Origin: an uncultured Bacteroidia bacterium
GTDB lineage: Bacteria; Bacteroidota; Bacteroidia; Bacteroidales; F082
Assembly (NCBI GenBank): GCA_902770835.1
Contig: CACXUM010000010.1
Span: 42,366-106,365, forward strand
Direction of reading: 5' to 3'
DNA length: 64,000 nt
In this document: positions 1 to 64,000 of the stretch, piece after piece
Position numbering within the stretch: the first letter of the stretch is position 1
Layout of the letters: every line of letters starts with the position of its first letter
The notes under the pieces: model-generated
Database searches by the model: none
What the model was told of the DNA's origin: nothing
The model's input: the letters and a program-made list of their open reading frames with translations, nothing else
Translations under genes and position numbers: made by a program

Positions 1-7
1 ACCTCTG

Positions 8-35
8 TTTTGCCGGATTTGCAAATCCGCCAAAA
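8..35. repeat. 28-bp near-perfect palindrome (REP-like)
   Basis: Two 14-base arms around TTTGCAAA, with one mismatched pair. It lies 8 bases beyond the stop of the minus-strand gene at 43-504. It could act as a transcription terminator for that gene or be a member of a dispersed palindromic repeat family. No second copy was seen in this window. Confidence 0.5.
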
Positions 36-42
36 CGAAGAA

Positions 43-504
43 TCAGAAAACCAAAGGATTGAGTCGCAAGGAAGAGAAAAACACCAACCTGTCCCTTGAG
101 GACTGGAAAGGCGGAATTTTTCGTACCGTGAAATGCAGCAACGCCAGTTTTGCCTTCGGCATCAAATCATGAAAGCCGAGATTGATCAAAACATAAGGCT
201 GAAAATGCACATTCAAGTGCTTTTCGATTGAAAAAACATAGTTGCCCGCGAACTGGATTTTGCTCTCGAAATCCTCGCAACAGCACTTTGCATCGAACTG
301 GATTTCATGCGGTTGTGCAAAAGTGGCTTCGTGTTCGTGTTCATGCCCAATGCAATGCAGGCACGATTCCGCTGCCTCCCCGAAGTTTCCCGAAAGGCGA
401 TGCTCCGCCGTGCAATAGTGGTATTTTACGTTCCAACCTATGGAAACGAAAAGCACCACGAGAGCCATCAAAAAAGAGCCGAATTGAAGCAGGCGTTTTT
501 TCAT
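43..504 (-). CDS. HYC_CC_PP family small exported protein
   Basis: A 153-residue protein with an N-terminal hydrophobic signal or anchor (about residues 5-25), directly followed by the motif HYC. It then has a His/Cys/Glu-rich stretch (CLHCIGHEHEHE), a CCC triplet near residue 75 and a PP pair near residue 131. This order of HYC, CC and PP motifs defines the Bacteroidota HYC_CC_PP family. The family is of unknown function and is often linked to metal handling or found beside TonB-dependent receptors. The clustered His and Cys suggest metal binding, which is an inference. The start is supported by a TAnnTTTG box (510-517) six bases upstream of the ATG. The neighbour on its far side lies outside the window. 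Confidence 0.75.
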   Translation of the reverse strand: MKKRLLQFGSFLMALVVLFVSIGWNVKYHYCTAEHRLSGNFGEAAESCLHCIGHEHEHEATFAQPHEIQFDAKCCCEDFESKIQFAGNYVFSIEKHLNVHFQPYVLINLGFHDLMPKAKLALLHFTVRKIPPFQSSRDRLVFFSSLRLNPLVF

Positions 505-509
505 GGGCG

Positions 510-517
510 CAAAAGTA
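510..517 (-). promoter_or_regulatory. -7 box TACTTTTG for the HYC_CC_PP gene
   Basis: The minus strand reads TACTTTTG, a match to the Bacteroidota TAnnTTTG box. Its last base is six bases from the ATG, so the transcript would be leaderless or nearly so. Confidence 0.55.
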
Positions 518-555
518 CAAAATTAATCAAGATTTGGGCAAAAGGAATATCACTT

Positions 556-1464
556 TTATCCAACTTGACCAAGTACCGTTTCAGGCGAAGTTCCCATCAA
601 GGTGATGGCGGAAAGTTTGCGTCCCATGTCTTTGAGCGAATGGCCACAATGGTACAAGGAATCGTCAATAATCAACCAACGGTCGTGCGAAGGCTTTGAC
701 CACAAGTGCGTTGCTATCGCTTCAACTTTCGAAGAGTCATTATGTGCATCTCTGATGGCAGACAAATCCCTGCCTGAATAGATGTCGGCAGAAACGCCCT
801 TGTTGCGTACATCGAGCATCTCGAAAGTCGCGGCATCAACGTATGCGTCAATGACCACAACCCTATGTTGTGCGCTTTTGATGAGTTTTTCGAGCAATAC
901 GCGAGCCTCGAAAAACTCCCCATCAAAAAACACCTGCTCCACTGGCGGAACATTGGTGCGGACAAAAAAGTCGATTTTTTCTTGATGCTTTTGCAGAATG
1001 CTTTCATGTTGGGCAAGCCGTCTGTCAATGCGTTCTTCCATCGCTATCAGCCGTTGATTCACGGCATAGCCTTTCAACATATACTCTTTCAACACGCTGG
1101 TAGCCCAACGGCGAAATTGCGTGGCATTAGCACTATTGACACGATAACCGACAGAGATAATCATGTCAAGATTGTAGAAATCAATTTGCCGATTCACTTG
1201 CCGATTGCCTTCTTTTCGAACTACTCTAATTTTTTGAGTAGTTGATTCAGGTTCGAGCTCGTGGGTTTTATAGACACTCTGGATGTGGTATGTTATGTTG
1301 TTCTCTTTTACGTCAAACAAAATGGCCATTTGCTGTTGGGTTAGCCAAACCGTTTCATGCTCCAACTTGACTTCCAAAGAAATTTGGTCGTCGGGCTGAT
1401 AAAGCACTATCTCCCCTTTGTTCGTAGGAGCGGGCAAAAGAACGGAACTATCACTTTGATTCAT
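556..1464 (-). CDS. RhuM-family protein with C-terminal PLD-like domain
   Basis: A 302-residue protein. Residues about 15-150 match the RhuM/virulence-protein family: VWLTQQQMAILFDV, then the NITYHI and QFRRWATSVLKEYMLKGYAVN segments, a DNA-binding-like module common on mobile and defence loci. A short helical linker (about 150-175) leads to a C-terminal domain with a buried strand (VVVIDAYVD) and an SHDRWLIID segment near residues 259-267. That segment resembles the HxK-type core of phospholipase D-like proteins, here as HDR. Biochemical function is unknown; a nucleic-acid-related or defence role is inferred from family context. The start is supported by a -7 box at 1485-1492. It is a single gene, divergent from the nitroreductase. 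Confidence 0.75.
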   Translation of the reverse strand: MNQSDSSVLLPAPTNKGEIVLYQPDDQISLEVKLEHETVWLTQQQMAILFDVKENNITYHIQSVYKTHELEPESTTQKIRVVRKEGNRQVNRQIDFYNLDMIISVGYRVNSANATQFRRWATSVLKEYMLKGYAVNQRLIAMEERIDRRLAQHESILQKHQEKIDFFVRTNVPPVEQVFFDGEFFEARVLLEKLIKSAQHRVVVIDAYVDAATFEMLDVRNKGVSADIYSGRDLSAIRDAHNDSSKVEAIATHLWSKPSHDRWLIIDDSLYHCGHSLKDMGRKLSAITLMGTSPETVLGQVG

Positions 1465-1484
1465 AAGTATTGTCGATTATGGCG

Positions 1485-1492
1485 CAAAAGTA
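1485..1492 (-). promoter_or_regulatory. -7 box TACTTTTG for the RhuM-family gene
   Basis: The minus strand carries TACTTTTG with its last base 21 bases from the ATG at 1464. The divergent nitroreductase promoter must lie in the same 78-bp interval. Confidence 0.5.
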
Positions 1493-1542
1493 ATCAAATA
1501 TTCCGTATCTTCGCCGCTGAAACAGGAACAAAACCAACGACT

Positions 1543-2184
1543 ATGGCAGACGGATACTTGGAAAAACGCTACGAGGAAGTCTTCGGCAAAGGCGCCAAAA
1601 AGACCGTGGTAAAACACACCTCAATAGAATCATTAATGGAAAAAAACCGCAGCTATCGCGGTTATAATCAGGAATTTGTGGTGAAACGTGACATGCTTGA
1701 GCGCATCGTGGCGGTGAACACCAAAATCGCCTCGGCGAAAAACCAGCAGGTGCTCCGCTTCAAATTGGTGACCAAAGAAACGGGCGCGGAAATCATCACG
1801 CAAAACATGAAACTCGGCGGCTTGTTGCCCGAATTGCACCTCCCCTTCCACGGCACGGAACCCGAGGCTTTCATCATCATTTGCAGCACCGTTCCCGAAA
1901 ACAAGTTCGTGGACATCGACCTCGGCATTGCGGCCCAAAGCATGTTGCTGAAAGCCACCGAAATGGGCTTGAACGGCATCATGATTGGTGCGTTCAACAA
2001 AGCGAAAATCACCGAGGCTTTCAATTTGCCCTACGAACCGTTGTTGATTTTAGCCATTGGCAAGGGCAACGAGAAAATCAAGTTGCAGCCTGTGGATGCA
2101 AGCGAAAAACTGGCCTATTACCGTGATGAAAACGGGGTGCAGTTTGTGCCGAAGATTAGGTGGGAGCAGTTGATTATCGAATAA
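1543..2184 (+). CDS. Nitroreductase family protein (FMN-dependent)
   Basis: A 213-residue protein from the ATG at 1543. The open frame extends upstream to 1357 but overlaps the divergent RhuM gene, so the inner start is preferred. The opening MADGYLEKRYEEVFGK, the NRSYRGYN segment and the C-terminal GIAAQSMLLKATEMGLNGIMIGAFN are typical of Bacteroidota nitroreductases, which use FMN and NAD(P)H to reduce nitro- or quinone-type substrates in the cytoplasm. The NRSYRGY segment corresponds to the RRSxRxF FMN-phosphate-binding region. The true substrate cannot be read from the sequence. The gene appears monocistronic and ends just before a palindromic repeat. Confidence 0.85.
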   Translation: MADGYLEKRYEEVFGKGAKKTVVKHTSIESLMEKNRSYRGYNQEFVVKRDMLERIVAVNTKIASAKNQQVLRFKLVTKETGAEIITQNMKLGGLLPELHLPFHGTEPEAFIIICSTVPENKFVDIDLGIAAQSMLLKATEMGLNGIMIGAFNKAKITEAFNLPYEPLLILAIGKGNEKIKLQPVDASEKLAYYRDENGVQFVPKIRWEQLIIE

Positions 2185-2193
2185 TTTTCTCAC

Positions 2194-2256
2194 GCGGAAA
2201 TCGCAGAACCGTGGGAATTTTGCGCTTCGCGCTTCCCATAATTCTGCGATTTCTGC
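2194..2256. repeat. 63-bp palindromic element, copy 1
   Basis: The arms GCGGAAATCGCAGAA (2194-2208) and TTCTGCGATTTCTGC (2242-2256) pair with a single G-T wobble, and an inner GTGGGAA/TTCCCAT pair adds to the stem. A second copy of the same 63-bp length lies at 35704-35766 and shares TTCCCATAATTCTGCGA. It sits between the convergent 3' ends of the nitroreductase and blaR1-like genes and may also serve as a bidirectional terminator. Confidence 0.7.
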
Positions 2257-2266
2257 ATGGAAAACA

Positions 2267-4210
2267 CTATCTCCTTGTATAGGTCACGAATTTTATCCCC
2301 GTATCTTCCGTAGCGGTATAGAAATTCAAAACAATGGTCTTGCCGTCGTCATGTAGGATGAAGCCCTCGGGCGGCAGTTCGTCCATGTAGGTTCCATCGC
2401 CGTTTTTCGGGGTGATGGCTCCCGTCTTTTTGCCGTCAAAAGCATACTCGAAATCCATCGCGACATTCTCGAACTCAACAACGGGATCGGCGTTTTTCTT
2501 TTGCGAAACAAGTTTTTCGATTAATAAACCTTCATTCTCGCTGTGGAACTGCAATACGGAATGCCATGTGTAGGTCACATTGTCTTTAGTTCCTGTACCT
2601 GTGCCTTCCCAAATGCTACCAACAAGACTGTTGGTTTTCTGTGGGGTATCCAATTTGAAATTGAATGGCATCATGTAATTCACACGAACGGGCTTCCCAT
2701 CTTGTTTGCCAGGTTTCCATTTCGGCATGGCTTTCACCACACGTACCACCTCTTCGTCACAGCCACCGCCAATGCCGCGCATCACTTTCACTTCATCAAC
2801 GCTTCCGTCTTTTTCGACAACAAAACTCACAAACACACGCCCCGCAATTTCCTTATCCTTTGCTTCTTGTGGATAATTGATATTTTCAGCCACAAACTTC
2901 ATCATAGCTTGTTCGCCGCCGGGGAACACGGGCATTTCTTCAGCGATTTGATATACAGTGTCTTCTTTGGAAGTGGCTACATCCAATAGCGTTTCGAAAA
3001 GGCTTCCTGAGATACTAAAAGTCTCAATGCTGTATGTCGACGTGTCGCCTCTTCTTTCCGTTTCGGTGATGAAGAAATTGTTGCAAGGCGCGCCGTCAGC
3101 ATTGTAGGAGGTGACGGTCAATTTTTTGCATGGCTCACCACTCTCAGGTTGGAAACCATCCGAAGTCTCGAACTTGACGTATGAACCGTCATCGGCATAA
3201 ATGACGGTGTCTTTCAATTGCAACGGAGTGCCGTCATCATCAAAGATTTCGAACCGGCCCATTTCAACCGTAATGGGCTTGTCAACGGCTTTTTGTTCTT
3301 GTGCCGTCACTTTCGTGTTGGCAATCATCAGGATAGCCAGCACCGGCAATGTCGCCAAGAGCCTCCACCAGAGGCCCTTGGCCTTTTCACTTCTTGTAAT
3401 CATCTTGATTCGTTTTTTTGTAAGGATTAAACTGAAATTATTGCTCATTCCGCTGAAATCGACAGCCGTGCACTGCTGCAAAATCAGCATCATGTAGTTC
3501 TTTTTGTCAACGCCAGTGGCCACCACATCTCGGTCGGCCTGATATTCGTGAAGGCTCTGCAACTCCTTCTTATACAAGTAAATGAAAGGATTGAACCATT
3601 GCAGAATCATCATCACCTCGGCGAAAAGGATGTCCCATGAATGGTGGTGACTGATGTGGCTCATCTCGTGCCGCATGATGTCGGGGTCTACGTTTTCGTT
3701 GGGGAAGAAGGCATAGCGGAAGAAGGAAAACGAGCCTTGGTCGCGACCCGTGAAGACTGCCGTGCAGCCACTCATCTTGCGTTTCGGCGAGCGGATGATG
3801 AGCGCGACGAGTTTCCCCAACTTGAAGAGAAACAGCAACGTCATTACGCCGACACCTAATAAATAAATGCCGCCCACGACTTGCCAAAGGCTGAAACGCG
3901 AAGGCGTGGCATTGGTGGTAACCGTCACTTCGGGCAACACGGGCTGGCCGTCAGGCGTGACAATCACTTCGCTCAGCATCATGCCGCTGAACATGTTTTG
4001 TTTCAAGGTCGCCATCTGCGGCAATTCCGTTCCCGAGAGCAAGCCAAGCAAAGGCATGGCCAAGGCAAGCAACATACTCGTCAAGAGAAAGAAACGGTTG
4101 AAAAGCAAGCGATTACTGTTGCGGAACAGCAGGCGATACACCCCCCAAAGCACAACAACGGTGGCTGCAATGGGCAGCAGATGACCGATGATTAATTCTT
4201 GTGCGTTCAT
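2267..4210 (-). CDS. BlaR1/MecR1-type M56 metallopeptidase with TonB C-terminal domain
   Basis: A 647-residue membrane protein. It has transmembrane helices near residues 8-28, 38-58 and 110-135. A zinc metallopeptidase core follows, HEMSH (181-185) with a downstream HEYQAD (third ligand Glu about 223), then another helix near 285-305. The periplasmic part contains a TonB C-terminal-like domain (about 430-525, PGGEQAMMKFVAENINYP, GRVFVSFVVEKDGS, MPKWKPGKQDGKPVRV). An extra C-terminal domain of about 110 residues (from GSIWEGTG) looks lipocalin-like. In BlaR1 systems this protein senses envelope stress or beta-lactams and cleaves the BlaI repressor. Here the TonB domain replaces the penicillin-binding sensor. 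It lies 3 bases downstream of blaI. Confidence 0.9.
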   Translation of the reverse strand: MNAQELIIGHLLPIAATVVVLWGVYRLLFRNSNRLLFNRFFLLTSMLLALAMPLLGLLSGTELPQMATLKQNMFSGMMLSEVIVTPDGQPVLPEVTVTTNATPSRFSLWQVVGGIYLLGVGVMTLLFLFKLGKLVALIIRSPKRKMSGCTAVFTGRDQGSFSFFRYAFFPNENVDPDIMRHEMSHISHHHSWDILFAEVMMILQWFNPFIYLYKKELQSLHEYQADRDVVATGVDKKNYMMLILQQCTAVDFSGMSNNFSLILTKKRIKMITRSEKAKGLWWRLLATLPVLAILMIANTKVTAQEQKAVDKPITVEMGRFEIFDDDGTPLQLKDTVIYADDGSYVKFETSDGFQPESGEPCKKLTVTSYNADGAPCNNFFITETERRGDTSTYSIETFSISGSLFETLLDVATSKEDTVYQIAEEMPVFPGGEQAMMKFVAENINYPQEAKDKEIAGRVFVSFVVEKDGSVDEVKVMRGIGGGCDEEVVRVVKAMPKWKPGKQDGKPVRVNYMMPFNFKLDTPQKTNSLVGSIWEGTGTGTKDNVTYTWHSVLQFHSENEGLLIEKLVSQKKNADPVVEFENVAMDFEYAFDGKKTGAITPKNGDGTYMDELPPEGFILHDDGKTIVLNFYTATEDTGIKFVTYTRR

Positions 4211-4213
4211 GGC

Positions 4214-4594
4214 TTAACTCCTTTCTGAGGCTATGGCCTCGTCGATGGTTTTTCTCATTTCCTCCAACTCCTCGATGCTGAAGTTCTCCTTTTTGGCGAA
4301 GGCCGAAACGAGGTCAAGGTAGGAATTGTTGAAATAGCGTTCCACTACGCTACCCAAGTAACGGTGCGAGTACTCCTCCTTGCTGATGACGGCAGTGTAA
4401 CGGTTGGCGCGGCAGAAGGTTTCATGCCTCACAAAACCTTTCTTTTCCAATATCTTGATGACGGTCAACACGGTGTTGTAGGCCGGTTTAGGCTCAGGAA
4501 AGGCCGCCATAATCTCGTTGGCGAAGCCCTGTCCAACCTGCCAGATGACTTGCATCACTTGTTCTTCTCCTTTGGTTAATTCTTTCATTTTCAA
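4214..4594 (-). CDS. BlaI/MecI/CopY family transcriptional repressor
   Basis: A 126-residue winged-helix repressor. The N-terminal half (MKELTKGEEQVMQVIWQVGQGFANEIMAAFPEPKP, then AYNTVLTVIKILEKKGFV) is the classic BlaI DNA-binding domain. The C-terminal half is a helical dimerisation segment ending in IEELEEMRKTIDEAI. It would repress its own operon and be inactivated by the M56 peptidase encoded 3 bases downstream. The upstream LRR lipoprotein gene ends only 13 bases before its start, so all three may share a transcript. The operator was not identified. Confidence 0.92.
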   Translation of the reverse strand: MKMKELTKGEEQVMQVIWQVGQGFANEIMAAFPEPKPAYNTVLTVIKILEKKGFVRHETFCRANRYTAVISKEEYSHRYLGSVVERYFNNSYLDLVSAFAKKENFSIEELEEMRKTIDEAIASERS

Positions 4595-4607
4595 TGGGTT
4601 TTATAGG

Positions 4608-5849
4608 TTAATAAACGATAGTTGTTTGTTTCTTTGCTTCTTCAAGTTTTACCTTCTCCTCGTCTGTCATCACAAAATCATTGTCACGCAATACGATGAT
4701 TTCCATGTCGGGTTTTTCCACCAAACCCCAAGGAAAGCGTTCCAAAAGGTTATGCTCGCAATCGAAATCCTTGAGCGACTTCATTTTCGACAAATCGGGC
4801 AAGTCCAGCAAATGATTGAATCCCACACCGAAACGCTCAATGGAGTCCATCTCCGTAATCCATTCAGGCAGAAAATGCAGTTCGTTATGGTGGATGTAGA
4901 AATACTTCAGCCGTTTCAGGTGGCGTAAGGTATCGGGAATCAACTCAATTTTATTGAATGCAAGGAACAGTTGCTGCAAGCCATCCATATTACCCACAAA
5001 ATCAGGGATTTGTGTAAGGTTGTTCTTGTAGAAATCCAAGTGTTTCAATTCCTTGAAATCAGCCAAAACTTCTGGAATTTCCTCAAACTTGTTCTCATAG
5101 AAGATCAGACTCTTGATTTGTTTCAGGTTGGCAAACGACTTAGGTAAGGCGCGTAGTTTGTTTTTGCCTAAGTTCATGCTCTCACAATGCAATCGGCCGA
5201 TGTTATTGGGTAGTTTCTCGATGCCGTTGCCGCCAATGATGATTTGTTTGACCTTCGAGAGATGGCGGATATCCGACCGATTGAGTTTCAATTGGTTGAA
5301 ATTCAATGTAAGGTCTTCCAAACTATCCAAGTCCAGAATCCATCTCGGGATGTGGCGGATTTGGTTGCCTTCCAAGTTGAGCGACCTCAAGTGCTTGCAA
5401 CGGCGGATACTTGATGGAATACGGGTCAACTCGTTGTTGGTCAGAGTGATGCTCTCGATGCGGTTGCCTTCGGGGAATTCGATTTCGCGGATGCCACAAC
5501 TTTCGAGGCGGACGTGAGTCAGGCTATCGGACGAAAACAACGATTTGTCCACCTTTGGCGTCTCGTTGCCTGAAAAACTGATCATCCACACCTTATTGTA
5601 TTTGGAGACGTCGGGCAGGGAATCCAGATAGGTCCAGCTCAATTCGAGCGTCTTGACGGAGTCAGGATGCATTTTTTCCAGTTTCTCAAAGTATGCCTTG
5701 GCCTGGGCACGACCTTGTTCACGCATCTCACGGAGTTGTTCCTCGCTGTAATAGGCATTATAGGCAGACTTCGTGGGCGGTTGCGTTGAGCAGGCGAAAA
5801 ACACACAACTTATTGAAATGCAAATCAATATGGATGTCCTCAACTTCAT
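4608..5849 (-). CDS. Leucine-rich repeat lipoprotein
   Basis: A 413-residue lipoprotein. The start at 5849 was chosen over an upstream ATG at 5897 for two reasons. It yields a signal peptide (MKLRTSILICISISCVFFAC) with a lipobox cysteine, and a -7 box lies between the two ATGs. After a charged helical segment (YSEEQLREMREQGRAQAKAYFEKLEKMHPD) come roughly a dozen leucine-rich repeats of about 23 residues with the LxxLxLxxNxL pattern (for example LRSLNLEGNQIRHIPRWILDLDSLEDLTL). LRR proteins of this kind bind proteins at the envelope; the ligand is unknown. The gene is first in an apparent operon with blaI and blaR1-like genes, which suggests induced expression under envelope stress. Confidence 0.88.
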   Translation of the reverse strand: MKLRTSILICISISCVFFACSTQPPTKSAYNAYYSEEQLREMREQGRAQAKAYFEKLEKMHPDSVKTLELSWTYLDSLPDVSKYNKVWMISFSGNETPKVDKSLFSSDSLTHVRLESCGIREIEFPEGNRIESITLTNNELTRIPSSIRRCKHLRSLNLEGNQIRHIPRWILDLDSLEDLTLNFNQLKLNRSDIRHLSKVKQIIIGGNGIEKLPNNIGRLHCESMNLGKNKLRALPKSFANLKQIKSLIFYENKFEEIPEVLADFKELKHLDFYKNNLTQIPDFVGNMDGLQQLFLAFNKIELIPDTLRHLKRLKYFYIHHNELHFLPEWITEMDSIERFGVGFNHLLDLPDLSKMKSLKDFDCEHNLLERFPWGLVEKPDMEIIVLRDNDFVMTDEEKVKLEEAKKQTTIVY

Positions 5850-5868
5850 TCTCGAAAGATTTACGCTG

Positions 5869-5876
5869 CAAATATA
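5869..5876 (-). promoter_or_regulatory. -7 box TATATTTG for the LRR-blaI-blaR1 operon
   Basis: The minus strand reads TATATTTG, 20 bases upstream of the ATG at 5849. Because it lies downstream of the alternative ATG at 5897, it also argues for the inner start. Confidence 0.55.
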
Positions 5877-6054
5877 CAGATTATTTTGAATATACAACTA
5901 AGTTTTTAGTTTATTTATTGTGTTTTTCGGTAAAATATTTATATATTATTGATTTTCAACAGATTTTAAAATAGATTATTTTGGATTTCTTGCGAAGCAA
6001 TCGCATCAGATCACATTTTTTCAAAAAAATGAGTTCCGTTTCGCTAATTATTCC

Positions 6055-6062
6055 TATTTTTG
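6055..6062 (+). promoter_or_regulatory. -7 box TATTTTTG for tRNA-Thr
   Basis: TATTTTTG lies 17 bases before the tRNA 5' end, a plausible position for a tRNA transcript with a short leader. Confidence 0.5.
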
Positions 6063-6078
6063 CAGCCGCAATTGAGAG

Positions 6079-6151
<73 letters not shown>

Positions 6152-6157
6152 CAGCAA

Positions 6158-6181
6158 AAAAGAGTTCTTCGGAACTCTTTT
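6158..6181. terminator. Hairpin terminator after tRNA-Thr, probably bidirectional
   Basis: The perfect inverted repeat AAAAGAGTTC-TTCG-GAACTCTTTT has U-rich flanks on both strands. It would end the tRNA-Thr transcript (+) and the converging ATPase gene at 6188-7528 (-). Confidence 0.8.
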
Positions 6182-6187
6182 GTTGTT

Positions 6188-7528
6188 TTACATCGGCTTG
6201 AACACAAACACAGGGTTTTCAAACGCCGTTGGCTGGAGATACATCAGCATATAAACAGGCCAATAGTCGACACGGCCTTGCACTTCATAATTGCCGTTTG
6301 AGAACACTATAGCCGAGCGAATGTCGTATTCCGCATTGGCCATCACATTGCTCAAAGCATTATGCCGCTTGTAATCCTTGCCCGACTTGATTTCGATAGG
6401 CAAAATCCGACCATCGTGTTCAACCACAAAATCCAATTCGCCTTGTTTCTTGCTATTGAAATAATAGAGCGTATATCCGTGAGTGTGAAGTTCTTGCGCC
6501 GCAAAATTCTCAAAAATCGCACCGAAATTAATGTTCGTCTCGCCAATGATGATTTGTTGCTGGAACTGCATAGAATACAGGTATGCCAATAGACCCACAT
6601 CGTTGAGAAAGAGTTTGAACAAGCTGCGTTGTTCGTTGAGTTTCAAGGGCAAACGCGGCTCCTCAACATTGTAGGTAGGCAAAGCGACACCCGCATCGGC
6701 CAACCAAAGGAAACTGTTTTTGTAACGCTCAAACTTGGCCTTCTCGTGCAGCGATTTCAAGATGAAACGCTTGTTTTTGGCGTTCAACTCCGAGGGTATC
6801 ATATCAAATATATCCTTGATATAGAGGCGATTGTCGGGATCATATTTTGCAATGTCCTTGCGATACAAGTTGACGATGTTCTCCTGCTCTTGCCGTACCA
6901 TTTGCAGATTGTTGGTTTCGATGTATTTCGTCACCACCGCTGGCAAACCGCCCACAACGAGATAAAGCCGCAACAATTCAAGCATTTTTTCGTGAACAAC
7001 TTTGTCGACGGGTTGTTTGCTTTCGAAACATTTCTGAAGATGTCCCAACACCTCATCACTCATTCCAACAGCTTCCGAAAACTCCTCAAAATCAAGAGGA
7101 TTCATTTCCTTTTCGGCCAAATACCCAACGGGAACACTGCGCAAATCGTTCAACTCAACGCCTAAAAGCGAACCACTCATCACATAGCGATAACTGCCCT
7201 CGTCGACAAGGAATTTGATGGAAGTGACAATTTCAGGACACTCTTGTACCTCGTCGAAAAAAACCAGCGTTTTGCGAGGAACCAATTGGGTTTCAGCAAG
7301 TGCCGAAAGGCGGAGCAATGTCGCCTTGGCATCGTGTGGTTGTTCAAAAACCGATTTCAATTTCGGGTTTTCAATGAAATTCAGTTCCACAAAATGCTCG
7401 AAACACTCCTTGCCGACCTTACGGATTGCAAAGGTTTTCCCAACTTGACGCGCACCCGAAACCAAAAGTGCTTTCTTGTCATTTTCAAAGAATGAACGTA
7501 AATAACTGTATATCTTTCTATTAAGCAT
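6188..7528 (-). CDS. AAA family ATPase with DUF4143 domain
   Basis: A 446-residue protein from the ATG at 7528 (MLNRKIYSYLRSFF). The longer frame to 7627 translates a repeat array and is rejected as coding. The Walker A segment SGARQVGKTF and Walker B-like LVFFDEVQE mark an AAA_14-type ATPase. The C-terminal half (FENFAAQELHTHGYTLYYFNSKKQGELDFVVEHDGRILPIEIKSGKDYKRHNAL) is DUF4143 and looks like a PD-(D/E)XK-type fold, with E-D-E-K residues in GELDFVVE and IEIKSGK. These proteins are very common in gut Bacteroidales, often in many copies, and their function is unknown. The upstream region holds three repeats spaced by exactly 33 bp. Confidence 0.88.
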   Translation of the reverse strand: MLNRKIYSYLRSFFENDKKALLVSGARQVGKTFAIRKVGKECFEHFVELNFIENPKLKSVFEQPHDAKATLLRLSALAETQLVPRKTLVFFDEVQECPEIVTSIKFLVDEGSYRYVMSGSLLGVELNDLRSVPVGYLAEKEMNPLDFEEFSEAVGMSDEVLGHLQKCFESKQPVDKVVHEKMLELLRLYLVVGGLPAVVTKYIETNNLQMVRQEQENIVNLYRKDIAKYDPDNRLYIKDIFDMIPSELNAKNKRFILKSLHEKAKFERYKNSFLWLADAGVALPTYNVEEPRLPLKLNEQRSLFKLFLNDVGLLAYLYSMQFQQQIIIGETNINFGAIFENFAAQELHTHGYTLYYFNSKKQGELDFVVEHDGRILPIEIKSGKDYKRHNALSNVMANAEYDIRSAIVFSNGNYEVQGRVDYWPVYMLMYLQPTAFENPVFVFKPM

Positions 7529-7535
7529 AACAAAT

Positions 7536-7616
7536 GACTTTTTCCAACCTGTTTTTACTACTTTTATGCCACTTTTCCAACCCTTTTTAAGGCAGTTTCT
7601 GCCACTTTTCCAACTT
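7536..7616. repeat. Three direct repeats with 33-bp period upstream of the AAA/DUF4143 gene
   Basis: The plus strand shows the core ACTTTTTCCAAC or ACTTTTCCAAC, with its CCAAC at 7544, 7577 and 7610, giving exactly 33-bp steps. The two outer copies begin TGCCACTTTTCCAAC. On the gene's strand the unit is GTTGGAAAAGTGGCA. Three helical turns between units suit stacked binding of a regulator on one DNA face. Confidence 0.7.
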
Positions 7617-7675
7617 TCACGCTGCAATAATAGGAAGAAATCCTGAATGGAAAGGCCGAATTGCGGAAAAAAATG

Positions 7676-7683
7676 TACTTTTG
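7676..7683 (+). promoter_or_regulatory. -7 box TACTTTTG for the DUF4175 gene
   Basis: TACTTTTG ends 15 bases before the ATG at 7698. It lies downstream of an alternative in-frame ATG at 7647, which supports the inner start. Confidence 0.55.
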
Positions 7684-7697
7684 CAAGTTATTTTAAA

Positions 7698-10600
7698 ATG
7701 GATATGTCTGCTCCAAACAAATTGATAGAAAAAATCGAAGGCTTCACGCGGAAGTATTATCTCAACCGATTGATACAAGGCGTGTTGGTGGGTGCTGTGC
7801 TGTGGATTGTTTTCTATCTGCTTATCAATGGGTTAGAGTATTTCTCGTGGTTCCCGTCCAAAGGTCGTTTCGTGCTGTTGCTGTTTTTGTTGGCAGGCAG
7901 CGGTTTCGTTTTGGTGTACCATTTCCTCATCCCTCTCGTTAATCTCATCCGTTTCCGAAAGAAAATGTCGGTGGAACAAGCCTCGGTGCTGATTGGAAAG
8001 TTTTTCCCTGAAATCAAGGACAAACTACTGAATACCATTCAGTTGAGCAACCAAATGGAGGCATCTAAAGTCGGCCCTTCTACAGGCTCAGGTACCGAGA
8101 ACGACCTGTTAGCCGCAACCATTGAACAACGTAGCGCACGCCTCTCCCCTATCCGCTTCACTGATGCCGTCGACTTGCGCGGCAACTTGAAGTATTTAGG
8201 CATATTTTTCGGGTCACTCCTTATATTAATAGCATTGATGGTGTTTTTGCCCGCGTTTGCAGTGCAGCCCACGCAGCGCATCGTCAACTACGAGCAGCAT
8301 TTTGAAAAGCCCCTCCCCTATCAGGTTGAAATTGAGCAAGATGAAATAGAAACCACGCAAGGCAAGGAAGTGAAATTCAACATTCGCGTCACGGGCGACC
8401 GCATCCCTGATGCCTTTTATGTGAAGAGCGAATTAGGGCAGCAACTGATGACCAAAGGTTCAGCCAATGATTTCAATTACACCTTCAAAAATCTTTTCAA
8501 TGACCTGACTTTCAATGTGATTGGCGGAGAATACACCAGTCGCCCGCTGCATATCACGGTTCACCCCAACCCTACCCTACTCTCCTATCGCTGCGAAGTG
8601 CGTTATCCAACCTACATCCACAGAAACAATGAAACTATGGACGCCAAAACGAGGCTCATCGTCCCACAAGGCACCACTTTGAATTTCAGTTTCACCACCC
8701 GCGACACCGAGCGTATGACCGTCACACGCGATTCGCTACAAACAGACTTGACTGCAAAGGATGATGTTTTTGAATACCAATTCGTTGCATCTCAATCCAC
8801 CAAGTTTGAGGTGCAAGTGCAGAACGCTTGGAACTCTACTTTGGAACCCCTACCCTTCTCTGTCGATGTGTTGCCCGATGCCTATCCCGACATCCGAGTG
8901 GAATCATTTGATGAGCATCTTTCCACCGATGTTTATTTTTCAGGCCTTGTTACTGATGACTATGGTTTCAGCAAATTGACTTTCAACTGTTTGGTGAAAG
9001 AACCCATCGAAAAGAAAATCGTCAAACCCGTTGCATTAGACCTCAAACAAACCCGAACTTCGTTTTTCTACAGTTTCAATATGGACAGCCTCGGCATTAT
9101 GCCCGGTCAGAATATGGAGGTTTATTTCGAGGTTTGGGACAACGACGGTTTTCATGGCCCGAAGTCGAAGCGTTCGGAGACTTTCACTTATTACAAGCCT
9201 TCGAAATCGGCTTTGGACAGCATCGCCAACGAGCAATCGGAGGACATTATGGAAAGGCTTCAAGAGAAGTCGCAAGCGGCTGACAAACTGCAAGATGAAA
9301 TTGAGAAAATGCTGCAAGACCTCATCCAGAAGAAGGATTTGGACTGGTCGGACAAAGAGAAGATGAAAGACTTGTTGGAAAAGCAGCAGCAGATTCAGGA
9401 TGAATGGAATAAGTTACAAGAGGAGCAAGAAAAGTTGGCCGATTTTATGAAGGAACACGAAATCGCCAACGAAGACCTCATCAAGAAACAGGAGCAAATC
9501 AACAAACTTTTCGAAGAGGTGATTCCAGAGGAATTGCGCAAAATGATGGAGCAAATCGACAAACTCCTTGAGGATATGCCGCGTGAGCAGATGCAGCAGA
9601 TGATGCAGGACATCAAGAAAAACAACCAGTCGATGCAGGAATTGCTCGACCGCAATTTGGCTTTGCTGGAGCAATTGAAAATGGAGAAAGACCTCAACGA
9701 TTTGGCCAACAAATTGGAGAAGTTAGGGGAGGAGTTGCAGAAGCAAGAACCTGAAAACCAGAGCAAAGAAGCAGGGGAGGAGAGCGAACAAAAATCTGCC
9801 GAGGAAGCCAAGGAGGAATTCGACAAGATGATGGACGAACTTGACCAACTTTTGAAGAAAAACCAAGACTTGCAACAGCCTTTCAACATGGAAAAAGACG
9901 AGGAAATGGAAGAAAGCATCAACCAAGATCTCAACGATGCCATGCAACAAGAGCAATCGGGAGAGCAGCAGCAATCGCAGAAAAAGAAGCAAGACGCTGG
10001 CCAGAAAATGCAACAGATGGCCAACCAAATGATGATGCAAATGCAGATGCAAGGTATGCAACAGATGGCCGAAGATACCCATTTGATGCGCATTTTGCTT
10101 GAAAACGTGGTGCATGCCTCGCACGAGCAAGAAGCATTAATGACCGAAATTGGCCATATACGCTCCGACGACCCCTCTTTGGTCGAGAAAATCATCCATC
10201 AAAAGGATGTGGCCGACAACTTCAACATGGTTCGCGATTCATTACGCAGCATGGCCATGCGCCAACCGATGATTCAAAACTTCGTCTTCGACGAATTGCA
10301 CACCATCGAAACCCAAACGGGAAACGCGATGAAATACCTCAACGACCTGAAACTTCCGCAAGCCGTGCGCCATCAGCAAACCGCGATGATGTCGATGAAC
10401 AACTTGGCACTCATGTTGGCAGAGTCGTTGGAAAACATGGAGAACAGCATGGAATCGATGGGAATGCCTATGGCTTGTCCCAATCCAAAACCCGGACAAG
10501 GCCAACAAAGTATGCAAAACATGCAACAGTTGCAGCAACAGTTGAGCGAGCAACTCAAAAAAATGCAACAGCAGATGGAGAAACAAGGGCAACAACAACA

Positions 10601-11036
10601 GAACTCCATGAGCGAGGAATTTGCACGCATGGCCGCCGAACAGGAAATGTTGCGTCAGGGAATGCAACAGATGCTCAACGAAATGAAGAAAAACGGGCAA
10701 GTCGGCGACGACGGCCTGAACGAAATCATCAAGGACATGGAGAAGTTGGAGGAAGAGTTGGTGAACAAGAAAATCAACCGCCAGATGATTGAGCGTAGCC
10801 AACGGATTGAGTCGAGAATGTTGGAGTCGCAGAAGGCGCAAGAGAAGCGCGAACAGGAGGAAAAACGCAAGTCGAATGAGTACAAAGGATCGCATTTCGA
10901 TAGGCAAATCGACGAGATTCTCTACAAAGAAACGCTCAAGAAAAACCAAGAGTTTTTGCGCACCAACCCGATTGAATACGCGCCCTATTACAAGGACAAA
11001 ATCAATGAATATTACCTGAAAAAAAACACGCATTGA
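7698..11036 (+). CDS. DUF4175 family large coiled-coil membrane protein
   Basis: A 1112-residue protein. Three hydrophobic helices lie near residues 25-45, 55-75 and 165-185. A beta-rich periplasmic-type section follows (about 200-510). From about residue 510 onward runs a very long Glu/Gln/Lys-rich coiled coil, including Met/Gln-rich tracts such as MQMQGMQQMAEDTH. This organisation matches the Bacteroidota DUF4175 family, whose role is unknown and probably structural at the envelope. The start at 7698 gives MDMSAPNKLIEKIEGF and follows a -7 box. An in-frame insertion, PSTGSGT (about residues 127-133), is encoded by a dispersed repeat. The next gene, ybeY, starts one base after the stop, so the two are likely co-transcribed. 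Confidence 0.88.
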   Translation: MDMSAPNKLIEKIEGFTRKYYLNRLIQGVLVGAVLWIVFYLLINGLEYFSWFPSKGRFVLLLFLLAGSGFVLVYHFLIPLVNLIRFRKKMSVEQASVLIGKFFPEIKDKLLNTIQLSNQMEASKVGPSTGSGTENDLLAATIEQRSARLSPIRFTDAVDLRGNLKYLGIFFGSLLILIALMVFLPAFAVQPTQRIVNYEQHFEKPLPYQVEIEQDEIETTQGKEVKFNIRVTGDRIPDAFYVKSELGQQLMTKGSANDFNYTFKNLFNDLTFNVIGGEYTSRPLHITVHPNPTLLSYRCEVRYPTYIHRNNETMDAKTRLIVPQGTTLNFSFTTRDTERMTVTRDSLQTDLTAKDDVFEYQFVASQSTKFEVQVQNAWNSTLEPLPFSVDVLPDAYPDIRVESFDEHLSTDVYFSGLVTDDYGFSKLTFNCLVKEPIEKKIVKPVALDLKQTRTSFFYSFNMDSLGIMPGQNMEVYFEVWDNDGFHGPKSKRSETFTYYKPSKSALDSIANEQSEDIMERLQEKSQAADKLQDEIEKMLQDLIQKKDLDWSDKEKMKDLLEKQQQIQDEWNKLQEEQEKLADFMKEHEIANEDLIKKQEQINKLFEEVIPEELRKMMEQIDKLLEDMPREQMQQMMQDIKKNNQSMQELLDRNLALLEQLKMEKDLNDLANKLEKLGEELQKQEPENQSKEAGEESEQKSAEEAKEEFDKMMDELDQLLKKNQDLQQPFNMEKDEEMEESINQDLNDAMQQEQSGEQQQSQKKKQDAGQKMQQMANQMMMQMQMQGMQQMAEDTHLMRILLENVVHASHEQEALMTEIGHIRSDDPSLVEKIIHQKDVADNFNMVRDSLRSMAMRQPMIQNFVFDELHTIETQTGNAMKYLNDLKLPQAVRHQQTAMMSMNNLALMLAESLENMENSMESMGMPMACPNPKPGQGQQSMQNMQQLQQQLSEQLKKMQQQMEKQGQQQQNSMSEEFARMAAEQEMLRQGMQQMLNEMKKNGQVGDDGLNEIIKDMEKLEEELVNKKINRQMIERSQRIESRMLESQKAQEKREQEEKRKSNEYKGSHFDRQIDEILYKETLKKNQEFLRTNPIEYAPYYKDKINEYYLKKNTH
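8073..8096. repeat. Dispersed repeat (CCCTTCTACAGGCTCAGG) inserted in frame
   Basis: The sequence closely matches the widespread bacterial repeat CCCTTCGACAGGCTCAGGG, with one base changed in the core. It is translated as the low-complexity peptide GPSTGSGT within the DUF4175 protein. On the opposite strand it gives the tell-tale VPEPVEGP reading. Confidence 0.65.
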
Positions 11037-11037
11037 G

Positions 11038-11472
11038 ATGATCAGATTCAGCACATTGGATGTGGAAATGCCGCCCATCGAACCGCAGCGCGTCAAGGCG
11101 TGGATTGAGAGCGTGGCGCAAGGTTACGGCAAGACGATAGGCGAGTTGTACTACTATTTTTGCAGCGACGAAAGGCTGTTGGAAATCAACCGCGACCGCC
11201 TCGGCCACGACTTCTACACCGACATTGTGACCTTCCCGTTGACCGATTGCGAGACCGTTCTTTCAAGTGAATTTTGCATCAGCATCGACCGCATCAGGGA
11301 GAACGCGACGACCTTTGGGCGCAGTTACGAGAGCGAATTGCTCCGCGTCATCATCCACGGCGTGTTGCATCTTATCGGCTTCGACGACCTTACTGATGAA
11401 GAAGAAAAAGAAATGCGTGAAAAAGAGGAAGAGGCGTTGGGGATGATGTTTAGTGAAAAGAATATCAATTAG
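11038..11472 (+). CDS. ybeY: Endoribonuclease YbeY (16S rRNA maturation / rRNA quality control)
   Basis: A 144-residue UPF0054 metalloprotein. LEINRDRLGHDFYTDIVTFP is the conserved YbeY core, and HGVLHLIGFDD near residues 108-118 supplies the metal-binding motif. In the classical HxxxHxxxxxH motif the last ligand is His. Here the corresponding position is Asp, a substitution seen in parts of the family. YbeY is a single-strand-specific RNase acting in 16S 3'-end maturation and ribosome quality control. It starts one base after the DUF4175 stop, and mnmG begins 37 bases downstream, after a parS-like site. Confidence 0.93.
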   Translation: MIRFSTLDVEMPPIEPQRVKAWIESVAQGYGKTIGELYYYFCSDERLLEINRDRLGHDFYTDIVTFPLTDCETVLSSEFCISIDRIRENATTFGRSYESELLRVIIHGVLHLIGFDDLTDEEEKEMREKEEEALGMMFSEKNIN

Positions 11473-11482
11473 TTAAAACGAA

Positions 11483-11498
11483 TGTTTCCCGTGAAACA
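11483..11498. promoter_or_regulatory. parS-like site 1 (upstream of mnmG)
   Basis: TGTTTCCCGTGAAACA differs from the consensus ParB-binding site TGTTTCACGTGAAACA at a single position. It lies 12 bases before the mnmG start. Confidence 0.7.
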
Positions 11499-11509
11499 CT
11501 GACAAAAGG

Positions 11510-13381
11510 ATGTATTTTGAACCGTATGATATTATCGTAGTTGGAGCCGGTCACGCCGGATGTGAAGCGGCAGCGGCGGCGGCCAATATGGGCAGCAAAG
11601 TCTTGTTGGTTACAATGGACTTGCGCCTGATGGCCTCCATGTCGTGCAACCCCGCTATGGGCGGCATCGCCAAAGGACAAATCGTGCGCGAAATTGATGC
11701 GATGGGTGGTTATTCGGGCATCGTCAGCGACCGCACCATGATTCAATTCAGGATGCTCAACAAGTCGAAAGGTCCCGCTATGTGGAGTCCGCGCTGCCAA
11801 AGCGACAAGATGATGTTCTCCGCAGAATGGCGAAGCCTATTGGAAAAAACGCCTAATGTCGATTTCTGGCAAGACATGGTGACGGGTTTATTGGTTGTCG
11901 GTGACCAAGTGAAAGGTGTCACTACGGCAATGGGCGGCGACATAGAAAGCAAGGCCGTCATCCTCACCAATGGCACCTTCCTGAACGGTTTGATACACAT
12001 CGGCGAGCAGCATTTTTCGGGAGGAAGGATGGGTGAGGTGGCCAGTCACGGCATCAGCGAACAACTGAAAGACCTCGGCTTTGAAGTGAAACGATTGAAG
12101 ACCGGAACACCCGTCCGCATTGATGGCAGAACCATCGATTTCGGCAAACTCATCGAACAAAAAGGTGATGACGAGGTGGTCGGTTTTTCATATACCGAAC
12201 CATTCAGAATCCAACAACAAAGAAGTTGCTGGATTGCACACACCTCATTGAAAGTACACGAAACGCTCCGAAAAGGCTTCAAATATTCACCTATGTTCAA
12301 CGGCAGAATCCAAGGTGTGGGGCCGCGCTATTGTCCGAGCATTGAAGACAAAATCGAGCGTTTTTCGGGCAAGGACAGCCACCAACTTTTTGTGGAACCC
12401 GAAGGCTGGACAACGGAAGAATATTACCTCAACGGGTTCAGTTCCTCCTTGCCTGACTATATCCAATATGAGGCTTTGAGGCAAATCGAAGGCTTCGAAA
12501 ACGCCAAGATATTCCGCCCTGGTTATGCCATAGAATATGATTATTTCCCGCCTGAGCAACTCCACCATTCCTTGGAAACACGGCTCATGCACGGCCTCTA
12601 TTTTGCCGGACAAATCAACGGGACGACGGGTTATGAGGAAGCCGCTTGTCAAGGCATGATGGCAGGCATCAATGCAAGTTTGGCCTTGCGCGACGACAAG
12701 CCTTTGGTGCTGTCAAGGTATGAGGCTTATATTGGCGTGCTTATTGACGACCTCATTACAAAGGGTGTGGACGAACCTTACAGAATGTTCACGAGCAGGG
12801 CAGAACATCGCATTTTGTTGCGCCAAGACAACGCTGATGCACGGCTTACGGAGATGTCATATCGATTAGGATTGGCCAAGGAAGACCGCTATCAAAAGTA
12901 TCAGGAAAAGCGTCAAAAAGTCGAAGAAATCAAGAATTTTTTGAATGAGAATTATGTCTACCCAGACCAAATCAACGGACTTTTGGAACAAAAGGAAAGC
13001 ACGAAGATAGAGCAAAAAATGAAAATGTCCTATCTTTTGCTACGACCACAAATCAGTTTGGCGGAAATGATAGATGCATTGCCAACCTTGGAGCAATATA
13101 AGAACGAAGACAGATTTGGAAGGGAATGTCTTGAGGAGGCGGAAATCCAAATCAAATACGACAGTTATATCCAAAAAGAGGACGAGCTTGCCGACAAGTT
13201 AAGACGTTTGGAAAATGTGAAACTGCCGAAAGATTTCGACTTCCATAGCATCCAATCCTTGTCCTACGAATCGCGGGAGAAACTGAACAAATACCAACCC
13301 GAAACCTTGGGGCAAGCCTCAAGAATCAGCGGGATTTCACCAGCCGACATCAATGTGCTGGCCATATTTTTAGGACGATAA
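11510..13381 (+). CDS. mnmG: tRNA uridine-5-carboxymethylaminomethyl(34) synthesis enzyme MnmG
   Basis: A 623-residue FAD protein of the usual GidA/MnmG length. The N-terminal dinucleotide-binding motif is VVGAGHAGCEAA (about residues 10-21). Other hallmarks are MSCNPAMGGIAKGQIVREIDAMGG, GTPVRIDGRTIDF, GPRYCPSIEDKI, LFVEPEGW and GQINGTTGYEEAACQGMMAGINA. The C-terminal helical domain ends in LGQASRISGISPADINVLAIFLGR. With MnmE it forms the cmnm5 modification at U34 of several tRNAs, using methylene-THF, FAD and glycine. In many bacteria gidA lies near the origin and the parAB genes. Here it is bracketed by two near-consensus parS sites, although no parAB is visible. Confidence 0.97.
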   Translation: MYFEPYDIIVVGAGHAGCEAAAAAANMGSKVLLVTMDLRLMASMSCNPAMGGIAKGQIVREIDAMGGYSGIVSDRTMIQFRMLNKSKGPAMWSPRCQSDKMMFSAEWRSLLEKTPNVDFWQDMVTGLLVVGDQVKGVTTAMGGDIESKAVILTNGTFLNGLIHIGEQHFSGGRMGEVASHGISEQLKDLGFEVKRLKTGTPVRIDGRTIDFGKLIEQKGDDEVVGFSYTEPFRIQQQRSCWIAHTSLKVHETLRKGFKYSPMFNGRIQGVGPRYCPSIEDKIERFSGKDSHQLFVEPEGWTTEEYYLNGFSSSLPDYIQYEALRQIEGFENAKIFRPGYAIEYDYFPPEQLHHSLETRLMHGLYFAGQINGTTGYEEAACQGMMAGINASLALRDDKPLVLSRYEAYIGVLIDDLITKGVDEPYRMFTSRAEHRILLRQDNADARLTEMSYRLGLAKEDRYQKYQEKRQKVEEIKNFLNENYVYPDQINGLLEQKESTKIEQKMKMSYLLLRPQISLAEMIDALPTLEQYKNEDRFGRECLEEAEIQIKYDSYIQKEDELADKLRRLENVKLPKDFDFHSIQSLSYESREKLNKYQPETLGQASRISGISPADINVLAIFLGR

Positions 13382-13387
13382 CAGAAT

Positions 13388-13403
13388 TGTTTCACATGAA
13401 ACA
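13388..13403. promoter_or_regulatory. parS-like site 2 (downstream of mnmG)
   Basis: TGTTTCACATGAAACA differs from the parS consensus TGTTTCACGTGAAACA at one position and keeps both full half-sites. It sits between the mnmG stop and the methyltransferase start. Confidence 0.7.
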
Positions 13404-13412
13404 CCATAGAAA

Positions 13413-14288
13413 ATGAACAACAATTGCCCTTGGTGCGGCTCAGAAAAAGCACAAATCAATCTTTGGCTGAAAGACGAATTCCTGACCAAAGAGGATTTCC
13501 ACATTTGCGAATGTCTGAATTGCGGTTTACTTTATACCATGCCCCGACCGAGCAAAGACAAAATCGGGGAGTATTATAAATCCGAAGAGTATTACAGCCA
13601 TCAGGAAAACAAGAAAGGCTTCATTCCCAAAGTGTATGAAGCGGTCAAAAAAGTGAACCTGAAACACAAATATCGTCTTGCCACAGACGGAATCAAAGAA
13701 GGTAAATTGTTGGATATTGGATGCGGCATAGGCGATTTTTTACACACCGCAGAAGAACACGGATGGGATTGTACTGGTGTTGAACCATCGGATGATGCAA
13801 AGGCCATAGCAAGGAAAAGAATCAAAGCCAACATTATCGCAAGTGCGGATTTGGAGCAAATTCCAGATGCATCTTTTGATGTCATTACCATGTGGCATGT
13901 ATTGGAGCATGTGGACGATTTGAAATGGCAGATGGAGCAATTGCAGCGATTAATTAAAAACAACGGCAGAATAGTCATTGCTGTACCAAATTATAAATCC
14001 TACGATGGGCAATATTACAAGGAACTTTGGGCGGCCTACGATGTGCCAAGGCATTTGAACCATTTCAGCAAGCAGACCATCACAAAGATTTTCGCCTCAG
14101 TAGGGTTGAAACTGACTCGAACCGAAAAGTTGGTTTGGGATGCTTATTACATATCATATATGAGCGAACAGTATAAGCATCACTCGCTCCCATTAATAAA
14201 AGGAGCGTTGAGAGGTTTGGTGTCAAACTGCAAAGCGAGGCGGTCTGGTGAATGGTCAAGCATGGTGTATATTTTTGAGAAAAAATAG
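13413..14288 (+). CDS. Class I SAM-dependent methyltransferase with N-terminal zinc-ribbon-like motif
   Basis: A 291-residue protein. The N terminus carries CPWCGSE and later CECLNCGLLY, a four-Cys zinc-ribbon-like pair typical of a Methyltransf_23 subgroup tied to surface-polysaccharide or lipid modification. The SAM-binding motif I is LLDIGCGIGDFL (about residues 96-107), motif II is near TGVEPSDDA, and the post-I MWHVLEHV segment is clear. Substrate unknown. It follows mnmG by 31 bases, across a parS-like site. The next gene begins 155 bases later with no recognisable structure in between. Confidence 0.87.
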   Translation: MNNNCPWCGSEKAQINLWLKDEFLTKEDFHICECLNCGLLYTMPRPSKDKIGEYYKSEEYYSHQENKKGFIPKVYEAVKKVNLKHKYRLATDGIKEGKLLDIGCGIGDFLHTAEEHGWDCTGVEPSDDAKAIARKRIKANIIASADLEQIPDASFDVITMWHVLEHVDDLKWQMEQLQRLIKNNGRIVIAVPNYKSYDGQYYKELWAAYDVPRHLNHFSKQTITKIFASVGLKLTRTEKLVWDAYYISYMSEQYKHHSLPLIKGALRGLVSNCKARRSGEWSSMVYIFEKK

Positions 14289-14443
14289 GAAAACTCGAAA
14301 TTTGGCCGTTTTTAGGCGATTTCAGGCATTTTGGCAGGTTTTCGAATCAGGGCATCACCAAGAGCAAGAAAAGCAAAATCACGAAACATTTTATAACTCA
14401 CACAATATCAACAGAAAAAAGCGGTTTTAGGAAAAAAGAGCAA

Positions 14444-17400
14444 ATGAGGAACAAAAAAAGAAGACGGATAGGAAGCATTTTGTGTTGGAGCAGCATTGGA
14501 TTGTCGCTTCTGCTCGGCATGTTCCTTCATTTGGCACTGAATGAAAAATCCTTGCAACGAAGTATTCAGAAATCGGTGTTGAGAATGGACAACGACATGC
14601 AAACACTGATTGAAAAAGGTCTGAACCATGACGAACTTGAGAAAACACAAACGGGACTGACGGTATTTATGAACGACACTTTAGTCTTCTGGAACCGAAA
14701 CGATGTCAACCCCAAGTTGATGAAACGAAAAGTCCAAATAGGTTGTGACACGATTTGCCCTTTGCTTTCAGGCAATTATTTCGTGAAATCGTACCAAAAC
14801 GCCGCGATGACCTATTTTGTGTACAAATTGGTCAGCACCAACTATCAAATCGAGAATCAATATTTTGAAAACCGTTTCCAAACCCTTCCGAAATTCATCG
14901 ATGCCGATATTCAGTTTTCAGAAAACGGTGAGGGAATCCCTATCGTGAACGAAGAAGGCAAATGCTTGGCTAACTACAAGATCGTAGGAAAACCAAAACT
15001 TCAAAAAACGTTTCTGTTTTGGCCATTGCCTTTCATCATTTTGTTCATTATCGGAGCAACATTATCACTCGATCGAGGCGGTAAAAAACAAAACGGCAGA
15101 AAAAAGCGACCTCATGTCATAGAAATCGGCATTGCCATTATCATCATAATTTCCGCGATTGGAACATACATTTACTTCAAAATCAGCGAGAATCAGGAAA
15201 ACGAGCAGATGAAACAGCAGGCGCAAAACTTCATGGAAAAACGCGACAATTCCTTTGAAATGAGTTATGCGACCTTTGCCGAACAGATGAAATCCGACAC
15301 CAACATCAGGGAAATGCTGTTTGCCGAAAGCAATGTACTTGCCGATGTCATTTTGGGCTATTCCCAAGAACTCCTATTCGATGAGACCATGCGATCCTAC
15401 ATCACTTCGCTAACGCTTTGTGCCCCTGGCGAAGAAATCATCATCCAGCCCGAAGGTTACAGCACTGATTGTGATGACTATTTCCTTGAAAAATTGGCCA
15501 ACAACAAGCAGAAAAGGGTAGGGGATGGCCTGTATTTCATGGATTATTACACATTGGACCCCAATTACTTAGGAAAAATCAAAATCGTTTCCAAAGATTC
15601 TTTGCGGCAGAAAACACTCTATTTTGAGTTCTATAAACCCATTGCGCCAGAAGGCTTCGGTTTCCCACAACTCTTGCAAGAAACGAACAGCCAAAAACCT
15701 TACGAATATTCTGTGGCGAACTATCGCGACAACTTGCTTGTCTACAAATATGGTCGATATGTTTACCCGAATTTTTTGAACAGCCTGAAAATCAAAGACC
15801 AAGAAATCAGTTTCAGCAAAAAATACAAGCATTACGCCATCAAAAAGGAAGGCAACGATGCCATCGTTATCAGTACACCAACTAAAGGATGGTCGGAAAC
15901 AACAGCTCCCTTTGCTATATTCTTTCTTGGACTGTCACTGCCTTTCTTGCTGATAGTCTGGTTGATACGACCCAAGGAACACCACAGATGGCGCGACAGG
16001 AGTTTCCGCAGAAGACTCCAAACCCTCATCTTCTCAACGCTTGGCATTTCCTTCCTTGCCATTGGTCCGGTATCCGTCGTTTACATGCAAACTTTATACA
16101 ACCAAAAGACCACCGCCTCACAATTCGAAACCACGCGAACCCTGTCACTTGAAATGCGCAACGACCTCGATTTCAAGACATTGCTTAGAACTGCTTCAAG
16201 GGACAATTGGATGGAAATCCTGCAACATTATGCCACCACTTTCTTCACAGACTTGAATCTCTACCAACTCAACGGACAACTGTTGGCCACCACTCGTCCT
16301 GAAATATACGACCTGAACCTGCAAACCCCGTTGATGAACGCGGAGGCTTACCAACAGATGCACCGCAACAAGGAACTGTTTTTCACACACATAGAATATC
16401 TTGGAAAAGGAAAGTATGAATCATCCTACATTCCTATCGCCGACGAAAACGGCAATACGTTGGCCTATCTCAACACACCTTATTTCTCCAGTGCCACCGA
16501 CCTACAAAAAGAAATCCTGAATTTTGTACTCACCTATATTAATATCATCCTTATTTTATTAGGCATAGCTTTGCTGTTCATCCTCCATCTTACCAATCGT
16601 TTAACGCAACCTTTGTCATTGATTCAAAATAAATTAGGTGACATCAAAATCGACCAGAAGAACGAACCCATCGAATGGAAAGGCGACGACGAAATCGGGG
16701 CTTTGGTGAGGCAATACAACCAATTGATTGTGGAATTGGAGAAGAGTGCCGCCGAACTGAAACGTACCACGACCGAATCGGCATGGCGTGGGGTGGCAAG
16801 GCAAGTGGCGCACGAAATCAAGAACTCGCTGACACCCATGCGGTTAAGTGTGCAAATGCTGCAACGCAACATCGAAAACGGCAAAGCCACTCCTGAACAG
16901 ACCCAACGCACGGCCAACACTTTGATTGAACAAATCGATGCCCTCTCAGACATCGCCTCCTCGTTCTCGCGTTACGCCAAACTGCCTGAAAACCATCCTG
17001 CTCCATTGGATTTGGCCGAGTTGGTCGGCAATGTGGTAAACCTTTATGACAATGCGGAAAATATCGAATTTGCATACCATTACGACCAAGCGCAAAACCA
17101 CACTTTCAACGGCGACAAGACCAACCTGAACAGTGCCGTCGGCAATCTTGTCAAAAATGCCGTGCAAGCCATTGGAAACAAGCCTGACGGCAAGATTGAA
17201 GTTTCGCTGCAATCCACTGAAACATCGTTCATTATCAGCGTGAAAGACAATGGAAAGGGCATCAAAGACGAGGACAAAGACCGCATTTTCTTGCCCAATT
17301 TCACCACCAAATCAGGTGGTTCGGGCGTGGGTCTTTCGCTGACCTACAACATCGTGCAGGCCGCCGGCGGGACGATTTCATTTGAAAGCCAAGAAAATGT

Positions 17401-17452
17401 CGGCACAAGATTCCAAATCGAATTGCCGAAGCAAAACAAGCCAAACCCATGA
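14444..17452 (+). CDS. Membrane sensor histidine kinase (NtrY-like)
   Basis: A 1002-residue protein. Predicted transmembrane helices lie near residues 10-30, 190-205, 225-245, 480-505, 525-545 and 695-720, with extracytoplasmic domains between them. A HAMP segment follows the last helix (RLTQPLSLIQNKLGDI). The H box is VARQVAHEIKNSLTPMRLS with phospho-acceptor His about 790. The N box (NLVKNAVQAIG), G1 (VKDNGKGI), F (FLPNFTTK) and G2 (GGSGVGLSL) motifs of the HATPase are complete. The NSLTPM H box resembles NtrY-type kinases. No response regulator is nearby. Instead, a membrane-anchored AraC-type protein overlaps it by 4 bases (ATGA), suggesting an unusual partner. Confidence 0.9.
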   Translation: MRNKKRRRIGSILCWSSIGLSLLLGMFLHLALNEKSLQRSIQKSVLRMDNDMQTLIEKGLNHDELEKTQTGLTVFMNDTLVFWNRNDVNPKLMKRKVQIGCDTICPLLSGNYFVKSYQNAAMTYFVYKLVSTNYQIENQYFENRFQTLPKFIDADIQFSENGEGIPIVNEEGKCLANYKIVGKPKLQKTFLFWPLPFIILFIIGATLSLDRGGKKQNGRKKRPHVIEIGIAIIIIISAIGTYIYFKISENQENEQMKQQAQNFMEKRDNSFEMSYATFAEQMKSDTNIREMLFAESNVLADVILGYSQELLFDETMRSYITSLTLCAPGEEIIIQPEGYSTDCDDYFLEKLANNKQKRVGDGLYFMDYYTLDPNYLGKIKIVSKDSLRQKTLYFEFYKPIAPEGFGFPQLLQETNSQKPYEYSVANYRDNLLVYKYGRYVYPNFLNSLKIKDQEISFSKKYKHYAIKKEGNDAIVISTPTKGWSETTAPFAIFFLGLSLPFLLIVWLIRPKEHHRWRDRSFRRRLQTLIFSTLGISFLAIGPVSVVYMQTLYNQKTTASQFETTRTLSLEMRNDLDFKTLLRTASRDNWMEILQHYATTFFTDLNLYQLNGQLLATTRPEIYDLNLQTPLMNAEAYQQMHRNKELFFTHIEYLGKGKYESSYIPIADENGNTLAYLNTPYFSSATDLQKEILNFVLTYINIILILLGIALLFILHLTNRLTQPLSLIQNKLGDIKIDQKNEPIEWKGDDEIGALVRQYNQLIVELEKSAAELKRTTTESAWRGVARQVAHEIKNSLTPMRLSVQMLQRNIENGKATPEQTQRTANTLIEQIDALSDIASSFSRYAKLPENHPAPLDLAELVGNVVNLYDNAENIEFAYHYDQAQNHTFNGDKTNLNSAVGNLVKNAVQAIGNKPDGKIEVSLQSTETSFIISVKDNGKGIKDEDKDRIFLPNFTTKSGGSGVGLSLTYNIVQAAGGTISFESQENVGTRFQIELPKQNKPNP

Positions 17453-18123
17453 CAGGACCACAATTGCTTATCGTAGCCATCATCGCGGTACTCGTAATGG
17501 CTTTCCTTATCACGATGGTCGTGCTGAATAGTCAGGCGAAAAAGATGTTTTCCGCCAATTCGAGGTTGGTGAACAACCAGAACGCCCTACTTGAACAAAA
17601 CAAACGGCAGGAAAAAGACAAAACAGCGTTGAAAAAACGAATCAACGAATTGGAGGAAGAACTAAAGCAACAAGCAGGGGATGAAGTGGCACAACTGAAG
17701 GAGCAAACGCGCGAGTATCGCGAGAACATCGAACAGACTGCCGACATGGGCGACGAAGAACTGATGATTTGGATTGACCAAAAAATGGATGAAACAAACC
17801 TCTACACCGATACTGACCTCACACTGAAGACATTAGCAAACGCCCTCGGATTGACACAACGGCGACTGAATGTTTTGTTCAAAAACCATCCAAAATATGC
17901 CAACTTGGGTGACTATCTCAACGAGAAGCGTGTTTTGCTGGCCTGTAGGCTGTTGCACGAGAAACCCAACTGGACCATCGAGGCCATTGGGACAGAAGCT
18001 GGGTTCGGCAGTCGCCGCACGTTCCAAATGGAAATGAAACGCAGGTTCGGCATCACGCCAATGCAATACCGAAAGGGAATGGAAAATGCTGTAAATCAAG
18101 AAAGGACAGATACTTCAGACTAA
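17449..18123 (+). CDS. Membrane-anchored AraC-type HTH protein
   Basis: A 224-residue protein starting inside the kinase stop (ATGA). It has an N-terminal transmembrane helix (about residues 4-26, LLIVAIIAVLVMAFLITMVVL), then a charged coiled coil (about 45-95). The C-terminal AraC/XylS DNA-binding domain (about 120-215) has two HTHs: LTLKTLANALGLTQRRLNVLF, and WTIEAIGTEAGFGSRRTFQMEMKRRFGITPMQYRK. There is no receiver domain. The architecture resembles the C-terminal end of Bacteroides hybrid two-component or TPR-AraC membrane regulators, split from its sensor. Translational coupling to the kinase suggests they work together. The 3' end overlaps the convergent gene by 9 bases. Confidence 0.87.
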   Translation: MTGPQLLIVAIIAVLVMAFLITMVVLNSQAKKMFSANSRLVNNQNALLEQNKRQEKDKTALKKRINELEEELKQQAGDEVAQLKEQTREYRENIEQTADMGDEELMIWIDQKMDETNLYTDTDLTLKTLANALGLTQRRLNVLFKNHPKYANLGDYLNEKRVLLACRLLHEKPNWTIEAIGTEAGFGSRRTFQMEMKRRFGITPMQYRKGMENAVNQERTDTSD

Positions 18124-18711
18124 CACCCGCCGCTGCATCCAAGCATAAACGACGATGACGGCAATAGTGGAAACTTCCATAACCCAATTGACCCAAACCG
18201 ACTCCAAACATATCAGGAACGAAACAACAGGCACAATGCTGGAAATGAGGATGTAAAGCGCCATCCAAACGCCCACCTGATGCAGCCTCCCTCTGTAACT
18301 GAAAGCAATGGCGCAGCCCAAAGGCAGATAAACCAGCATCAGCGAAACGGCCACGGGCAGGCCAACGCTATACATCAGGGTTGGAATCAATTCCGTCAAA
18401 AACCCAGCGAAATTCAACGCGATGACCACCCACCACCACGCCGTAAACGGACGATAAAGCGGCTTCATACCTCGCAACAGTCCAAAATACATCACCAAGG
18501 CCCCAAAGGTCTGTACGAAGCCTCGCACCCACGAGAGATGGGCATCATCCATCCAGTGCATCAGCGGCGCATAGTCGATGGCGGCCTGCAAAAGGTAGCA
18601 CACGAAAGCCGCCTCGATGAGCCAGCGGGGTAGACCGCTGTCCACGTGATTTACAAGAGATTGGTTTTCGATGCTTATCGCCTTTTCGATGTGTTTTTGC
18701 TCTAGTTCCAC
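18115..18711 (-). CDS. Multi-pass membrane protein of unknown function (GTG start)
   Basis: A 198-residue protein not recognised as a named family. It has about five hydrophobic helices from residue 30 onward (for example WLIEAAFVCYLLQAA, FVQTFGALVMYFGLL, WWWVVIALNFAGFL, VAVSLMLVYLPLGCAIAF, VWMALYILISSIVPVVSFL). The start codon is GTG at 18711. It is supported by a TACTTTTG box six bases upstream, giving a leaderless-type arrangement. It is convergent with the AraC-type gene, sharing 9 bases at the 3' ends. Confidence 0.7.
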   Translation of the reverse strand: MELEQKHIEKAISIENQSLVNHVDSGLPRWLIEAAFVCYLLQAAIDYAPLMHWMDDAHLSWVRGFVQTFGALVMYFGLLRGMKPLYRPFTAWWWVVIALNFAGFLTELIPTLMYSVGLPVAVSLMLVYLPLGCAIAFSYRGRLHQVGVWMALYILISSIVPVVSFLICLESVWVNWVMEVSTIAVIVVYAWMQRRVLV

Positions 18712-18716
18712 GGCTG

Positions 18717-18724
18717 CAAAAGTA
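18717..18724 (-). promoter_or_regulatory. -7 box TACTTTTG for the GTG-start membrane protein gene
   Basis: The minus strand reads TACTTTTG with its last base six bases upstream of the GTG start, the same spacing as at 510-517 and 48273-48280. Confidence 0.55.
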
Positions 18725-18772
18725 CAATTTTATTGCGACAACAAACAAAAAACCATCATTTGTCATAAAACA

Positions 18773-18809
18773 ATTTGCCCGACCTTCAAACAACGAAGGT
18801 CGGGCAAAT
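18773..18809 (-). terminator. Strong hairpin terminator for the lipoprotein cluster
   Basis: A perfect 15-bp stem (ATTTGCCCGACCTTC, loop AAACAAC, then its complement) is followed on the minus strand by TTGTTTTA. It lies between the last lipoprotein gene (18846-19340) and the next minus-strand gene's promoter. Confidence 0.8.
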
Positions 18810-18845
18810 GTGCGATATTGGCTATCATGCCAATTTCAAGCTTTC

Positions 18846-19340
18846 TTATTGAATGGTCTTGGTTTTGCTAAATTCTAATTTATCTGGATGAGTAGCAATC
18901 CATTCTATAAAATCAGCTTTGGAAGTAGAGTAACCAGCCGTTTCACCCTCGCCATTGATTAAGGCAATACGAGCATATTCCACCTGTTCTGGAAGATCGG
19001 CTTCATTGTAAGTGACTTTACCTTCGATTTTTGCCTCAAACGGAACATTTACACTGATTTCTTTGGTCCAAGGCAAAGTGGCGTCATTCACTTCAACCAT
19101 GTTTCCGTTAGCGTCTTTAAAGGAAAAGCTGTAATGGAAGCAGGGCGAAACCGTGTGTGTGGTCACTTGACCAGTATTAATATCGCCCGTTTTGAAAATG
19201 TTGTCAACCTTGTAAACCACAGTCTTCGTCGTCGGCGTAGGAGTAGGTGTTGGGGTTGGTTGCGGGTCATTTTTCTTGCAGCCCGTGAGCATCATGCTAC
19301 CGATAAGCAGGGTAGCGAGCAAAAACGTTACTTTTTTCAT
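18846..19340 (-). CDS. Small lipoprotein with Pro-Thr linker (paralogue B)
   Basis: A 164-residue lipoprotein. The signal peptide MKKVTFLLATLLIGSMMLTGC has a clear lipobox (LTGC). It is followed by KKNDPQ and a PTPTPTPTPTT spacer, then a beta-rich domain of about 130 residues with no recognised fold. It is a tandem paralogue of the gene at 19388-19873. The first about 30 codons are nearly identical at the DNA level, and the LPWT...VNVPFEAKIEGKVTYNEADLPE segment is also conserved between the two. Likely outer-membrane or surface located. Function unknown. Confidence 0.82.
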   Translation of the reverse strand: MKKVTFLLATLLIGSMMLTGCKKNDPQPTPTPTPTPTTKTVVYKVDNIFKTGDINTGQVTTHTVSPCFHYSFSFKDANGNMVEVNDATLPWTKEISVNVPFEAKIEGKVTYNEADLPEQVEYARIALINGEGETAGYSTSKADFIEWIATHPDKLEFSKTKTIQ

Positions 19341-19387
19341 TTTGGAAATGTTTAAATGTTATTGATTAATGTTATGATTGTTAATGT

Positions 19388-19873
19388 TTATTCTACTTTC
19401 TCGCTAAGGCTAAAACTCAGCATATCAGAGTTTTCCGCTACCAAAGCCAAGAAACGTTCTTTAGAAACGGCTTGGTAAGGGTCATTTCCTATGGCAACCA
19501 GTTTGCCATCGGCAGTGATATTCGGCGTATGGCCAAAAGTCACCATGTCAGGAATATTGGCTTCGTTGTAAGTGGCTTTTCCTTCAACCTTGGCATTGAA
19601 AGGCATGTTCACAGTGATTTCAGGAGAGGTCCAAGGCAAAGTGACATCATTCACTGTCACAGAATTGCCGTCAGCACCTACATAGGTGATTGTGTACTTG
19701 AAGCAATCGGAAGCGGCAAAAACCCCTTGCTTGTTGTTGACTTCGTAAATCACTTTGGCGGTTGTAGGTGTCGGTGTAGGATCGGGAGTTGGTTGCGGGT
19801 CATTTTTCTTGCAGCCCGTGAGCATCAAGCCACCGATAAGCAGGGTGGCGAGCAAAAATGTTACTTTTTTCAT
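19388..19873 (-). CDS. Small lipoprotein with Pro-Thr linker (paralogue A)
   Basis: A 161-residue lipoprotein with signal peptide MKKVTFLLATLLIGGLMLTGC and linker PTPDPTPTPTT. It is a paralogue of the adjacent downstream gene (47-base gap), with shared segments NDVTLPWTSPEITVNMPFNAKVEGKATYNEANIP. The shared part looks like a single small beta domain. The sequence between the paralogues differs mainly in surface-exposed loops, as expected of a duplicated surface lipoprotein. Function not recognised. Confidence 0.82.
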   Translation of the reverse strand: MKKVTFLLATLLIGGLMLTGCKKNDPQPTPDPTPTPTTAKVIYEVNNKQGVFAASDCFKYTITYVGADGNSVTVNDVTLPWTSPEITVNMPFNAKVEGKATYNEANIPDMVTFGHTPNITADGKLVAIGNDPYQAVSKERFLALVAENSDMLSFSLSEKVE

Positions 19874-19926
19874 TTGAATTAAATTTAGTTAGTTGTTAAT
19901 TTATTGAAAGTTAAGTATTTTAGAAT

Positions 19927-20289
19927 TCATTTTGCGGGAACGTTTCCCCAAGATTTTGTGCCGATGGTCTCAACGTTCACTAATTGGTCGTTTTGCGTTT
20001 CCTGACGGCAAAACTTGACGACATAATAACTTGAATCATTCAAAGTGACGGTGATGTTCGACACCGACGACAAGAAGCCATTCCATTCGGTTTGTGCCTC
20101 TTCTTTTGTCAATTGCATAACATTGTTGAATTTAGGACGCAGAATGTTTTCGAGTTCTGTGGTGTTGTTCCCTTGGCCATTGATGCGGAATGATGTGGAA
20201 TAGGAGTAGTAATCTTTGCTACCGGTTTTTGTGCAAGAGATGCACACCATAGCCACCAATGCGATGGCGATAAACATTACTTTTTTCAT
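19927..20289 (-). CDS. Small lipoprotein
   Basis: A 120-residue lipoprotein: MKKVMFIAIALVAMVCISC is a signal peptide with lipobox cysteine at residue 19. The remainder (SFRINGQGNNTTELENILRPKFNNVMQLTKEEAQTEWNGFLSSVSN) has no recognised domain. It is first in a run of three minus-strand lipoprotein genes separated by 47-53 bases and ending at the terminator at 18773-18809, so they probably form one transcript from the -7 box at 20335-20342. Confidence 0.8.
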   Translation of the reverse strand: MKKVMFIAIALVAMVCISCTKTGSKDYYSYSTSFRINGQGNNTTELENILRPKFNNVMQLTKEEAQTEWNGFLSSVSNITVTLNDSSYYVVKFCRQETQNDQLVNVETIGTKSWGNVPAK

Positions 20290-20334
20290 TTCATTGTTGA
20301 AATTTTGTTAAACATTGGGTTGATAAAACTGGCA

Positions 20335-20342
20335 CAAAAATA
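20335..20342 (-). promoter_or_regulatory. -7 box TATTTTTG for the lipoprotein cluster
   Basis: The minus strand reads TATTTTTG, 46 bases upstream of the first lipoprotein ATG. The 268-bp divergent interval to the flippase gene also holds the plus-strand box at 20524-20531. Confidence 0.5.
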
Positions 20343-20523
20343 ACCAATTTGGCATTGCTAAAGACATTCTTTCCTCAAAAAACGGCCAAAAACGAGGTCT
20401 TTTTGCGCAAAATCGGGTTTTTTGCGCATTAATGCTTACCTGTTTCCATTCGATTTTCACATCGTCATACGGTCTGTGACCGAATTGCCAAAAGTTGATG
20501 GATGGTATTACAACAAAAAACTT

Positions 20524-20531
20524 TATTTTTG
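20524..20531 (+). promoter_or_regulatory. -7 box TATTTTTG for the flippase gene
   Basis: TATTTTTG lies upstream of the ATGs at 20549 and 20558 and downstream of the ATG at 20495, so it limits the choice of start codon. Confidence 0.55.
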
Positions 20532-20557
20532 CGTTTCGGAAAAAACAAATGCGACCT

Positions 20558-22051
20558 ATGGCAGAAAACAAATTAGGCTCCCTTGCGAAACAGACCGCCA
20601 TTTACGGTTTGAGCAGCATCATCGGCAGGTTCTTGAACTACCTGCTTGTGCCGCTTTATACCTACAAAATCGCCGCCGAGTCGGGAGGTTATGGCATTGT
20701 CACGAACCTGTATGCCTACACCGCCTTGCTGCTCGTCATCCTCACTTTTGGTATGGAAACCACCTTCTTCCGCTTCTCCAACAAGGAAGGCGTGAACCCC
20801 GACAAGGCCTTTTCCACTTCGGGATTGGCGGTGGGTTTGGTGAGTTTGGTTTTCGTCGTTTTGGTCAGCCTTTTCCTGAAGCCGATTTCCAACGCCTTGC
20901 ATTACGCCAGCCATCCCGAATTTGTCGAGATTATGGCCATCATCGTGGCCTTGGACGCATTTCAGGCCATACTTTTCGCCCGCTTGAGATACGAAAACAA
21001 GGCCATCAAGTTTGCCACGCTCAAACTGCTGTTCATCTTCCTCAATATCGGCTTGAACCTGTTCGTTTTCTTGGTCGCACCCGGTCTGAAAGAGAGCCAT
21101 CCCGCGCTAATGGGCTGGTACGAAAACAGTTACCAAGTCGGCTACATCTTCATCGTGAACCTGATTTGCACCGGATTAATCACGCTCGGTTTCATTCCCG
21201 AAATCAGGAAATTGCGCTTCGGCCTCGACCGCGACCTGCTCAAACAAATGCTGCGCTACACTTGGCCGCTGCTGCTTTTAGGCTTGGCTGGCATCCTCAA
21301 CCAAGTGGCCGACAAGATTTGCTACCGCTTCATCGTGCCCGGCAAGGAAGGCGAGGTGCAACTCGGCATCTATGGTGCCTGCGTGAAAATCGCGATGATT
21401 ATGGCGATGATCACGCAAGCCTTCCGCTACGCCTACGAGCCTTTCGTCTTCGGCGGCAAACGCGACAAGGAAGACAAGCAAACCCAAGCCAAGGTGATGC
21501 AATATTTCATCATCTTTACCTTGTTTGCTTTCCTCGCCGTGGTGATGTATATGCCCATCCTGAAGCACATCATCAAGAGCGATTACTGGGAAGGCCTGCG
21601 CGTGGTGCCCATCGTGATGATGGCCGAAATCTTTATGGGCATCTATTTCAACCTCTCGTTTTGGTACAAACTCATCGACGAGACTTGGTGGGGTGCCATT
21701 TTCTCGGGCATCGGCTGCGTGGTGCTGATTGCCATCAATTTCATTTTCGTGCCCAAATACGGCTATATGGCTTGCGCTTGGGGCGGCTTTGCGGGCTATG
21801 GCGTTTGTATGGTGTTGTCCTACTTCGTCGGGCAGAAAAAGGCCCCGATACCTTATAATATTAAGTCCGCTTTCCTCTATTTTGCCCTCGCCGTGGCTTT
21901 GTATTTCGCGCAAAAGAGCATCCACATTGAGAGCACCGTCTGGACTTTGGTCGTCAATACGGGCTTGCTGCTCGTCTTCTTCGCCTTCATCTGCTGGATG
22001 GAGAAGGACTTGGTGAAGGGAGTTTTGACTATGGTGAAGAAGCGGAAATGA
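20558..22051 (+). CDS. Polysaccharide flippase (Wzx/MATE-like oligosaccharide exporter)
   Basis: A 497-residue membrane protein with about 12-14 helices. It begins MAENKLGSLAKQTAIYGLSSIIGRFLNYLLVPLYTYKI, the conserved opening of Bacteroidota PST-family exporters. It would translocate lipid-linked glycan units across the inner membrane. The ATG at 20549 (MRPMAENK) is an equally possible start. The earlier ATG at 20495 is upstream of the -7 box and is rejected. A strongly biased composition makes long artefact frames on both other frames. There are no glycan genes immediately beside it; the glycan region starts 8 kb downstream. Confidence 0.9.
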   Translation: MAENKLGSLAKQTAIYGLSSIIGRFLNYLLVPLYTYKIAAESGGYGIVTNLYAYTALLLVILTFGMETTFFRFSNKEGVNPDKAFSTSGLAVGLVSLVFVVLVSLFLKPISNALHYASHPEFVEIMAIIVALDAFQAILFARLRYENKAIKFATLKLLFIFLNIGLNLFVFLVAPGLKESHPALMGWYENSYQVGYIFIVNLICTGLITLGFIPEIRKLRFGLDRDLLKQMLRYTWPLLLLGLAGILNQVADKICYRFIVPGKEGEVQLGIYGACVKIAMIMAMITQAFRYAYEPFVFGGKRDKEDKQTQAKVMQYFIIFTLFAFLAVVMYMPILKHIIKSDYWEGLRVVPIVMMAEIFMGIYFNLSFWYKLIDETWWGAIFSGIGCVVLIAINFIFVPKYGYMACAWGGFAGYGVCMVLSYFVGQKKAPIPYNIKSAFLYFALAVALYFAQKSIHIESTVWTLVVNTGLLLVFFAFICWMEKDLVKGVLTMVKKRK

Positions 22052-22071
22052 TGATTGTTTGAAAAAATGTG

Positions 22072-22079
22072 TATTTTTG
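22072..22079 (+). promoter_or_regulatory. -7 box TATTTTTG for the AlbA-type gene
   Basis: TATTTTTG ends 8 bases before the ATG at 22087. The surrounding AAAATGTGTATTTTTGC is repeated exactly ahead of the toxin-antitoxin operon (26819-26833). Confidence 0.55.
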
Positions 22080-22086
22080 CAAACTT

Positions 22087-23556
22087 ATGACCAAGGAAGA
22101 ATTAGTCGAGATCATAACTTGCGGCGAAACCAGCACCGTGCAGTTCAAGCAGCAGATGACCACTTCCAAGCAAATCGCTGAGGAAATGGTTGCTTTTGCC
22201 AATTGCATGGGAGGAATTATCTTGTTTGGCATCGAGGACAAGACTGGGCAAATCATAGGACTTTCTTATTCCGAAATCCAGCAGATTTCGCATGAAATCT
22301 CTACTGCTGCCAACGACCAAATCCGACCTGCCATTTATTTGCAAACCGAAGTCGTCGTGGCCGACAGCAAGCGCGTATTGGTGGCTCATGTGATGGAAGG
22401 CACGAACAAACCTTACAAAACCTTAAACGGAAATATATGGGTTAAGCAAGGTTCCGACAAGCGAAAGGTTGTCTCAAACGAAAAAATGCTTTCGATGATG
22501 CAAGAGAGTGGTAGAGTGTGCGCCGACAAGAGAAGTGTGGATGGTAGTTCCATACACGACATTTCCGAAACTTCGTTGAAAATGCTATTGTCGAAAAGAT
22601 ACTCCAAAGAATTGGCTTTGGCCGGCTTAAACGAAGAAAACGCTACCATTGAAAACATGGTTGATGCCGTGGCTCCCAATTTCACCATTGAGCGACTGCT
22701 TCAAAATTTATCGCTAATGGATGCGAAAGGCCAACTGACGCTTGCAGGGCTTTTGCTTGTGGGCAAAAACATCAAGCGATTTGTGCCTGTGTTCACGATA
22801 AAATGCATCTCGTTTGTCGGAAACACAGTTGCTGGAAACCAGTATCGAGACTATCTGCCAGAAAGCGAAATGGAAGGCAATCTGCTGACGCAATATACGG
22901 CTGCAATGAATTTTGTAAGCCGCAATCTGATGACCAAACAAAAGGAAGACAATTTCAATAGCAACGGACAATTGGAGATTCCTTTATCCGTATTTGTCGA
23001 GTTGATTGTCAATGCTTTGGTTCATCGCGATTATTACCAATCGTCCGCTATTCGTTTGTTTGTATTCGACAACCGTATAGAATTGCATAGCCCCGGCACT
23101 TTGCCGTCAGATTTGACCGTGGAGGACATCAAGAAAGGCATCTCGAAACCGAGAAACCAATTACTTTTCGAGTTTGCCCGATATTTTCTGCCCTATACTG
23201 GTGTTGGAAGTGGCATCTTGCGTGTTTCACAAGCCTTTGATAATGTAGATTATTACAACGATTTGGACTTGGATGAGTTCAGAATCATCATTCCGAGAAA
23301 GATGGATTTGACCCAAATGACAAATGTCCCTCACGATGTCCCTCACGATGTCCCTCACGAAAAAGGTGAAAAATCAAGGCAAGAACATATCATTGAGTTG
23401 GTCCGGATGAATCCTGGCATTACAAGAGAATTGATGGCAAAACTATTGGGAGTGAACGCCAAAACCATAGGACGCGAATTGGCGAAAATGAAGGATAAGA
23501 TTACTTATCGCGGTTCAGGAAATCACGGTCATTGGGAAGTAATTGAAATACAATAA
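22087..23556 (+). CDS. AlbA_2 / divergent AAA-4 domain ATP-binding regulator
   Basis: A 489-residue protein. The N-terminal Schlafen AlbA_2-type domain is TSTVQFKQQMTTSKQIAEEMVAFANCMGGIILFGIEDK. A central ATPase-like region includes IPLSVFVELIVNALVHRDYY and NRIELHSPGTLP, which resemble a HATPase_c_4 fold. The C-terminal winged helix is IIELVRMNPGITRELMAKLLGVNAKTIGRELAKMKDKI. Proteins of this layout are putative ATP-dependent transcriptional regulators, often beside toxin-antitoxin or mobile loci. A tandem repeat encodes VPHDVPHDVPHE in the linker (about residues 417-428). The start at 22087 follows the -7 box; the upstream ATG at 22069 lies before it. Confidence 0.85.
   Translation: MTKEELVEIITCGETSTVQFKQQMTTSKQIAEEMVAFANCMGGIILFGIEDKTGQIIGLSYSEIQQISHEISTAANDQIRPAIYLQTEVVVADSKRVLVAHVMEGTNKPYKTLNGNIWVKQGSDKRKVVSNEKMLSMMQESGRVCADKRSVDGSSIHDISETSLKMLLSKRYSKELALAGLNEENATIENMVDAVAPNFTIERLLQNLSLMDAKGQLTLAGLLLVGKNIKRFVPVFTIKCISFVGNTVAGNQYRDYLPESEMEGNLLTQYTAAMNFVSRNLMTKQKEDNFNSNGQLEIPLSVFVELIVNALVHRDYYQSSAIRLFVFDNRIELHSPGTLPSDLTVEDIKKGISKPRNQLLFEFARYFLPYTGVGSGILRVSQAFDNVDYYNDLDLDEFRIIIPRKMDLTQMTNVPHDVPHDVPHEKGEKSRQEHIIELVRMNPGITRELMAKLLGVNAKTIGRELAKMKDKITYRGSGNHGHWEVIEIQ
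23336..23371 (+). repeat. 12-bp tandem repeat (three units) inside the AlbA-type gene
   Basis: Three copies of GTCCCTCACGAT (the last ends GAA) encode repeated V-P-H-D in the linker before the winged helix. Because the unit is 12 bases, gain or loss changes linker length without shifting the frame. Confidence 0.8.
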
Positions 23557-23567
23557 AATAAACACTT

Positions 23568-24005
23568 ATGACACTAAAGATAATCAACACCTCAAACAAT
23601 CCCCTGCCCGCCTACGAGACCAAAAACTCGGCCGGTATGGACCTCCGCGCCTTCCTGCCAGAAGGCCCGATAACGCTTGAACCTATGCAACGCGGCCTCG
23701 TGCCGACGGGCCTCTATATGGAAATCCCCGAAGGCTACGAAGGCCAAGTGCGCCCCCGTAGCGGCCTCGCGCTCAAGAGCGGCATCACCGTCTTGAATTC
23801 GCCCGGCACCATCGATGCCGACTATCGCGGGCAGATTTGCGTCATCCTTATTAATTTGTCCGACAAGCCTTTCATTATCAACAGCGGCGACCGCATCGCG
23901 CAAATGGTCATCGCCAAATGCGAACAAGTTGAGCCTGTGCAAGTGGAAGTTTTATCGGAAACAGAACGCGGCGCGGGCGGTTTTGGACACACGGGGAAGA
24001 GTTGA
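23568..24005 (+). CDS. dut: dUTP diphosphatase (dUTPase)
   Basis: A 145-residue trimeric-type dUTPase. All five motifs are seen: [40 protein letters not shown] and the C-terminal [11 protein letters not shown] arm. It hydrolyses dUTP to dUMP and pyrophosphate, limiting uracil in DNA and feeding dTMP synthesis. It starts 11 bases after the AlbA-type gene. The stop overlaps the beginning of a TTTAGAG-type repeat tract that separates it from the TPR gene. Confidence 0.97.
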
Positions 24006-24050
24006 GAGTGTAGTGTTTAGAGTTTAGAGTCAGTTAAATAGTTTAGAGTT
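24001..24050. repeat. TTTAGAG-type intergenic repeat tract 1
   Basis: Degenerate repeats of GTTTAGAGTTTAGAGT fill the whole interval between the dut stop and the TPR-gene ATG. Related tracts occur at 31724-31756, 32759-32816 and, inverted, 33187-33240. Confidence 0.75.
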
Positions 24051-25664
24051 ATGAAGTATAGAATGTTTTTGTTGTTACTGCTTTTGGGTTGCTCGATGGG
24101 GAGTTTTGCCCAAACGATGGAGTCGGAATTTGCAGGCAAACCCGACAAGAAAAAAAACGCCACCTATTTCTCCAACGGCTTGCAAAGCAAGTACCGCGAG
24201 GACACCGAAGGCGCCATCCGCAACTTCGAGCAGGCCTTGCGCTATATGCCCAACGATGCTGCCTCGATGTTCGAATTGAGCGAACAATATTATACCGTCG
24301 GGCGACTTGATGACGCTTTCAGGATGATTGAAAAGGCCGCCGAACTCGACCCCGAAAACAAGTGGTACCAAATGCGTTTGGGCGTGTTTTACCGCGAATT
24401 GGGGCAACTCGGCGACTTCATCAACCTGTACGAACCCTTGACGAAAAAGTATCCCGACGATATGGAAATGCTCAGCGAACTCATTGAGGCTTACTTGCTT
24501 ACGGAGCAATTCGACAAGGCTTTGGCCAAAATGGATGTGCTGGAACAACAAATTGGGCAGAACGATTTCATCACTGAGCAACGCCTCGGAGTTTACAAAC
24601 GGCAGGGCAACGGCAAGAAACTCATCGCTGAATTGGAGCGGCTCATCAAGGAAAACCCTGAAAACGTGCGCTATTATTCCTTGCTCGCACAAGAATATGC
24701 CGAAATGGGCAAGGACAAGGAAGCCTTGAAGACCTACGAGAAAATCAAGGAAGTGAACCCCAATGACCCTTACATAAACGTCTCATTGTTGGAGTTTTAC
24801 GAGAAAAACGGCGACAAGGAAAAGGCCTTCAACGAACTGATTGCCGCCATTCGTAACAAAAGCCTCGACATTGCCACGAAAGCCAACATCTGGGACTATT
24901 GGATGGGAAAAAACGAAAAATCCAACGAAATCGACGAGCAGGCGCGGCAATGCGGCGAGGCCTTCATTGAAACCCATCCCGACAACAAATTGGGCTACCT
25001 TATCCTCGGCTCCTATTATATAGTGGAACAAAACGCGCTGAAATCCAAGGAGATATACCAACAAGTGTTGGACATCGACAGCACCGACTTCTATGGATGG
25101 CAAAACCTTATTATCAGCGAGTCAAGGCTGAACGAAAACGAGAATGTTCGCCAACACGCCATCAAGGCTTTGAAATACTACCCGATGCAGCCCGTTTTCT
25201 ATTGGTATGCGGGCGTGGCGAGTGCCGTCCTGAAAATCAACGACGAGGCCATCAACTATTTGGAAAAAGGCCGCCGCTATACCACCGACAAGATTCAGTT
25301 ATCCAACTTCGACGCTTTCCTTGGCGACCTCTACCACGAGCAAGGCGACGAGGAGAAAGCCTTCGATGCCTACGAGCGCACCTTGCGCAACGACCCCGAC
25401 AATGTGTTGGTCTTGAACAACTACGCCTATTACCTTGCCCTGAAAGGCCAAGACTTGGACAAGGCCTTGGAAATGTCAACCAAAGCCATCGCCGCCGAAC
25501 CCGACAACCCGACCTATCTCGACACCCACGCTTGGGTACTCTATATGAAAGGCGACTACAAAGAAGCCGAAAAGCACATGAAAAAAGCCCTAAAACTGCT
25601 GAAAGAACCTGACGAGACCTATACGAAGCATTATGAGGCGATTATGGATAAACTGAAAAATTGA
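24051..25664 (+). CDS. Exported tetratricopeptide repeat protein
   Basis: A 537-residue protein with a signal peptide (MKYRMFLLLLLLGCSMGSFAQT, with a cysteine at residue 14 that could also be a lipobox). About twelve TPR units follow, from NATYFSNGLQSKYREDTEGAIRNFEQALRYMPNDAASMFEL to the last YLDTHAWVLYMKGDYKEAEKHMKKALKLL. Bacteroidota have many such proteins in the periplasm or outer membrane as assembly scaffolds; the partner here is not known. It follows dut across a TTTAGAG tract and ends 21 bases before a conserved promoter-type repeat. Confidence 0.87.
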   Translation: MKYRMFLLLLLLGCSMGSFAQTMESEFAGKPDKKKNATYFSNGLQSKYREDTEGAIRNFEQALRYMPNDAASMFELSEQYYTVGRLDDAFRMIEKAAELDPENKWYQMRLGVFYRELGQLGDFINLYEPLTKKYPDDMEMLSELIEAYLLTEQFDKALAKMDVLEQQIGQNDFITEQRLGVYKRQGNGKKLIAELERLIKENPENVRYYSLLAQEYAEMGKDKEALKTYEKIKEVNPNDPYINVSLLEFYEKNGDKEKAFNELIAAIRNKSLDIATKANIWDYWMGKNEKSNEIDEQARQCGEAFIETHPDNKLGYLILGSYYIVEQNALKSKEIYQQVLDIDSTDFYGWQNLIISESRLNENENVRQHAIKALKYYPMQPVFYWYAGVASAVLKINDEAINYLEKGRRYTTDKIQLSNFDAFLGDLYHEQGDEEKAFDAYERTLRNDPDNVLVLNNYAYYLALKGQDLDKALEMSTKAIAAEPDNPTYLDTHAWVLYMKGDYKEAEKHMKKALKLLKEPDETYTKHYEAIMDKLKN

Positions 25665-25685
25665 TGGTTTTGGGGGCTTTGGAAG

Positions 25686-25834
25686 CAAAAACCGTATGGA
25701 CAAAATCCAAAGCCCGATTATTTCAAATCTTTGATTTACAATCATCTATAATTTTCAAAGCCAAAAATAATATGGACAAATCGCCTTGGGGTCTCAACAA
25801 GGTGGTTTTTGGTTTGGTTTTTGCGGTAGTTTTG
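25686..25834 (+). promoter_or_regulatory. Paired-motif promoter element, copy A
   Basis: Two copies of CAAAAAYMRTATGGACAAA start at 25686 and 25762, exactly 76 bp apart. They are followed by CTTGGGGTCTCAACAAGGTG and a -7 box TAGTTTTG at 25827-25834. The same layout, including the 76-bp spacing, occurs at 58617-58764 ahead of a T9SS cargo gene. It drives the lipoprotein gene at 25860. Confidence 0.7.
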
Positions 25835-25859
25835 CCGGACATTTTTAAATTTATATGTT

Positions 25860-26642
25860 ATGAAAACAACAATGAAATTAATGCTGATGCTTGTAGTAGT
25901 GGCAGGTATGGCAACTTTCACCTCGTGTAAGAAAGAAAAACAAGAAAACCCAGAACAAGAGGATTTAGCCCCTAACGGAATCACGGTGTATCCATCTGCC
26001 TCAGAATACCATTACGATGGCGATGGCATCAACCACCCCTTTGTTGACCTCGGCTTGCCGAGCGGAACGCTTTGGGCAACCCAAAATGTGGGCGCGGACA
26101 GCACAAATGTTTTCGGCTGGTTTATCGCTTGGGGCGAAACCGAACCGAAGTCCGTTTACGATTGGAGCACCTACAAATATTGCGAAGGCAGCCAATTGAA
26201 ACTGACCAAGTATAGCCACGATGCCAGCCCTGATTTCCTCAAGTTTGGCTATGAGGGCTATTGCGACACGCTTTCGGTCTTGCTTCCCTGCGATGATGCC
26301 GCCACGGTCAACTGGGGCAGCGACTGGCGCACACCTACTTATGGTGAATGGGTGGAACTGGCGGAAAATTGTACTGCTGCCTATATAAATCAGGACAGCG
26401 TGTGTGGAATTCTTTACACAGGTCCCAATGGCAATACGCTATTCCTGCCGGGAACAGGTAAATATTTTGATAGTAATTATACGGGTTGGGGCTATGGCGA
26501 TTATTGGTCGAGCAGTCTTCCCACGCTTTGGGTGGACCATGCATGGCGGTTTGGTTTTATCATTCACGGTACCGACTACTTTATGTATGAAGAATCACGT
26601 CAGTTTGGCATTCCTGTTCGTCCGGTCCGTGCTTCGCGATGA
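25860..26642 (+). CDS. FISUMP-like domain lipoprotein
   Basis: A 260-residue protein with a signal peptide and lipobox-like end (MKTTMKLMLMLVVVAGMATFTSC). The mature part contains FVDLGLPSGTLWATQNVGADS, FGWFIAWGETEPKSVYDWSTYKYC and a C-terminal YWSSSLPTLWVDHAWRFGF...GIPVRPVRA. This is the pattern of the Fibrobacter succinogenes major paralogous domain type found in many Bacteroidales surface lipoproteins (fold related to C-type-lectin/sulfatase-modifying folds). Ligand unknown. It has its own conserved promoter element and is probably monocistronic. Confidence 0.82.
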   Translation: MKTTMKLMLMLVVVAGMATFTSCKKEKQENPEQEDLAPNGITVYPSASEYHYDGDGINHPFVDLGLPSGTLWATQNVGADSTNVFGWFIAWGETEPKSVYDWSTYKYCEGSQLKLTKYSHDASPDFLKFGYEGYCDTLSVLLPCDDAATVNWGSDWRTPTYGEWVELAENCTAAYINQDSVCGILYTGPNGNTLFLPGTGKYFDSNYTGWGYGDYWSSSLPTLWVDHAWRFGFIIHGTDYFMYEESRQFGIPVRPVRASR

Positions 26643-26708
26643 TTGCGGCCTCGCGTTTTCCAGACCGTTTCGTTCCTCGCAGTGATGTGAATCAGTAGAA
26701 AACCAAAA

Positions 26709-26770
26709 CCACCCCATCCCGATTTCCAAGCGTTTGTCGACGCGCTGGGAATCCGGGATGGGGGTGGGGT
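26709..26770. terminator. Long GC-rich hairpin after the FISUMP-like gene
   Basis: CCACCCCATCCCGATTTCC (26709-26727) pairs with GGGAATCCGGGATGGGGGTGG. The pairing continues inward through AAGCG/CGCGCT around GTCGAC. The stem is more than 20 bp with few mismatches. There is no clear T-run, so it may be a dispersed hairpin element rather than a simple terminator. Confidence 0.5.
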
Positions 26771-26824
26771 ATCATCTCATCTTCAACAAAAAACGCACAA
26801 AAGCAATTGTTTCCAAAAAATGTG

Positions 26825-26832
26825 TATTTTTG
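26825..26832 (+). promoter_or_regulatory. -7 box TATTTTTG for the toxin-antitoxin operon
   Basis: TATTTTTG ends 37 bases before the antitoxin ATG. The context AAAATGTGTATTTTTGC is the same as upstream of the AlbA-type gene at 22087. Confidence 0.55.
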
Positions 26833-26868
26833 CCAACAAAACCAGTAATTGTTTAAGAGGCAAGAGTT

Positions 26869-27123
26869 ATGTATCAAGAAGTTTCAGTAGTGGATGCGTT
26901 GTTGACCATCTATCGTCAGCAGAACGAAAAGGTGCGGAAGGCTTTTCTTGCGCGTATCTATCAGGAAGACAGTTCTTTGGATATTCCTGGAATGAGAACC
27001 CGTGAAGAAATGATGGAAGTGTCGCGAGAACGGATGAAAGACATTGTCGCCGGACGCGAGCAAACACTTCCTCACGAAGACGTGATGAAGATGGTTGACC
27101 AAGCAATTGCTGAGGCCTTATGA
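26869..27123 (+). CDS. Putative antitoxin of a type II toxin-antitoxin pair
   Basis: An 84-residue acidic protein (VVDALLTIYRQQNEKVRKAFLARIYQEDSSLDIPG, then MKDIVAGREQTLPHEDVMKMVDQAIAEAL). It does not match a DNA-binding antitoxin family that I can name, but its size, charge and position support the call. Its TGA overlaps the ATG of the RelE/ParE-like gene (ATGA), the normal antitoxin-toxin order. The promoter is at 26825-26832; the operator could not be defined. Confidence 0.72.
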   Translation: MYQEVSVVDALLTIYRQQNEKVRKAFLARIYQEDSSLDIPGMRTREEMMEVSRERMKDIVAGREQTLPHEDVMKMVDQAIAEAL

Positions 27124-27458
27124 ATGTGAGATGGTCCAATCGTGCGGCAAATGAGTTTGCAGCCACTGCGACGTATGTGGCGAGTGAGTTTGGCCAAAAG
27201 GCCGCCCAAAAAATGCGCAACAGCATCCATAAGGCAGTTGAAAACATATCCCAATTCCCAAAGATAGGTGTTCCAAGTTTCTGTGATGAAGAAACAGGTA
27301 TTGAATTCCGCGAATTGCACTGTCGCCTCAATAGTGTGGTGTATGCCATCTATAATGATGAAATTTACATCGTGAACATTTGGCACAACCGCCAGAACCG
27401 CGACAATCTTTATGCCTTGTTAAGGGAAGATGCAAAAGATATGTCTTTTGAAGGATGA
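27120..27458 (+). CDS. RelE/ParE family toxin
   Basis: A 112-residue protein. The opening VRWSNRAANEFAATATYVASEFGQKAAQKMRNSIHKAVENISQFPKIG is a standard ParE/RelE helical hairpin. The strands FRELHCRLNSVVYAIYNDEIYIVNIWHNRQN form the C-terminal core with the usual R and Y/H positions. Members either inhibit gyrase (ParE) or cleave mRNA on the ribosome (RelE); the sequence here looks closer to ParE. It is translationally coupled to the preceding antitoxin and lies 20 bases before an unrelated operon. Confidence 0.85.
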   Translation: MNVRWSNRAANEFAATATYVASEFGQKAAQKMRNSIHKAVENISQFPKIGVPSFCDEETGIEFRELHCRLNSVVYAIYNDEIYIVNIWHNRQNRDNLYALLREDAKDMSFEG

Positions 27459-27478
27459 ATCAATAGAAATACACATTA

Positions 27479-28048
27479 ATGCCCAAATATTCCAAAATAG
27501 CAATCCTGTTTTTGCTCACGATGCTACTGTTCGACTCCTGCGCCTCGCGCAAGAAAACCGTGGCACCTGCACCGCCGCAATCTTTTGAATGGCTCACCGC
27601 CAACCTGAGCATCCAAGCCGAAGTCAACGAACAGTCTTTCAATGACTTATCAGGGCAACTCAGGATGAGGAAAGATAGCATTGTCTGGGTCAGCGTGACC
27701 GCCACAATGGGTGTGGAAGTATTACGTGCCAAAATCAGCAATGATTCCGTTTGGATTCTTAATCGCATTGAAAAGACCTATTTGGCCGAGCACGTAGACA
27801 GCCTCGATCAGCAAATCGGACCTTTATTTGGTTTGAGACTACCGTTTGCGCAATTTGTGCTTTTGGACAATATCGAAGGCATCCCACCCGTTGAAAACCA
27901 AACGGTTGGGTGGAATCAATACGATTACTATACGGGTGACATTAAAGTTAAGATAAAATACTCCAACATCAAATTAGACGAAAAGACAACTTTTCCGCTA
28001 AAGATTACCAACAAGATGGAGCGCATCCAACTGCCAATGAAACAATGA
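27479..28048 (+). CDS. DUF4292 lipoprotein (LolB-like)
   Basis: A 189-residue lipoprotein with signal peptide MPKYSKIAILFLLTMLLFDSC (lipobox DSC). The mature region (FEWLTANLSIQAEVNEQSFNDLSGQLRMRKDSIVWVSVTATMGVEVLRAKISNDSVWILNRIEKTYL) is DUF4292, a family of the LolA/LolB-like fold. A role in lipoprotein or lipid handling at the outer membrane is inferred from the fold. It overlaps the EnvC-like gene by 4 bases (ATGA) and heads a four-gene overlapping set. Confidence 0.87.
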   Translation: MPKYSKIAILFLLTMLLFDSCASRKKTVAPAPPQSFEWLTANLSIQAEVNEQSFNDLSGQLRMRKDSIVWVSVTATMGVEVLRAKISNDSVWILNRIEKTYLAEHVDSLDQQIGPLFGLRLPFAQFVLLDNIEGIPPVENQTVGWNQYDYYTGDIKVKIKYSNIKLDEKTTFPLKITNKMERIQLPMKQ

Positions 28049-29322
28049 AAAAACTGCATATCATATTGGTTTTGTTGCTGTTGTCTCTCGTTTCGCCGAC
28101 TTTTGGACAGAAAACGAAAGGCAAGTCGAAAAAGCAATTGCAGAGCGAAATCACATCGTTGCAAAACGAGATTTCGACTGCCAACCAATTGCTGAAAAAG
28201 ACCAAAAAAGACCGCGAAATGACCCTCAACGAAGTATCCATCTTGGACTCGAAAATCAAGCAGCGCGAGAAACTCATCAAGGCTTACAACGAGCAGATTG
28301 CCGTCCTCGACGAGGAAATCAAGTCGGGCCAAAGCAACATCCGCAGCCTCAATTCCGACCTCAGCAAATTGCAAAAGGAATACGCGAAAATGATTGTCTT
28401 TGCCAACAAAAACCGCAACAATTACAACAAGTTAGGCTTCATTTTTGCTTCCAAGGACTTCAACCAAGCCTTCAGTCGGTTGCGCTACATCCGTGAGTTC
28501 AGCGATGCCCGCAAGGTCAAGATGAACCAAATCTCCTCCACCGAAAGGCAAATCAGCAGCGAGGTCGAAGCCAACCGACAAGCCCGCGAGGAACAAGCCG
28601 CACTGCTGGCCGACGAAAAAGTGCAAAAGGCTGATTTACAGAACGAAAAGAAGGAGTTGAACCAGCAGGTGACCAAACTCAAGAAGCAAGAAGGCAAAAT
28701 CCAACAAGACATCAAGAACAAGCAACAGCAGGCCAAAAAACTGCAAAAGGCCATCGACGACATCATCGCCGAGGAAATCCGCAAAGCCAACGCCGAGGCC
28801 GAAAGGAAACGCAAGGAAGCAGAGAAAAAAGCCAAGGAAAAAGGCAAAACCGCCGCCCCTGCACCAAAAGAAAAAGGAATGGCCTTGACCCCCGCCGAAA
28901 AAACGCTTTCGTCGAACTTTGTCGGCAACAAAGGCAAACTGCCGTGGCCCGTGGAGCGCGGCGTGATTTCATCGTCCTACGGCAAGCACGCCTCGGTGGT
29001 GTCGAGCAAAGTGACCGTGACCAACAACGGCATCGACATTGCTACCACGGAGAACGCCCACGCCCGTGCCGTCTTTGAGGGCGAGGTGGCCAACGTCACC
29101 AAACTGACGGGCAGCAACACCGTGGTCATCATCCGCCACGGCGAATACTTTACGGTCTATTCCAACCTTGAGGATGTCTCCGTCAAGCGCGGCGACAAGG
29201 TGAAAACCAAGCAAAACATTGGCACTGTCCACACCAACAAAACCGAAGGCAAGACGGAATTGCACTTCGAACTGCTGAAGGAACAAGTCAGACAAAATCC
29301 CGCAAACTGGTTGTCGAAATGA
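28045..29322 (+). CDS. EnvC-like murein hydrolase activator (degenerate M23 peptidase)
   Basis: A 425-residue protein with a signal peptide (MKKLHIILVLLLLSLVSPTFGQ). A long coiled coil spans about residues 30-270, then comes a Lys/Ala/Pro-rich linker. The C-terminal LytM/M23 domain starts near residue 300 (KLPWPVERGVISSSYGKHASV). The zinc site is incomplete: NNGIDIAT has Asn where active M23 enzymes have His. This is the state expected of EnvC/NlpD-type activators of amidases, not of active endopeptidases. It likely acts in septal peptidoglycan splitting. It overlaps the neighbours on both sides by 4 bases. Confidence 0.92.
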   Translation: MKKLHIILVLLLLSLVSPTFGQKTKGKSKKQLQSEITSLQNEISTANQLLKKTKKDREMTLNEVSILDSKIKQREKLIKAYNEQIAVLDEEIKSGQSNIRSLNSDLSKLQKEYAKMIVFANKNRNNYNKLGFIFASKDFNQAFSRLRYIREFSDARKVKMNQISSTERQISSEVEANRQAREEQAALLADEKVQKADLQNEKKELNQQVTKLKKQEGKIQQDIKNKQQQAKKLQKAIDDIIAEEIRKANAEAERKRKEAEKKAKEKGKTAAPAPKEKGMALTPAEKTLSSNFVGNKGKLPWPVERGVISSSYGKHASVVSSKVTVTNNGIDIATTENAHARAVFEGEVANVTKLTGSNTVVIIRHGEYFTVYSNLEDVSVKRGDKVKTKQNIGTVHTNKTEGKTELHFELLKEQVRQNPANWLSK

Positions 29323-29498
29323 GAAGCAAATTATTGATATTGTTTTTGTTAAGTATTATCCTGACAGTTACGTCCTGCAAGACCAAGGAAGTGCCGGGTC
29401 GCCGTCGCGCACCGCGCAACTGCAACACCTGCACCAAGTGGAGTTACGCTCCACAGAAAGCCACGGAAACCTTACTCTTGAACAGCGATGAAGCCTGA
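29319..29498 (+). CDS. 59-residue lipoprotein overlapping its neighbours
   Basis: The reading frame starts inside the EnvC-like stop (ATGA) and ends 11 bases into the SprT-like gene. It encodes MRSKLLILFLLSIILTVTSC, a full lipoprotein signal with cysteine at residue 20. A basic mature part of 39 residues follows, with a CNTC pair (RRRAPRNCNTCTKW). Both overlaps and the signal peptide argue strongly that it is real. Function is unknown; the linkage suggests an envelope role next to EnvC, and the CxxC could bind metal or form a disulfide. Confidence 0.78.
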   Translation: MRSKLLILFLLSIILTVTSCKTKEVPGRRRAPRNCNTCTKWSYAPQKATETLLLNSDEA

Positions 29499-30105
29499 AG
29501 AACTCGAACTGCTGAAACGCTATTTTCCCGAAGCATCGGTAGGGATGGTCGGCGCAATGTATGAACAAAGACGTTTCATACTGCATTTCAAGCGGCCACG
29601 CACTTCAAAATTGGGCGATTTCCGTCCGCCACGCACCAAAAACGGCATCTGCACCATCACCCTCAATCTGGATTTGAACCCATACCAAATGCTCGTCACC
29701 TACATTCACGAAGTGGCGCATTATGATGTGTATCAGCATTATGGCTCAAGAGTTGTGCAGCCCCACGGCACGGAATGGCAAAAACAATTCTCTGCGCTTT
29801 TGTTGCCTTTTCTTACCGAAACCATTTTCCCAAAAGACATTCTCACGGCTTTGCAAAAACACCTGCACCATATCAAGGCCAGCAGCACCGCCGACCCAAA
29901 CCTGCAAAGGGTGCTGAAGCAATACGACAAGCACGCTGGAACCATTACAACCGTGGAAAACCTGCCCAATGGAGCGCGTTTCGTGCTGAAAAACGGCCTC
30001 ATTTTCCAAAAAGGCGAGAAGCAACGCACCCGCTACAAGTGCTTATGCGAGAACAACGGCAGGTGGTATTTCGTGGCGGCTTTGGCGGAAGTGAAGGAAT
30101 TGTAA
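29488..30105 (+). CDS. SprT-like domain metalloprotease
   Basis: A 205-residue protein. HEVAH (about residues 74-78) with a following HGTEWQKQF supplies the HExxH...H zinc site of SprT/Spartan-like domains. The preceding strand ICTITLNLDLNPYQMLVTYI is typical. The C-terminal part (KNGLIFQKGEKQRTRYKCLCENNGRWYFV) includes CLC but no full zinc ribbon. The Bacteroidota version is uncharacterised. Its ATG lies inside the 59-residue lipoprotein gene, so it is co-translated with the DUF4292-EnvC set. Confidence 0.85.
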   Translation: MKPEELELLKRYFPEASVGMVGAMYEQRRFILHFKRPRTSKLGDFRPPRTKNGICTITLNLDLNPYQMLVTYIHEVAHYDVYQHYGSRVVQPHGTEWQKQFSALLLPFLTETIFPKDILTALQKHLHHIKASSTADPNLQRVLKQYDKHAGTITTVENLPNGARFVLKNGLIFQKGEKQRTRYKCLCENNGRWYFVAALAEVKEL

Positions 30106-30135
30106 GTTTTTTTCATTGCGATTTCAGCAAATCCT

Positions 30136-30143
30136 TATTTTTG
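30136..30143 (+). promoter_or_regulatory. -7 box TATTTTTG for the gmd operon
   Basis: TATTTTTG ends 22 bases before the gmd ATG and begins the GDP-fucose region. Confidence 0.6.
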
Positions 30144-30164
30144 CACCCAAAATCAAATTAAATT

Positions 30165-31256
30165 ATGGGTAAAACAGCATTAATCACCGGCATTACGGGT
30201 CAAGACGGTTCCTTCCTTGCCGAGTTCCTTTTGGAAAAAGGTTATGACGTACACGGCATCATCCGCCGCTCTTCGTCGTTCAACACGGGCCGCATCGAGC
30301 ATCTTTATTTGGACGAATGGGTGCGCGATATGAAAAACAAACGCTTGCTCACTTTGCATTACGGTGATATGACGGATTCCTCTTCCCTCGTGCGCATCAT
30401 TCAGCAGGTACAGCCTAACGAAATCTATAACCTTGCTGCGCAGAGCCACGTGAAGGTCTCTTTCGACTGCCCCGAATACACCGCCGAGGCCGATGCCGTG
30501 GGCACCTTGCGGCTATTGGAGGCCGTGCGCATTTTGGGTATGGACAATAAATGCAAAATCTACCAAGCCTCCACTTCCGAGCTTTTCGGCCTCGTGCAAG
30601 AAGTGCCGCAAAAGGAAACCACGCCGTTTTATCCGCGCTCGCCCTACGGTGTGGCCAAGCAATACGGCTTCTGGATTGTGAAAAACTACCGCGAGAGCTA
30701 TGGTATGTTCGCGGTCAATGGCATTTTGTTCAACCACGAGAGCGAAAGACGGGGCGAAACCTTTGTCACACGCAAGATTACATTGGCCGCAGCGCGAATC
30801 AAGCAAGGCTATCAGGACAAGCTCTACCTCGGCAACCTCAACTCGCTCCGCGACTGGGGCTATGCCAAGGACTATGTGGAATGTATGTGGCTCATCCTGC
30901 AACAGGAGAAGCCCGAGGACTTCGTCATCGCCACAGGTGAATACCACACCGTGCGCGAGTTCTGCACTTTGGCCTTCAAGCACGTCGGCATCACACTCCG
31001 CTGGGAGGGCGAAGGCGTTGATGAGAAGGGCATTGATACGGCAACAGGCAAGGTGCTCGTCGAGGTCGACCCAAGATTTTTCCGCCCCGCCGAGGTGGAA
31101 CAACTGCTTGGCGACCCTACCAAGGCCAAGACGCTCTTGGGCTGGAATCCGCGCAAGACTTCATTTGAAGATTTGGTCAAGATTATGGTGGAGCACGATA
31201 TGGAAAAAGTACGCAAGTTGTATTCTCATAAACAATCGGAAGACAAAGAATTATGA
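30165..31256 (+). CDS. gmd: GDP-mannose 4,6-dehydratase
   Basis: A 363-residue short-chain dehydrogenase. The NADP-binding opening is [45 protein letters not shown], the textbook GMD start. The catalytic Ser/Thr region is [33 protein letters not shown], with the Tyr-x3-Lys pair, and [11 protein letters not shown] is conserved. It converts GDP-mannose to GDP-4-keto-6-deoxymannose, the first committed step to GDP-L-fucose. It overlaps the next gene by 4 bases; fcl lies one gene further on. ManC, 11 kb downstream, would provide GDP-mannose. Confidence 0.97.
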
Positions 31257-31723
31257 CAAACTTAACCCCCGAAGAACATAAAGCTCAAATGGAGTCAATG
31301 AAAGCATTTGATGAGCAGATGCCTTGTGTCGGCATTTTCTGGTACGATTCTGAAGAACACAGTTTTTTTGGGGTGCGCAAGAAAGAACTTACGCCAAAAA
31401 TGGTCGAAGAGGCTGCCGAGAAAGGAATGCCTTTCATCAACTACCCGCATTTGCACCGTCAGGTATGGGCCAAAGAATATTTTCGGGCACAGGCCAAGCA
31501 CGAGGAAACCAAATTCAAAGGAGACTATACGCAGATTCCGCGTGGGCGCGTGGCCTGGAGCATCGACAAATTCATTGTGCTTGTCGGGCATTGGGCAGAG
31601 CCTATTCAAGAGGAGTTGACCGAACTATTGGAACAAGAGTTTTCGCTTCCTTATTTTGAATTTGTGTACGATGAACATTGGGACCTCGGCCACGGTTGGT
31701 CGGGAGATATGCCGAAGAATTAG
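31253..31723 (+). CDS. Conserved protein of unknown function between gmd and fcl
   Basis: A 156-residue soluble protein with no signal peptide or membrane segment. Distinctive conserved-looking blocks are [46 protein letters not shown] and [19 protein letters not shown] do not recognise a named domain. The ATGA overlap with gmd indicates translational coupling. The dense His/Trp/Asp composition in the last 30 residues could mark a ligand site. A TTTAGAG tract follows the stop. Confidence 0.8.
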
Positions 31724-31756
31724 TTGAGAGTTAAAAGTTTAGAGTTTAGAGTTAGC
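31724..31756. repeat. TTTAGAG-type intergenic repeat tract 2
   Basis: TTGAGAGTTAAAAGTTTAG continues into a further AGTTTAGAG, directly after the stop codon. It is in the same orientation as the tracts at 24001 and 32759. Confidence 0.7.
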
Positions 31757-31817
31757 CCAGTTAGGGCGACAGACAATAAGCAGGTGGCGTAAGCTACTGT
31801 ACAAACAAAGTAAACCA

Positions 31818-32759
31818 ATGAACAAAAACAGCAAAATATACGTCGCCGGTCACCGGGGAATGGTGGGGTCGGCGATTGTAAGGGAACTGCAAAGGCAAGG
31901 CTATACCAATATCATTACGAGAACCCACAAGGAACTCGACCTCTGCCGCCAAGAGCAAGTGGAGGCTTTCTTCGAGGTCGAGAAGCCCGAATATGTTTTT
32001 CTCGCGGCAGCCAAAGTGGGTGGCATCGTCGCCAACCAATCGGCACTTGCCGACTTTATGTACGACAATATGATTCTCGAAATGAATGTCATCCATTCGG
32101 CGTGGAAAAACGGATGCAAGAAGTTGGAATTCCTTGGCTCGTCGTGCATCTATCCGAGAATGGCTCCCCAACCGATGAAGGAATCCTGCCTGCTGACGGG
32201 CGAATTGGAAAAGACCAACGAGGCCTACGCCTTGGCCAAAATCAGCGGACTGAAATATTGCGAGTTCCTGAATCGGCAATATGGCACCGACTACATATCG
32301 GTGATGCCGACCAACCTCTACGGCCCTAACGACAACTACCATCCTGAACACAGCCACGTATTGCCTGCTCTGATTCGCCGTTTCCACGAGGCCAAAGTGA
32401 ACGGCTTGAAGGAAGTGACCTGCTGGGGCGACGGTTCACCCTTGCGCGAATTCCTTTATGTCGATGATCTCGCCAATCTTTGCGTTTTCCTGATGAACAA
32501 CTATTCAGGTAACGAAACCGTAAATGCAGGAACGGGAAAAGAACTGACCATCAAGGAATTGACAGAACTTGTGGCCAAGGTGATTGGTTATGAAGGCGAA
32601 ATCAAGTGGGACACGACCAGACCCAACGGCACGCCACGCAAACTACTCGATGTAAGCAAGGCCACCGCCCTCGGCTGGACCTACAAGACCGAATTGGAGG
32701 ATGGCATCCGTTTGGCGTATGATGATTTTTTGAACAACCCAATGCGAGCGGAGAGATAG
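31818..32759 (+). CDS. fcl: GDP-L-fucose synthase
   Basis: A 313-residue epimerase/reductase. It begins KIYVAGHRGMVGSAIVRELQRQGY. The catalytic segment is FLGSSCIYPRMAPQPMKESCLLTGELEKTNEAYALAKISGLK (Ser, Tyr-x3-Lys), then TNLYGPNDNYHPEHSHVLPALIRRFHEAK and WGDGSPLREFLYVDDLA. It epimerises and reduces GDP-4-keto-6-deoxymannose to GDP-L-fucose with NADPH, acting after Gmd. It is bracketed by TTTAGAG tracts on both sides. Confidence 0.97.
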   Translation: MNKNSKIYVAGHRGMVGSAIVRELQRQGYTNIITRTHKELDLCRQEQVEAFFEVEKPEYVFLAAAKVGGIVANQSALADFMYDNMILEMNVIHSAWKNGCKKLEFLGSSCIYPRMAPQPMKESCLLTGELEKTNEAYALAKISGLKYCEFLNRQYGTDYISVMPTNLYGPNDNYHPEHSHVLPALIRRFHEAKVNGLKEVTCWGDGSPLREFLYVDDLANLCVFLMNNYSGNETVNAGTGKELTIKELTELVAKVIGYEGEIKWDTTRPNGTPRKLLDVSKATALGWTYKTELEDGIRLAYDDFLNNPMRAER

Positions 32760-32816
32760 TTGAGTGTTTAGAGTTTAGTGTTTAGAGAAGTTTAAAGTGT
32801 ATAGTTGAAAGTTAGA
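32759..32816. repeat. TTTAGAG-type intergenic repeat tract 3 (left flank of the four-helix gene)
   Basis: Four to five degenerate GTTTAGAG units start right at the fcl stop. It forms an inverted pair with the tract at 33187-33240 around the four-helix-bundle gene. Confidence 0.75.
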
Positions 32817-32824
32817 TAAATGGT

Positions 32825-33217
32825 ATGGAAGTATTTGGTTATAGAAAATTGATTGCTTATCAGAAAGCAAAGGAAGTCGTAAAAAGGACTTACAAGCTTT
32901 TGAAAAAGTTCCCTGCTGAGGAAAGATTTGCCATGTGCGACCAACTTCGAAGAGCATCAATTTCTGTTACATCAAACATTGCAGAAGGAGTGAACCGTTT
33001 CTCCATTAGGGAGAAGTCTCATTTTATAGAATTGGCCTACGGTTCACTGATGGAAGTATCGTCTCAATTTGAGATTGCAGAGGAACTTGGTTACATCTCA
33101 ACTGAAGAAAGGCTCAACATGGATTCACTCATAGAAGAAGATGCCCGCCTCCTCTCCGGACTACAAAAATCTTACACCCAAAAATCTCTAAACCCTCAAC
33201 CTTCTAACCGACTCTAA
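32825..33217 (+). CDS. Four-helix bundle protein (23S rRNA intervening-sequence family)
   Basis: A 130-residue protein. YRKLIAYQKAKEVVKRTYKLLKKFPAEERFAMCDQLRRASISVTSNIAEGVNRFS is the family signature (DQLRRAS...NIAEG). It continues with FIELAYGSLMEVSSQFEIAEELGYIS. The family is known from intervening sequences in 23S rRNA genes and as the Avd accessory protein of diversity-generating retroelements, but free-standing copies are common and of unknown role. The last ten or so codons run into a CTCTAAA repeat tract, so the C terminus (KSLNPQPSNRL) is repeat-derived. It interrupts the fucose gene set between fcl and the kinase fusion. Confidence 0.9.
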   Translation: MEVFGYRKLIAYQKAKEVVKRTYKLLKKFPAEERFAMCDQLRRASISVTSNIAEGVNRFSIREKSHFIELAYGSLMEVSSQFEIAEELGYISTEERLNMDSLIEEDARLLSGLQKSYTQKSLNPQPSNRL

Positions 33218-33240
33218 ACTCTAAACCCTAAACTCTGAAC
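33187..33240. repeat. CTCTAAA repeat tract 4, inverted (right flank of the four-helix gene)
   Basis: GACTCTAAACTCTAAACCC is followed by TAAACTCTG, the reverse complement of the TTTAGAG unit. The tract begins within the four-helix gene's last codons and ends one base before the next ATG. Confidence 0.75.
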
Positions 33241-33241
33241 A

Positions 33242-34408
33242 ATGAAAAAAGTATTTGTAAGCGGTTGTTACGACCTTCTACACAGCGGTCACGTCGAGTT
33301 TTTCCGGCAAGCTGCCCAGTTTGGCGACCTTTATGTGGGCATAGGCTCCGATCAAACCATTTTGCACTACAAGAACCACAAAACCTTATACCCCGAACAA
33401 GAGCGCCTCTTTATGGTAAAAGCTATCCGTTATGTGAAGGATGCCTTCATCAATGACGGCGAAGGCGTGATGGACTTCATCGGCACAGTCGATCGTCTGA
33501 AACCCGACGTTTTTGTGGTCAACGAAGACGGTGCTTCGGAAGAAAAACGCCGTTTTTGCGAAGAGCGTGGCATTGAATATGTCGTTTTGCAACGCACCCC
33601 TTCGGAAGGCTTGGAAGCCCGCTCGTCGACCGCTTTGAAGAAAGACCTCTGCCAAATCCCCACCCGCTTGGACTTGGCCGGCACTTGGATCGACCAACCC
33701 TACGTTTCGTGTTTCGCACCGGGCTGGGCCATCACCATCTCTTTGGAACCGACTTTCGAGGTGCGCGAGCGTTGCGGCCTGTCCACCTCGACGCGCAATA
33801 TGATCCGCAAGATATGGCCGATGAAACTGCCCGATATGGACCCCGAAACCCTTGCCAAACTCGTTTTCTGCTTCGAGAACGACCCCGAGCGCAGCGACGG
33901 CATCATCAGCGGGGCGCAAGATTCTATCGGGATTTGCATGCCCGGTTTGGTCAGGCATTATTACGACAAACTCTATTGGCCTGTCAAATTCGAGACTTGC
34001 CAAGACGACGCCGTTTTGGATTGGCTTGAAAACCACCTCGTTATGATTCCTATGGAACCACGAAAGCCAAGGTGTTCGGTGGTGGAAGGCAAAGACATCA
34101 CCGAACCGAAAGTCAAAGCCTTGGCCAAGGCCGCCGCCGACTGTTGGAACGCCATTTTGAACATGGATTTGACGGCTTTTGCGACGGCTTACAAAGCCTC
34201 GTTCAACGCCCAAACTGCCATGTTCCCCGCCATGATTCAAGGCTCTGTGCAAGATTATATCGACCAATATTCCGCTATGGACGATGTTTTGGCTTGGAAA
34301 ATGCCAGGAGCTGGTGGCGGGGGCTATTTAGCCTGTGTGGTCAAGGATGCCTTTGCTTTCAAGAACAATCATCCCGAAGCTATCACCCTAACAATCAGAA
34401 GAAAATGA
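33242..34408 (+). CDS. Nucleotidyltransferase-GHMP kinase fusion
   Basis: A 388-residue two-domain protein. Residues 1-130 are a cytidylyltransferase-like (HIGH superfamily) domain: VFVSGCYDLLHSGHVEFFRQAAQFGDLYVGIGSD with the HSGH motif, and later EARSSTALKK. Residues about 138-388 are GHMP-kinase-like: IPTRLDLAGTWID (motif 1), GLSTSTRNMI (motif 2 position), SGAQDSIGICMPG, and PGAGGGGYLACVV (motif 3). The kinase domain is short, about 250 residues. Both fucose kinase and fucose-1-phosphate guanylyltransferase steps are otherwise absent here, while fucP follows with an ATGA overlap. Sugar activation, possibly of fucose, is inferred. A heptose-type ligand is an alternative. Confidence 0.8.
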   Translation: MKKVFVSGCYDLLHSGHVEFFRQAAQFGDLYVGIGSDQTILHYKNHKTLYPEQERLFMVKAIRYVKDAFINDGEGVMDFIGTVDRLKPDVFVVNEDGASEEKRRFCEERGIEYVVLQRTPSEGLEARSSTALKKDLCQIPTRLDLAGTWIDQPYVSCFAPGWAITISLEPTFEVRERCGLSTSTRNMIRKIWPMKLPDMDPETLAKLVFCFENDPERSDGIISGAQDSIGICMPGLVRHYYDKLYWPVKFETCQDDAVLDWLENHLVMIPMEPRKPRCSVVEGKDITEPKVKALAKAAADCWNAILNMDLTAFATAYKASFNAQTAMFPAMIQGSVQDYIDQYSAMDDVLAWKMPGAGGGGYLACVVKDAFAFKNNHPEAITLTIRRK

Positions 34409-35697
34409 ATAAAGTAGTAGAAAAAAAGTATTTGTTGGCCTTCGTGCTGGTGACTTGTTGCTTCGCCTTGTGGGGCTTCGCCAACGACATCACCAACCCC
34501 ATGGTGAAGGCCTTCTCGAAGATTTTCCGCATGAGCGTCACCGACGGCGCCTTGGTGCAGTTGGCCTTCTACGGCGGTTATTTTTGCATGGCCTTGCCCG
34601 CCGCGCTGTTTGTGCGAAAATACTCGTTCAAAGCGGGTCTGCTGATGGGCCTCGGTCTTTACGCCATTGGTGCCTTGATGTTCATTCCCGCCAAAGCGAC
34701 AGGCAACTATTACCCCTTCCTCATCGCCTATTTCGTGCTGACTTGCGGCCTCTCTTTCCTTGAAACGACGGCCAATCCCTACATCCTCTCAATGGGAAGC
34801 AAAGACACCGCCACACGCCGACTCAACCTCGCCCAAGCCTTCAATCCCATCGGCTCGTTGGCGGGCATGTTCGTAGCAATGAAGTTCATCCAAGCCAAAC
34901 TGAACCCGTTGAGCACCGAGGAACGCGCCTTGCTCAACGAAGACCAATTTGAGGCCATCAAAAGCGCCGACCTCTCCGTGTTGAGTCGTCCGTATGTCAT
35001 CATCGGGGCAGTGTTAGTGGTCTTTTTTGTGGTCATTTTGCTGTTGGTGAAAACCCAAACCAAGGCCGAAGAAACCCACGACCAGAAATTTGGCCCAACG
35101 GTGCGCCGACTTTGGCAAAACAAGCCTTACCGCTATGGCGTGGTTGCCCAGTTTTTCTATGTCGGCGTGCAAATCATGTGCTGGACTTTCATCATCCAAT
35201 ATGGTACGCGCGTCTTTATGAACGAAGGCATGACGGAGCAAGCCGCCGAGGTACTTTCGCAACGCTACAACATCGTGGCGATGGCCATCTTCTGCCTCAG
35301 TCGCTTCATCTGCACTTTCTTGCTGAAATACATTAGTCCGTCCAAGTTGCTGACTTATTTGGGCCTTGCGGGAGCGGTGCTCGTTTTGGGTGTCATCTTC
35401 ATTGACGGTCGCGCCGGGATGATTTGCCTCGTGGCGGTTTCGGCTTGCATGAGCCTGATGTTCCCGACCATTTACGGCATTGCCCTGACCGACACGGGCG
35501 ACGATGCCAAACTCGGTGCCGCTGGACTCATCATGGCCATTTTGGGCGGTTCAGTATTGCCTCCCATGCAGGCCCGCATCATCGATGGTGGCGGAATCGG
35601 GAGCATTTCTTCCGTGAATTTGAGTTTCGTTTTGCCGTTGGTTTGCTTCGTCGTCATCGTACTCTATGGAAAATTCATTACAAAACACGATAATTAA
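34405..35697 (+). CDS. fucP: L-fucose:H+ symporter permease
   Basis: A 430-residue major facilitator transporter with 12 helices. The conserved FucP opening is FVLVTCCFALWGFANDITNPMVKAFSKIFRMSVTDGALVQLAFYGGYF, and GLSFLETTANPYILSMG with RRLNLAQAFNPIGSLAG are signature segments. The ATG at 34405 lies inside the kinase-fusion stop. A longer upstream frame to 34072 is an out-of-frame reading of the kinase gene. It imports L-fucose from the gut lumen, linking this set to host-glycan use. A 63-bp palindrome follows the stop. Confidence 0.95.
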   Translation: MNKVVEKKYLLAFVLVTCCFALWGFANDITNPMVKAFSKIFRMSVTDGALVQLAFYGGYFCMALPAALFVRKYSFKAGLLMGLGLYAIGALMFIPAKATGNYYPFLIAYFVLTCGLSFLETTANPYILSMGSKDTATRRLNLAQAFNPIGSLAGMFVAMKFIQAKLNPLSTEERALLNEDQFEAIKSADLSVLSRPYVIIGAVLVVFFVVILLLVKTQTKAEETHDQKFGPTVRRLWQNKPYRYGVVAQFFYVGVQIMCWTFIIQYGTRVFMNEGMTEQAAEVLSQRYNIVAMAIFCLSRFICTFLLKYISPSKLLTYLGLAGAVLVLGVIFIDGRAGMICLVAVSACMSLMFPTIYGIALTDTGDDAKLGAAGLIMAILGGSVLPPMQARIIDGGGIGSISSVNLSFVLPLVCFVVIVLYGKFITKHDN

Positions 35698-35703
35698 TCT
35701 AAT

Positions 35704-35766
35704 GCAGAAATCGCAGAAACGCAAATTAATCGACCGGCTGGCTTCCCATAATTCTGCGAGTTCTGC
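35704..35766. repeat. 63-bp palindromic element, copy 2
   Basis: Arms GCAGAAATCGCAGAA (35704-35718) and TTCTGCGAGTTCTGC (35752-35766) pair with one mismatch. It has the same total length as copy 1 at 2194-2256 and shares GCTTCCCATAATTCTGCGA; the loop sequences differ. Confidence 0.7.
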
Positions 35767-35785
35767 GTGAAAAAAATATCTCATT

Positions 35786-36109
35786 ATGAAACGTTATTGC
35801 CAAACCCTTGAACTCGTCAACGACCCTGAACTCATCGAGAAATACTGTGAACTCCATGCCCATGTGTGGCCTGAAATCATCGAAGGACAAAGAGCCGTCG
35901 GCATCCTTGATATGCAGATTTATCGTTTTGAAAATCATGTCTTTATGATATGCGATACGGTCGATGATTTCGACTGGGAAAAAGATATGGCCCGACTTGC
36001 AAAATTGCCTCGTCAGGCCGAGTGGGAAGCCAATGTTGCGCAGTGCCAAGGTGCCGACCCCAACCTGCCTTCGACGGGCAAATGGAAATTAATGGAAAAA
36101 ATATTTTGA
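35786..36109 (+). CDS. L-rhamnose/L-fucose mutarotase family protein (DUF718)
   Basis: A 107-residue protein of the RhaM/DUF718 family: KRYCQTLELVNDPELIEKYCELHAHVWPEIIEGQRAVGILDMQIYRFENHVFMICDT, ending in W-rich WEANVAQC. Family members catalyse alpha/beta anomer exchange of 6-deoxy-sugars. Directly after fucP, L-fucose is the likely substrate; that is inference, since the family was named from rhamnose. The 88-bp gap before it contains the palindrome and GTGAAAAAAATATCTC. Confidence 0.88.
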   Translation: MKRYCQTLELVNDPELIEKYCELHAHVWPEIIEGQRAVGILDMQIYRFENHVFMICDTVDDFDWEKDMARLAKLPRQAEWEANVAQCQGADPNLPSTGKWKLMEKIF

Positions 36110-36129
36110 CAAGTAATCAAAAAAAGTAG

Positions 36130-36137
36130 TATTTTTG
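36130..36137 (+). promoter_or_regulatory. -7 box TATTTTTG for the CapD-type gene
   Basis: TATTTTTG ends 25 bases before the ATG at 36163 and begins a new transcription unit after the fucose genes. Confidence 0.6.
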
Positions 36138-36162
36138 GCGGTTTAATGTAAAACATAGGCCT

Positions 36163-38076
36163 ATGTATAAATTGATTACTCAATTCTGCAATTTCATATT
36201 CGGAAAGCACAAGAACAACACCTTACCTCGCGTTTGGATTTTGGCGGTGGATATGCTTATCGTTATAATTGCCTATATTGGGGCTCTCTTGATGCTTTAT
36301 TTTCAAGACATTAAGGCATCGGGGTTCGATTGGAGCCGCATTTGGATTGTGCCGATTGCCTATCTTGTCGCTTTCCTCATCTCCCGAACTTATGACGGAA
36401 TGTTGCGCTATTCGGGCTTCAACGACATCCGAAAACTCTTCTCCGCCTGCACATTCACAATGGCCTTTTTGATTATCACCAAATTGATTTTCACCCATGT
36501 TTCACCAAGATGGGCCGCAGAACTTTATCCCCGCTATGTGACCATTGTGTACCATTATCTCATCACTTTGGTGATAATGATTCTCATGCGCTTTACTATC
36601 AGGCGTTTGTATAACGAAGTTTACAAAAACACGGGCGACAAAATGAACGTCCTCGTGTATGGCGCGGGCGATGGTGGCACGATGCTTTTGAGAACTTTGA
36701 GCCAAGATACTAACTCCAAATTCAAAATCAAGGCTTTTGTTGACGACGACCCCAAACGCGCCAAGTCGCAAATCAACACTATCAAAGTGTATTCGCCACA
36801 AACGGCCTTGACACCCGAATTCATTGAGAAATACAGTATCGATGTGATGATTGTGGCCATCCCCAGCCTTAGCGAAGAACGCAAAAAGGAAATCATCGAA
36901 AAAGGACTGGCACTCAACCTGGTGGTGAAATCCATCCCCTCTTTCGACAAATGGGTGGATGGCAAAATTTCGACCAACCAAATCCAAGACATCAAGATTG
37001 AGGACCTGCTGGGGCGCAAGCCTATCCAACTCAGCAACCAAAACGTGAGCCGGGAAATCATGGGCAAGGTGGTGCTTGTGACGGGTGCGGCAGGCTCCAT
37101 CGGAAGCGAGATTTGCCGTCAGGTGATGCACTATAGTCCGGCCAAACTCATTATGCTCGACCAAGCCGAGTCGCCGATGTACGACTTCCAGTTTGAGATG
37201 AACAATACGCCCGATTTCAAGTTGGTGCGCGACAAGATGGCTTTCGTCATCACCAACGTGAAAGACCCCGTGCGCATGAGGGAGGTTTTTGAGGAATTTC
37301 GCCCGCAAATCGTGTATCACGCCGCCGCCTACAAGCATGTGCCGTTTATGGAAGAAAACGCTTATGAGGCCGTGTTTGTCAATGTGTTCGGCACCAAACT
37401 CGTGGCCGACCTTGCCGTGGAATTTGGCGCAGAGAAGTTCGTGATGATTTCTACCGACAAGGCCGTCAACCCAACCAATGTGATGGGTGCCACCAAGCGC
37501 ATCGCGGAGATTTACACGCAAAGCCGCAAGTGCAACACCAAGTTCATTACCACACGCTTCGGTAATGTGTTGGGCAGCAATGGTTCCGTTGTGCCATTGT
37601 TCCGCAAGCAGATCGCCCAAGGCGGCCCAATTACCGTGACCGACCGCCGCATTACGCGCTTCTTTATGACGATTCCCGAAGCCTGCAGCCTTGTGCTTGA
37701 GGCTGGTTCCATCGGCGAAGGCGGCGACATATTCGTCTTCGACATGGGCGAAAAGGTCAAGATTTGGGATTTGGCCGAAAAGATGCGTAAATTATCACAT
37801 CATCCTGAAATTGAGATTATTGAGACAGGATTGCGCCCAGGCGAAAAACTCTACGAGGAAGTCTTGGCCAACGAGGAAAACACCATAAAGACTGACAATG
37901 AGAAGATTATGCACGCCGTGGTACGCAAATACGAGGCCGCCAATGTGGACAAGATGCTCGAAAAACTCCACACCGAACTCGAAACCTGCGACCCAATGAA
38001 AATTGTTGCCCAGATGAAGGTCATCGTGCCAGAGTTCAAGAGCAACAACAGCATTTTCAGCCAGTTGGACAAATAA
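36163..38076 (+). CDS. Membrane NDP-sugar 4,6-dehydratase (CapD/WbpM family)
   Basis: A 637-residue protein. Four N-terminal transmembrane helices span about residues 20-150. A first Rossmann region has VLVYGAGDGGTMLLRTL, and a second, catalytic SDR domain begins VLVTGAAGSIGSEICRQV (about residue 304). YHAAAYKHVPFMEENAYEAV, MISTDKAVNPTNVMGATKRIAE and FGNVLGSNGSVVPLFRKQI complete the family signature. In this long class the usual active-site Tyr is replaced by Met in the M-x3-K segment (MGATK). It likely makes UDP-4-keto-6-deoxy-sugars, typically from UDP-GlcNAc, for surface glycans. The following oxidoreductase starts 6 bases later. Confidence 0.93.
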   Translation: MYKLITQFCNFIFGKHKNNTLPRVWILAVDMLIVIIAYIGALLMLYFQDIKASGFDWSRIWIVPIAYLVAFLISRTYDGMLRYSGFNDIRKLFSACTFTMAFLIITKLIFTHVSPRWAAELYPRYVTIVYHYLITLVIMILMRFTIRRLYNEVYKNTGDKMNVLVYGAGDGGTMLLRTLSQDTNSKFKIKAFVDDDPKRAKSQINTIKVYSPQTALTPEFIEKYSIDVMIVAIPSLSEERKKEIIEKGLALNLVVKSIPSFDKWVDGKISTNQIQDIKIEDLLGRKPIQLSNQNVSREIMGKVVLVTGAAGSIGSEICRQVMHYSPAKLIMLDQAESPMYDFQFEMNNTPDFKLVRDKMAFVITNVKDPVRMREVFEEFRPQIVYHAAAYKHVPFMEENAYEAVFVNVFGTKLVADLAVEFGAEKFVMISTDKAVNPTNVMGATKRIAEIYTQSRKCNTKFITTRFGNVLGSNGSVVPLFRKQIAQGGPITVTDRRITRFFMTIPEACSLVLEAGSIGEGGDIFVFDMGEKVKIWDLAEKMRKLSHHPEIEIIETGLRPGEKLYEEVLANEENTIKTDNEKIMHAVVRKYEAANVDKMLEKLHTELETCDPMKIVAQMKVIVPEFKSNNSIFSQLDK

Positions 38077-38082
38077 CCTGAA

Positions 38083-41000
38083 ATGTTCACCATCCACACC
38101 GACCCTTTGCACCGCATTGCCTACGCCACCGATGCGTCGGCTTACCGTGAAGTGCCACAAGGCGTGGCCTTCCCTGAAAACGAACAGGATATTGTCTATT
38201 TGATTGAAACGGCGCGTGAATGCAAAACCCACCTCATTCCGAGGGCGGGTGGCACATCCATCGCTGGACAGGTGGTGGGTAGCGGCATTGTGGTCGACAT
38301 CAGCAAGCATTTCAAGAAGATTCTGGAAATCAACAAGGAAGAACGATGGGCAAGAGTGCAACCGGGGGTTGTCCTTGATGAACTGAACCTTGCTTTGGAG
38401 CCATACGAACTCTTTTTCAGCCCTGAGACTTCCACCAGCAACCGATGCTGCATTGGTGGAATGTTTGGCAACAATTCTTGCGGTTCCCATTCCTTGGTTT
38501 ATGGCAGCACCCGCCACCATGTGTTGGAAGCCCAAGGCGTGCTTTGCGATGGCAGTATTGAGGTATTCAAAACCTATACTATCAGAGAATTGGAAGAACG
38601 CTTCGGCAACCGCTTCTGGGAAACAGAATCCAATTTGTTAATCCAAAACATTTACACCCAACTCATCCGCTGGGCTTTGGATAAAAAAACCGTTCAACTA
38701 ATTGAGGAAAACTATCCTGACAAGAGCCTGCGCCGTCGCTCATGCGGCTACGCCATCGACGAAGTCATAGAAGACCTTCACAATACAGCCAAACCATTTG
38801 AAGAACGCACCATCAATCTCTGCAAAGTGTTGGCTGGAAGTGAGGGCACTTTGGCTTTCATTACCGAAATCAAAGTTGACCTTGACCCTTTGCCGCCCAA
38901 GGAGAAAATGGTGGTTTGCGCCCATTGCGATACGCTGCAAAAGAGTTTTTTGGGCAACCTTGTCGCTTTGAAATTCCATCCTGCCGCCGTTGAGTTGATG
39001 GATCGTAACATCTTGGAACTCAGCAAGGAAAATGTTGAACAACAGAAGAACCGCTTCTTCGTGCAAGGTGACCCCGCCGCCATCCTCATCATCGAACTGC
39101 GTGGCGAAACAAGGGCTGAAATCGATGCCCTCGCCGACCAGATGGAAAAAGCCTTGATGGAAAACGAGAAGCATTTAGTTTACGCTTGTTCAAGGGTTTA
39201 CGGATCGGAAATCAGCAAGGTTTGGAGTTTGCGCAAGGCGGGTTTGGGTCTGCTTACGGGCATGAAAGGTGATGCCAAGCCCATCGGCGTGATTGAAGAC
39301 ACGGCTGTCGCGCCTGAAAAGTTGCCCGCATATATGGCCGACTTCGCACAAATGCTTGAAAACCTTGGCCTGAGTTGCGTCTATCACGCCCACATCAGCA
39401 CGGGCGAACTGCACCTGAGACCTATTATTAATATAAAGGAGTCGGAAGGTTTACGGAAATTCCGCGAAGTGGCATACCAAACCGCGCTGTTGGTCAAGAA
39501 ACACAAAGGCTCACTCAGTGGCGAGCATGGCGACGGTCGCTTGCGCGGAGAGTTCATCCAACTGATGTATGGCGACGAGGTTTATTCCTTGATGCAAGAC
39601 CTCAAGAAATGTTGGGACCCGCTGCAAGTCTTCAATTTGCACAAGATTGTGGACACGCTCCCTATGGACAGTATGTTGCGCTTCGAAGTCGGACAAAAAT
39701 ACGCCATCGAGAAGGAACTGGGCGGGGGCAAGACCTATTACAATTGGAAGGCCGCTTTCGACGAGTGCAAGGTGGAAGGCGCGACGGGTGCCAAAAACCA
39801 GCTCCACGCCCTGATGTGCAGCATCGAGCAATGCAATGGTGCTGGCGACTGCCGCAAGTCGAACTTGATTGGCGGCACGCTTTGTCCGGCCTTCAAGGTG
39901 AGCGGCGACGAAACCAAGGCCACTCGTGCCCGCGCCAATGTGCTACGTGAAATCCTGACAAGAGGTTGGGGAAGCGAGGCTTTCAACATTGTCGCAAATT
40001 GCGTCCCGCAATTTGACCCGAAATTCGAAAACGACAATGCTTCGACCTGCGAGACGCAGGCCGCGACAAGGAAAAGCATCTTGCTATCAAAAGAGTTGGC
40101 TGAAGTATTGGACAGTTGCTTGGCCTGCAAAGGCTGTCGCAGCGAGTGCCCGTCGAATGTCGACATGACGCGCTTGCGTTCTGAAATCTTGCAACAGAAA
40201 TACGATGTCAGCGGTATGCCTTTGCGTTCCTTCGCCGTGTCGCGAATGGCCACAGTGGAACAATTCGGGCATCTCGTTTGGCCTTTTTATAACCTTTTTG
40301 CCTCATGGAAGTTCTCTTCAATCATCATCAAGCAAATCATCAACTTTTCGACCGAGCGCGACATCCCGACTTTAAGTCGCGTAACCATGCGGACAGCGGT
40401 AAAAAGAGAATGTCGCAAACATAAAGGCCAGACCACAAAAGGCAAAGTCTATCTTTTCGCCGACGAGTTCACCAACTTCCAGGAAGCCGAGTTGGGCCTG
40501 ACTTTCGCCAAACTGCTTTTGCGCTTGGGCTACGAGGTGGAAATCCCGAAACATGTTGAAAGCGGTCGCGCGGCCATGTCGAAAGGCAACTTGAAATTGG
40601 CCAAAAAGTTTGCCTTAAAGAATGTCAATTTGTTGAAAGACAAGGTCTCGGAACAAATTCCTTTGGTCGGCATCGAGCCTTCATGCATCCTCAGTTTCCG
40701 CGACGAATACCCTGATTTAGTGCCTGCCGAACTGCGTCCACAAGCCCAACAATTGGGTCAAAATGCACTGCTTTTCGATGAGTTTATTATGCGTGAGGTG
40801 AAAGCAGGTTGCATCACCTCTACTGATTTCAAATCCGATGCTGTAGAAATTTGGCTTCATGGCCATTGCCACCAAAAGGCCTTGGTCGGGACGGAAAAGA
40901 CCGTCCAAGCCCTGAAATTGATTCAAAACGCTCAAATCCATGTCATTCCGAGTGGTTGTTGCGGCATGGCGGGTTCGTTTGGCTACGAAAAAGAGCATTA

Positions 41001-41187
41001 CCAAACCTCGTTGGCCATCGGTGAGATGGTGCTTTTCCCGACCGTCAGAAAAGCCGTAGCCAATGCCGACGGTATCATGCCGTGCATCGTTTCCGCGCCC
41101 GGCACCTCTTGCCGCCAGCAAATACTTGACGGAACGGGCATCCACGCCGTGCATCCCATTGAAATACTTTACCGTTGGGTGAAATAA
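38083..41187 (+). CDS. FAD-linked oxidoreductase with 4Fe-4S domain (D-lactate/glycolate dehydrogenase-like)
   Basis: A 1034-residue fusion. Residues about 15-250 are FAD_binding_4 (PRAGGTSIAGQVVGSGIVVDIS, NNSCGSHSLVYGSTRHHV). Residues about 250-560 are FAD-oxidase C-terminal, with SGEHGDGRLRGEF. The Fe-S part has CLACKGCRSECPSNVDM near 679-695. A C-terminal CCG domain contains HGHCHQKALVGTEKT and PSGCCGMAGSFGYEKEHY. These enzymes oxidise 2-hydroxyacids and pass electrons to quinone; the substrate is inferred. It is 6 bases downstream of the CapD-type gene, but a functional link is unlikely. LutB, 13 kb away, would fit the same lactate metabolism. Confidence 0.93.
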   Translation: MFTIHTDPLHRIAYATDASAYREVPQGVAFPENEQDIVYLIETARECKTHLIPRAGGTSIAGQVVGSGIVVDISKHFKKILEINKEERWARVQPGVVLDELNLALEPYELFFSPETSTSNRCCIGGMFGNNSCGSHSLVYGSTRHHVLEAQGVLCDGSIEVFKTYTIRELEERFGNRFWETESNLLIQNIYTQLIRWALDKKTVQLIEENYPDKSLRRRSCGYAIDEVIEDLHNTAKPFEERTINLCKVLAGSEGTLAFITEIKVDLDPLPPKEKMVVCAHCDTLQKSFLGNLVALKFHPAAVELMDRNILELSKENVEQQKNRFFVQGDPAAILIIELRGETRAEIDALADQMEKALMENEKHLVYACSRVYGSEISKVWSLRKAGLGLLTGMKGDAKPIGVIEDTAVAPEKLPAYMADFAQMLENLGLSCVYHAHISTGELHLRPIINIKESEGLRKFREVAYQTALLVKKHKGSLSGEHGDGRLRGEFIQLMYGDEVYSLMQDLKKCWDPLQVFNLHKIVDTLPMDSMLRFEVGQKYAIEKELGGGKTYYNWKAAFDECKVEGATGAKNQLHALMCSIEQCNGAGDCRKSNLIGGTLCPAFKVSGDETKATRARANVLREILTRGWGSEAFNIVANCVPQFDPKFENDNASTCETQAATRKSILLSKELAEVLDSCLACKGCRSECPSNVDMTRLRSEILQQKYDVSGMPLRSFAVSRMATVEQFGHLVWPFYNLFASWKFSSIIIKQIINFSTERDIPTLSRVTMRTAVKRECRKHKGQTTKGKVYLFADEFTNFQEAELGLTFAKLLLRLGYEVEIPKHVESGRAAMSKGNLKLAKKFALKNVNLLKDKVSEQIPLVGIEPSCILSFRDEYPDLVPAELRPQAQQLGQNALLFDEFIMREVKAGCITSTDFKSDAVEIWLHGHCHQKALVGTEKTVQALKLIQNAQIHVIPSGCCGMAGSFGYEKEHYQTSLAIGEMVLFPTVRKAVANADGIMPCIVSAPGTSCRQQILDGTGIHAVHPIEILYRWVK

Positions 41188-41219
41188 TCAATAAATCTTG
41201 GCGTTCTATGAAAAAGCAT

Positions 41220-41227
41220 TATCTTTG
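41220..41227 (+). promoter_or_regulatory. -7 box TATCTTTG for the DUF3298 lipoprotein gene
   Basis: TATCTTTG ends 27 bases before the ATG at 41255. Confidence 0.55.
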
Positions 41228-41254
41228 CAACATTGAACACAAAATTCATTCAAT

Positions 41255-42013
41255 ATGAGAAAAATACTCATTCCCATAGCGTTGCTCCTTCTGGCCGCCG
41301 TTGGCTGCAACCGAACCAAAACCACATCTAATGAAGTGGATATCAATTCTTTCACCTTGAGCGACAGCATTTTCATCGAAAGCGAATTCGGCGACGACTA
41401 CTCCCATTACACCATGAACATCGACTTGCCCGTCACCGACAACGATACCTTACGCCAAAATATCCTCAAATGGATACTTTCGGACAATACTGACGACTAT
41501 GAGGCTTATTTTCAAGAAGATATGAACCGTTTCTTCGCCGAGGAAGGCAACGAGCCTAATTCCTTCTTCGAAGGCAATTATTCCCTTTCCGAGCAAACCG
41601 ACCTGTATGTCACCTACATTGCGGAAGGCTATGCCTACACGGGCGGCGCGCATCCCTTGCCGTGGTACTATGGCATCACTTTCAGCAAAACGGACGGCAG
41701 CATCATGGGTTACGACCTTTTTGAAAACCCCGAACAATTGAAAGGTATTATCTCAAAAAGCATTGAAAAACAATACTTTGAGCCTAACAACACTGAGGAG
41801 GAAGAATACCTTTTCGAGCCTGACGAGACTTTCCAATTGCCCACCAACGAGCCATGGATTGAAACCGACAGCGTTGTGTTTTGTTATGGGCCATTCGAAA
41901 TTGCGCCATACGCGGCGGGAATGCCTTTGTGCAAAATCGCCATCGACGACCTGAAGCCTTATCTGAGCGAAAAAGGAAAATCTTTACTGCTCAATTCAAC
42001 AATTCAACAATAA
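41255..42013 (+). CDS. DUF3298-type lipoprotein
   Basis: A 252-residue lipoprotein with signal peptide MRKILIPIALLLLAAVGC (lipobox AVGC). The mature region, with DLYVTYIAEGYAYTGGAHPLPWYYGITFSKTDGSIMGYDLFE followed by an acidic segment and a C-terminal VVFCYGPFEIAPYAAGMPLCKIAIDDLKPYL, matches the DUF4163/DUF3298 (RsiV-like) fold. In RsiV that fold binds lysozyme, so binding of an external ligand is possible but unproven here. It lies 14 bases before manC and probably shares its promoter. Confidence 0.87.
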   Translation: MRKILIPIALLLLAAVGCNRTKTTSNEVDINSFTLSDSIFIESEFGDDYSHYTMNIDLPVTDNDTLRQNILKWILSDNTDDYEAYFQEDMNRFFAEEGNEPNSFFEGNYSLSEQTDLYVTYIAEGYAYTGGAHPLPWYYGITFSKTDGSIMGYDLFENPEQLKGIISKSIEKQYFEPNNTEEEEYLFEPDETFQLPTNEPWIETDSVVFCYGPFEIAPYAAGMPLCKIAIDDLKPYLSEKGKSLLLNSTIQQ

Positions 42014-42027
42014 TCAATCCAACAGAA

Positions 42028-43095
42028 ATGAACAACTATTGCATCATCATGGCAGGCGGCATTGGAAGTCGTTTCTGGCCACTCAGCAAGGACAACTATC
42101 CCAAGCAATTCCTTGATATTCTGGGTACTGGGAAGAGTTTCATCCGAAGTACCTACGAGCGTTTCAGCCCTGTCATCCCCGATGAAAACTTCCTCGTGGT
42201 GACCAACAAGGCCTACAAGCAACTCGTGCTGGAACACCTGCCCATGCTCCATCCCGACCAAGTGCTTTGCGAGCCTGCAAGAAGGAATACTGCGCCTTGT
42301 ATCGCTTACGCGGCCTACCACATCCAAAGCCGCTGCAAAGAGACCAACATCGTCGTCACGCCTGCTGACCACTTGGTAACCAACGAAGTTGAATTCCAAC
42401 GCAATATTCGCTTGGGCTTTGACTTTTTGGCGAAAAACCAAAACGCTTTGATGACGATCGGAATTAAACCTTCAAGACCTGAAACGGGGTATGGATATAT
42501 TCAATGTGGAAGTAGGAGGGATGAGGTAGGAAGTAGGAATGAGGAGGTTGTGAAAGTGGAGATGTTCAAGGAAAAGCCTGATTATGAAACTGCCGTGAAG
42601 TTTGTTTCGGAAGGTAATTACCTCTGGAACAGCGGCATTTTCCTCTGGACTTTGGACGGCATCATGCAGGCGTTCAAACAGTATTTGCCCGATATGGTCG
42701 AAGTGTTCGAGAAAGGCAAAAACGACTTCGGAACAGCCAACGAGCAAGCCTTCATTGACGCGCATTTCATTGAAAGCCCCAACATCAGCATCGACTACGG
42801 CGTGATGGAGAAGTCGCCGAACACCTTCACCATCCCCGCCGACTTTGGCTGGAGCGACATTGGCACATGGGGCTCGCTGTTCACCCACGCCAAAAAGGAT
42901 GAAAACGGCAATGCCAAACGCGGCAAGGTGGTTTCTGTCGATAACAAGAATACCATTATTAATATAGAGGAGGGCACCGAGGCCGTGGTGCAAGGCTTGG
43001 AAGACTATCTCGTGGCCTTCCGCGACCATTCGCTTTTGGTGTGCCGCCTCAAGGACGAACAACAGATTAAGGTTTGGATTGAAGGATTGAAATGA
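42028..43095 (+). CDS. manC: Mannose-1-phosphate guanylyltransferase
   Basis: A 355-residue nucleotidyltransferase, starting MNNYCIIMAGGIGSRFWPLSKDNYPKQFLDIL, the canonical ManC opening with the GGxGxRxWPLS pyrophosphorylase signature. LCEPARRNTAPCIAYAAY and VVTPADHLV are conserved, as is the FGWSDIGTWGSL segment. It makes GDP-mannose from mannose-1-phosphate and GTP, the substrate for Gmd. The upstream frame to 41881 is a misreading of the preceding gene. An unusual insertion GSRRDEVGSRNEE (about residues 161-173) is encoded by a short tandem repeat. Confidence 0.95.
   Translation: MNNYCIIMAGGIGSRFWPLSKDNYPKQFLDILGTGKSFIRSTYERFSPVIPDENFLVVTNKAYKQLVLEHLPMLHPDQVLCEPARRNTAPCIAYAAYHIQSRCKETNIVVTPADHLVTNEVEFQRNIRLGFDFLAKNQNALMTIGIKPSRPETGYGYIQCGSRRDEVGSRNEEVVKVEMFKEKPDYETAVKFVSEGNYLWNSGIFLWTLDGIMQAFKQYLPDMVEVFEKGKNDFGTANEQAFIDAHFIESPNISIDYGVMEKSPNTFTIPADFGWSDIGTWGSLFTHAKKDENGNAKRGKVVSVDNKNTIINIEEGTEAVVQGLEDYLVAFRDHSLLVCRLKDEQQIKVWIEGLK
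42508..42547 (+). repeat. Imperfect tandem repeat (GGAAGTAGGAxxGATGAGG-like) inside manC
   Basis: The units GGAAGTAGGAGGGATGAGG (42508) and GGAAGTAGGAATGAGGAGG (42529) are copies of a common purine-rich unit. They encode GSRRDEVGSRNEE at a point where ManC proteins usually have a short loop. Confidence 0.65.
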
Positions 43096-43853
43096 TGGAA
43101 AATCAGCCGTTGGTATCGGTCATTATGCCTTGCTACAATGCCGAGAAATACGTTTCAGAAAGCATTGAATCTGTTGTAAATCAGACTTATACAAACTGGG
43201 AATTGCTCATCACTGACGACCAATCCTCCGACCGAACTCCAGCCATCGTGCAAGCCTTTTCAGAGAAAGAGCCTCGTATCAAGTTTGTTGTGGCAGAGCA
43301 GCATTCCGGCATTGCGGGCACCCGCAACAAAAGCCTCGCCCGAGCCAAAGGCCGTTTCGTCGCCTTCCTCGACAACGACGACCTGTGGGTTGCCGACAAA
43401 CTCGAAAAACAGGTCCGTTTCATGCTCGAAAACGGCTACGCCTTTGTTTATTCAGCCTACGAACTTATGAAAGAAGACGGTTCGCCCAAGGGTAAAACCA
43501 TCAAGACAGCAGGTGTAGTAAATTATGATAAATACTTGAAAAACACTATTATAGGCAGTGGAACCATCATGCTTGACACGCAACAAACCGGTTCATTGCT
43601 CATGCCCGACAACGCCACCAGCGACGACATGGCTCTTTGGTGCAAAATCTTGAAAGATGGCCATAGGGCATATCCTATGAAGGAAATCTTGATGAAGTAT
43701 CGGGTCAGGAATAACTCGGCTTCGTCCAACAAGCTGAAAGCTGCCAAGGATGTGTGGCTCGTTTATCGGAAACAGGAAAAACTATCTTTTTTATATGCCG
43801 CGTTCTGTTTTTGCTGCTATGCTTTCAATGCTGTCATTAAAAGGTATTTCTGA
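43092..43853 (+). CDS. Family 2 glycosyltransferase
   Basis: A 253-residue GT2 enzyme. PLVSVIMPCYNAEKYVSESIESVVNQTYTNWELLITDDQSSD is the classic nucleotide-sugar binding start, and AFLDNDDLWVADKLEKQVRF holds the DxD-type metal motif (DNDD). It likely adds a sugar in surface-glycan assembly. The ATG overlaps the manC stop (ATGATG; start at 43092 or 43095). Its TGA overlaps the ATG of the next gene by one base, so manC, this gene and the acyltransferase are coupled. Confidence 0.93.
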   Translation: MMENQPLVSVIMPCYNAEKYVSESIESVVNQTYTNWELLITDDQSSDRTPAIVQAFSEKEPRIKFVVAEQHSGIAGTRNKSLARAKGRFVAFLDNDDLWVADKLEKQVRFMLENGYAFVYSAYELMKEDGSPKGKTIKTAGVVNYDKYLKNTIIGSGTIMLDTQQTGSLLMPDNATSDDMALWCKILKDGHRAYPMKEILMKYRVRNNSASSNKLKAAKDVWLVYRKQEKLSFLYAAFCFCCYAFNAVIKRYF

Positions 43854-44659
43854 TGCAAGATTTCTACTTATATCGTCAAGCCTGGCGCTTTGATGGAGCT
43901 CCGCACGAGGAGCCAAAACTGGATAAAAAAGAAGTAGGGGCTTTGTTTAGGCAAGGAGGTTTTATGGTCAGAAATACCTACGACTTTGATTGCCAAAAGG
44001 AAACTTGTTTTTGGAACCTCATCAAAGACCAATTCGGAGGTTTGGAGGAACTATCGGGAAACACAAGAAAGAAAGTCAGGCGCTCACTTGAAAAGTTAGA
44101 GTTCAAACGCATTGACAATAAGCCAATTATCGAGTTGGGTTATCCCATATTGAAAGCCACTTTTGATGATTACGCCGTCACCGATCGCATCACAAACCAT
44201 CAAACGTTTGAAACTTATATGAAATGGTGCGAAAAGAAACATTACGATTATTGGGGTGTTTATGACCGAATTGATAATGATTTTATTGGCTTCTGTGCCA
44301 ACAGAGTTTGGGTTGATTCATGCGAATACGGAGTCGTTGGCATCAAGCCAGAATACAAAAGGAAAAGCACGGCATATCCATATTATGGATTGTTTTATTC
44401 CATGAATCAATATTACTTGCAGGAAAAAGGCTTTCGTTATGTCACCGATGGCTCGCGCAGCATTACGGAACACTCCAACATACAAGATTTTCTTATCGAG
44501 AAATTCCATTTTCGAAAGTCTTATTGCCAACTTGCCGTTCATTACAAATGGTGGGTGAAGATTGCAGTAAAAATGCTTTATCCATTCAGAAAAATCATAC
44601 CTTTGCAGCGCGTTAAGGCAATTCTCAACATGGAGGCCATGCAGCGGGGAGAGAAATAA
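43853..44659 (+). CDS. GNAT/FemAB-like acyltransferase
   Basis: A 268-residue protein. The central region (ITNHQTFETYMKWCEKKHYDYWGVYDRIDNDFIGFCANRVW...YGVVGIKPEYKRKSTAYPYYGLFYSMNQYYL) has the shape of a GNAT or FemAB-like fold. The terminal part is basic with a short hydrophobic run (WWVKIAVKMLYPFRKIIPLQRV) that may lie on the membrane. Substrate unknown; acylation of a glycan or lipid precursor is inferred from the coupled glycosyltransferase. It ends 21 bases before the terminator shared with tRNA-Asn. Confidence 0.72.
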   Translation: MQDFYLYRQAWRFDGAPHEEPKLDKKEVGALFRQGGFMVRNTYDFDCQKETCFWNLIKDQFGGLEELSGNTRKKVRRSLEKLEFKRIDNKPIIELGYPILKATFDDYAVTDRITNHQTFETYMKWCEKKHYDYWGVYDRIDNDFIGFCANRVWVDSCEYGVVGIKPEYKRKSTAYPYYGLFYSMNQYYLQEKGFRYVTDGSRSITEHSNIQDFLIEKFHFRKSYCQLAVHYKWWVKIAVKMLYPFRKIIPLQRVKAILNMEAMQRGEK

Positions 44660-44680
44660 GCAAATCACCACACAAAAAAA

Positions 44681-44696
44681 CCCCGTAGAAACGGGG
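44681..44696 (-). terminator. Hairpin terminator of tRNA-Asn
   Basis: CCCCGT-AGAA-ACGGGG is preceded on the plus strand by a run of seven A, which is a T-run after the hairpin on the minus strand. It would end the tRNA-Asn transcript and possibly also the converging acyltransferase operon. Confidence 0.75.
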
Positions 44697-44742
44697 AGAA
44701 TCTACGAGGCCAAAAAATTAATAACATGAAACATAAAAAATG

Positions 44743-44816
44743 CGCCCCCTTCAGGACTTGAACCTGAGACCCCCTGATTAACAGTCAGATGCTCTGACCA
44801 ACTGAGCTAAGGAGGC
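44743..44816 (-). tRNA. tRNA-Asn (anticodon GTT)
   Basis: The minus strand forms a 74-base cloverleaf. The acceptor GCCTCCT pairs with AGGGGGC and the discriminator is G. The D arm is GCTCAGTTGGTCAGAGC. The anticodon stem-loop is CTGACTGTTAATCAG with anticodon GTT. The T arm is CAGGTTCAAGTCCTG. CCA is not encoded. Confidence 0.95.
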
Positions 44817-44936
44817 TGCACAATGTCACAGAACTTTCTGTTTTGCGGACAATTTTTGCAGAAAATTTTTCTATAAACTCGTAAACAATTGATTATCAAT
44901 GAGAAATTTTTCTACTTTTGGCATCAAATTATTTAC

Positions 44937-44944
44937 TACCTTTG
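44937..44944 (+). promoter_or_regulatory. -7 box TACCTTTG for the PfkB kinase gene
   Basis: A perfect TACCTTTG lies 49 bases before the ATG at 44994, and a TTTG that could be a -33 element lies 16 bases upstream of it. It lies downstream of the alternative ATG at 44889, which is therefore rejected. Confidence 0.65.
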
Positions 44945-44993
44945 CAAAAAATTAGAAATATCGAATTACAAATCACAAATCTTTGAATCGAAA

Positions 44994-45968
44994 ATGGAAA
45001 GAATACTCGGCATCGGGAGTGCTTTGGTCGACATCCTGACCCAAATCCCAAATGAAAGCATCCTTCAAGAACTGAACCTCCCCAAAGGAAGCATGACCTA
45101 CGTCGACGCTGAAACCTCAGTGGAAATAGGAAAAAAATTGGCTCATCTTGGCAATCAAATGGCCTCGGGTGGCTCGGCGGCCAACACCATGAGCGGCCTT
45201 GCCCAATTGGGCATCGAAGCGGGCTTTTTGAGCAAAATCGGCAAGGACGAAATAGGGCAATTCTTTGAAAAACAAATGACTGAAAGCCATGTGAAGCCCT
45301 TGATGCTCAAGAGTGAAACGCCTTCAGGTCGTGTGCAAGCCTTGGTCACAGCCGACGGTGAACGCACCTTCGCCACCTGCCTCGGCGCCGCTGCCGAAAT
45401 GTGTGCCGACGACATCAAACCCGAACTTTTTGAAGGTTGGGACATTTTCTACGTGGAAGGCTATTTGGTGGCCAATCCCGACATGCTGAAAAAAGCCATC
45501 GCAACGGCCAAGGACAAAAGCCTGAAAATCGCCATTGATTTGGCCAGTTACAATGTGGTGGAGGAAAGCCGCGATTTTCTCTTGGACCTCATCAACAATT
45601 ACGTCGACATCGTGTTTGCCAATGAACAAGAGGCCTTTGCCTTGACGGGCTTGGAGCCAGAAGAAGCCTTGCGTTTCATTGCCTCGAAAGTGCAAATCGC
45701 GGTGGTGAAAGTGGGTGCCAAAGGTGCTTTCGTCCAGCGCGGCAATGAAATCGTTACCGTGCCGCCAATGGAAGCCACGGTGGTCGACACGACGGGCGCG
45801 GGCGACATGTGGGCTGCGGGATTCCTCGCGGGTCTCGTCAAAGGCGAAAACTTGCAGAAATGCGGCAAGATGGGTGCAATCGTGGCCAAAAACATCATAG
45901 AGGTAGTTGGAGCCAAAATGGATGCCGCGCGTTGGGAGAAAATTCACGCCGACATTGCAAAATTGTAA
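44994..45968 (+). CDS. PfkB family carbohydrate kinase (adenosine kinase-like)
   Basis: A 324-residue kinase. The N-terminal segment MERILGIGSALVDILTQIPNESILQELNLPKGSMTYVD and GGSAANTMSGLAQLGIEAGFLSKIGKDEIG form PfkB signature 1. Signature 2 is VVDTTGAGDMWAAGFLAGL (about residues 261-279), with the catalytic Asp in GAGD. Adenosine kinase-like members in Bacteroidota share this arrangement, but ribose or other sugars cannot be excluded. It is monocistronic, with its own promoter and a new promoter 31 bases after its stop. Confidence 0.92.
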   Translation: MERILGIGSALVDILTQIPNESILQELNLPKGSMTYVDAETSVEIGKKLAHLGNQMASGGSAANTMSGLAQLGIEAGFLSKIGKDEIGQFFEKQMTESHVKPLMLKSETPSGRVQALVTADGERTFATCLGAAAEMCADDIKPELFEGWDIFYVEGYLVANPDMLKKAIATAKDKSLKIAIDLASYNVVEESRDFLLDLINNYVDIVFANEQEAFALTGLEPEEALRFIASKVQIAVVKVGAKGAFVQRGNEIVTVPPMEATVVDTTGAGDMWAAGFLAGLVKGENLQKCGKMGAIVAKNIIEVVGAKMDAARWEKIHADIAKL

Positions 45969-45998
45969 TTAATTAGGTGGAGCAATTGCTTTTTTTTG

Positions 45999-46006
45999 TA
46001 CCTTTG
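45999..46006 (+). promoter_or_regulatory. -7 box TACCTTTG for the EF-G-like gene
   Basis: A perfect TACCTTTG lies 60 bases before the ATG at 46067, leaving a longer 5' leader than most genes here. Confidence 0.6.
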
Positions 46007-46066
46007 CGCCCACTATAGTATTTTTCGCGAAAAATAAATATTTAATAATTAGACAGTTAGATAAAA

Positions 46067-48202
46067 ATGAAGGAATTCCAGACAAAAGACATCCGCAATG
46101 TTGCCCTCATCGGCGCAGCAAAGTCGGGTAAGACCACCCTTGCCGAAAACATGCTTTTCGAAGGCAAACTCATCAACAGAAAAGGTAGCACCGACGAGAA
46201 AAACACCGTTTCCGACTACCGTCCCATCGAAATGGAACGTCAGATTTCGGTGAACGCCTCTATGCTGTACACCATCTACAACGACAAGAAAATCAACATC
46301 TTGGACACTCCCGGTTTCACCGATTTCTCGGGCGACATCGTTTCGTGCCTCTATGCAGCCGACATGGCCGTTTGCACCGTCAATGCCCAGTCGGGTGTTG
46401 AAGCCACTACCGAAAACGCTTGGCGTCATGCCGCCAACACCAACAAGCCGGTTGTGTTCTTCATGAACCAACTCGACCACAGCAACGCCAACTTCGACAA
46501 CACCATCCGCGAACTGAAAGAATATTTCGGCGACAAAGTGACGCCTATACAATATCCCGTCAACGCCGGTGAAGACTTCAACGCTGTCATCGACTTGATT
46601 ATGATGAAGATGTTGGTTTTCAAAAACGGCAACGGAGCACCTGAAATCCAGGACATTCCCGCCGCTGAAATGGCCAAGGCCGAAGAGATGCACAACAGCC
46701 TCATCGAGCACGCTGCCGAAGGCGAAGAAGCCCTGATGGAGAAGTTCTTCGAGGAAATGACCCTGAGCGAGGAAGACATGGAACGCGGTATCCACCTCGG
46801 TATCGTCAACCGTGAGATGTTCCCCGTCATTTGCGGCGCTGCCAAGCGCGGCGTGGGCGTCACCCGTCTGATGGATTTCCTCATCAACGCCTGCCCGTCG
46901 CCTGCCGACATGCCGGCCATCAAAGCCAACAACGGACAAGAATTCCACAACAGCAACGACGACCCGACCGCCCTGTTCATCTTCAAGGTGACGACCGAAC
47001 AAAACCTCGGCGACGTGGCATGGATGCGCGTTTACGGCGGCACCGTCGTGAAGAGCCAAGACTTGGTCAACCCGCGTACGGGCAACAAGGAGCGTCTGTC
47101 GCAACTGTTGGTTTTCCGTGGCAAGAACCGCGAGGAAGTCGAGAAAGTGAACGCCGGCGACATCATCTGCACCATCAAACTGAAGGATGGCCGCATTGGT
47201 GATTCTTTGGTCGATGCCAAGGCTGGCGAAGCCATCTTCCCCGAAATCCCGTTCCCGACCCCGATTTTCTCGATTGCAGTCAAGGCCGTCAACTCGCAGG
47301 AAGACGAAAAACTTGGTAGCATCCTCAACGATATGCACAAGACCGACCCGACCGTCATCAGCGGCATGTCGCGCGAACTGCGCCAAAACATCCTGCAATG
47401 CCAAGGCGAATACCACTTCAACACCCTGAAATGGTACTTCGACAACGTTTATAAGATTGCCATCGAAACGGCTGCTCCGAAGATTCCGTATCGCGAAACC
47501 ATCACCAAGAGCGCAAGCGCCAGCTATCGTCACAAGAAGCAGTCTGGCGGTAGCGGTCAGTTCGGTGAGGTTCACATGCAATTGGCTCCTTATTTCGAGG
47601 GCTACACCGACCCGAGCGAACTGCAAGTGCGCGACAAGCAAGAGTATGAACTGCCTTGGGGCGGCAAACTCATCTTCGCCAACTGCGTGGTGGGTGGTGC
47701 CATCGATGCCCGCTTCATGCCCGCCATCCTGAAGGGTGTGAACGAGCGCCTCGAACAAGGTCCTCTGACGGGTTCCTACGCCCGCGACATCATCTGCTAC
47801 ATCTACGATGGTAAGATGCACCCGGTCGACTCCAACGAAATGGCCTTTAAGATTGCCGGTCGTATGGCCTTCAGCGCAGCCTTCAAGAACGCTGGCCCGA
47901 AGATCATGGAACCCATTTACGACCTTGACGTGCGTATGCCCGCCGACCTGATGGGTGCCGTTATGACCGACCTGCAAGGCCGCCGCGCCATCGTGATGGG
48001 TATGGATAGCGACCACAACTACCAGACCATCCACGCCAAGGTGCCGTTGGCCGAAATGGACCGTTATTCGACCACGCTGAGTTCGCTGACCTCTGGCCGT
48101 GGCACCTTCACGATGAAGTATGCCGAGTACCAGCAAGTGCCCACCGACGTGCAGAACCGCCTGCTCAAGGAGTACGAAGAGAGCCAGAAGGAAGAAGAAT
48201 AA
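46067..48202 (+). CDS. Elongation factor G paralogue (EF-G2-like translational GTPase)
   Basis: A 711-residue GTPase with full EF-G domain order. The G1 loop is GAAKSGKTT (16-24), G3 is DTPGF, and the G4 site reads NQLD where EF-G proper has NKxD. Domain II-IV landmarks include ITKSASASYRHKKQSGGSGQFGEVHMQL and a domain IV/V ending TLSSLTSGRGTFTMKYAEYQQVP. It is therefore a paralogue rather than the main EF-G; such copies can act in ribosome recycling or stress. It uses a more GC-ending, regular codon set than its neighbours, suggesting strong expression. It ends at a strong terminator. Confidence 0.9.
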   Translation: MKEFQTKDIRNVALIGAAKSGKTTLAENMLFEGKLINRKGSTDEKNTVSDYRPIEMERQISVNASMLYTIYNDKKINILDTPGFTDFSGDIVSCLYAADMAVCTVNAQSGVEATTENAWRHAANTNKPVVFFMNQLDHSNANFDNTIRELKEYFGDKVTPIQYPVNAGEDFNAVIDLIMMKMLVFKNGNGAPEIQDIPAAEMAKAEEMHNSLIEHAAEGEEALMEKFFEEMTLSEEDMERGIHLGIVNREMFPVICGAAKRGVGVTRLMDFLINACPSPADMPAIKANNGQEFHNSNDDPTALFIFKVTTEQNLGDVAWMRVYGGTVVKSQDLVNPRTGNKERLSQLLVFRGKNREEVEKVNAGDIICTIKLKDGRIGDSLVDAKAGEAIFPEIPFPTPIFSIAVKAVNSQEDEKLGSILNDMHKTDPTVISGMSRELRQNILQCQGEYHFNTLKWYFDNVYKIAIETAAPKIPYRETITKSASASYRHKKQSGGSGQFGEVHMQLAPYFEGYTDPSELQVRDKQEYELPWGGKLIFANCVVGGAIDARFMPAILKGVNERLEQGPLTGSYARDIICYIYDGKMHPVDSNEMAFKIAGRMAFSAAFKNAGPKIMEPIYDLDVRMPADLMGAVMTDLQGRRAIVMGMDSDHNYQTIHAKVPLAEMDRYSTTLSSLTSGRGTFTMKYAEYQQVPTDVQNRLLKEYEESQKEEE

Positions 48203-48236
48203 TAGTTTTGTATTTTTTCATAAGTATTGCATTTTT

Positions 48237-48269
48237 CCCCGCCGCAAAACCAATGTGGCGGGGTTTTTT
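48237..48269 (+). terminator. Rho-independent terminator of the EF-G-like gene
   Basis: CCCCGCCGCA (48237-48246) pairs with TGTGGCGGGG (48254-48263) through one G-T wobble and is followed by six T. It sits just before the next promoter at 48273. Confidence 0.88.
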
Positions 48270-48272
48270 GTT

Positions 48273-48280
48273 TATTTTTG
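48273..48280 (+). promoter_or_regulatory. -7 box TATTTTTG for the TPR-HTH regulator gene
   Basis: TATTTTTG ends six bases before the ATG at 48286, consistent with a leaderless mRNA, and directly follows the upstream terminator. Confidence 0.6.
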
Positions 48281-48285
48281 CAAGC

Positions 48286-50124
48286 ATGAAAGCAAAGGCT
48301 TTTGCCATAGGATTATTCTTGCTGGCCCTTGTCGCCTGCCGCCCATCGACCAAAGTCGTTGAGCCTGCCGAAACGCCGTCGCCCGAATTGCTGACCGTCG
48401 ACAGCCTTTTATGGCAGCAGCCCGACACCGCCTTGGCGTGCCTCGTTTCCTGTTTCGATGCCTGCACGACCACGGAATACAACCGCCATTACGCCAACCT
48501 CTTGCTCTCCGAACTGCTCTACAAGAACGACTACGCCCAAACCAACCGCCCCGCCTTGCGCCAGGCCGTGGCCTATTTCGACAGCCTCGTGGGAGAGGCT
48601 CCCCCTTTGCAAAGGGGGTCGGGGGGATTTCCCCCTTTGAAAGGGGGTAAGGGGGATTCAAAACACAAGCCTATCTCCAATAATGACCACTTCTTCCTCG
48701 CCGCCCGCGCCCATTATATTAATGGTGTGGGCTACTACGAAAACGACAGCGTGATTGAAGCCTGCCGCGAATACCTGAAAGCACTGGAAATCATGGAGGA
48801 ACATTTTGAGGAGAAGGAACTGGTTGGGGACAGGGCGAAATTCTTGGCTTTGGCTTATACACATTTGATGGGTTTGTTTTCCGATTTCTATCTTCACGAA
48901 CAAGCCATTCATTTTGCGAAATACTCTATACCTTATTATTTGAAATTAGAATCACCATCTTGGCATTTGTCATGGGTATTGAATGAAATAGGGTCACATT
49001 ATGAGATGATGAAAGAATTGGATAGTGCAGACTATTACTATAGACAAGCTATTCACTATTTACCTGACACAACTTATCGAACTTATCGGGACATTACAGC
49101 CCGTCGCGCCATATTATTGTATGACAAAGAAAAGAGCCTTGAAAAAGCGTTATCGATAATGTATCGCTTGGCTAGCATGGCTATGGAAAGCAAGGAGCTA
49201 TTAGCCCGTTATCTGTTTATTGGTGATATTTATTATTACGAAAAGCAATTCGATTCTGCTTGGGTCTATTTGAAATACGTGTTTGACAACACACAAAGCT
49301 TCGACAGTAAATTGTTGGCAGCCGAAAGGTTACGGGAAATTTCCATGTATAACGGCGATACTATAGAAGCGAAAGAATATGCCTTGATTCGCTCTCAACA
49401 CGCCACATTAAAGGATGAGGACGGCAAACTACATTCCGCTTTGAGTACACTTTGCCAGCAGCATGAGCATAATAGACAAGAAGCCCAACACAGACTAAAA
49501 ACCCAAAAGGCCGCAAGGCGTTGGGGCATTGCCTTGGTCTTGGCTGCTTTTGTTGTATCCGTTGTATCTCTTCTATTGGTCATTCTCAGACGAAGGATGA
49601 GAACCGAACAATACTCACATAAAATGGAGCAAGCCGCCCTTTCGGGCAGGCTGAAGCGGAGCAATGAGGAGTTGCGCGAGCTGAAAGGACAAATCAGCCA
49701 GCAGGAAAAGAATAAAACGGTTCCCAAAGTCGAAAGTGCTGCCACATTTGCCGAGGAGCCTGTCTGCCAACTGATTATGGAGCGCGTGAACAAAGGGCAG
49801 TTCAAGTCGCAGATGGATTGCAGGGTTTACAAGGACTTCGCGCTCAGCAAAGCCCAACTTTCGGCCTTGCGCGAGGCCGCCGACTGCCATTTCAACAGAT
49901 TCACCTATCGCCTTTCCAAAGACTTTCCTGAACTCACCAAAACCGACCTCGACTATTGCTGCCTTTATTTGCTCGACCTTTCAGATGCCGACATTTCCGC
50001 ACTAATGCAACGCGCCTACAACACCGTAAATGAGCGCAACACCAAATTGAAGAAAGTTTTTGGTGCCCATAAATCGCTTTTTTCCGCATTACAAGACATA
50101 GCTCGCGAATATTCATCTAATTGA
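48286..50124 (+). CDS. Membrane TPR-HTH (LuxR-like) regulator with N-terminal lipobox
   Basis: A 612-residue protein from ATG 48286 (MKAKAFAIGLFLLALVAC, lipobox-like signal). TPR-type helical repeats fill about residues 30-400. A transmembrane helix follows (IALVLAAFVVSVVSLLLVILRRR, about 410-433), then a coiled coil. The C-terminal HTH-like domain is FPELTKTDLDYCCLYLLDLSDADISALMQRAYNTVNERNTKLKKVFG. This is the Bacteroidota class of membrane-bound TPR regulators that sense envelope signals. Residues about 106-125 are encoded by an inserted C/G-rich dispersed repeat. The middle (about 48880-49480) is visibly AT-richer than both ends. It precedes a small secreted peptide and a T9SS cargo gene. 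Confidence 0.86.
   Translation: MKAKAFAIGLFLLALVACRPSTKVVEPAETPSPELLTVDSLLWQQPDTALACLVSCFDACTTTEYNRHYANLLLSELLYKNDYAQTNRPALRQAVAYFDSLVGEAPPLQRGSGGFPPLKGGKGDSKHKPISNNDHFFLAARAHYINGVGYYENDSVIEACREYLKALEIMEEHFEEKELVGDRAKFLALAYTHLMGLFSDFYLHEQAIHFAKYSIPYYLKLESPSWHLSWVLNEIGSHYEMMKELDSADYYYRQAIHYLPDTTYRTYRDITARRAILLYDKEKSLEKALSIMYRLASMAMESKELLARYLFIGDIYYYEKQFDSAWVYLKYVFDNTQSFDSKLLAAERLREISMYNGDTIEAKEYALIRSQHATLKDEDGKLHSALSTLCQQHEHNRQEAQHRLKTQKAARRWGIALVLAAFVVSVVSLLLVILRRRMRTEQYSHKMEQAALSGRLKRSNEELRELKGQISQQEKNKTVPKVESAATFAEEPVCQLIMERVNKGQFKSQMDCRVYKDFALSKAQLSALREAADCHFNRFTYRLSKDFPELTKTDLDYCCLYLLDLSDADISALMQRAYNTVNERNTKLKKVFGAHKSLFSALQDIAREYSSN
48601..48659. repeat. CCCCCTTT...AAAGGGGG dispersed repeat, two units in frame
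   Basis: CCCCCTTTGCAAAGGGGG (48601-48618) and CCCCCTTTGAAAGGGGG (48631-48647), each followed by a G-rich tail, form two units of 30 and 29 bases. They are translated as PPLQRGSGGF PPLKGGKGDS inside the TPR regulator. Confidence 0.75.
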
Positions 50125-50197
50125 ATAACAAGATATTATCAAATAATCCGAACAAATCCGAACATGGTTTTCCTTGACATGGGGTTTTGAAGCATGA

Positions 50198-50205
50198 TAC
50201 CTTTG
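50198..50205 (+). promoter_or_regulatory. -7 box TACCTTTG for the small-peptide gene
   Basis: TACCTTTG ends 26 bases before the ATG at 50231. The nearby TGAATAACAAGAT (50123) and CGAATTTTAAA (50209) also occur ahead of the T9SS gene at 58793. Confidence 0.65.
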
Positions 50206-50230
50206 TATCGAATTTTAAACCAACAAAGCG

Positions 50231-50383
50231 ATGAAAAAAATAAGCAAATTTGTTCTGATGCTCTGCTTCGTCCTTTCGGCAGCATGGTACAATGCCTATG
50301 GCACCAGCACAACGGATGGCCACAGCAGTACAATAATAAAAGATGAATATTACCAAACAAAAAAAATCGTGATTACTCAATAA
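50231..50383 (+). CDS. 50-residue secreted peptide
   Basis: The reading frame encodes a typical Sec signal peptide (MKKISKFVLMLCFVLSAAWY, cleavage likely near NAYG). About 26-28 mature residues follow, rich in Thr/Ser and ending in KKIVITQ. It has its own perfect -7 box. It lies between the TPR-HTH regulator and a T9SS cargo gene that starts 60 bases later. No homologous family was recognised. Function is unknown; a signal, matrix or adhesin-linked peptide is possible. Confidence 0.6.
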   Translation: MKKISKFVLMLCFVLSAAWYNAYGTSTTDGHSSTIIKDEYYQTKKIVITQ

Positions 50384-50442
50384 ATGTATAACCTTGCAGA
50401 AACCACCTTGATTCAAGGTGATTGCTGCCAAAATTTGTTTTT

Positions 50443-52056
50443 ATGAAAAAATTATTGTTTTCTTTTGCATTAGCTTTAACTGCTGTATGTGCTTATTCCC
50501 AAGTCCGCATTGACTGGCAGCAGTGCTATGGAACTTTTGGCCATGACAAGGCCTATCGCATTGTAAAGAAAGAAGGTGGATTTTGGGTGTCAGGATATGT
50601 TGGCAACTCAAGCGGCATGGTGACAATTCCCGTGTCAAACCATTCGTGGGTCATCGGAATTGATGAAACTGGCGACCTCGAAAATGAATTCAGTTTGGGC
50701 CCTTACGCCCGAATGGATGAAGATTTGTTTGGAGGGATAAGCGAAGGCGCTTATGCGCTTGGACACCCACAAAATGCATTGGGGAAAGAACAGCTTGGGA
50801 TAAAGAAACTGGATGCTAACGGAGGTGTGGTTTGGGAGTCCATGGTGGGATGCCCAAATGAGGCTTTTGCAAACAGTGTGCATGGCACTTCTACGCCTGA
50901 CGGTGGCATGATTGCCACGACATCCGTCCAGTGGTCAGGGGGCGACATCACCAACCATTATGGATTGGATGATGTTTGGGTGGTGAAAACCGACAGCCTT
51001 GGCCGTCTTGAATGGGAAACCACCTTGGGTACGGAAAACAGGGAATGGCCAAGTTGCATTGTCAATGCTTCGGACGGAGGTTATTATGTGGCAATGAACG
51101 GCAACCCTGGCACTATGGGTTCTATACCCGTTTGCCAAGTGCCTTCAACGGATGCGAGTGATGTTCTTCTAACCAAGTTGGACATTGATGGCAACTTGCT
51201 TTGGTCCCATTGCTATGGCGGGTCAAACTTGGATTGGATGGACCATGTATTAGAACTTGAAGACGGTTTCCTTTTGATTTGCGACACACAGTCAGACGAC
51301 GGGGATGCAGAAGGTGCAGGGTATCATCTCGGATACATCGAGACAAACCGAACTCTTGACATCTGGCTCATTCGCACCGATTTTGACGGCAACATCGCCT
51401 GGAGTCGCTGCTACGGCGGTGCTGGCTCCGATTTCCCCATCAAAGCCTTTCATAACGAGGATGGGGGATTCACTGTTTTCGGCTTCACCAGCTCTAACGA
51501 TGGGGATGTCCAAAGCGCACAAAACCTGCAAGTTCCAGGAGATTACCATGTTTATGCAAGGTTGTGGGTGTTTCGCACCGATGGTGATGGCAACTTGCTT
51601 TGGGAAAGGGCGATAGGGACGAAACAAAGCGATGTCATACTCGAGGATGTAGTAAAGCTCAGCCACACTGAATACATCATCCTCGCCACCGGCGAGCCAC
51701 CAGCGGAAGGCTTTGAAGGTGATTTCAGCTGCACCAATTGGGACAACCATCTCTGCGAACTCGAATCCTATTGGATCCTCCACATTACCGATATCTATAA
51801 TGATATAGAAGAAATTAAGATTGAGGAAACAAGTGTTAGCCTTCATCCCAACCCCACCAATGGCACCGTCGCCATCAAGGGCGTGGACTTGAAATCCGCC
51901 GAGGTTTTCAACCTGCTCGGCCAATGCGTGGCAACAGTCACCGGATCGGGAGAAAGTCTCTCGGTGGACATCAGCGGCCTGCCTACTGGCGTGTATCTCG
52001 CCACAATCACCGACGAAACGGGGCGTAAGTGCGTGCGCAAGGTGGTGAAGGAATAA
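50443..52056 (+). CDS. T9SS type A sorting domain protein with repeated beta motifs
   Basis: A 537-residue secreted protein from ATG 50443 (MKKLLFSFALALTAVCAYSQ). Recurring segments such as WQQCYGTFG, LLWSHCYGGSNLDW, IAWSRCYGGAGSDF and LLWERAIGT suggest beta-propeller-like repeats. The C-terminal 75 or so residues (VSLHPNPTNGTVAIKGV...VFNLLGQCVATV...DISGLPTGVYLATITDETGRKCVRKVVKE) are a type A sorting domain for T9SS. It is a paralogue of the gene at 58793. A weak -7 box (TAACCTTG, 50389-50396) precedes it. It ends just before a palindromic repeat. Confidence 0.9.
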   Translation: MKKLLFSFALALTAVCAYSQVRIDWQQCYGTFGHDKAYRIVKKEGGFWVSGYVGNSSGMVTIPVSNHSWVIGIDETGDLENEFSLGPYARMDEDLFGGISEGAYALGHPQNALGKEQLGIKKLDANGGVVWESMVGCPNEAFANSVHGTSTPDGGMIATTSVQWSGGDITNHYGLDDVWVVKTDSLGRLEWETTLGTENREWPSCIVNASDGGYYVAMNGNPGTMGSIPVCQVPSTDASDVLLTKLDIDGNLLWSHCYGGSNLDWMDHVLELEDGFLLICDTQSDDGDAEGAGYHLGYIETNRTLDIWLIRTDFDGNIAWSRCYGGAGSDFPIKAFHNEDGGFTVFGFTSSNDGDVQSAQNLQVPGDYHVYARLWVFRTDGDGNLLWERAIGTKQSDVILEDVVKLSHTEYIILATGEPPAEGFEGDFSCTNWDNHLCELESYWILHITDIYNDIEEIKIEETSVSLHPNPTNGTVAIKGVDLKSAEVFNLLGQCVATVTGSGESLSVDISGLPTGVYLATITDETGRKCVRKVVKE

Positions 52057-52067
52057 TTTGGTTTTCG

Positions 52068-52103
52068 TTTGTAGAGCCGTGGCACGCCGCGCGGCTCTAC
52101 AAA
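52068..52103. repeat. GTAGAGCCG...CGGCTCTAC palindromic repeat
   Basis: The arms TTTGTAGAGCCG and CGGCTCTACAAA flank a GC-rich centre. This resembles the widespread GTAGAGACG-type palindromic repeat of Bacteroidota and Cyanobacteria. It lies between convergent genes and may serve as a terminator for both. Confidence 0.65.
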
Positions 52104-52143
52104 CATTTTCCTTACTTCTTCAACTCCGCCGCAATCAAATCAT

Positions 52144-53730
52144 TCAGTCCTTTACGATTTTCCAATCGGAAACCGTCTTGGTTTCTTGTGAGAACGCGAT
52201 ACCTATTTTAATAATAGGTTTCCCATCGGCTTGGTAGGGAATCGCGTAATCCTTGCTGTCGATTTGCGCCAAAGCCTCATCCGCCGTGCCGCGCATCTTC
52301 AGTTCCATCACATAAACCGCATCACGCATGAAAACAACCACATCCGTGCGGCCTCTTGCCACCTTCACTTGCGTAAAAGTGCGACAGTTGAAAATGGAAA
52401 AAACGACGTATGTCAGCACCTCGTAATAGGCCTCGTATTTGGTGATGTCGTCTAATGCCTTTTCGCCGAACTCCAAATACGGAATGGAAGCGAAGAAAGC
52501 CTGCATCGATTTCATGGCTGCCTCAATGTCGTGGTTGTAGAGGTCAGCGTAAAAATTGCCTGCAAAACCCCTTGTGTTGGTGTTGCCGAGGTTCATCATG
52601 CGGGCGAGGAAATTGTCCATGAAGCCCACTTTCACCTCAGCATTGGGGAAGTCGAGCGTGTAAACGTCACGAATGAAGTCGTATCCTTTGATGGTGAGAT
52701 AGCCGCTCTGGTAAAGCAAAGGCAATGCTGAGGTCATGCCTTCGGTGGGCACATCGAACTGTGAGGAAGGCACTTGCAACTGTTCTAATTCCAAGAGGTT
52801 GGTATTGAACTGCCTCATCGATTCAAATAGGAATGACGGTGTTCCGCTGCCAAACCAAAAATAATCCAACATCTTGGAACGGAACACATTCATTATGCTG
52901 AAGGGATTATAGATGTCCTCTGACTCTTTGCTGAAATGGTAACCATCATAGTTCAATTTCAGTCGTCCAATCATGTCTTCCTTAGAACATTTGTAGTGCG
53001 TGGCCAGTATTTGGATGTCTTCATCAAATATGGTCAGCAATTCCTCCTTGGTGATGCCGCAGAGGGCGGAGTAGGCGGGTTCCATAGAGATATTGCTCAG
53101 GTTGTTCAAGGTAGAGAAAATGCTCAGTTGACTGAACTTGGTAATTCCAGTAATGAAGACAAACTGCTCATCCTTGTCGCAAACTTTCACCATTTGATAA
53201 AACTCCTGCATGATGCGGCGCACTTGCTCAAGCATATCAGGCTTATGCAGATAGTCAAGCATGGGAGCGTCGTACTCGTCCAAGATGACCACGGTCTTTA
53301 ATCCGCGTGCCTCGTGTAAGCCTTGAATGAGTTTCTTAAACCGAGTACCGGGCGAGCCTTTTGTATTTTCCATCTTGTATTTCCGCTCTTGGTCGTCAAG
53401 TTGGCTGTGCAGTTCCTCTATGATTTGGCTGATTTCATACTTGTTTTTGCATGCGCTCATGTCGAAATGCAACACAGGATGCTGTTTCCAGTCCTTCTCC
53501 AATTCAGAGATAGCCAAGCCTTCGAAAAGGTCTTTCCGACCCTCAAAGTAATATTTCAAAGTGCTGCAAAGCAGCGATTTACCAAACCTGCGCGGGCGAC
53601 TTAGGAAAACAAATTGGGATTCTTGCGTTATCCTATAGATAAGGTCTGTCTTGTCTACATAAATGCGTCCGTCTTGTCTGATGCGTTCAAAATCGGCGAT
53701 GCCGGCGGTATAGAGTCTCATAGGTAACAT
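52144..53730 (-). CDS. AAA-ATPase-like / PD-(D/E)XK nuclease superfamily protein
   Basis: A 528-residue protein from ATG 53730 (MLPMRLYTAGIADFERIRQDGRIYVDKTDLIYRI); the longer frame to 53853 runs back into lutB. The ATPase-like region has FLSRPRRFGKSLLCSTLKYYF (Walker A-like) and VVILDEYDAPM (Walker B-like). The C-terminal nuclease-like domain has VDVVVFMRDAVYVMELKMRGTADEALAQI-type residues (E-D-ExK). This family is highly amplified in Bacteroidales and of unknown function. After its stop, a second frame continues GLNDLIAAELKK, hinting at a frame change near the C terminus. Confidence 0.88.
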   Translation of the reverse strand: MLPMRLYTAGIADFERIRQDGRIYVDKTDLIYRITQESQFVFLSRPRRFGKSLLCSTLKYYFEGRKDLFEGLAISELEKDWKQHPVLHFDMSACKNKYEISQIIEELHSQLDDQERKYKMENTKGSPGTRFKKLIQGLHEARGLKTVVILDEYDAPMLDYLHKPDMLEQVRRIMQEFYQMVKVCDKDEQFVFITGITKFSQLSIFSTLNNLSNISMEPAYSALCGITKEELLTIFDEDIQILATHYKCSKEDMIGRLKLNYDGYHFSKESEDIYNPFSIMNVFRSKMLDYFWFGSGTPSFLFESMRQFNTNLLELEQLQVPSSQFDVPTEGMTSALPLLYQSGYLTIKGYDFIRDVYTLDFPNAEVKVGFMDNFLARMMNLGNTNTRGFAGNFYADLYNHDIEAAMKSMQAFFASIPYLEFGEKALDDITKYEAYYEVLTYVVFSIFNCRTFTQVKVARGRTDVVVFMRDAVYVMELKMRGTADEALAQIDSKDYAIPYQADGKPIIKIGIAFSQETKTVSDWKIVKD

Positions 53731-53752
53731 GGCAAAAGGATTATTATCGCTG

Positions 53753-53760
53753 CAAAGATA
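53753..53760 (-). promoter_or_regulatory. -7 box TATCTTTG for the AAA/PD-(D/E)XK gene
   Basis: The minus strand reads TATCTTTG, 23 bases upstream of the ATG at 53730, in the 76-bp gap after lutB. Confidence 0.55.
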
Positions 53761-53806
53761 ATTATTTTCTTTCCTTTTCCTATACCAGAATGGATTTTTC
53801 CTTCTA

Positions 53807-55171
53807 TCAAAGATTCCTCTCCCGCCAAAGTTGGCTGAACGACTTTGGCGCAAACTCTGGCAAAGGTCGGTTGTTGCCCCAAAGCGGAACCAAAAGCCGC
53901 TTCAGTTGCAACTTCTTCAGAAACAGCGGACTATCCATTTTCTTCCGCGACTTGCAGTGCCAAATCATGGCTCTCAGCAGGGAATCGTATTTGGCATTGC
54001 CTGTCTTTTCCGTGAGGGCAAGATGACGGTTTTCGATAATCAGGTCATCCAAGGGAATCTTCACGGGACAAACCTCAACGCACTTGCCGCACAGCGAACA
54101 AGCAGAATTGAGGTGGTTGTAATCCTCCATGCCTTCCATCAGCGGGGTCATCACCGTGCCCATCGGGCCGATGTATTTCGTGCCGTATGAATAGCCGCCA
54201 ATGTTCTTATACACAGGACATACGCTCACGCACGCGCCGCAATGGATGCACGACATCACCTTGCGTTGTTTTTCGTGCGAGAGCAGTTCTGAGCGGTTAT
54301 TGTCAAGCAAAATCACATACATCTGCTCAGGGCCGTTGCCTTGTTGTGCAGGCCCGAAAGTGATGCTGTTGCAGAAAGCCATTTGCCCTGTGGAATGAAG
54401 CGACAGCAAGGGAAGCAACACACCCAAATCGTCCAAGTTAGGTATCACCTTCGCAATGCCTGCCACCACAATGTGGACTTTCGCCATCGTCGTGGATTTC
54501 AGGATGTTGCCTTCGTTTTCGGTGAGTACCACGCCACCGCTGTCAGAAAGCAGGAAATTGGCGCCCGTAATACAAATAGGTGCATCCTTGCTTTCAATAG
54601 CCACCTCGTGACGCACAAAATTGACCATCTGCTTCACCGAACTGTCGGGCTTCAATTTGAAATTTTCGGTCAAAATGGCGTTGTTTTCCTCTTTTGAAAG
54701 ATGAATCGAGGGCACAAGGGGATGATAGGGCTTTTGCTTGGCCGTATGCAGCACAAAACGCCCGATTTCAGTTTCCACCACATGGATGTTTTTGCGTCCC
54801 AAAAAGCCGTTCAACTCGATTTCGTCGAGCACGGAAGAATTGGAGCGCGTGATGGCGGTGGCTCGTTCCTTGCAAATCAGGTCGAAAATCATGGTCAGGG
54901 CATCGTCGGCATTGCGTGCCCAAAGCACCTTGCCGCCGTTTTCCGTGAAATGCGTCTCAAAGTCGACCAAGAGTTTCTCCAAGTTCAACATCGACTTGTT
55001 GCGCAAAGTGTAGGCACGTTGTTTCTCAAGGTCGAGGTTGCGGTAATTGGCCTTGCCTTTGGCAAACTTCTGCTCGTAACAGCCTGTATTATAGTTGATT
55101 TTCTGCCAATGCTCCTCATCGAAAGCCACTTCGCAGTCTTGTTTGAATATCGTTTTAGGTTCGGTAATCAT
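53807..55171 (-). CDS. lutB: LutB/LldF-type iron-sulfur L-lactate oxidation protein
   Basis: A 454-residue protein. A LUD domain spans about residues 60-300 (ATAITRSNSSVLDEIELNGFLGRKNIHVVETEIGRFVLHTA, ICITGANFLLSDSGGVVLTENEGN). Two 4Fe-4S motifs follow, CIHCGACVSVCPVYK near residue 310 and CSLCGKCVEVCPVKI near 360. It is a subunit of the LutABC L-lactate oxidation complex. LutA and LutC are not adjacent here, so the partners must lie elsewhere. It overlaps rpiB by 4 bases (ATGA) and is likely read from the rpiB promoter. Confidence 0.92.
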   Translation of the reverse strand: MITEPKTIFKQDCEVAFDEEHWQKINYNTGCYEQKFAKGKANYRNLDLEKQRAYTLRNKSMLNLEKLLVDFETHFTENGGKVLWARNADDALTMIFDLICKERATAITRSNSSVLDEIELNGFLGRKNIHVVETEIGRFVLHTAKQKPYHPLVPSIHLSKEENNAILTENFKLKPDSSVKQMVNFVRHEVAIESKDAPICITGANFLLSDSGGVVLTENEGNILKSTTMAKVHIVVAGIAKVIPNLDDLGVLLPLLSLHSTGQMAFCNSITFGPAQQGNGPEQMYVILLDNNRSELLSHEKQRKVMSCIHCGACVSVCPVYKNIGGYSYGTKYIGPMGTVMTPLMEGMEDYNHLNSACSLCGKCVEVCPVKIPLDDLIIENRHLALTEKTGNAKYDSLLRAMIWHCKSRKKMDSPLFLKKLQLKRLLVPLWGNNRPLPEFAPKSFSQLWRERNL

Positions 55172-55611
55172 GATTCGTAATGCTCTATTTTCTCCACTCT
55201 TTTCGCATGGCGGCCACCTTCAAAACTCGTGTTCAGGAAAGCTTGCACCATTTCCCAAGCCAATTCGTTGGGAATGAAACGACCCGGCAAAGCCATGATG
55301 TTGGCATCGTTGTGCTGACGCGCCAATTTGGCCAATTCCAAATTCCAGCATAAGGCTGCACGCACATTATGATGGTGATTTGCAGTCATTTGCGCACCGT
55401 TTCCACTACCGCAAAGGATAATCCCAAGAGGATATTCTCCATGCTCGATGGCCGATGCCAAGGGATGAATGTAATCAGGATAGTCGACACTTTCGGGACC
55501 GTAAGTGCCAAAATCCTTGACTTCAAAGCCCGATTCTTTCAGTTTTCCAATCAAAAATTGCTTCATTTCGAAGCCGCCATGATCGCTGGCTATGGGTATG
55601 ATGCGTTCCAT
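55168..55611 (-). CDS. rpiB: Ribose 5-phosphate isomerase B
   Basis: A 147-residue LacAB_rpiB family enzyme: IPIASDHGGFEMKQFLIGKLKESGFEVKDFGTYGPESVDYPDYIHPLASAIEHGEYPLGIILCGSGNGAQMTANHHHNVRAALCWNLELAKLARQHNDANIMALPGRFI. The catalytic region with GSGNG and the HNDAN segment is complete. It interconverts ribose-5-P and ribulose-5-P in the pentose phosphate pathway. It is first in a minus-strand pair with lutB, and a -7 box lies at 55638-55645. The region upstream is a 587-bp gene-free stretch. Confidence 0.96.
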   Translation of the reverse strand: MERIIPIASDHGGFEMKQFLIGKLKESGFEVKDFGTYGPESVDYPDYIHPLASAIEHGEYPLGIILCGSGNGAQMTANHHHNVRAALCWNLELAKLARQHNDANIMALPGRFIPNELAWEMVQAFLNTSFEGGRHAKRVEKIEHYES

Positions 55612-56198
55612 TTTTCAGCTGTTGATAAAAGATGGGGCAAAATTACGCATTTTAGCTGTTCGCCATCTTCATATTGCACTATTTCTGAACAACTTACCGA
55701 GCCGATTCTTCTCTGCATTTTTAAAATAACCATCTCATAACCAATAAATTATAAGTTATCAACAGTTGTTTTGTTGAAAACTTTTTCATTGAGGTGCATA
55801 AAATCCGCGCCGATTTTAATCAACTTCAATCCACAGAAAAAACACCCAAAAATGAACATATTTTGAAAAAATCCGACCTCATTTTACCCATTTTTTCAGT
55901 TTTCAACGAATAACCGAAAAATGGAAAATCAGGCTGAAAAATAAACTTTTGGCATTTTCGGAAAACGGCTTCTCAAATCGGAAACCATTAATGCAAGAAC
56001 TTTATTGAAAAGTTTTCAACCAATTCACAGGCTTATTAACATCCATATCAAACCTCAAAATTTAAAACATTAAAATTGAAAAAATGAAATATTGATATTT
56101 GAAGTGTTGATAACTTCGCGGCGAATTTTCGCGAATTGAAAATTGGGTGTCGCCAATCCAATTAAAATGCCTAATTTTGACCCGAATTTAGCAAGAAA
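55612..56198. other. 587-bp AT-rich gene-free region with DnaA-box-like sequences
   Basis: No gene is supported here. It contains TTATCAACA (55756-55764), its inverse GTTGATAA (56106-56113), and several TTTTCAAC/GTTGAAAA sequences (55773, 55900, 56013). It also has a TTCAATCCACA (55825) and AT-rich, homopolymer-heavy stretches. A minus-strand -7 box TAATTTTG at 55638-55645 serves rpiB. It separates divergently transcribed genes. It could be a chromosomal replication origin or simply a long divergent regulatory region. Confidence 0.45.
55638..55645 (-). promoter_or_regulatory. -7 box TAATTTTG for rpiB-lutB
   Basis: The minus strand reads TAATTTTG, 27 bases upstream of the rpiB ATG. Confidence 0.5.
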
Positions 56199-57713
56199 AT
56201 GAAGCAGTATTTTAGGCTTATAACTTTGGTTTTGATGGGTTTATTGTTCAGTCTTGACTTGTTCTCACAGACTGAATACCAGACTTTTACCTATCCAAAC
56301 GGTCAGATTTCGAGCGAAGGCGTCTTACGCGACGGCAAGCCCGACGGACTTTGGAAGACCTATTACGAAAGCGGACAACTGAAATCCATCGGCAAACGCA
56401 CCGATTTTCTTTTGGACAGCACTTGGGTGTTTTTCAAAGAAAGCGGCGACACGAGTTTGATTGTCAATTACAAGAAGGATTTGAAAAACGGGCCACGTTT
56501 CACTTTTGGTGAAACCGAGGTGCTGATGGAGCCGTATGTCAACGATGTGAGGCAAGGAGAAGGCCACCGCTGCGACCTGAAAGGACATCTTTTGCAAACC
56601 ATGACCTTTAAAAATGGTTTCGAGGAAGGCATTTCACCCGTTTTCGACACCACTGGATTGTTGCGCGAAATCATCACTTACCGTAAAGGCTTCATTATGA
56701 CCCGCGAGGCCATCAACCGTTATGACAAGGAAGGCAAGAAGCATGGTTATTGGAAAACTTTCTTCGATGACTGGAGTTTGCATACGGAATGTTATTATCG
56801 TCATGGCTTGCGTGAAGGCTTCTACAAGGAATACGATGAAAAAGGCAACTTGAAGAAAATCACCAAGTTTGTGAATGATGTGGAGCAGGTTTTGGAATCC
56901 GATTTGAAGCCTTTGGTGGTGCAGCATGAGTATTATCCTAATGGTAAAGTGAAGCGCGAAGCCTCGTTCCGCGATGGCAAACGCGAAGGCGTTTGGCGTG
57001 AGTTTGACGAGGAAGGCAATGTAATCAATTCGCAGACCTACAAGAAAGGCGCATTGGTGGGCGAGGGCATCGTCGGCACGGATGGCAAACGGCGCGGCGA
57101 ATACAAGGAATTTTATTCCGACAGCACGCTTCGCGCCGAGGGCTTGTTTGTTGACGGTTTGCGCTCAGGCGAATGGAAATTCTACTATCAAAACGGTAAG
57201 GTTCAGGAAGTTGGCAGTTACAAGGAAGGCGAACCCGATGGTGCTTGGACTTGGTATTACGACAACGGTCAAAAACAGATTGAGGAGCAATTCTACAAAG
57301 GTCAGCCCAACGGACCTTACAAGGAATATGATTCCAAAGGCAACTTGATTGTTTCGGGGACTTATTTCGACGGAATGAAAAACGGCAAGTGGACTGAGCA
57401 GATTGGCGACATGCGTACCGAGGGCGATTACCGCAACGACAAACAAGTGGGAGAGTGGGTGTCGTATTACGACAATGACAAGATGGCTTTCCGAGGCACT
57501 TTCAATGCGGGCTATCCTGACGGCGAGCATTTCTTCTATTACGAAAACGGGAAACTACGTGAAATTCAGAGTTATGCGGCTGGCGTAAAGCATGGCGATT
57601 GGAAGAAATATTTGGACACGGGAGAGCTGTATTTCACCATCACTTACGACCAAGGCAAGGAAGTGAAATATGACGGTGAGGCTTTGGACGAAAACGAAAT
57701 CATCAAGGAATGA
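56199..57713 (+). CDS. Exported MORN-repeat (YwqK-like) protein
   Basis: A 504-residue protein with a signal peptide (MKQYFRLITLVLMGLLFSLDLFSQ). About fifteen MORN_2-type repeats follow, with G-x-x-x-G-x-W pattern (for example YPNGQISSEGVLRDGKPDGLWKTYYESGQLKSIG, YYQNGKVQEVGSYKEGEPDGAWTWYYDNGQ). Databases often label such proteins YwqK-family antitoxins, but nothing here indicates a toxin. An envelope binding or scaffold role is more plausible. It overlaps the LD-carboxypeptidase gene by 4 bases (ATGA), linking it to peptidoglycan. Confidence 0.88.
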   Translation: MKQYFRLITLVLMGLLFSLDLFSQTEYQTFTYPNGQISSEGVLRDGKPDGLWKTYYESGQLKSIGKRTDFLLDSTWVFFKESGDTSLIVNYKKDLKNGPRFTFGETEVLMEPYVNDVRQGEGHRCDLKGHLLQTMTFKNGFEEGISPVFDTTGLLREIITYRKGFIMTREAINRYDKEGKKHGYWKTFFDDWSLHTECYYRHGLREGFYKEYDEKGNLKKITKFVNDVEQVLESDLKPLVVQHEYYPNGKVKREASFRDGKREGVWREFDEEGNVINSQTYKKGALVGEGIVGTDGKRRGEYKEFYSDSTLRAEGLFVDGLRSGEWKFYYQNGKVQEVGSYKEGEPDGAWTWYYDNGQKQIEEQFYKGQPNGPYKEYDSKGNLIVSGTYFDGMKNGKWTEQIGDMRTEGDYRNDKQVGEWVSYYDNDKMAFRGTFNAGYPDGEHFFYYENGKLREIQSYAAGVKHGDWKKYLDTGELYFTITYDQGKEVKYDGEALDENEIIKE

Positions 57714-58657
57714 ATTATTTGAAACAAGGTTCGAAAGTGGCCATTGCGGCACCTGCACGTTGTGTTACGCCTGAAGAAATGGCTTTTGCCATACATTGGC
57801 TTAAAGAGCAGGGGTTTGTTCCCATTTATGATGACAGGCTTTTCGCTGTTCATCATATCTTTGCCGGGACGGATGATTTTCGGGCTGCCGTGTTTCAGGA
57901 ATATCTTGACAATGAGGAAATTAAAGCCATTTGGCTTGCCCGAGGCGGCTATGGCAGCATCCGCATTATCGACAAATTAGACTTCACCAAGTTTTTGCAA
58001 CATCCGAAATGGATTGCAGGCTTCAGCGACAGCACGGTCATTCATGGCAAGTTGAGCAGTTTGGGCGTTCCGTCGCTTCATTCGCCCATGCCTTTTTACT
58101 TTGCGAACAAAACAGAGGTAGCCAAACAGTCATTATTTAACGCATTGACGGGCAAATGTTTGCATTATGAATTTCCCGCGAATCCGTTGAATCGTTTAGG
58201 AAAAATGGAAGGTGAAATCGTTGGAGGAAACTTGTCTGTCCTAATGGGCATGAATGGCTCCGACATTTTTCCCGAGACGGACGGAAAAATCCTGTTCATT
58301 GAGGAAGTTGACGAGTATATCTACCACATTGACAGGATGATGCACTGTTTGAAACGTGCTGGAAAACTCGCCCACCTGAAAGGCCTCATTGTGGGCGGCC
58401 TGACCCAAATCAAAGACAATACGCATCCCTTTGGCCAAAGTGTTGAGGAAGTGATTGCTGAGGCTGTTTCTGAATACGATTATCCTGTTTGCTTCGGTTT
58501 CCCTGCTGGGCATTTTGATGATAATCGTGCGGTGTTTTTCGGGATAAACTCTCGATTGATGGTAACGGATGAAAAGGTGGTTTTTTGGAATGATGGAACA
58601 TTTTATTCTCTTAAACCAAAAATAGTATGGACAAAACAAAAAAGCGATTTTGTATAA
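57710..58657 (+). CDS. LD-carboxypeptidase (peptidase S66)
   Basis: A 315-residue enzyme. The N terminus GSKVAIAAPARCVTPEEMAFAIHWLKEQGF, the ARGGYGSIRIIDKLD segment and WIAGFSDSTVIHGKL, with the catalytic Ser, match the S66 family. The C-terminal Glu/His pair lies in ILFIEEVDEYIYHIDRM and SVEEVIAEAVSEYDYPVCFGFPAGHFDDNRAVFFG. It removes the terminal D-Ala from L,D-linked tetrapeptides in peptidoglycan recycling. The last residues (about KIVWTKQKSDFV) are encoded within a dispersed promoter-type element, so the C terminus may be altered from the ancestral one. Confidence 0.92.
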   Translation: MNYLKQGSKVAIAAPARCVTPEEMAFAIHWLKEQGFVPIYDDRLFAVHHIFAGTDDFRAAVFQEYLDNEEIKAIWLARGGYGSIRIIDKLDFTKFLQHPKWIAGFSDSTVIHGKLSSLGVPSLHSPMPFYFANKTEVAKQSLFNALTGKCLHYEFPANPLNRLGKMEGEIVGGNLSVLMGMNGSDIFPETDGKILFIEEVDEYIYHIDRMMHCLKRAGKLAHLKGLIVGGLTQIKDNTHPFGQSVEEVIAEAVSEYDYPVCFGFPAGHFDDNRAVFFGINSRLMVTDEKVVFWNDGTFYSLKPKIVWTKQKSDFV

Positions 58658-58764
58658 ATCAATGAATAACAAGATGTTGAAAATTTAAAAACTAAAAATC
58701 ATAGGGACAAAACTGTTTTGGGGTTTGACAAGTGGTGTTTTTGCGGATTTTTGTTATAATTTTG
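58617..58764 (+). promoter_or_regulatory. Paired-motif promoter element, copy B
   Basis: CAAAAATAGTATGGACAAA (58617) and TAAAAATCATAGGGACAAA (58693) are again 76 bp apart. They are followed by TTTTGGGGTTTGACAAGTGG and a -7 box TAATTTTG at 58757-58764. The layout matches copy A (25686-25834) and drives the T9SS gene at 58793. Confidence 0.7.
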
Positions 58765-58792
58765 CGGAAACGAATTTTAAAACTATAACGTC

Positions 58793-60544
58793 ATGAAAAA
58801 AATTAGACTTTACACCCTGCTTGCGCTGCTGATGGCGGGCGGGGTGGTGCAAGCCCAAATCCGTATCGACAAGCAACAATGCTTTGGGGGATTTGGCCAA
58901 GAATTTTGTGTTGGAATGGCTTTGGAGGATGACTATATCTTGCTGGTAGGTAATACAGCAAGGGACTATGCAGGGACGGGGCACGTTACCCAAAACTGTA
59001 ACGAAAGCAGACCCGGCGATCCTTGTTGGATTATGAAAATAGACCATGATTATGAAATTATTGACAATTGGTGCTATGGGGACATGGGCTTTTCGGATGG
59101 CGTGGGGTTCATCTTTAAAATTGGCGACAAAAACGAATACTATCTGACTGGATCAGGATTTCCCGACATTTGCGATAATAATGCACAGAACTTAAACATA
59201 GTAGCGAAAAGAATTAATGCTGACGGTGAGGTGATTTGGACCAGAGGATTCGGCACGCAAATGGGGCTTAGCTATGACCATGTCGCTAACGGAGAATTGG
59301 CTCATGACGGAGGCCTGCTTTGTCATGCCAATTACCATTCGGGAGGATGTGACATCAGCCACTATTATGGCAATGGGGATGGCTGGATTGTAGCCTTGGA
59401 CAGCCTTGGAAACATGAATTGGGAAACCACACTTGGTACATTGGGGCAAGATAATTTGTACCACGTGGAAAGAAGTTCCCGAGGAGGGTATCTTGTAACC
59501 ATGACAGCAGATCCCGTGGGAAACAATTATGGAAATCTCAGCCCTTGTAGCAGTTCAATCCCCATGAATATTAACGGCCTGATTGTCAAGTTGGATGATG
59601 TTGGGAATGTGGAGTGGAATGCCTGTTATGGAAGCACACGTGAAAATCCTGAAGAGGGTTGTGGTTTTAATACCGTGCAAGAACTTGAAGATGGCGGATA
59701 CATTTGCTGCGGCGATGCATACGGCGAAACTGGCGATTTGGCAGGCAGTGGATGGCATTATGGTACATTACACAACATTCCTAATGGCGACCTCACCACT
59801 GACGCATGGCTGTTGCGATTGGATGAAAACAGGAACGTCATCTGGAGCAAGTGTTATGGCGGTACTAATTATGATTTTTCTTTTAAGGTATTTCCAATGA
59901 AGGATGGGGGCTTCATGGTGTTTGGTGCCACATATTCAAACAATGGTGATGTGGCCAGTGCTGCGCATCTTAACCTTGCCGATGAGAATGATAGTGCTGG
60001 GTGGGTGTTCCGTACCGATGCCAATGGTAATTTATTATGGGAGCGTTGCATTGGGGCTGTTGGCAACGGACAAACGTATTTTAAGGATGTCGTTCAGCAC
60101 AATGACAGGGAGTACACGATAGCCGGTATTGTGCGCTGTGCATCTTCGGCTATTTATTCGGGAGACATTGATTGCTCAAATTGCGCTGTCACACACAACC
60201 CTGATGACCCATTTGGCGGACGTTCACTGGATTATTGGATTCTCCACATCACCGACACGGTGGACTACACCACATTGCAGGTGCCGGAACGGCCCATGCC
60301 AAAAGAAGAGGCTGTAGTGGAGGTTTATCCCAACCCGACGAACAACACGGTTTGCGTGGTGCTGCCCAACGAGGCCGAGGCCACGGAAATGGAACTCATC
60401 AACATGAGCGGCCAGGTGGTGGCCACAAAGACCTTCGGCGGCAAGGGTGGTTGGATGGAGATGGGCGACTTGCCCAAAGGGATGTACATGCTGAGAATCC
60501 GCAATGCGGAAGTGTGCCTCACACGGAAAGTGCTGAGGGAATGA
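58793..60544 (+). CDS. T9SS type A sorting domain protein (paralogue of 50443 gene)
   Basis: A 583-residue secreted protein. The signal peptide is MKKIRLYTLLALLMAGGVVQAQ, and the mature part starts IRIDKQQCFGGFGQEFCV, parallel to the paralogue at 50443. Repeated WxxCYGxxxxxx segments (VEWNACYGSTRENPEEG, IWSKCYGGTNYDF, LLWERCIGA) suggest the same propeller-like repeats. The C-terminal sorting domain is VVEVYPNPTNNTVCVVLPNE...MELINMSGQVVATK...GDLPKGMYMLRIRNAEVCLTRKVLRE. It has its own promoter (copy B element) and is separated by 48 bases from the next cargo gene. Confidence 0.9.
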   Translation: MKKIRLYTLLALLMAGGVVQAQIRIDKQQCFGGFGQEFCVGMALEDDYILLVGNTARDYAGTGHVTQNCNESRPGDPCWIMKIDHDYEIIDNWCYGDMGFSDGVGFIFKIGDKNEYYLTGSGFPDICDNNAQNLNIVAKRINADGEVIWTRGFGTQMGLSYDHVANGELAHDGGLLCHANYHSGGCDISHYYGNGDGWIVALDSLGNMNWETTLGTLGQDNLYHVERSSRGGYLVTMTADPVGNNYGNLSPCSSSIPMNINGLIVKLDDVGNVEWNACYGSTRENPEEGCGFNTVQELEDGGYICCGDAYGETGDLAGSGWHYGTLHNIPNGDLTTDAWLLRLDENRNVIWSKCYGGTNYDFSFKVFPMKDGGFMVFGATYSNNGDVASAAHLNLADENDSAGWVFRTDANGNLLWERCIGAVGNGQTYFKDVVQHNDREYTIAGIVRCASSAIYSGDIDCSNCAVTHNPDDPFGGRSLDYWILHITDTVDYTTLQVPERPMPKEEAVVEVYPNPTNNTVCVVLPNEAEATEMELINMSGQVVATKTFGGKGGWMEMGDLPKGMYMLRIRNAEVCLTRKVLRE

Positions 60545-60553
60545 GCTAATGTT

Positions 60554-60561
60554 TAACTTTG
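60554..60561 (+). promoter_or_regulatory. -7 box TAACTTTG for the three-gene T9SS cargo operon
   Basis: TAACTTTG ends 31 bases before the ATG at 60593, so the following overlapping cargo genes can be transcribed apart from the first one. Confidence 0.6.
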
Positions 60562-60592
60562 CAAACGACAAATCATTAAAACAGAATAAACT

Positions 60593-61396
60593 ATGAAGAA
60601 ACTATCATTTATCCTTGCCGCATTGCTGGTATGCGGAGCGATGCAAGCACAAACCAACAGTGAGACTTGTTGGGACTTTGAAAATGATTTTGCAGCGGGC
60701 CATCTTTTGGAATGGACTACCATTGATGCAGACGGCGACGGCCACGACTGGCAGATTTACCCGACCGGTGGCATGGGCTACTCTGGATCCGATGGCATGG
60801 TGGTGTCATATTCAAAAGACATCGCCACTGGTGACTCTCTAACGCCAAGCAATTTTCTCATCTCGCCACGCATTCGGTTAGGCGATTGGGGAATTGTTTC
60901 ATTTTGGGCTTGCGCCTTGGACACAGCCAACCCTGCCGAACACATTGGAGTTTTCGTTTCAACGACCACCAACGATGACCCGATGGCTTTCACCATGATG
61001 CAACATTGGACATTGTACAACCAGGGTAACTGGTACAATTATATGTGTGATTTGTCCCAATATTGTGGCCAAGAGGTTTATATCGCCATCCGACACTTTT
61101 ATTGCAGCGGAAACTGTGCCGTTTGCTTTGATGACTTCTACGTTGATGGAGAGTGCGTGGGAGTCGAAGAAGTAGCGGAAAGCATTGGCGTTTATCCCAA
61201 TCCGGCAAGGGACAGGGTTGTTGTTGGAGGCATGGAGGCTGTTGAGGTAAAGGTTTACAATACTTCAGGGCAGATGGTGAAATGTGTGCGGGGGACGAAT
61301 GAGATTGATGTTGAGGGATTGGCGGAAGGGGTTTATTTGGTGAGGATTATGGATGCAGATGGAAAAGTTTACACGAACAAAATCACGAAACGATGA
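60593..61396 (+). CDS. T9SS cargo with choice-of-anchor J-like domain
   Basis: A 267-residue secreted protein with signal peptide MKKLSFILAALLVCGAMQAQ. The mature start ETCWDFENDFAAGHLLEWTTIDADGDGHDWQIYP and FLISPRIRLGDWGIVSFWACALD are the choice-of-anchor J (jelly-roll, cleaved adhesin-type) pattern. The type A sorting domain begins about IGVYPNPARDRVVVGG and ends NEIDVEGLAEGVYLVRIMDADGKVYTNKITKR. It overlaps the next cargo gene by 4 bases. The DNA of the last 200 bases is nearly repeated at the end of the following gene. Confidence 0.88.
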   Translation: MKKLSFILAALLVCGAMQAQTNSETCWDFENDFAAGHLLEWTTIDADGDGHDWQIYPTGGMGYSGSDGMVVSYSKDIATGDSLTPSNFLISPRIRLGDWGIVSFWACALDTANPAEHIGVFVSTTTNDDPMAFTMMQHWTLYNQGNWYNYMCDLSQYCGQEVYIAIRHFYCSGNCAVCFDDFYVDGECVGVEEVAESIGVYPNPARDRVVVGGMEAVEVKVYNTSGQMVKCVRGTNEIDVEGLAEGVYLVRIMDADGKVYTNKITKR

Positions 61397-61412
61397 AAAA
61401 CATAAGATTCAT
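61192..61412 (+). repeat. T9SS cargo junction repeat, copy 1 (sorting domain + ATGA + signal-peptide start)
   Basis: The repeat starts at TTATCCCAAT, exactly 201 bases before the ATG at 61393, and continues into the first codons of the next gene (MKNIRFIA). Bases from 61286 onward are nearly identical to copy 2 (62755 onward). Confidence 0.8.
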
Positions 61413-62865
61413 TGCTTTGGCTGCCCTTTTGATGCTTGGGGCGAGGATGCAGGCGCAAAACAAAGACGACCCATGGCCACATTATATTGAAGAATATCCA
61501 TTGTGGATTGATTCTGTCACAGTGCAGCCTAATGGCTTTGTGATGGATGCCAACGGCAATGTGGAAATCTCCACGCCTGAAGGTTTGGCGTGGTTGATAA
61601 GCGCAGCGAACGGGCTGAACGGTTGCGAGCCTGACAATTTCGATGGGCGCACCGTGAGACTCACTTGCGACATCGACCTTGACGCTGGTGCGCATCGGCG
61701 CTTTTCGCCCATCGGCAGCCGCGAACATCCCTTTATGGGTACTTTTGATGGTGGCGGTCATACAATCGATGGCTTGTATGTCGCGTATAATTCCCCAGAG
61801 TATGATCCCGCTTTTGATATAGGCATGTTCGGATGTCTCAAACATGGAACAGTGAAAGATTTTGTTGTCAATTCAGGCTTGTTTGTTACAAGCCATCACC
61901 TCAACGGCGGAGAGTTTTTTAACGGATGTTTGGTGGGTATTTCCGATTCACTCTCTGTGGTGGATGGTTGCATTGTAAAAATAAGGGCTGGAGGGGATGA
62001 CCAATGTAGCATGATTGTTGGATTGAACAGAAACTCCATTGTAAGGAATTGCGCCTATTGCTATGGTGACAATGACTATTTGGTTTCAAGGAACGGAGGA
62101 GGTATTGTATATCACAACCTTTCGGAAGGCGGGTATGCCGACGCAGAGGTGGTTAATTGCTTCTTCTATGGAAGCGTTAAAGGTTCGTATAGCGCCCAGT
62201 CGTTTGGCGGGATTGTCTGCCTCAACGAATCAGATAGTCAGGGCGGCAGAGCCGTGGTAAAGAATTGCTTTGCCGAAGTCCTTGCCAGGTTGAATGGTTT
62301 TATGGAATACAAAGGTTCCGTAGTGGGTTACAACATGAAAGGTTGCGTGGTGGAAAACTGCTATGGCCATATTTGGAACAACTACGGACAGGTAGGGCTT
62401 TTGGGCAACAATCAGGGGTTGGCCTCGGAATGTGTGGAGTTTCTTCCTACTGGTCCGTGCCAATTGGAAACAAGCGTGATGGTAGGCTCCACTTCTACTG
62501 ACATCATGTTGGATGCCCTCAACGCTTGGGTGGAAATGCAAGAGGATCCTTCTATTTACAAACGGTGGAAGCCTATTTATGAGCCTTACTATATCCCAAT
62601 GTTTGAGGACGGCATTGAAGCTGTTGACGAAAACAATGGGGCTGCTGATTTATTGTCGGTTTATCCCAATCCTGCCAATGGGGTTGTTCGGATTGAGGGT
62701 GTTGAGGCTGAAGAAGTGCAGGTTTACAACGCTCTCGGGCAGTTGGTGAAGACTGTGCGGGGGACGAATGAGATTGATTTGAGCGGATTGGCGGAAGGGG
62801 TTTATTTGGTGAGGATTGCGGATGCTGAAGGTAAAGTTTACACGAACAAAATCACGAAACGATGA
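61393..62865 (+). CDS. T9SS cargo with GLUG-like beta-helix segments
   Basis: A 490-residue secreted protein (MKNIRFIALAALLMLGARMQAQ). An adhesin-like region has STPEGLAWLISAANGLNG, FSPIGSREHPFMGTFDGGGHTIDGLYV and repeated short strands with VVNCFFYGSVKG and VVKNCFAEVLAR, a GLUG/right-handed beta-helix pattern. The sorting domain ends DLSGLAEGVYLVRIADAEGKVYTNKITKR. Unlike its neighbours it has no jelly-roll. It is translationally coupled to the cargo genes on both sides (ATGA overlaps). Confidence 0.85.
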   Translation: MKNIRFIALAALLMLGARMQAQNKDDPWPHYIEEYPLWIDSVTVQPNGFVMDANGNVEISTPEGLAWLISAANGLNGCEPDNFDGRTVRLTCDIDLDAGAHRRFSPIGSREHPFMGTFDGGGHTIDGLYVAYNSPEYDPAFDIGMFGCLKHGTVKDFVVNSGLFVTSHHLNGGEFFNGCLVGISDSLSVVDGCIVKIRAGGDDQCSMIVGLNRNSIVRNCAYCYGDNDYLVSRNGGGIVYHNLSEGGYADAEVVNCFFYGSVKGSYSAQSFGGIVCLNESDSQGGRAVVKNCFAEVLARLNGFMEYKGSVVGYNMKGCVVENCYGHIWNNYGQVGLLGNNQGLASECVEFLPTGPCQLETSVMVGSTSTDIMLDALNAWVEMQEDPSIYKRWKPIYEPYYIPMFEDGIEAVDENNGAADLLSVYPNPANGVVRIEGVEAEEVQVYNALGQLVKTVRGTNEIDLSGLAEGVYLVRIADAEGKVYTNKITKR

Positions 62866-62881
62866 AAAACATTAGACTTAT
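62661..62881 (+). repeat. T9SS cargo junction repeat, copy 2
   Basis: It starts at TTATCCCAAT 201 bases before the ATG at 62862, the same geometry as copy 1. Identity is highest from 62755 through the ATGA overlap into MKNIRLIA. Confidence 0.8.
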
Positions 62882-64000
62882 TGCTATGGTTGGGCTTGGC
62901 CTTATGGCGAGCAACCTTTTTGCACAAGTTCCCGGCAGATGGGAAGACCCGATGAAGGTGGATGCCTCTGTAATCAGCAACCAAACGGTCAGGGTTCAGT
63001 GGGAAAGCCAATTCGTCGATCATTTTGAAACGGGTGATTTCAGCCTTTTCGACTGGAACAATGCCGTTTCCGATTATCCTTGGGAGATTACCGACAGCCA
63101 GTCCTTTGACGGTTCCTTCTCCATGCGGGCGTCGAATGCGGGCGTCGACAATTCGACTTCGGCCATACAAATCACGATGTCCATCCCACGTGATTGCGAG
63201 ATGTGGTTTTATGGCAAAATCTCCTCGGAAAACAACTGGGATTTGGGTAAGTTCTATATCGATGGCGAGTGCATGACGAGCCAGTCGGGACAAGGCTCAT
63301 GGCACGAATTTCGGTATGATGTCACGGAAGGCGAACACACTTTTAAGTGGGAGTATGGCAAAGACGGTGAAGAGAGTGCCCTGGACGACACCTGGTATAT
63401 CGACTGCATCCATTTTGTTTACGATGGCTCTTTTTATCAGCCGCAAAGTTGGTTGTATTACGGGTATGACGGTTACCGTGGCAGCATGGGTGACGGCGGC
63501 AATGCCTGTGAATGGGCCATGAAATGGACTGAGCAGACGAGTGGGGTCATTACGGATGTTGCCCTCTACAGCGATGCTGAAGGACTGACGAGCGGCACCT
63601 ATACCTGTACCATATACTTGGGTGGTGAGGATGCGCCTGGGAATGCGGTGTCGTCAATAACCGTGGATGTGACGCCAGGACTGGGCGATTATCAGTATTT
63701 TGAATTGGATGACTGGGTGGAGGTTGGTTTAGAGGCAGGAAGCATCTGGATGGTATGGAGTACCGACGAAGGCCACGAGACACCGGCTCCCTACGGCAAT
63801 GGTGGTTCGAGCGACGATGGCACTTGGTGGAAAACCGAAGACGGATGGCAGCAAACCGACCTTAGTGGTGGCGCTTGGCTGATGCAGATGCTTATGTATT
63901 ATGACAGCGGTTTTCCACACTTCAAGGTGTATCGCGCCCTTTGCGACGGCCAGGACATGGAGTTGATTGCAAGAAAGCTGGAAGTCAATTCCTACCTTGA
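62862..64000 (+). CDS. T9SS-type secreted protein with jelly-roll-like domain, cut by the window end
   Basis: The frame opens at ATG 62862 inside the previous stop and stays open for 379 codons to the edge of the window. It has a signal peptide (MKNIRLIAMVGLGLMASNLFAQ). A jelly-roll-like region follows (FVDHFETGDFSLFDWNNAVSDYPWEITDSQSFDGSFSMRASNAG, IDGECMTSQSG, WYIDCIHFVYDG), then Trp/Asp/Gly-rich beta sequence. The sorting domain, if present, lies beyond the window. It belongs to the cargo run by position, signal peptide and overlap; its full length is unknown. Confidence 0.82.
   Translation, partial: MKNIRLIAMVGLGLMASNLFAQVPGRWEDPMKVDASVISNQTVRVQWESQFVDHFETGDFSLFDWNNAVSDYPWEITDSQSFDGSFSMRASNAGVDNSTSAIQITMSIPRDCEMWFYGKISSENNWDLGKFYIDGECMTSQSGQGSWHEFRYDVTEGEHTFKWEYGKDGEESALDDTWYIDCIHFVYDGSFYQPQSWLYYGYDGYRGSMGDGGNACEWAMKWTEQTSGVITDVALYSDAEGLTSGTYTCTIYLGGEDAPGNAVSSITVDVTPGLGDYQYFELDDWVEVGLEAGSIWMVWSTDEGHETPAPYGNGGSSDDGTWWKTEDGWQQTDLSGGAWLMQMLMYYDSGFPHFKVYRALCDGQDMELIARKLEVNSYL

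Follow-up and report, generated by a model that had tools for sequence, protein, structure and literature searches.

A paired-box promoter element associated with a putative membrane regulator family and secreted-protein operons in one genus of uncultured Bacteroidales

Primary-sigma promoters of Bacteroidota are built from a -33 TTTG/TTG element and a -7 TAnnTTTG element, and type A cargo of the T9SS carries TIGR04183 tails. Operon-like clusters of T9SS-secreted proteins or enzymes are described for rumen Bacteroidetes in the excerpted text of PMC5831590, and the BT3442 family (NF053779; a TPR multi-domain protein of Bacteroides) appears without a stated regulatory role in that of PMC2954219. 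In the titles and opening abstract lines returned by open-access literature searches, neither the element nor the regulator family (R) described here is named.

The element shares with primary-sigma promoters its -7 sequence TAnnTTTGC, present in 28 of 29 R promoters that were collected without selecting for it, and often a TTGACA 15 bp upstream; unlike the consensus, it has two phased boxes about 76 bp apart with a central palindrome and, in the window copies and the window genome's copies at one chromosomal site (alpha), a TTGACA-like box one turn further upstream. An earlier note on this DNA had called the element unexplained by known Bacteroidota promoters, a description that suits the paired upstream boxes, which are new, but not the core (TTGACA ... 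TAnnTTTGC), which is ordinary. The predicted C-terminal fold of R may be like that of LuxR/NarL-type domains (LiaR, VraR, RcsB, ComA; TM up to 0.75 over ~60 columns), but R has no receiver domain, carries a TPR/transmembrane part and matches these regulators at Foldseek E-values ≥ 1.0 only. R also aligns along most of the BT3442 family profile, but scores far under its 940-bit cut-off. As in the clusters excerpted in PMC5831590, the genes concerned form operon-like T9SS clusters in rumen Bacteroidetes; unlike those clusters as described there, they share a common signal peptide and a promoter element and lie at fixed sites with exchanged passengers. The combination is unusual, and its component kinds (activator-dependent promoter, one-component regulator, T9SS cargo operon) are known. 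The promoter-associated element is real, and very probably belongs to a circuit with an autoregulated membrane regulator family and secreted-protein operons. Judged from sequence, it is probably an activator-dependent promoter whose boxes are most likely bound by R, with R activating its own gene and driving the secreted-protein operons.

The paired-box element in the window and across the genus

The window (the whole 64,000-nucleotide stretch analysed) lies in a 3.26 Mb, 86%-complete assembly, here genome G000. Exact copies of the motif CAAAAAYMRTATGGACAAA start at 25686, 25762 and 58617, and a copy with 2 mismatches starts at 58693; at ≤3 mismatches the window holds 4 matches against 0.25 expected, a number reached in 0 of 100 shuffles. 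The repeat is therefore real, and its conserved core is TAKGGACAA, not ATGGACAAA as first proposed. Cores lie at 25695 and 25771 (copy A) and at 58626 and 58702 (copy B); the earlier note's spacing of 76 bp is exact in both, and no other TAKGGACA pair is spaced 76 bp on either strand of the window. The relaxed paired element occurred in none of 300 Markov-1 random windows of the same composition.

Element A, on the forward strand, comprises box 1 with its A-rich lead (25686-25704, core TATGGACAA at 25695-25703), a central TTGATTTACAA forming a partial palindrome (25731-25741; conserved positions +36 to +46 of the 69-element profile below), box 2 with its A-rich lead (25762-25780, core TATGGACAA at 25771-25779), a TCAACA that is a degenerate TTGACA box (25794-25799) and a -7 box TAGTTTTGC (25827-25835). 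Element B, on the same strand, comprises box 1 (58617-58635, core TATGGACAA at 58626-58634), a central ATGAATAACAA with a weaker palindrome (58662-58672), box 2 (58693-58711, core TAGGGACAA at 58702-58710), a TTGACA box (58725-58730) and a -7 box TAATTTTGC (58757-58765). The TTGA-N4-CAA palindrome between the motifs is partly conserved and weak in copy B, and the CTTGGGGT-CAACAAG segment shared by A and B contains the TTGACA-like box. A -7 box after the motif pair, as the earlier note had it, is present in both copies, at 48 bp from the GGACA of box 2 in A and 47 bp in B; the distance from the second motif to the start codon, put at about 100 bp, measures 89 bp in A (25771 to 25860) and 91 bp in B (58702 to 58793).

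Behind element A lies a forward-strand gene for a 260-aa putative lipoprotein (25860-26642; sub-threshold Lcl_C match), in which no PF18962/TIGR04183 sorting domain scores above cut-off. Element B heads a forward-strand array: gene 1 (58793-60544) encodes a common signal peptide (MKKIRLYTLLALLMAGG), a variable passenger and a T9SS type A sorting tail that passes the C-terminal sorting domain cut-offs (PF18962/TIGR04183; 42.0 bits, cut-off 27, and 47.7 bits, cut-off 23), gene 2 (60593-61396) and gene 3 (61393-62865, overlapping gene 2 by 4 nt) have T9SS tails, and gene 4 (62862-64000) continues past the window end. The genes behind A and B look like members of one regulon that includes its likely regulator.

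To map the element, the pattern TAKGGACAA-N67-TAKGGACAA-N46-TANNTTTGC was searched with ≤3 mismatches in 100 genomes. It gave 69 elements in 30 genomes, all among the 60 members of one Bacteroidales genus (window genome included), and none in 40 genomes from 40 other families; a backward control pattern gave 1 match, in one of those 40. We take the genus to be, probably, F082 in GTDB usage, which a 'bacterium F082' record among the matches fits. In an even order-wide draw of 393 genomes (the same 40 included), 3 matched, all from this genus, of which 5 members had been drawn; none of the 388 non-genus genomes did, and the backward control again gave 1 match. A stricter exact pattern against 84,980 species genomes, a collection that may leave out the window's own genome, returned 70 stretches, whose titles all name a Bacteroidales or Bacteroidia assembly or 'bacterium F082', and several of the named ones come from ruminants or ruminant-gut assemblies. 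The strict exact pattern was found in no viral contig, and a virus-borne element was rejected on that count. The shuffles, the random windows and the restriction of copies to the genus (0/40 and 0/388 outside it) rule out a chance repeat.

The window genome holds at least 8 copies (A, B, one each on contigs C5, C17, C36 and C45, and two on C43), with small departures: the second distance is 1 bp longer in A, and the box spacing is 75 in C17. The earlier proposal that a regulatory element is dispersed in front of genes for exported proteins is borne out by the many copies across this genome and its relatives, nearly all of which lie on the same strand as, and just 5' of, a start codon; two of the 69 (L118, L123) have no clear gene.

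Conservation of the boxes, the -7 box and the spacing in these 69 elements is partly built in by the fixed-spacing pattern. Outside the pattern, an ungapped profile shows conserved A-tracts before both boxes, an A at +30 in 69/69, the TTGA-N4-CAA palindrome at +36 to +46, and a TTGACA at +110, its canonical place, with each of G, A, C and A in 54/69; in many elements it lies 15 bp 5' of the -7 box. In the two C43 (alpha) copies and in window A and B, the TTGACA-like box is 11 bp further upstream or degenerate, and despite this 11-bp shift the distance from box 2 to the -7 box stays fixed or within 1 bp. As a separate observation, copies with a TTGACA-like box at -33 and copies with it 11 bp (one turn) upstream (window copies compared with L041, L043 and L044) form two promoter types, which may differ in basal activity. 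In some R promoters (L176:1201-1222, L224) box 1 lies within a near-perfect palindrome (TAGGGACAAAATTTTGTCCCTA in L176), which suggests a dimeric site.

If transcription starts ~7 nt after the -7 box, the boxes would be centered near -62 and -138. Since the paired-box element lies upstream of the -7 box, it is probably outside the transcript that starts there; for this reason, and because an Rfam scan of the window at the gathering threshold gave two tRNAs only and no RNA element, a known RNA element was dropped as a candidate.

The putative regulator family R and its candidate boxes

By mechanical classing, the first gene behind the element falls into class R in 31 of the 69 cases, into class S in 22 and into a remainder of 16, which includes truncated or mis-started R or S members (L113, L115, L116, L143, L151, L166) and the two elements without a clear gene. 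Class S proteins have the common signal peptide (MKATRIYTLLALLLMAGG and variants), and many have a C-terminal T9SS type A tail; the tail is not visible in all 22, owing to contig ends or a frame change before it. The remainder also includes putative outer-membrane barrels and BspA-like LRR proteins; T9SS-type tails are present in three of these LRR proteins, which come from different loci.

Class R proteins are ~490 aa long and combine TPRs with a single hydrophobic helix and a coiled coil; their C-terminus is very conserved. The cysteine at position 20 is invariant in 23 aligned sequences and lies at a lipobox-like site (the names lipobox and, below, groEL were assigned by sequence reading). 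The C-terminal domain was predicted at pLDDT 84.8, and many of its best PDB matches by Foldseek are LuxR-type DNA-binding domains; isolated LiaR, VraR and ComA domains align with TM 0.67-0.75 by target length and rmsd 1.9-2.7, and isolated RcsB aligns poorly (rmsd 5.4). The best Foldseek E-value is 0.81, with the top three matches belonging to an unrelated enzyme, and Pfam gave no HTH match in the two R proteins scanned. Against NF053779, R residues 71-485 align with positions 139-557 of 563, at 62.4 and 73.9 bits for two R proteins (50.1 for a divergent paralog).

The link between R and the element was then examined from the protein side, with limits of 55-85 bp between boxes and 30-60 bp to the -7 box. 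Upstream DNA was available for 29 R genes, and 28 of them have GGACA boxes 74-77 bp apart and 46-49 bp to TAnnTTTGC (47 bp in 23/28). All 16 first-round loci, which include six of the seven R-positive genomes without a strict match and three sister-class R genes, have boxes 74-77 bp apart and exactly 47 bp from the second GGACA to the -7 box; in the seventh such genome (G019), R starts at the contig end. The second round, of sister-class R genes, gave the element at 12 of 13 loci (74-75 bp and 46-49 bp), and none was found upstream of the sister R of G041 (L372). Left out of the 29 were L370 (G014), L377 (G032), L385 (G019) and L211 (G019), whose sequence starts within R or only just ahead of it.

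Of the 60 genus genomes, 37 have main-class R, among them all 30 with a strict element; in G003, G007 and G058 the match is partial, and in G057 the gene that follows the element is truncated. The other 23 have neither main-class R nor the strict pattern, and some still carry other R classes: G015, G039, G049, G052 and G054 combine sister-class R with a relaxed element, so strict-negative genomes do not all lack the system; G041 has a sister R, a divergent R follows a GGACA element in G025, and in G014 a fragment of R stands at the start of a contig. Nineteen genus genomes have elements before non-R genes, and main-class R is present in every one of them (Fisher's exact test, p = 9.6e-6; 2.4e-5 counting the G014 fragment and 0.0013 counting all sister and divergent R, each with kinship ignored), an association that is partly circular at genome level. 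DNA encoding the common signal peptide was found in 25 of the 60 genus genomes and once in the 40 others; 23 of the 25 have main-class R, and the remaining two, G028 and G038, are 58% and 73% complete.

Divergent R paralogs have a changed HTH (...NLQTNSYARRKSRIKQEKM versus ...DTQTDSYYKRKTRIKQMKM in the main class). They lie directly behind a T9SS-tail gene with an ATGA-fashion overlap at 5 of 7 loci, or 6 of 8 with the intermediate-type R of G025, and in their operons the same layout is built from ATAGACAA boxes. AGACAA boxes 75-76 bp apart, with 47 bp to the -7 box, occur at 14 of 28 divergent-paralog loci (8 first looked at and 20 fetched as a test, 9 of the 20 being positive), with one more box 12 bp upstream at 13 of the 14; the layout occurred in 0 of 560 random sequences. 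At 13 of the 28, neither AGACAA nor GGACA boxes were present in the stretches scanned, and the AGACAA element was absent from the 16 loci scanned for it in the second round above. Only G025 among the 28 has a GGACA element (in the order element, T9SS gene, R), and its HTH has the FYKRK pattern, as in the GGACA class. Across 60 genomes (36 of the genus, 24 others), the 75-bp AGACAA form was found at 13 places in 11 genomes, with 0 for the control; the sole place outside the genus is a 3-mismatch match. Second AGACAA-type elements are present at L342 (G012:C52) and at G021:C25:80273, one in each genome, and the divergent paralog may have further targets.

The box sequence thus changes with the R paralog while the geometry is constant, which makes R the best candidate to bind the boxes, as far as sequence can tell, and is the strongest single argument for R as their probable reader. 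Regulators are often themselves targets of other regulators, and a true regulatory promoter whose boxes are bound by another DNA-binding protein, with R merely one of its targets, would fit that general pattern. We consider this unlikely: the covariation of box and paralog under a kept geometry would follow from R reading the box, R itself is associated with T9SS-tail genes, and every strict-element genome has main-class R.

Chromosomal sites and exchanged passengers

Class S genes are arranged in arrays of signal peptide, passenger and tail, often with 4-nt overlaps and usually with one element at the head. Site alpha has groEL on its upstream side; downstream, as read in G003, come a possible M23 peptidase (below cut-offs) and RseP, PorP, PorK, PorL and PorM, and the array there (L227, G003:C62) adjoins genes of the T9SS machine. 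Seven genomes have the upstream flank and promoter of this site in common, but five unrelated passengers occur in its first gene, which in G042 and G030 is cut by the contig end. Between G000 and G048, a 4.8 kb flank is 93.6% identical and the passengers are unrelated. Where passengers differ at alpha, beta and B, similarity breaks off +209 to +238 from box 1, close to the 3' end of the sequence for the signal peptide. Clustering of 82 genes (19 of the 22 loci examined) gave 33 passenger clusters, several of which occupy two or more apparent sites. G056 and G021 (groEL identity 94.5% over the 547 bp compared) carry one passenger at different sites, with 99.8% identity over 663 bp and a diverging tail. 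Gene 4 of site B is 97.6% identical over 1142 bp to the same-site gene of G056; this is only slightly above the groEL identity (96.7% over 547 bp) and is therefore weak evidence for recent transfer.

At the position orthologous to site A, G031 and G012 have other genes than the 25860 gene: in G031 similarity stops at the -7 box and resumes 1.8-2.3 kb on, with other genes between, and in G012 it stops 94 bp after the box 1 start. In L233 (G000:C43:14000-32119, reverse-complemented), the two element-led genes of site alpha, ending at 7494 and 9692, both stop early in the T9SS tail with identical last residues (AVGEDCAGDE), as if by a shared frame change in a G-rich stretch; assembly error, decay or phase variation could account for it. 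The MAG G029 has two groEL-element contigs (G029:C42, G029:C149) with different passengers; an allele swap within a population was set aside here, the 95% identity of the groEL parts pointing to probably mixed species in the bin.

The earlier note had also suggested a mobile promoter cassette, that is, a dispersed or duplicated MITE-like repeat recruited to positions in front of genes for exported proteins. In its favor, genomes hold several copies, and site alpha of the window genome has two tandem copies 3 kb apart; one beta-type allele is 94-99% identical at several apparent sites, so the element does get copied. As the main reading, however, a mobile cassette is very improbable, because at the well-compared orthologous sites the element keeps its chromosomal flank (alpha, beta, B) and the protein is swapped, elements at the same site have a mean identity of 0.88 versus 0.62 at different sites (exceptions being eps at 0.55 and part of A at 0.64-0.66), conservation in the profile is limited to the boxes, palindrome and core promoter, with no conserved ends beyond them, and the strict pattern is absent from viral contigs. 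The paired-box element is thus neither a chance repeat nor, for the most part, a mobile promoter. We give next to no credence to the element being primarily a recombination site for surface-protein cassette exchange (integron- or shufflon-like) instead of a promoter, since, for all that passengers differ between species at one site and similarity at site A ends at or before the -7 box, similarity at alpha, beta and B crosses the element, the passenger that is nearly identical at two sites differs in its T9SS tail, and R genes, at which no such exchange was observed, have the element in front of them as well.

The proposed circuit and its meaning

Seen directly in the sequences are the element with its geometry and gene context, its link to R genes and the covariation of box and paralog; the circuit built on them is our proposal. 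In the R-dependent promoter that we favor, a normal Bacteroidota core (TTGACA or a weak form, with TAnnTTTGC) would stand behind two direct-repeat TAKGGACAA boxes, centered near -62 and -138, and a small palindrome would lie roughly midway between them. R would be a one-component regulator family with a lipoprotein-like N-terminus, a TPR domain that is probably periplasmic and one transmembrane helix, followed on the inner side by a coiled coil and a cytoplasmic LuxR/NarL-type helix-turn-helix; this topology, like the existence of a signal to which R responds, we infer from the sequences. R bound at about -62 would contact RNA polymerase, and R at -138 would be recruited through DNA looping or bending, the presumed outcome being activation rather than repression. 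By activating its own gene, R would form a self-reinforcing circuit, and it would also activate operons whose products have a common signal peptide, mostly a T9SS tail, and exchangeable passengers. R paralogs with a changed HTH would use the same geometry with an AGACAA box, each for an operon of its own.

Beyond single promoters, we put forward tentatively, at somewhat less than even confidence, a genus-wide system of surface diversification. Several fixed chromosomal sites, one of them between groEL and RseP-PorP-PorK-PorL-PorM (genes of the secretion machine or next to it), would each start with an R-controlled paired-box promoter and a constant signal peptide. They would receive cassettes of signal peptide, passenger and tail that recombine in their repeated ends across sites and species, and paralogs with their own boxes would share the one geometry.

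The findings tie a promoter architecture, a regulator family and variable secreted proteins together in uncultured rumen bacteria, a group for which we know of no genetic system. Since two box sequences occur in one geometry (boxes ~75-76 bp apart, the -7 box 47 bp further on), the specificity of regulator for DNA can readily be tested. If cassettes are indeed exchanged, gut Bacteroidales would have a way to change their surface under one constant control circuit.
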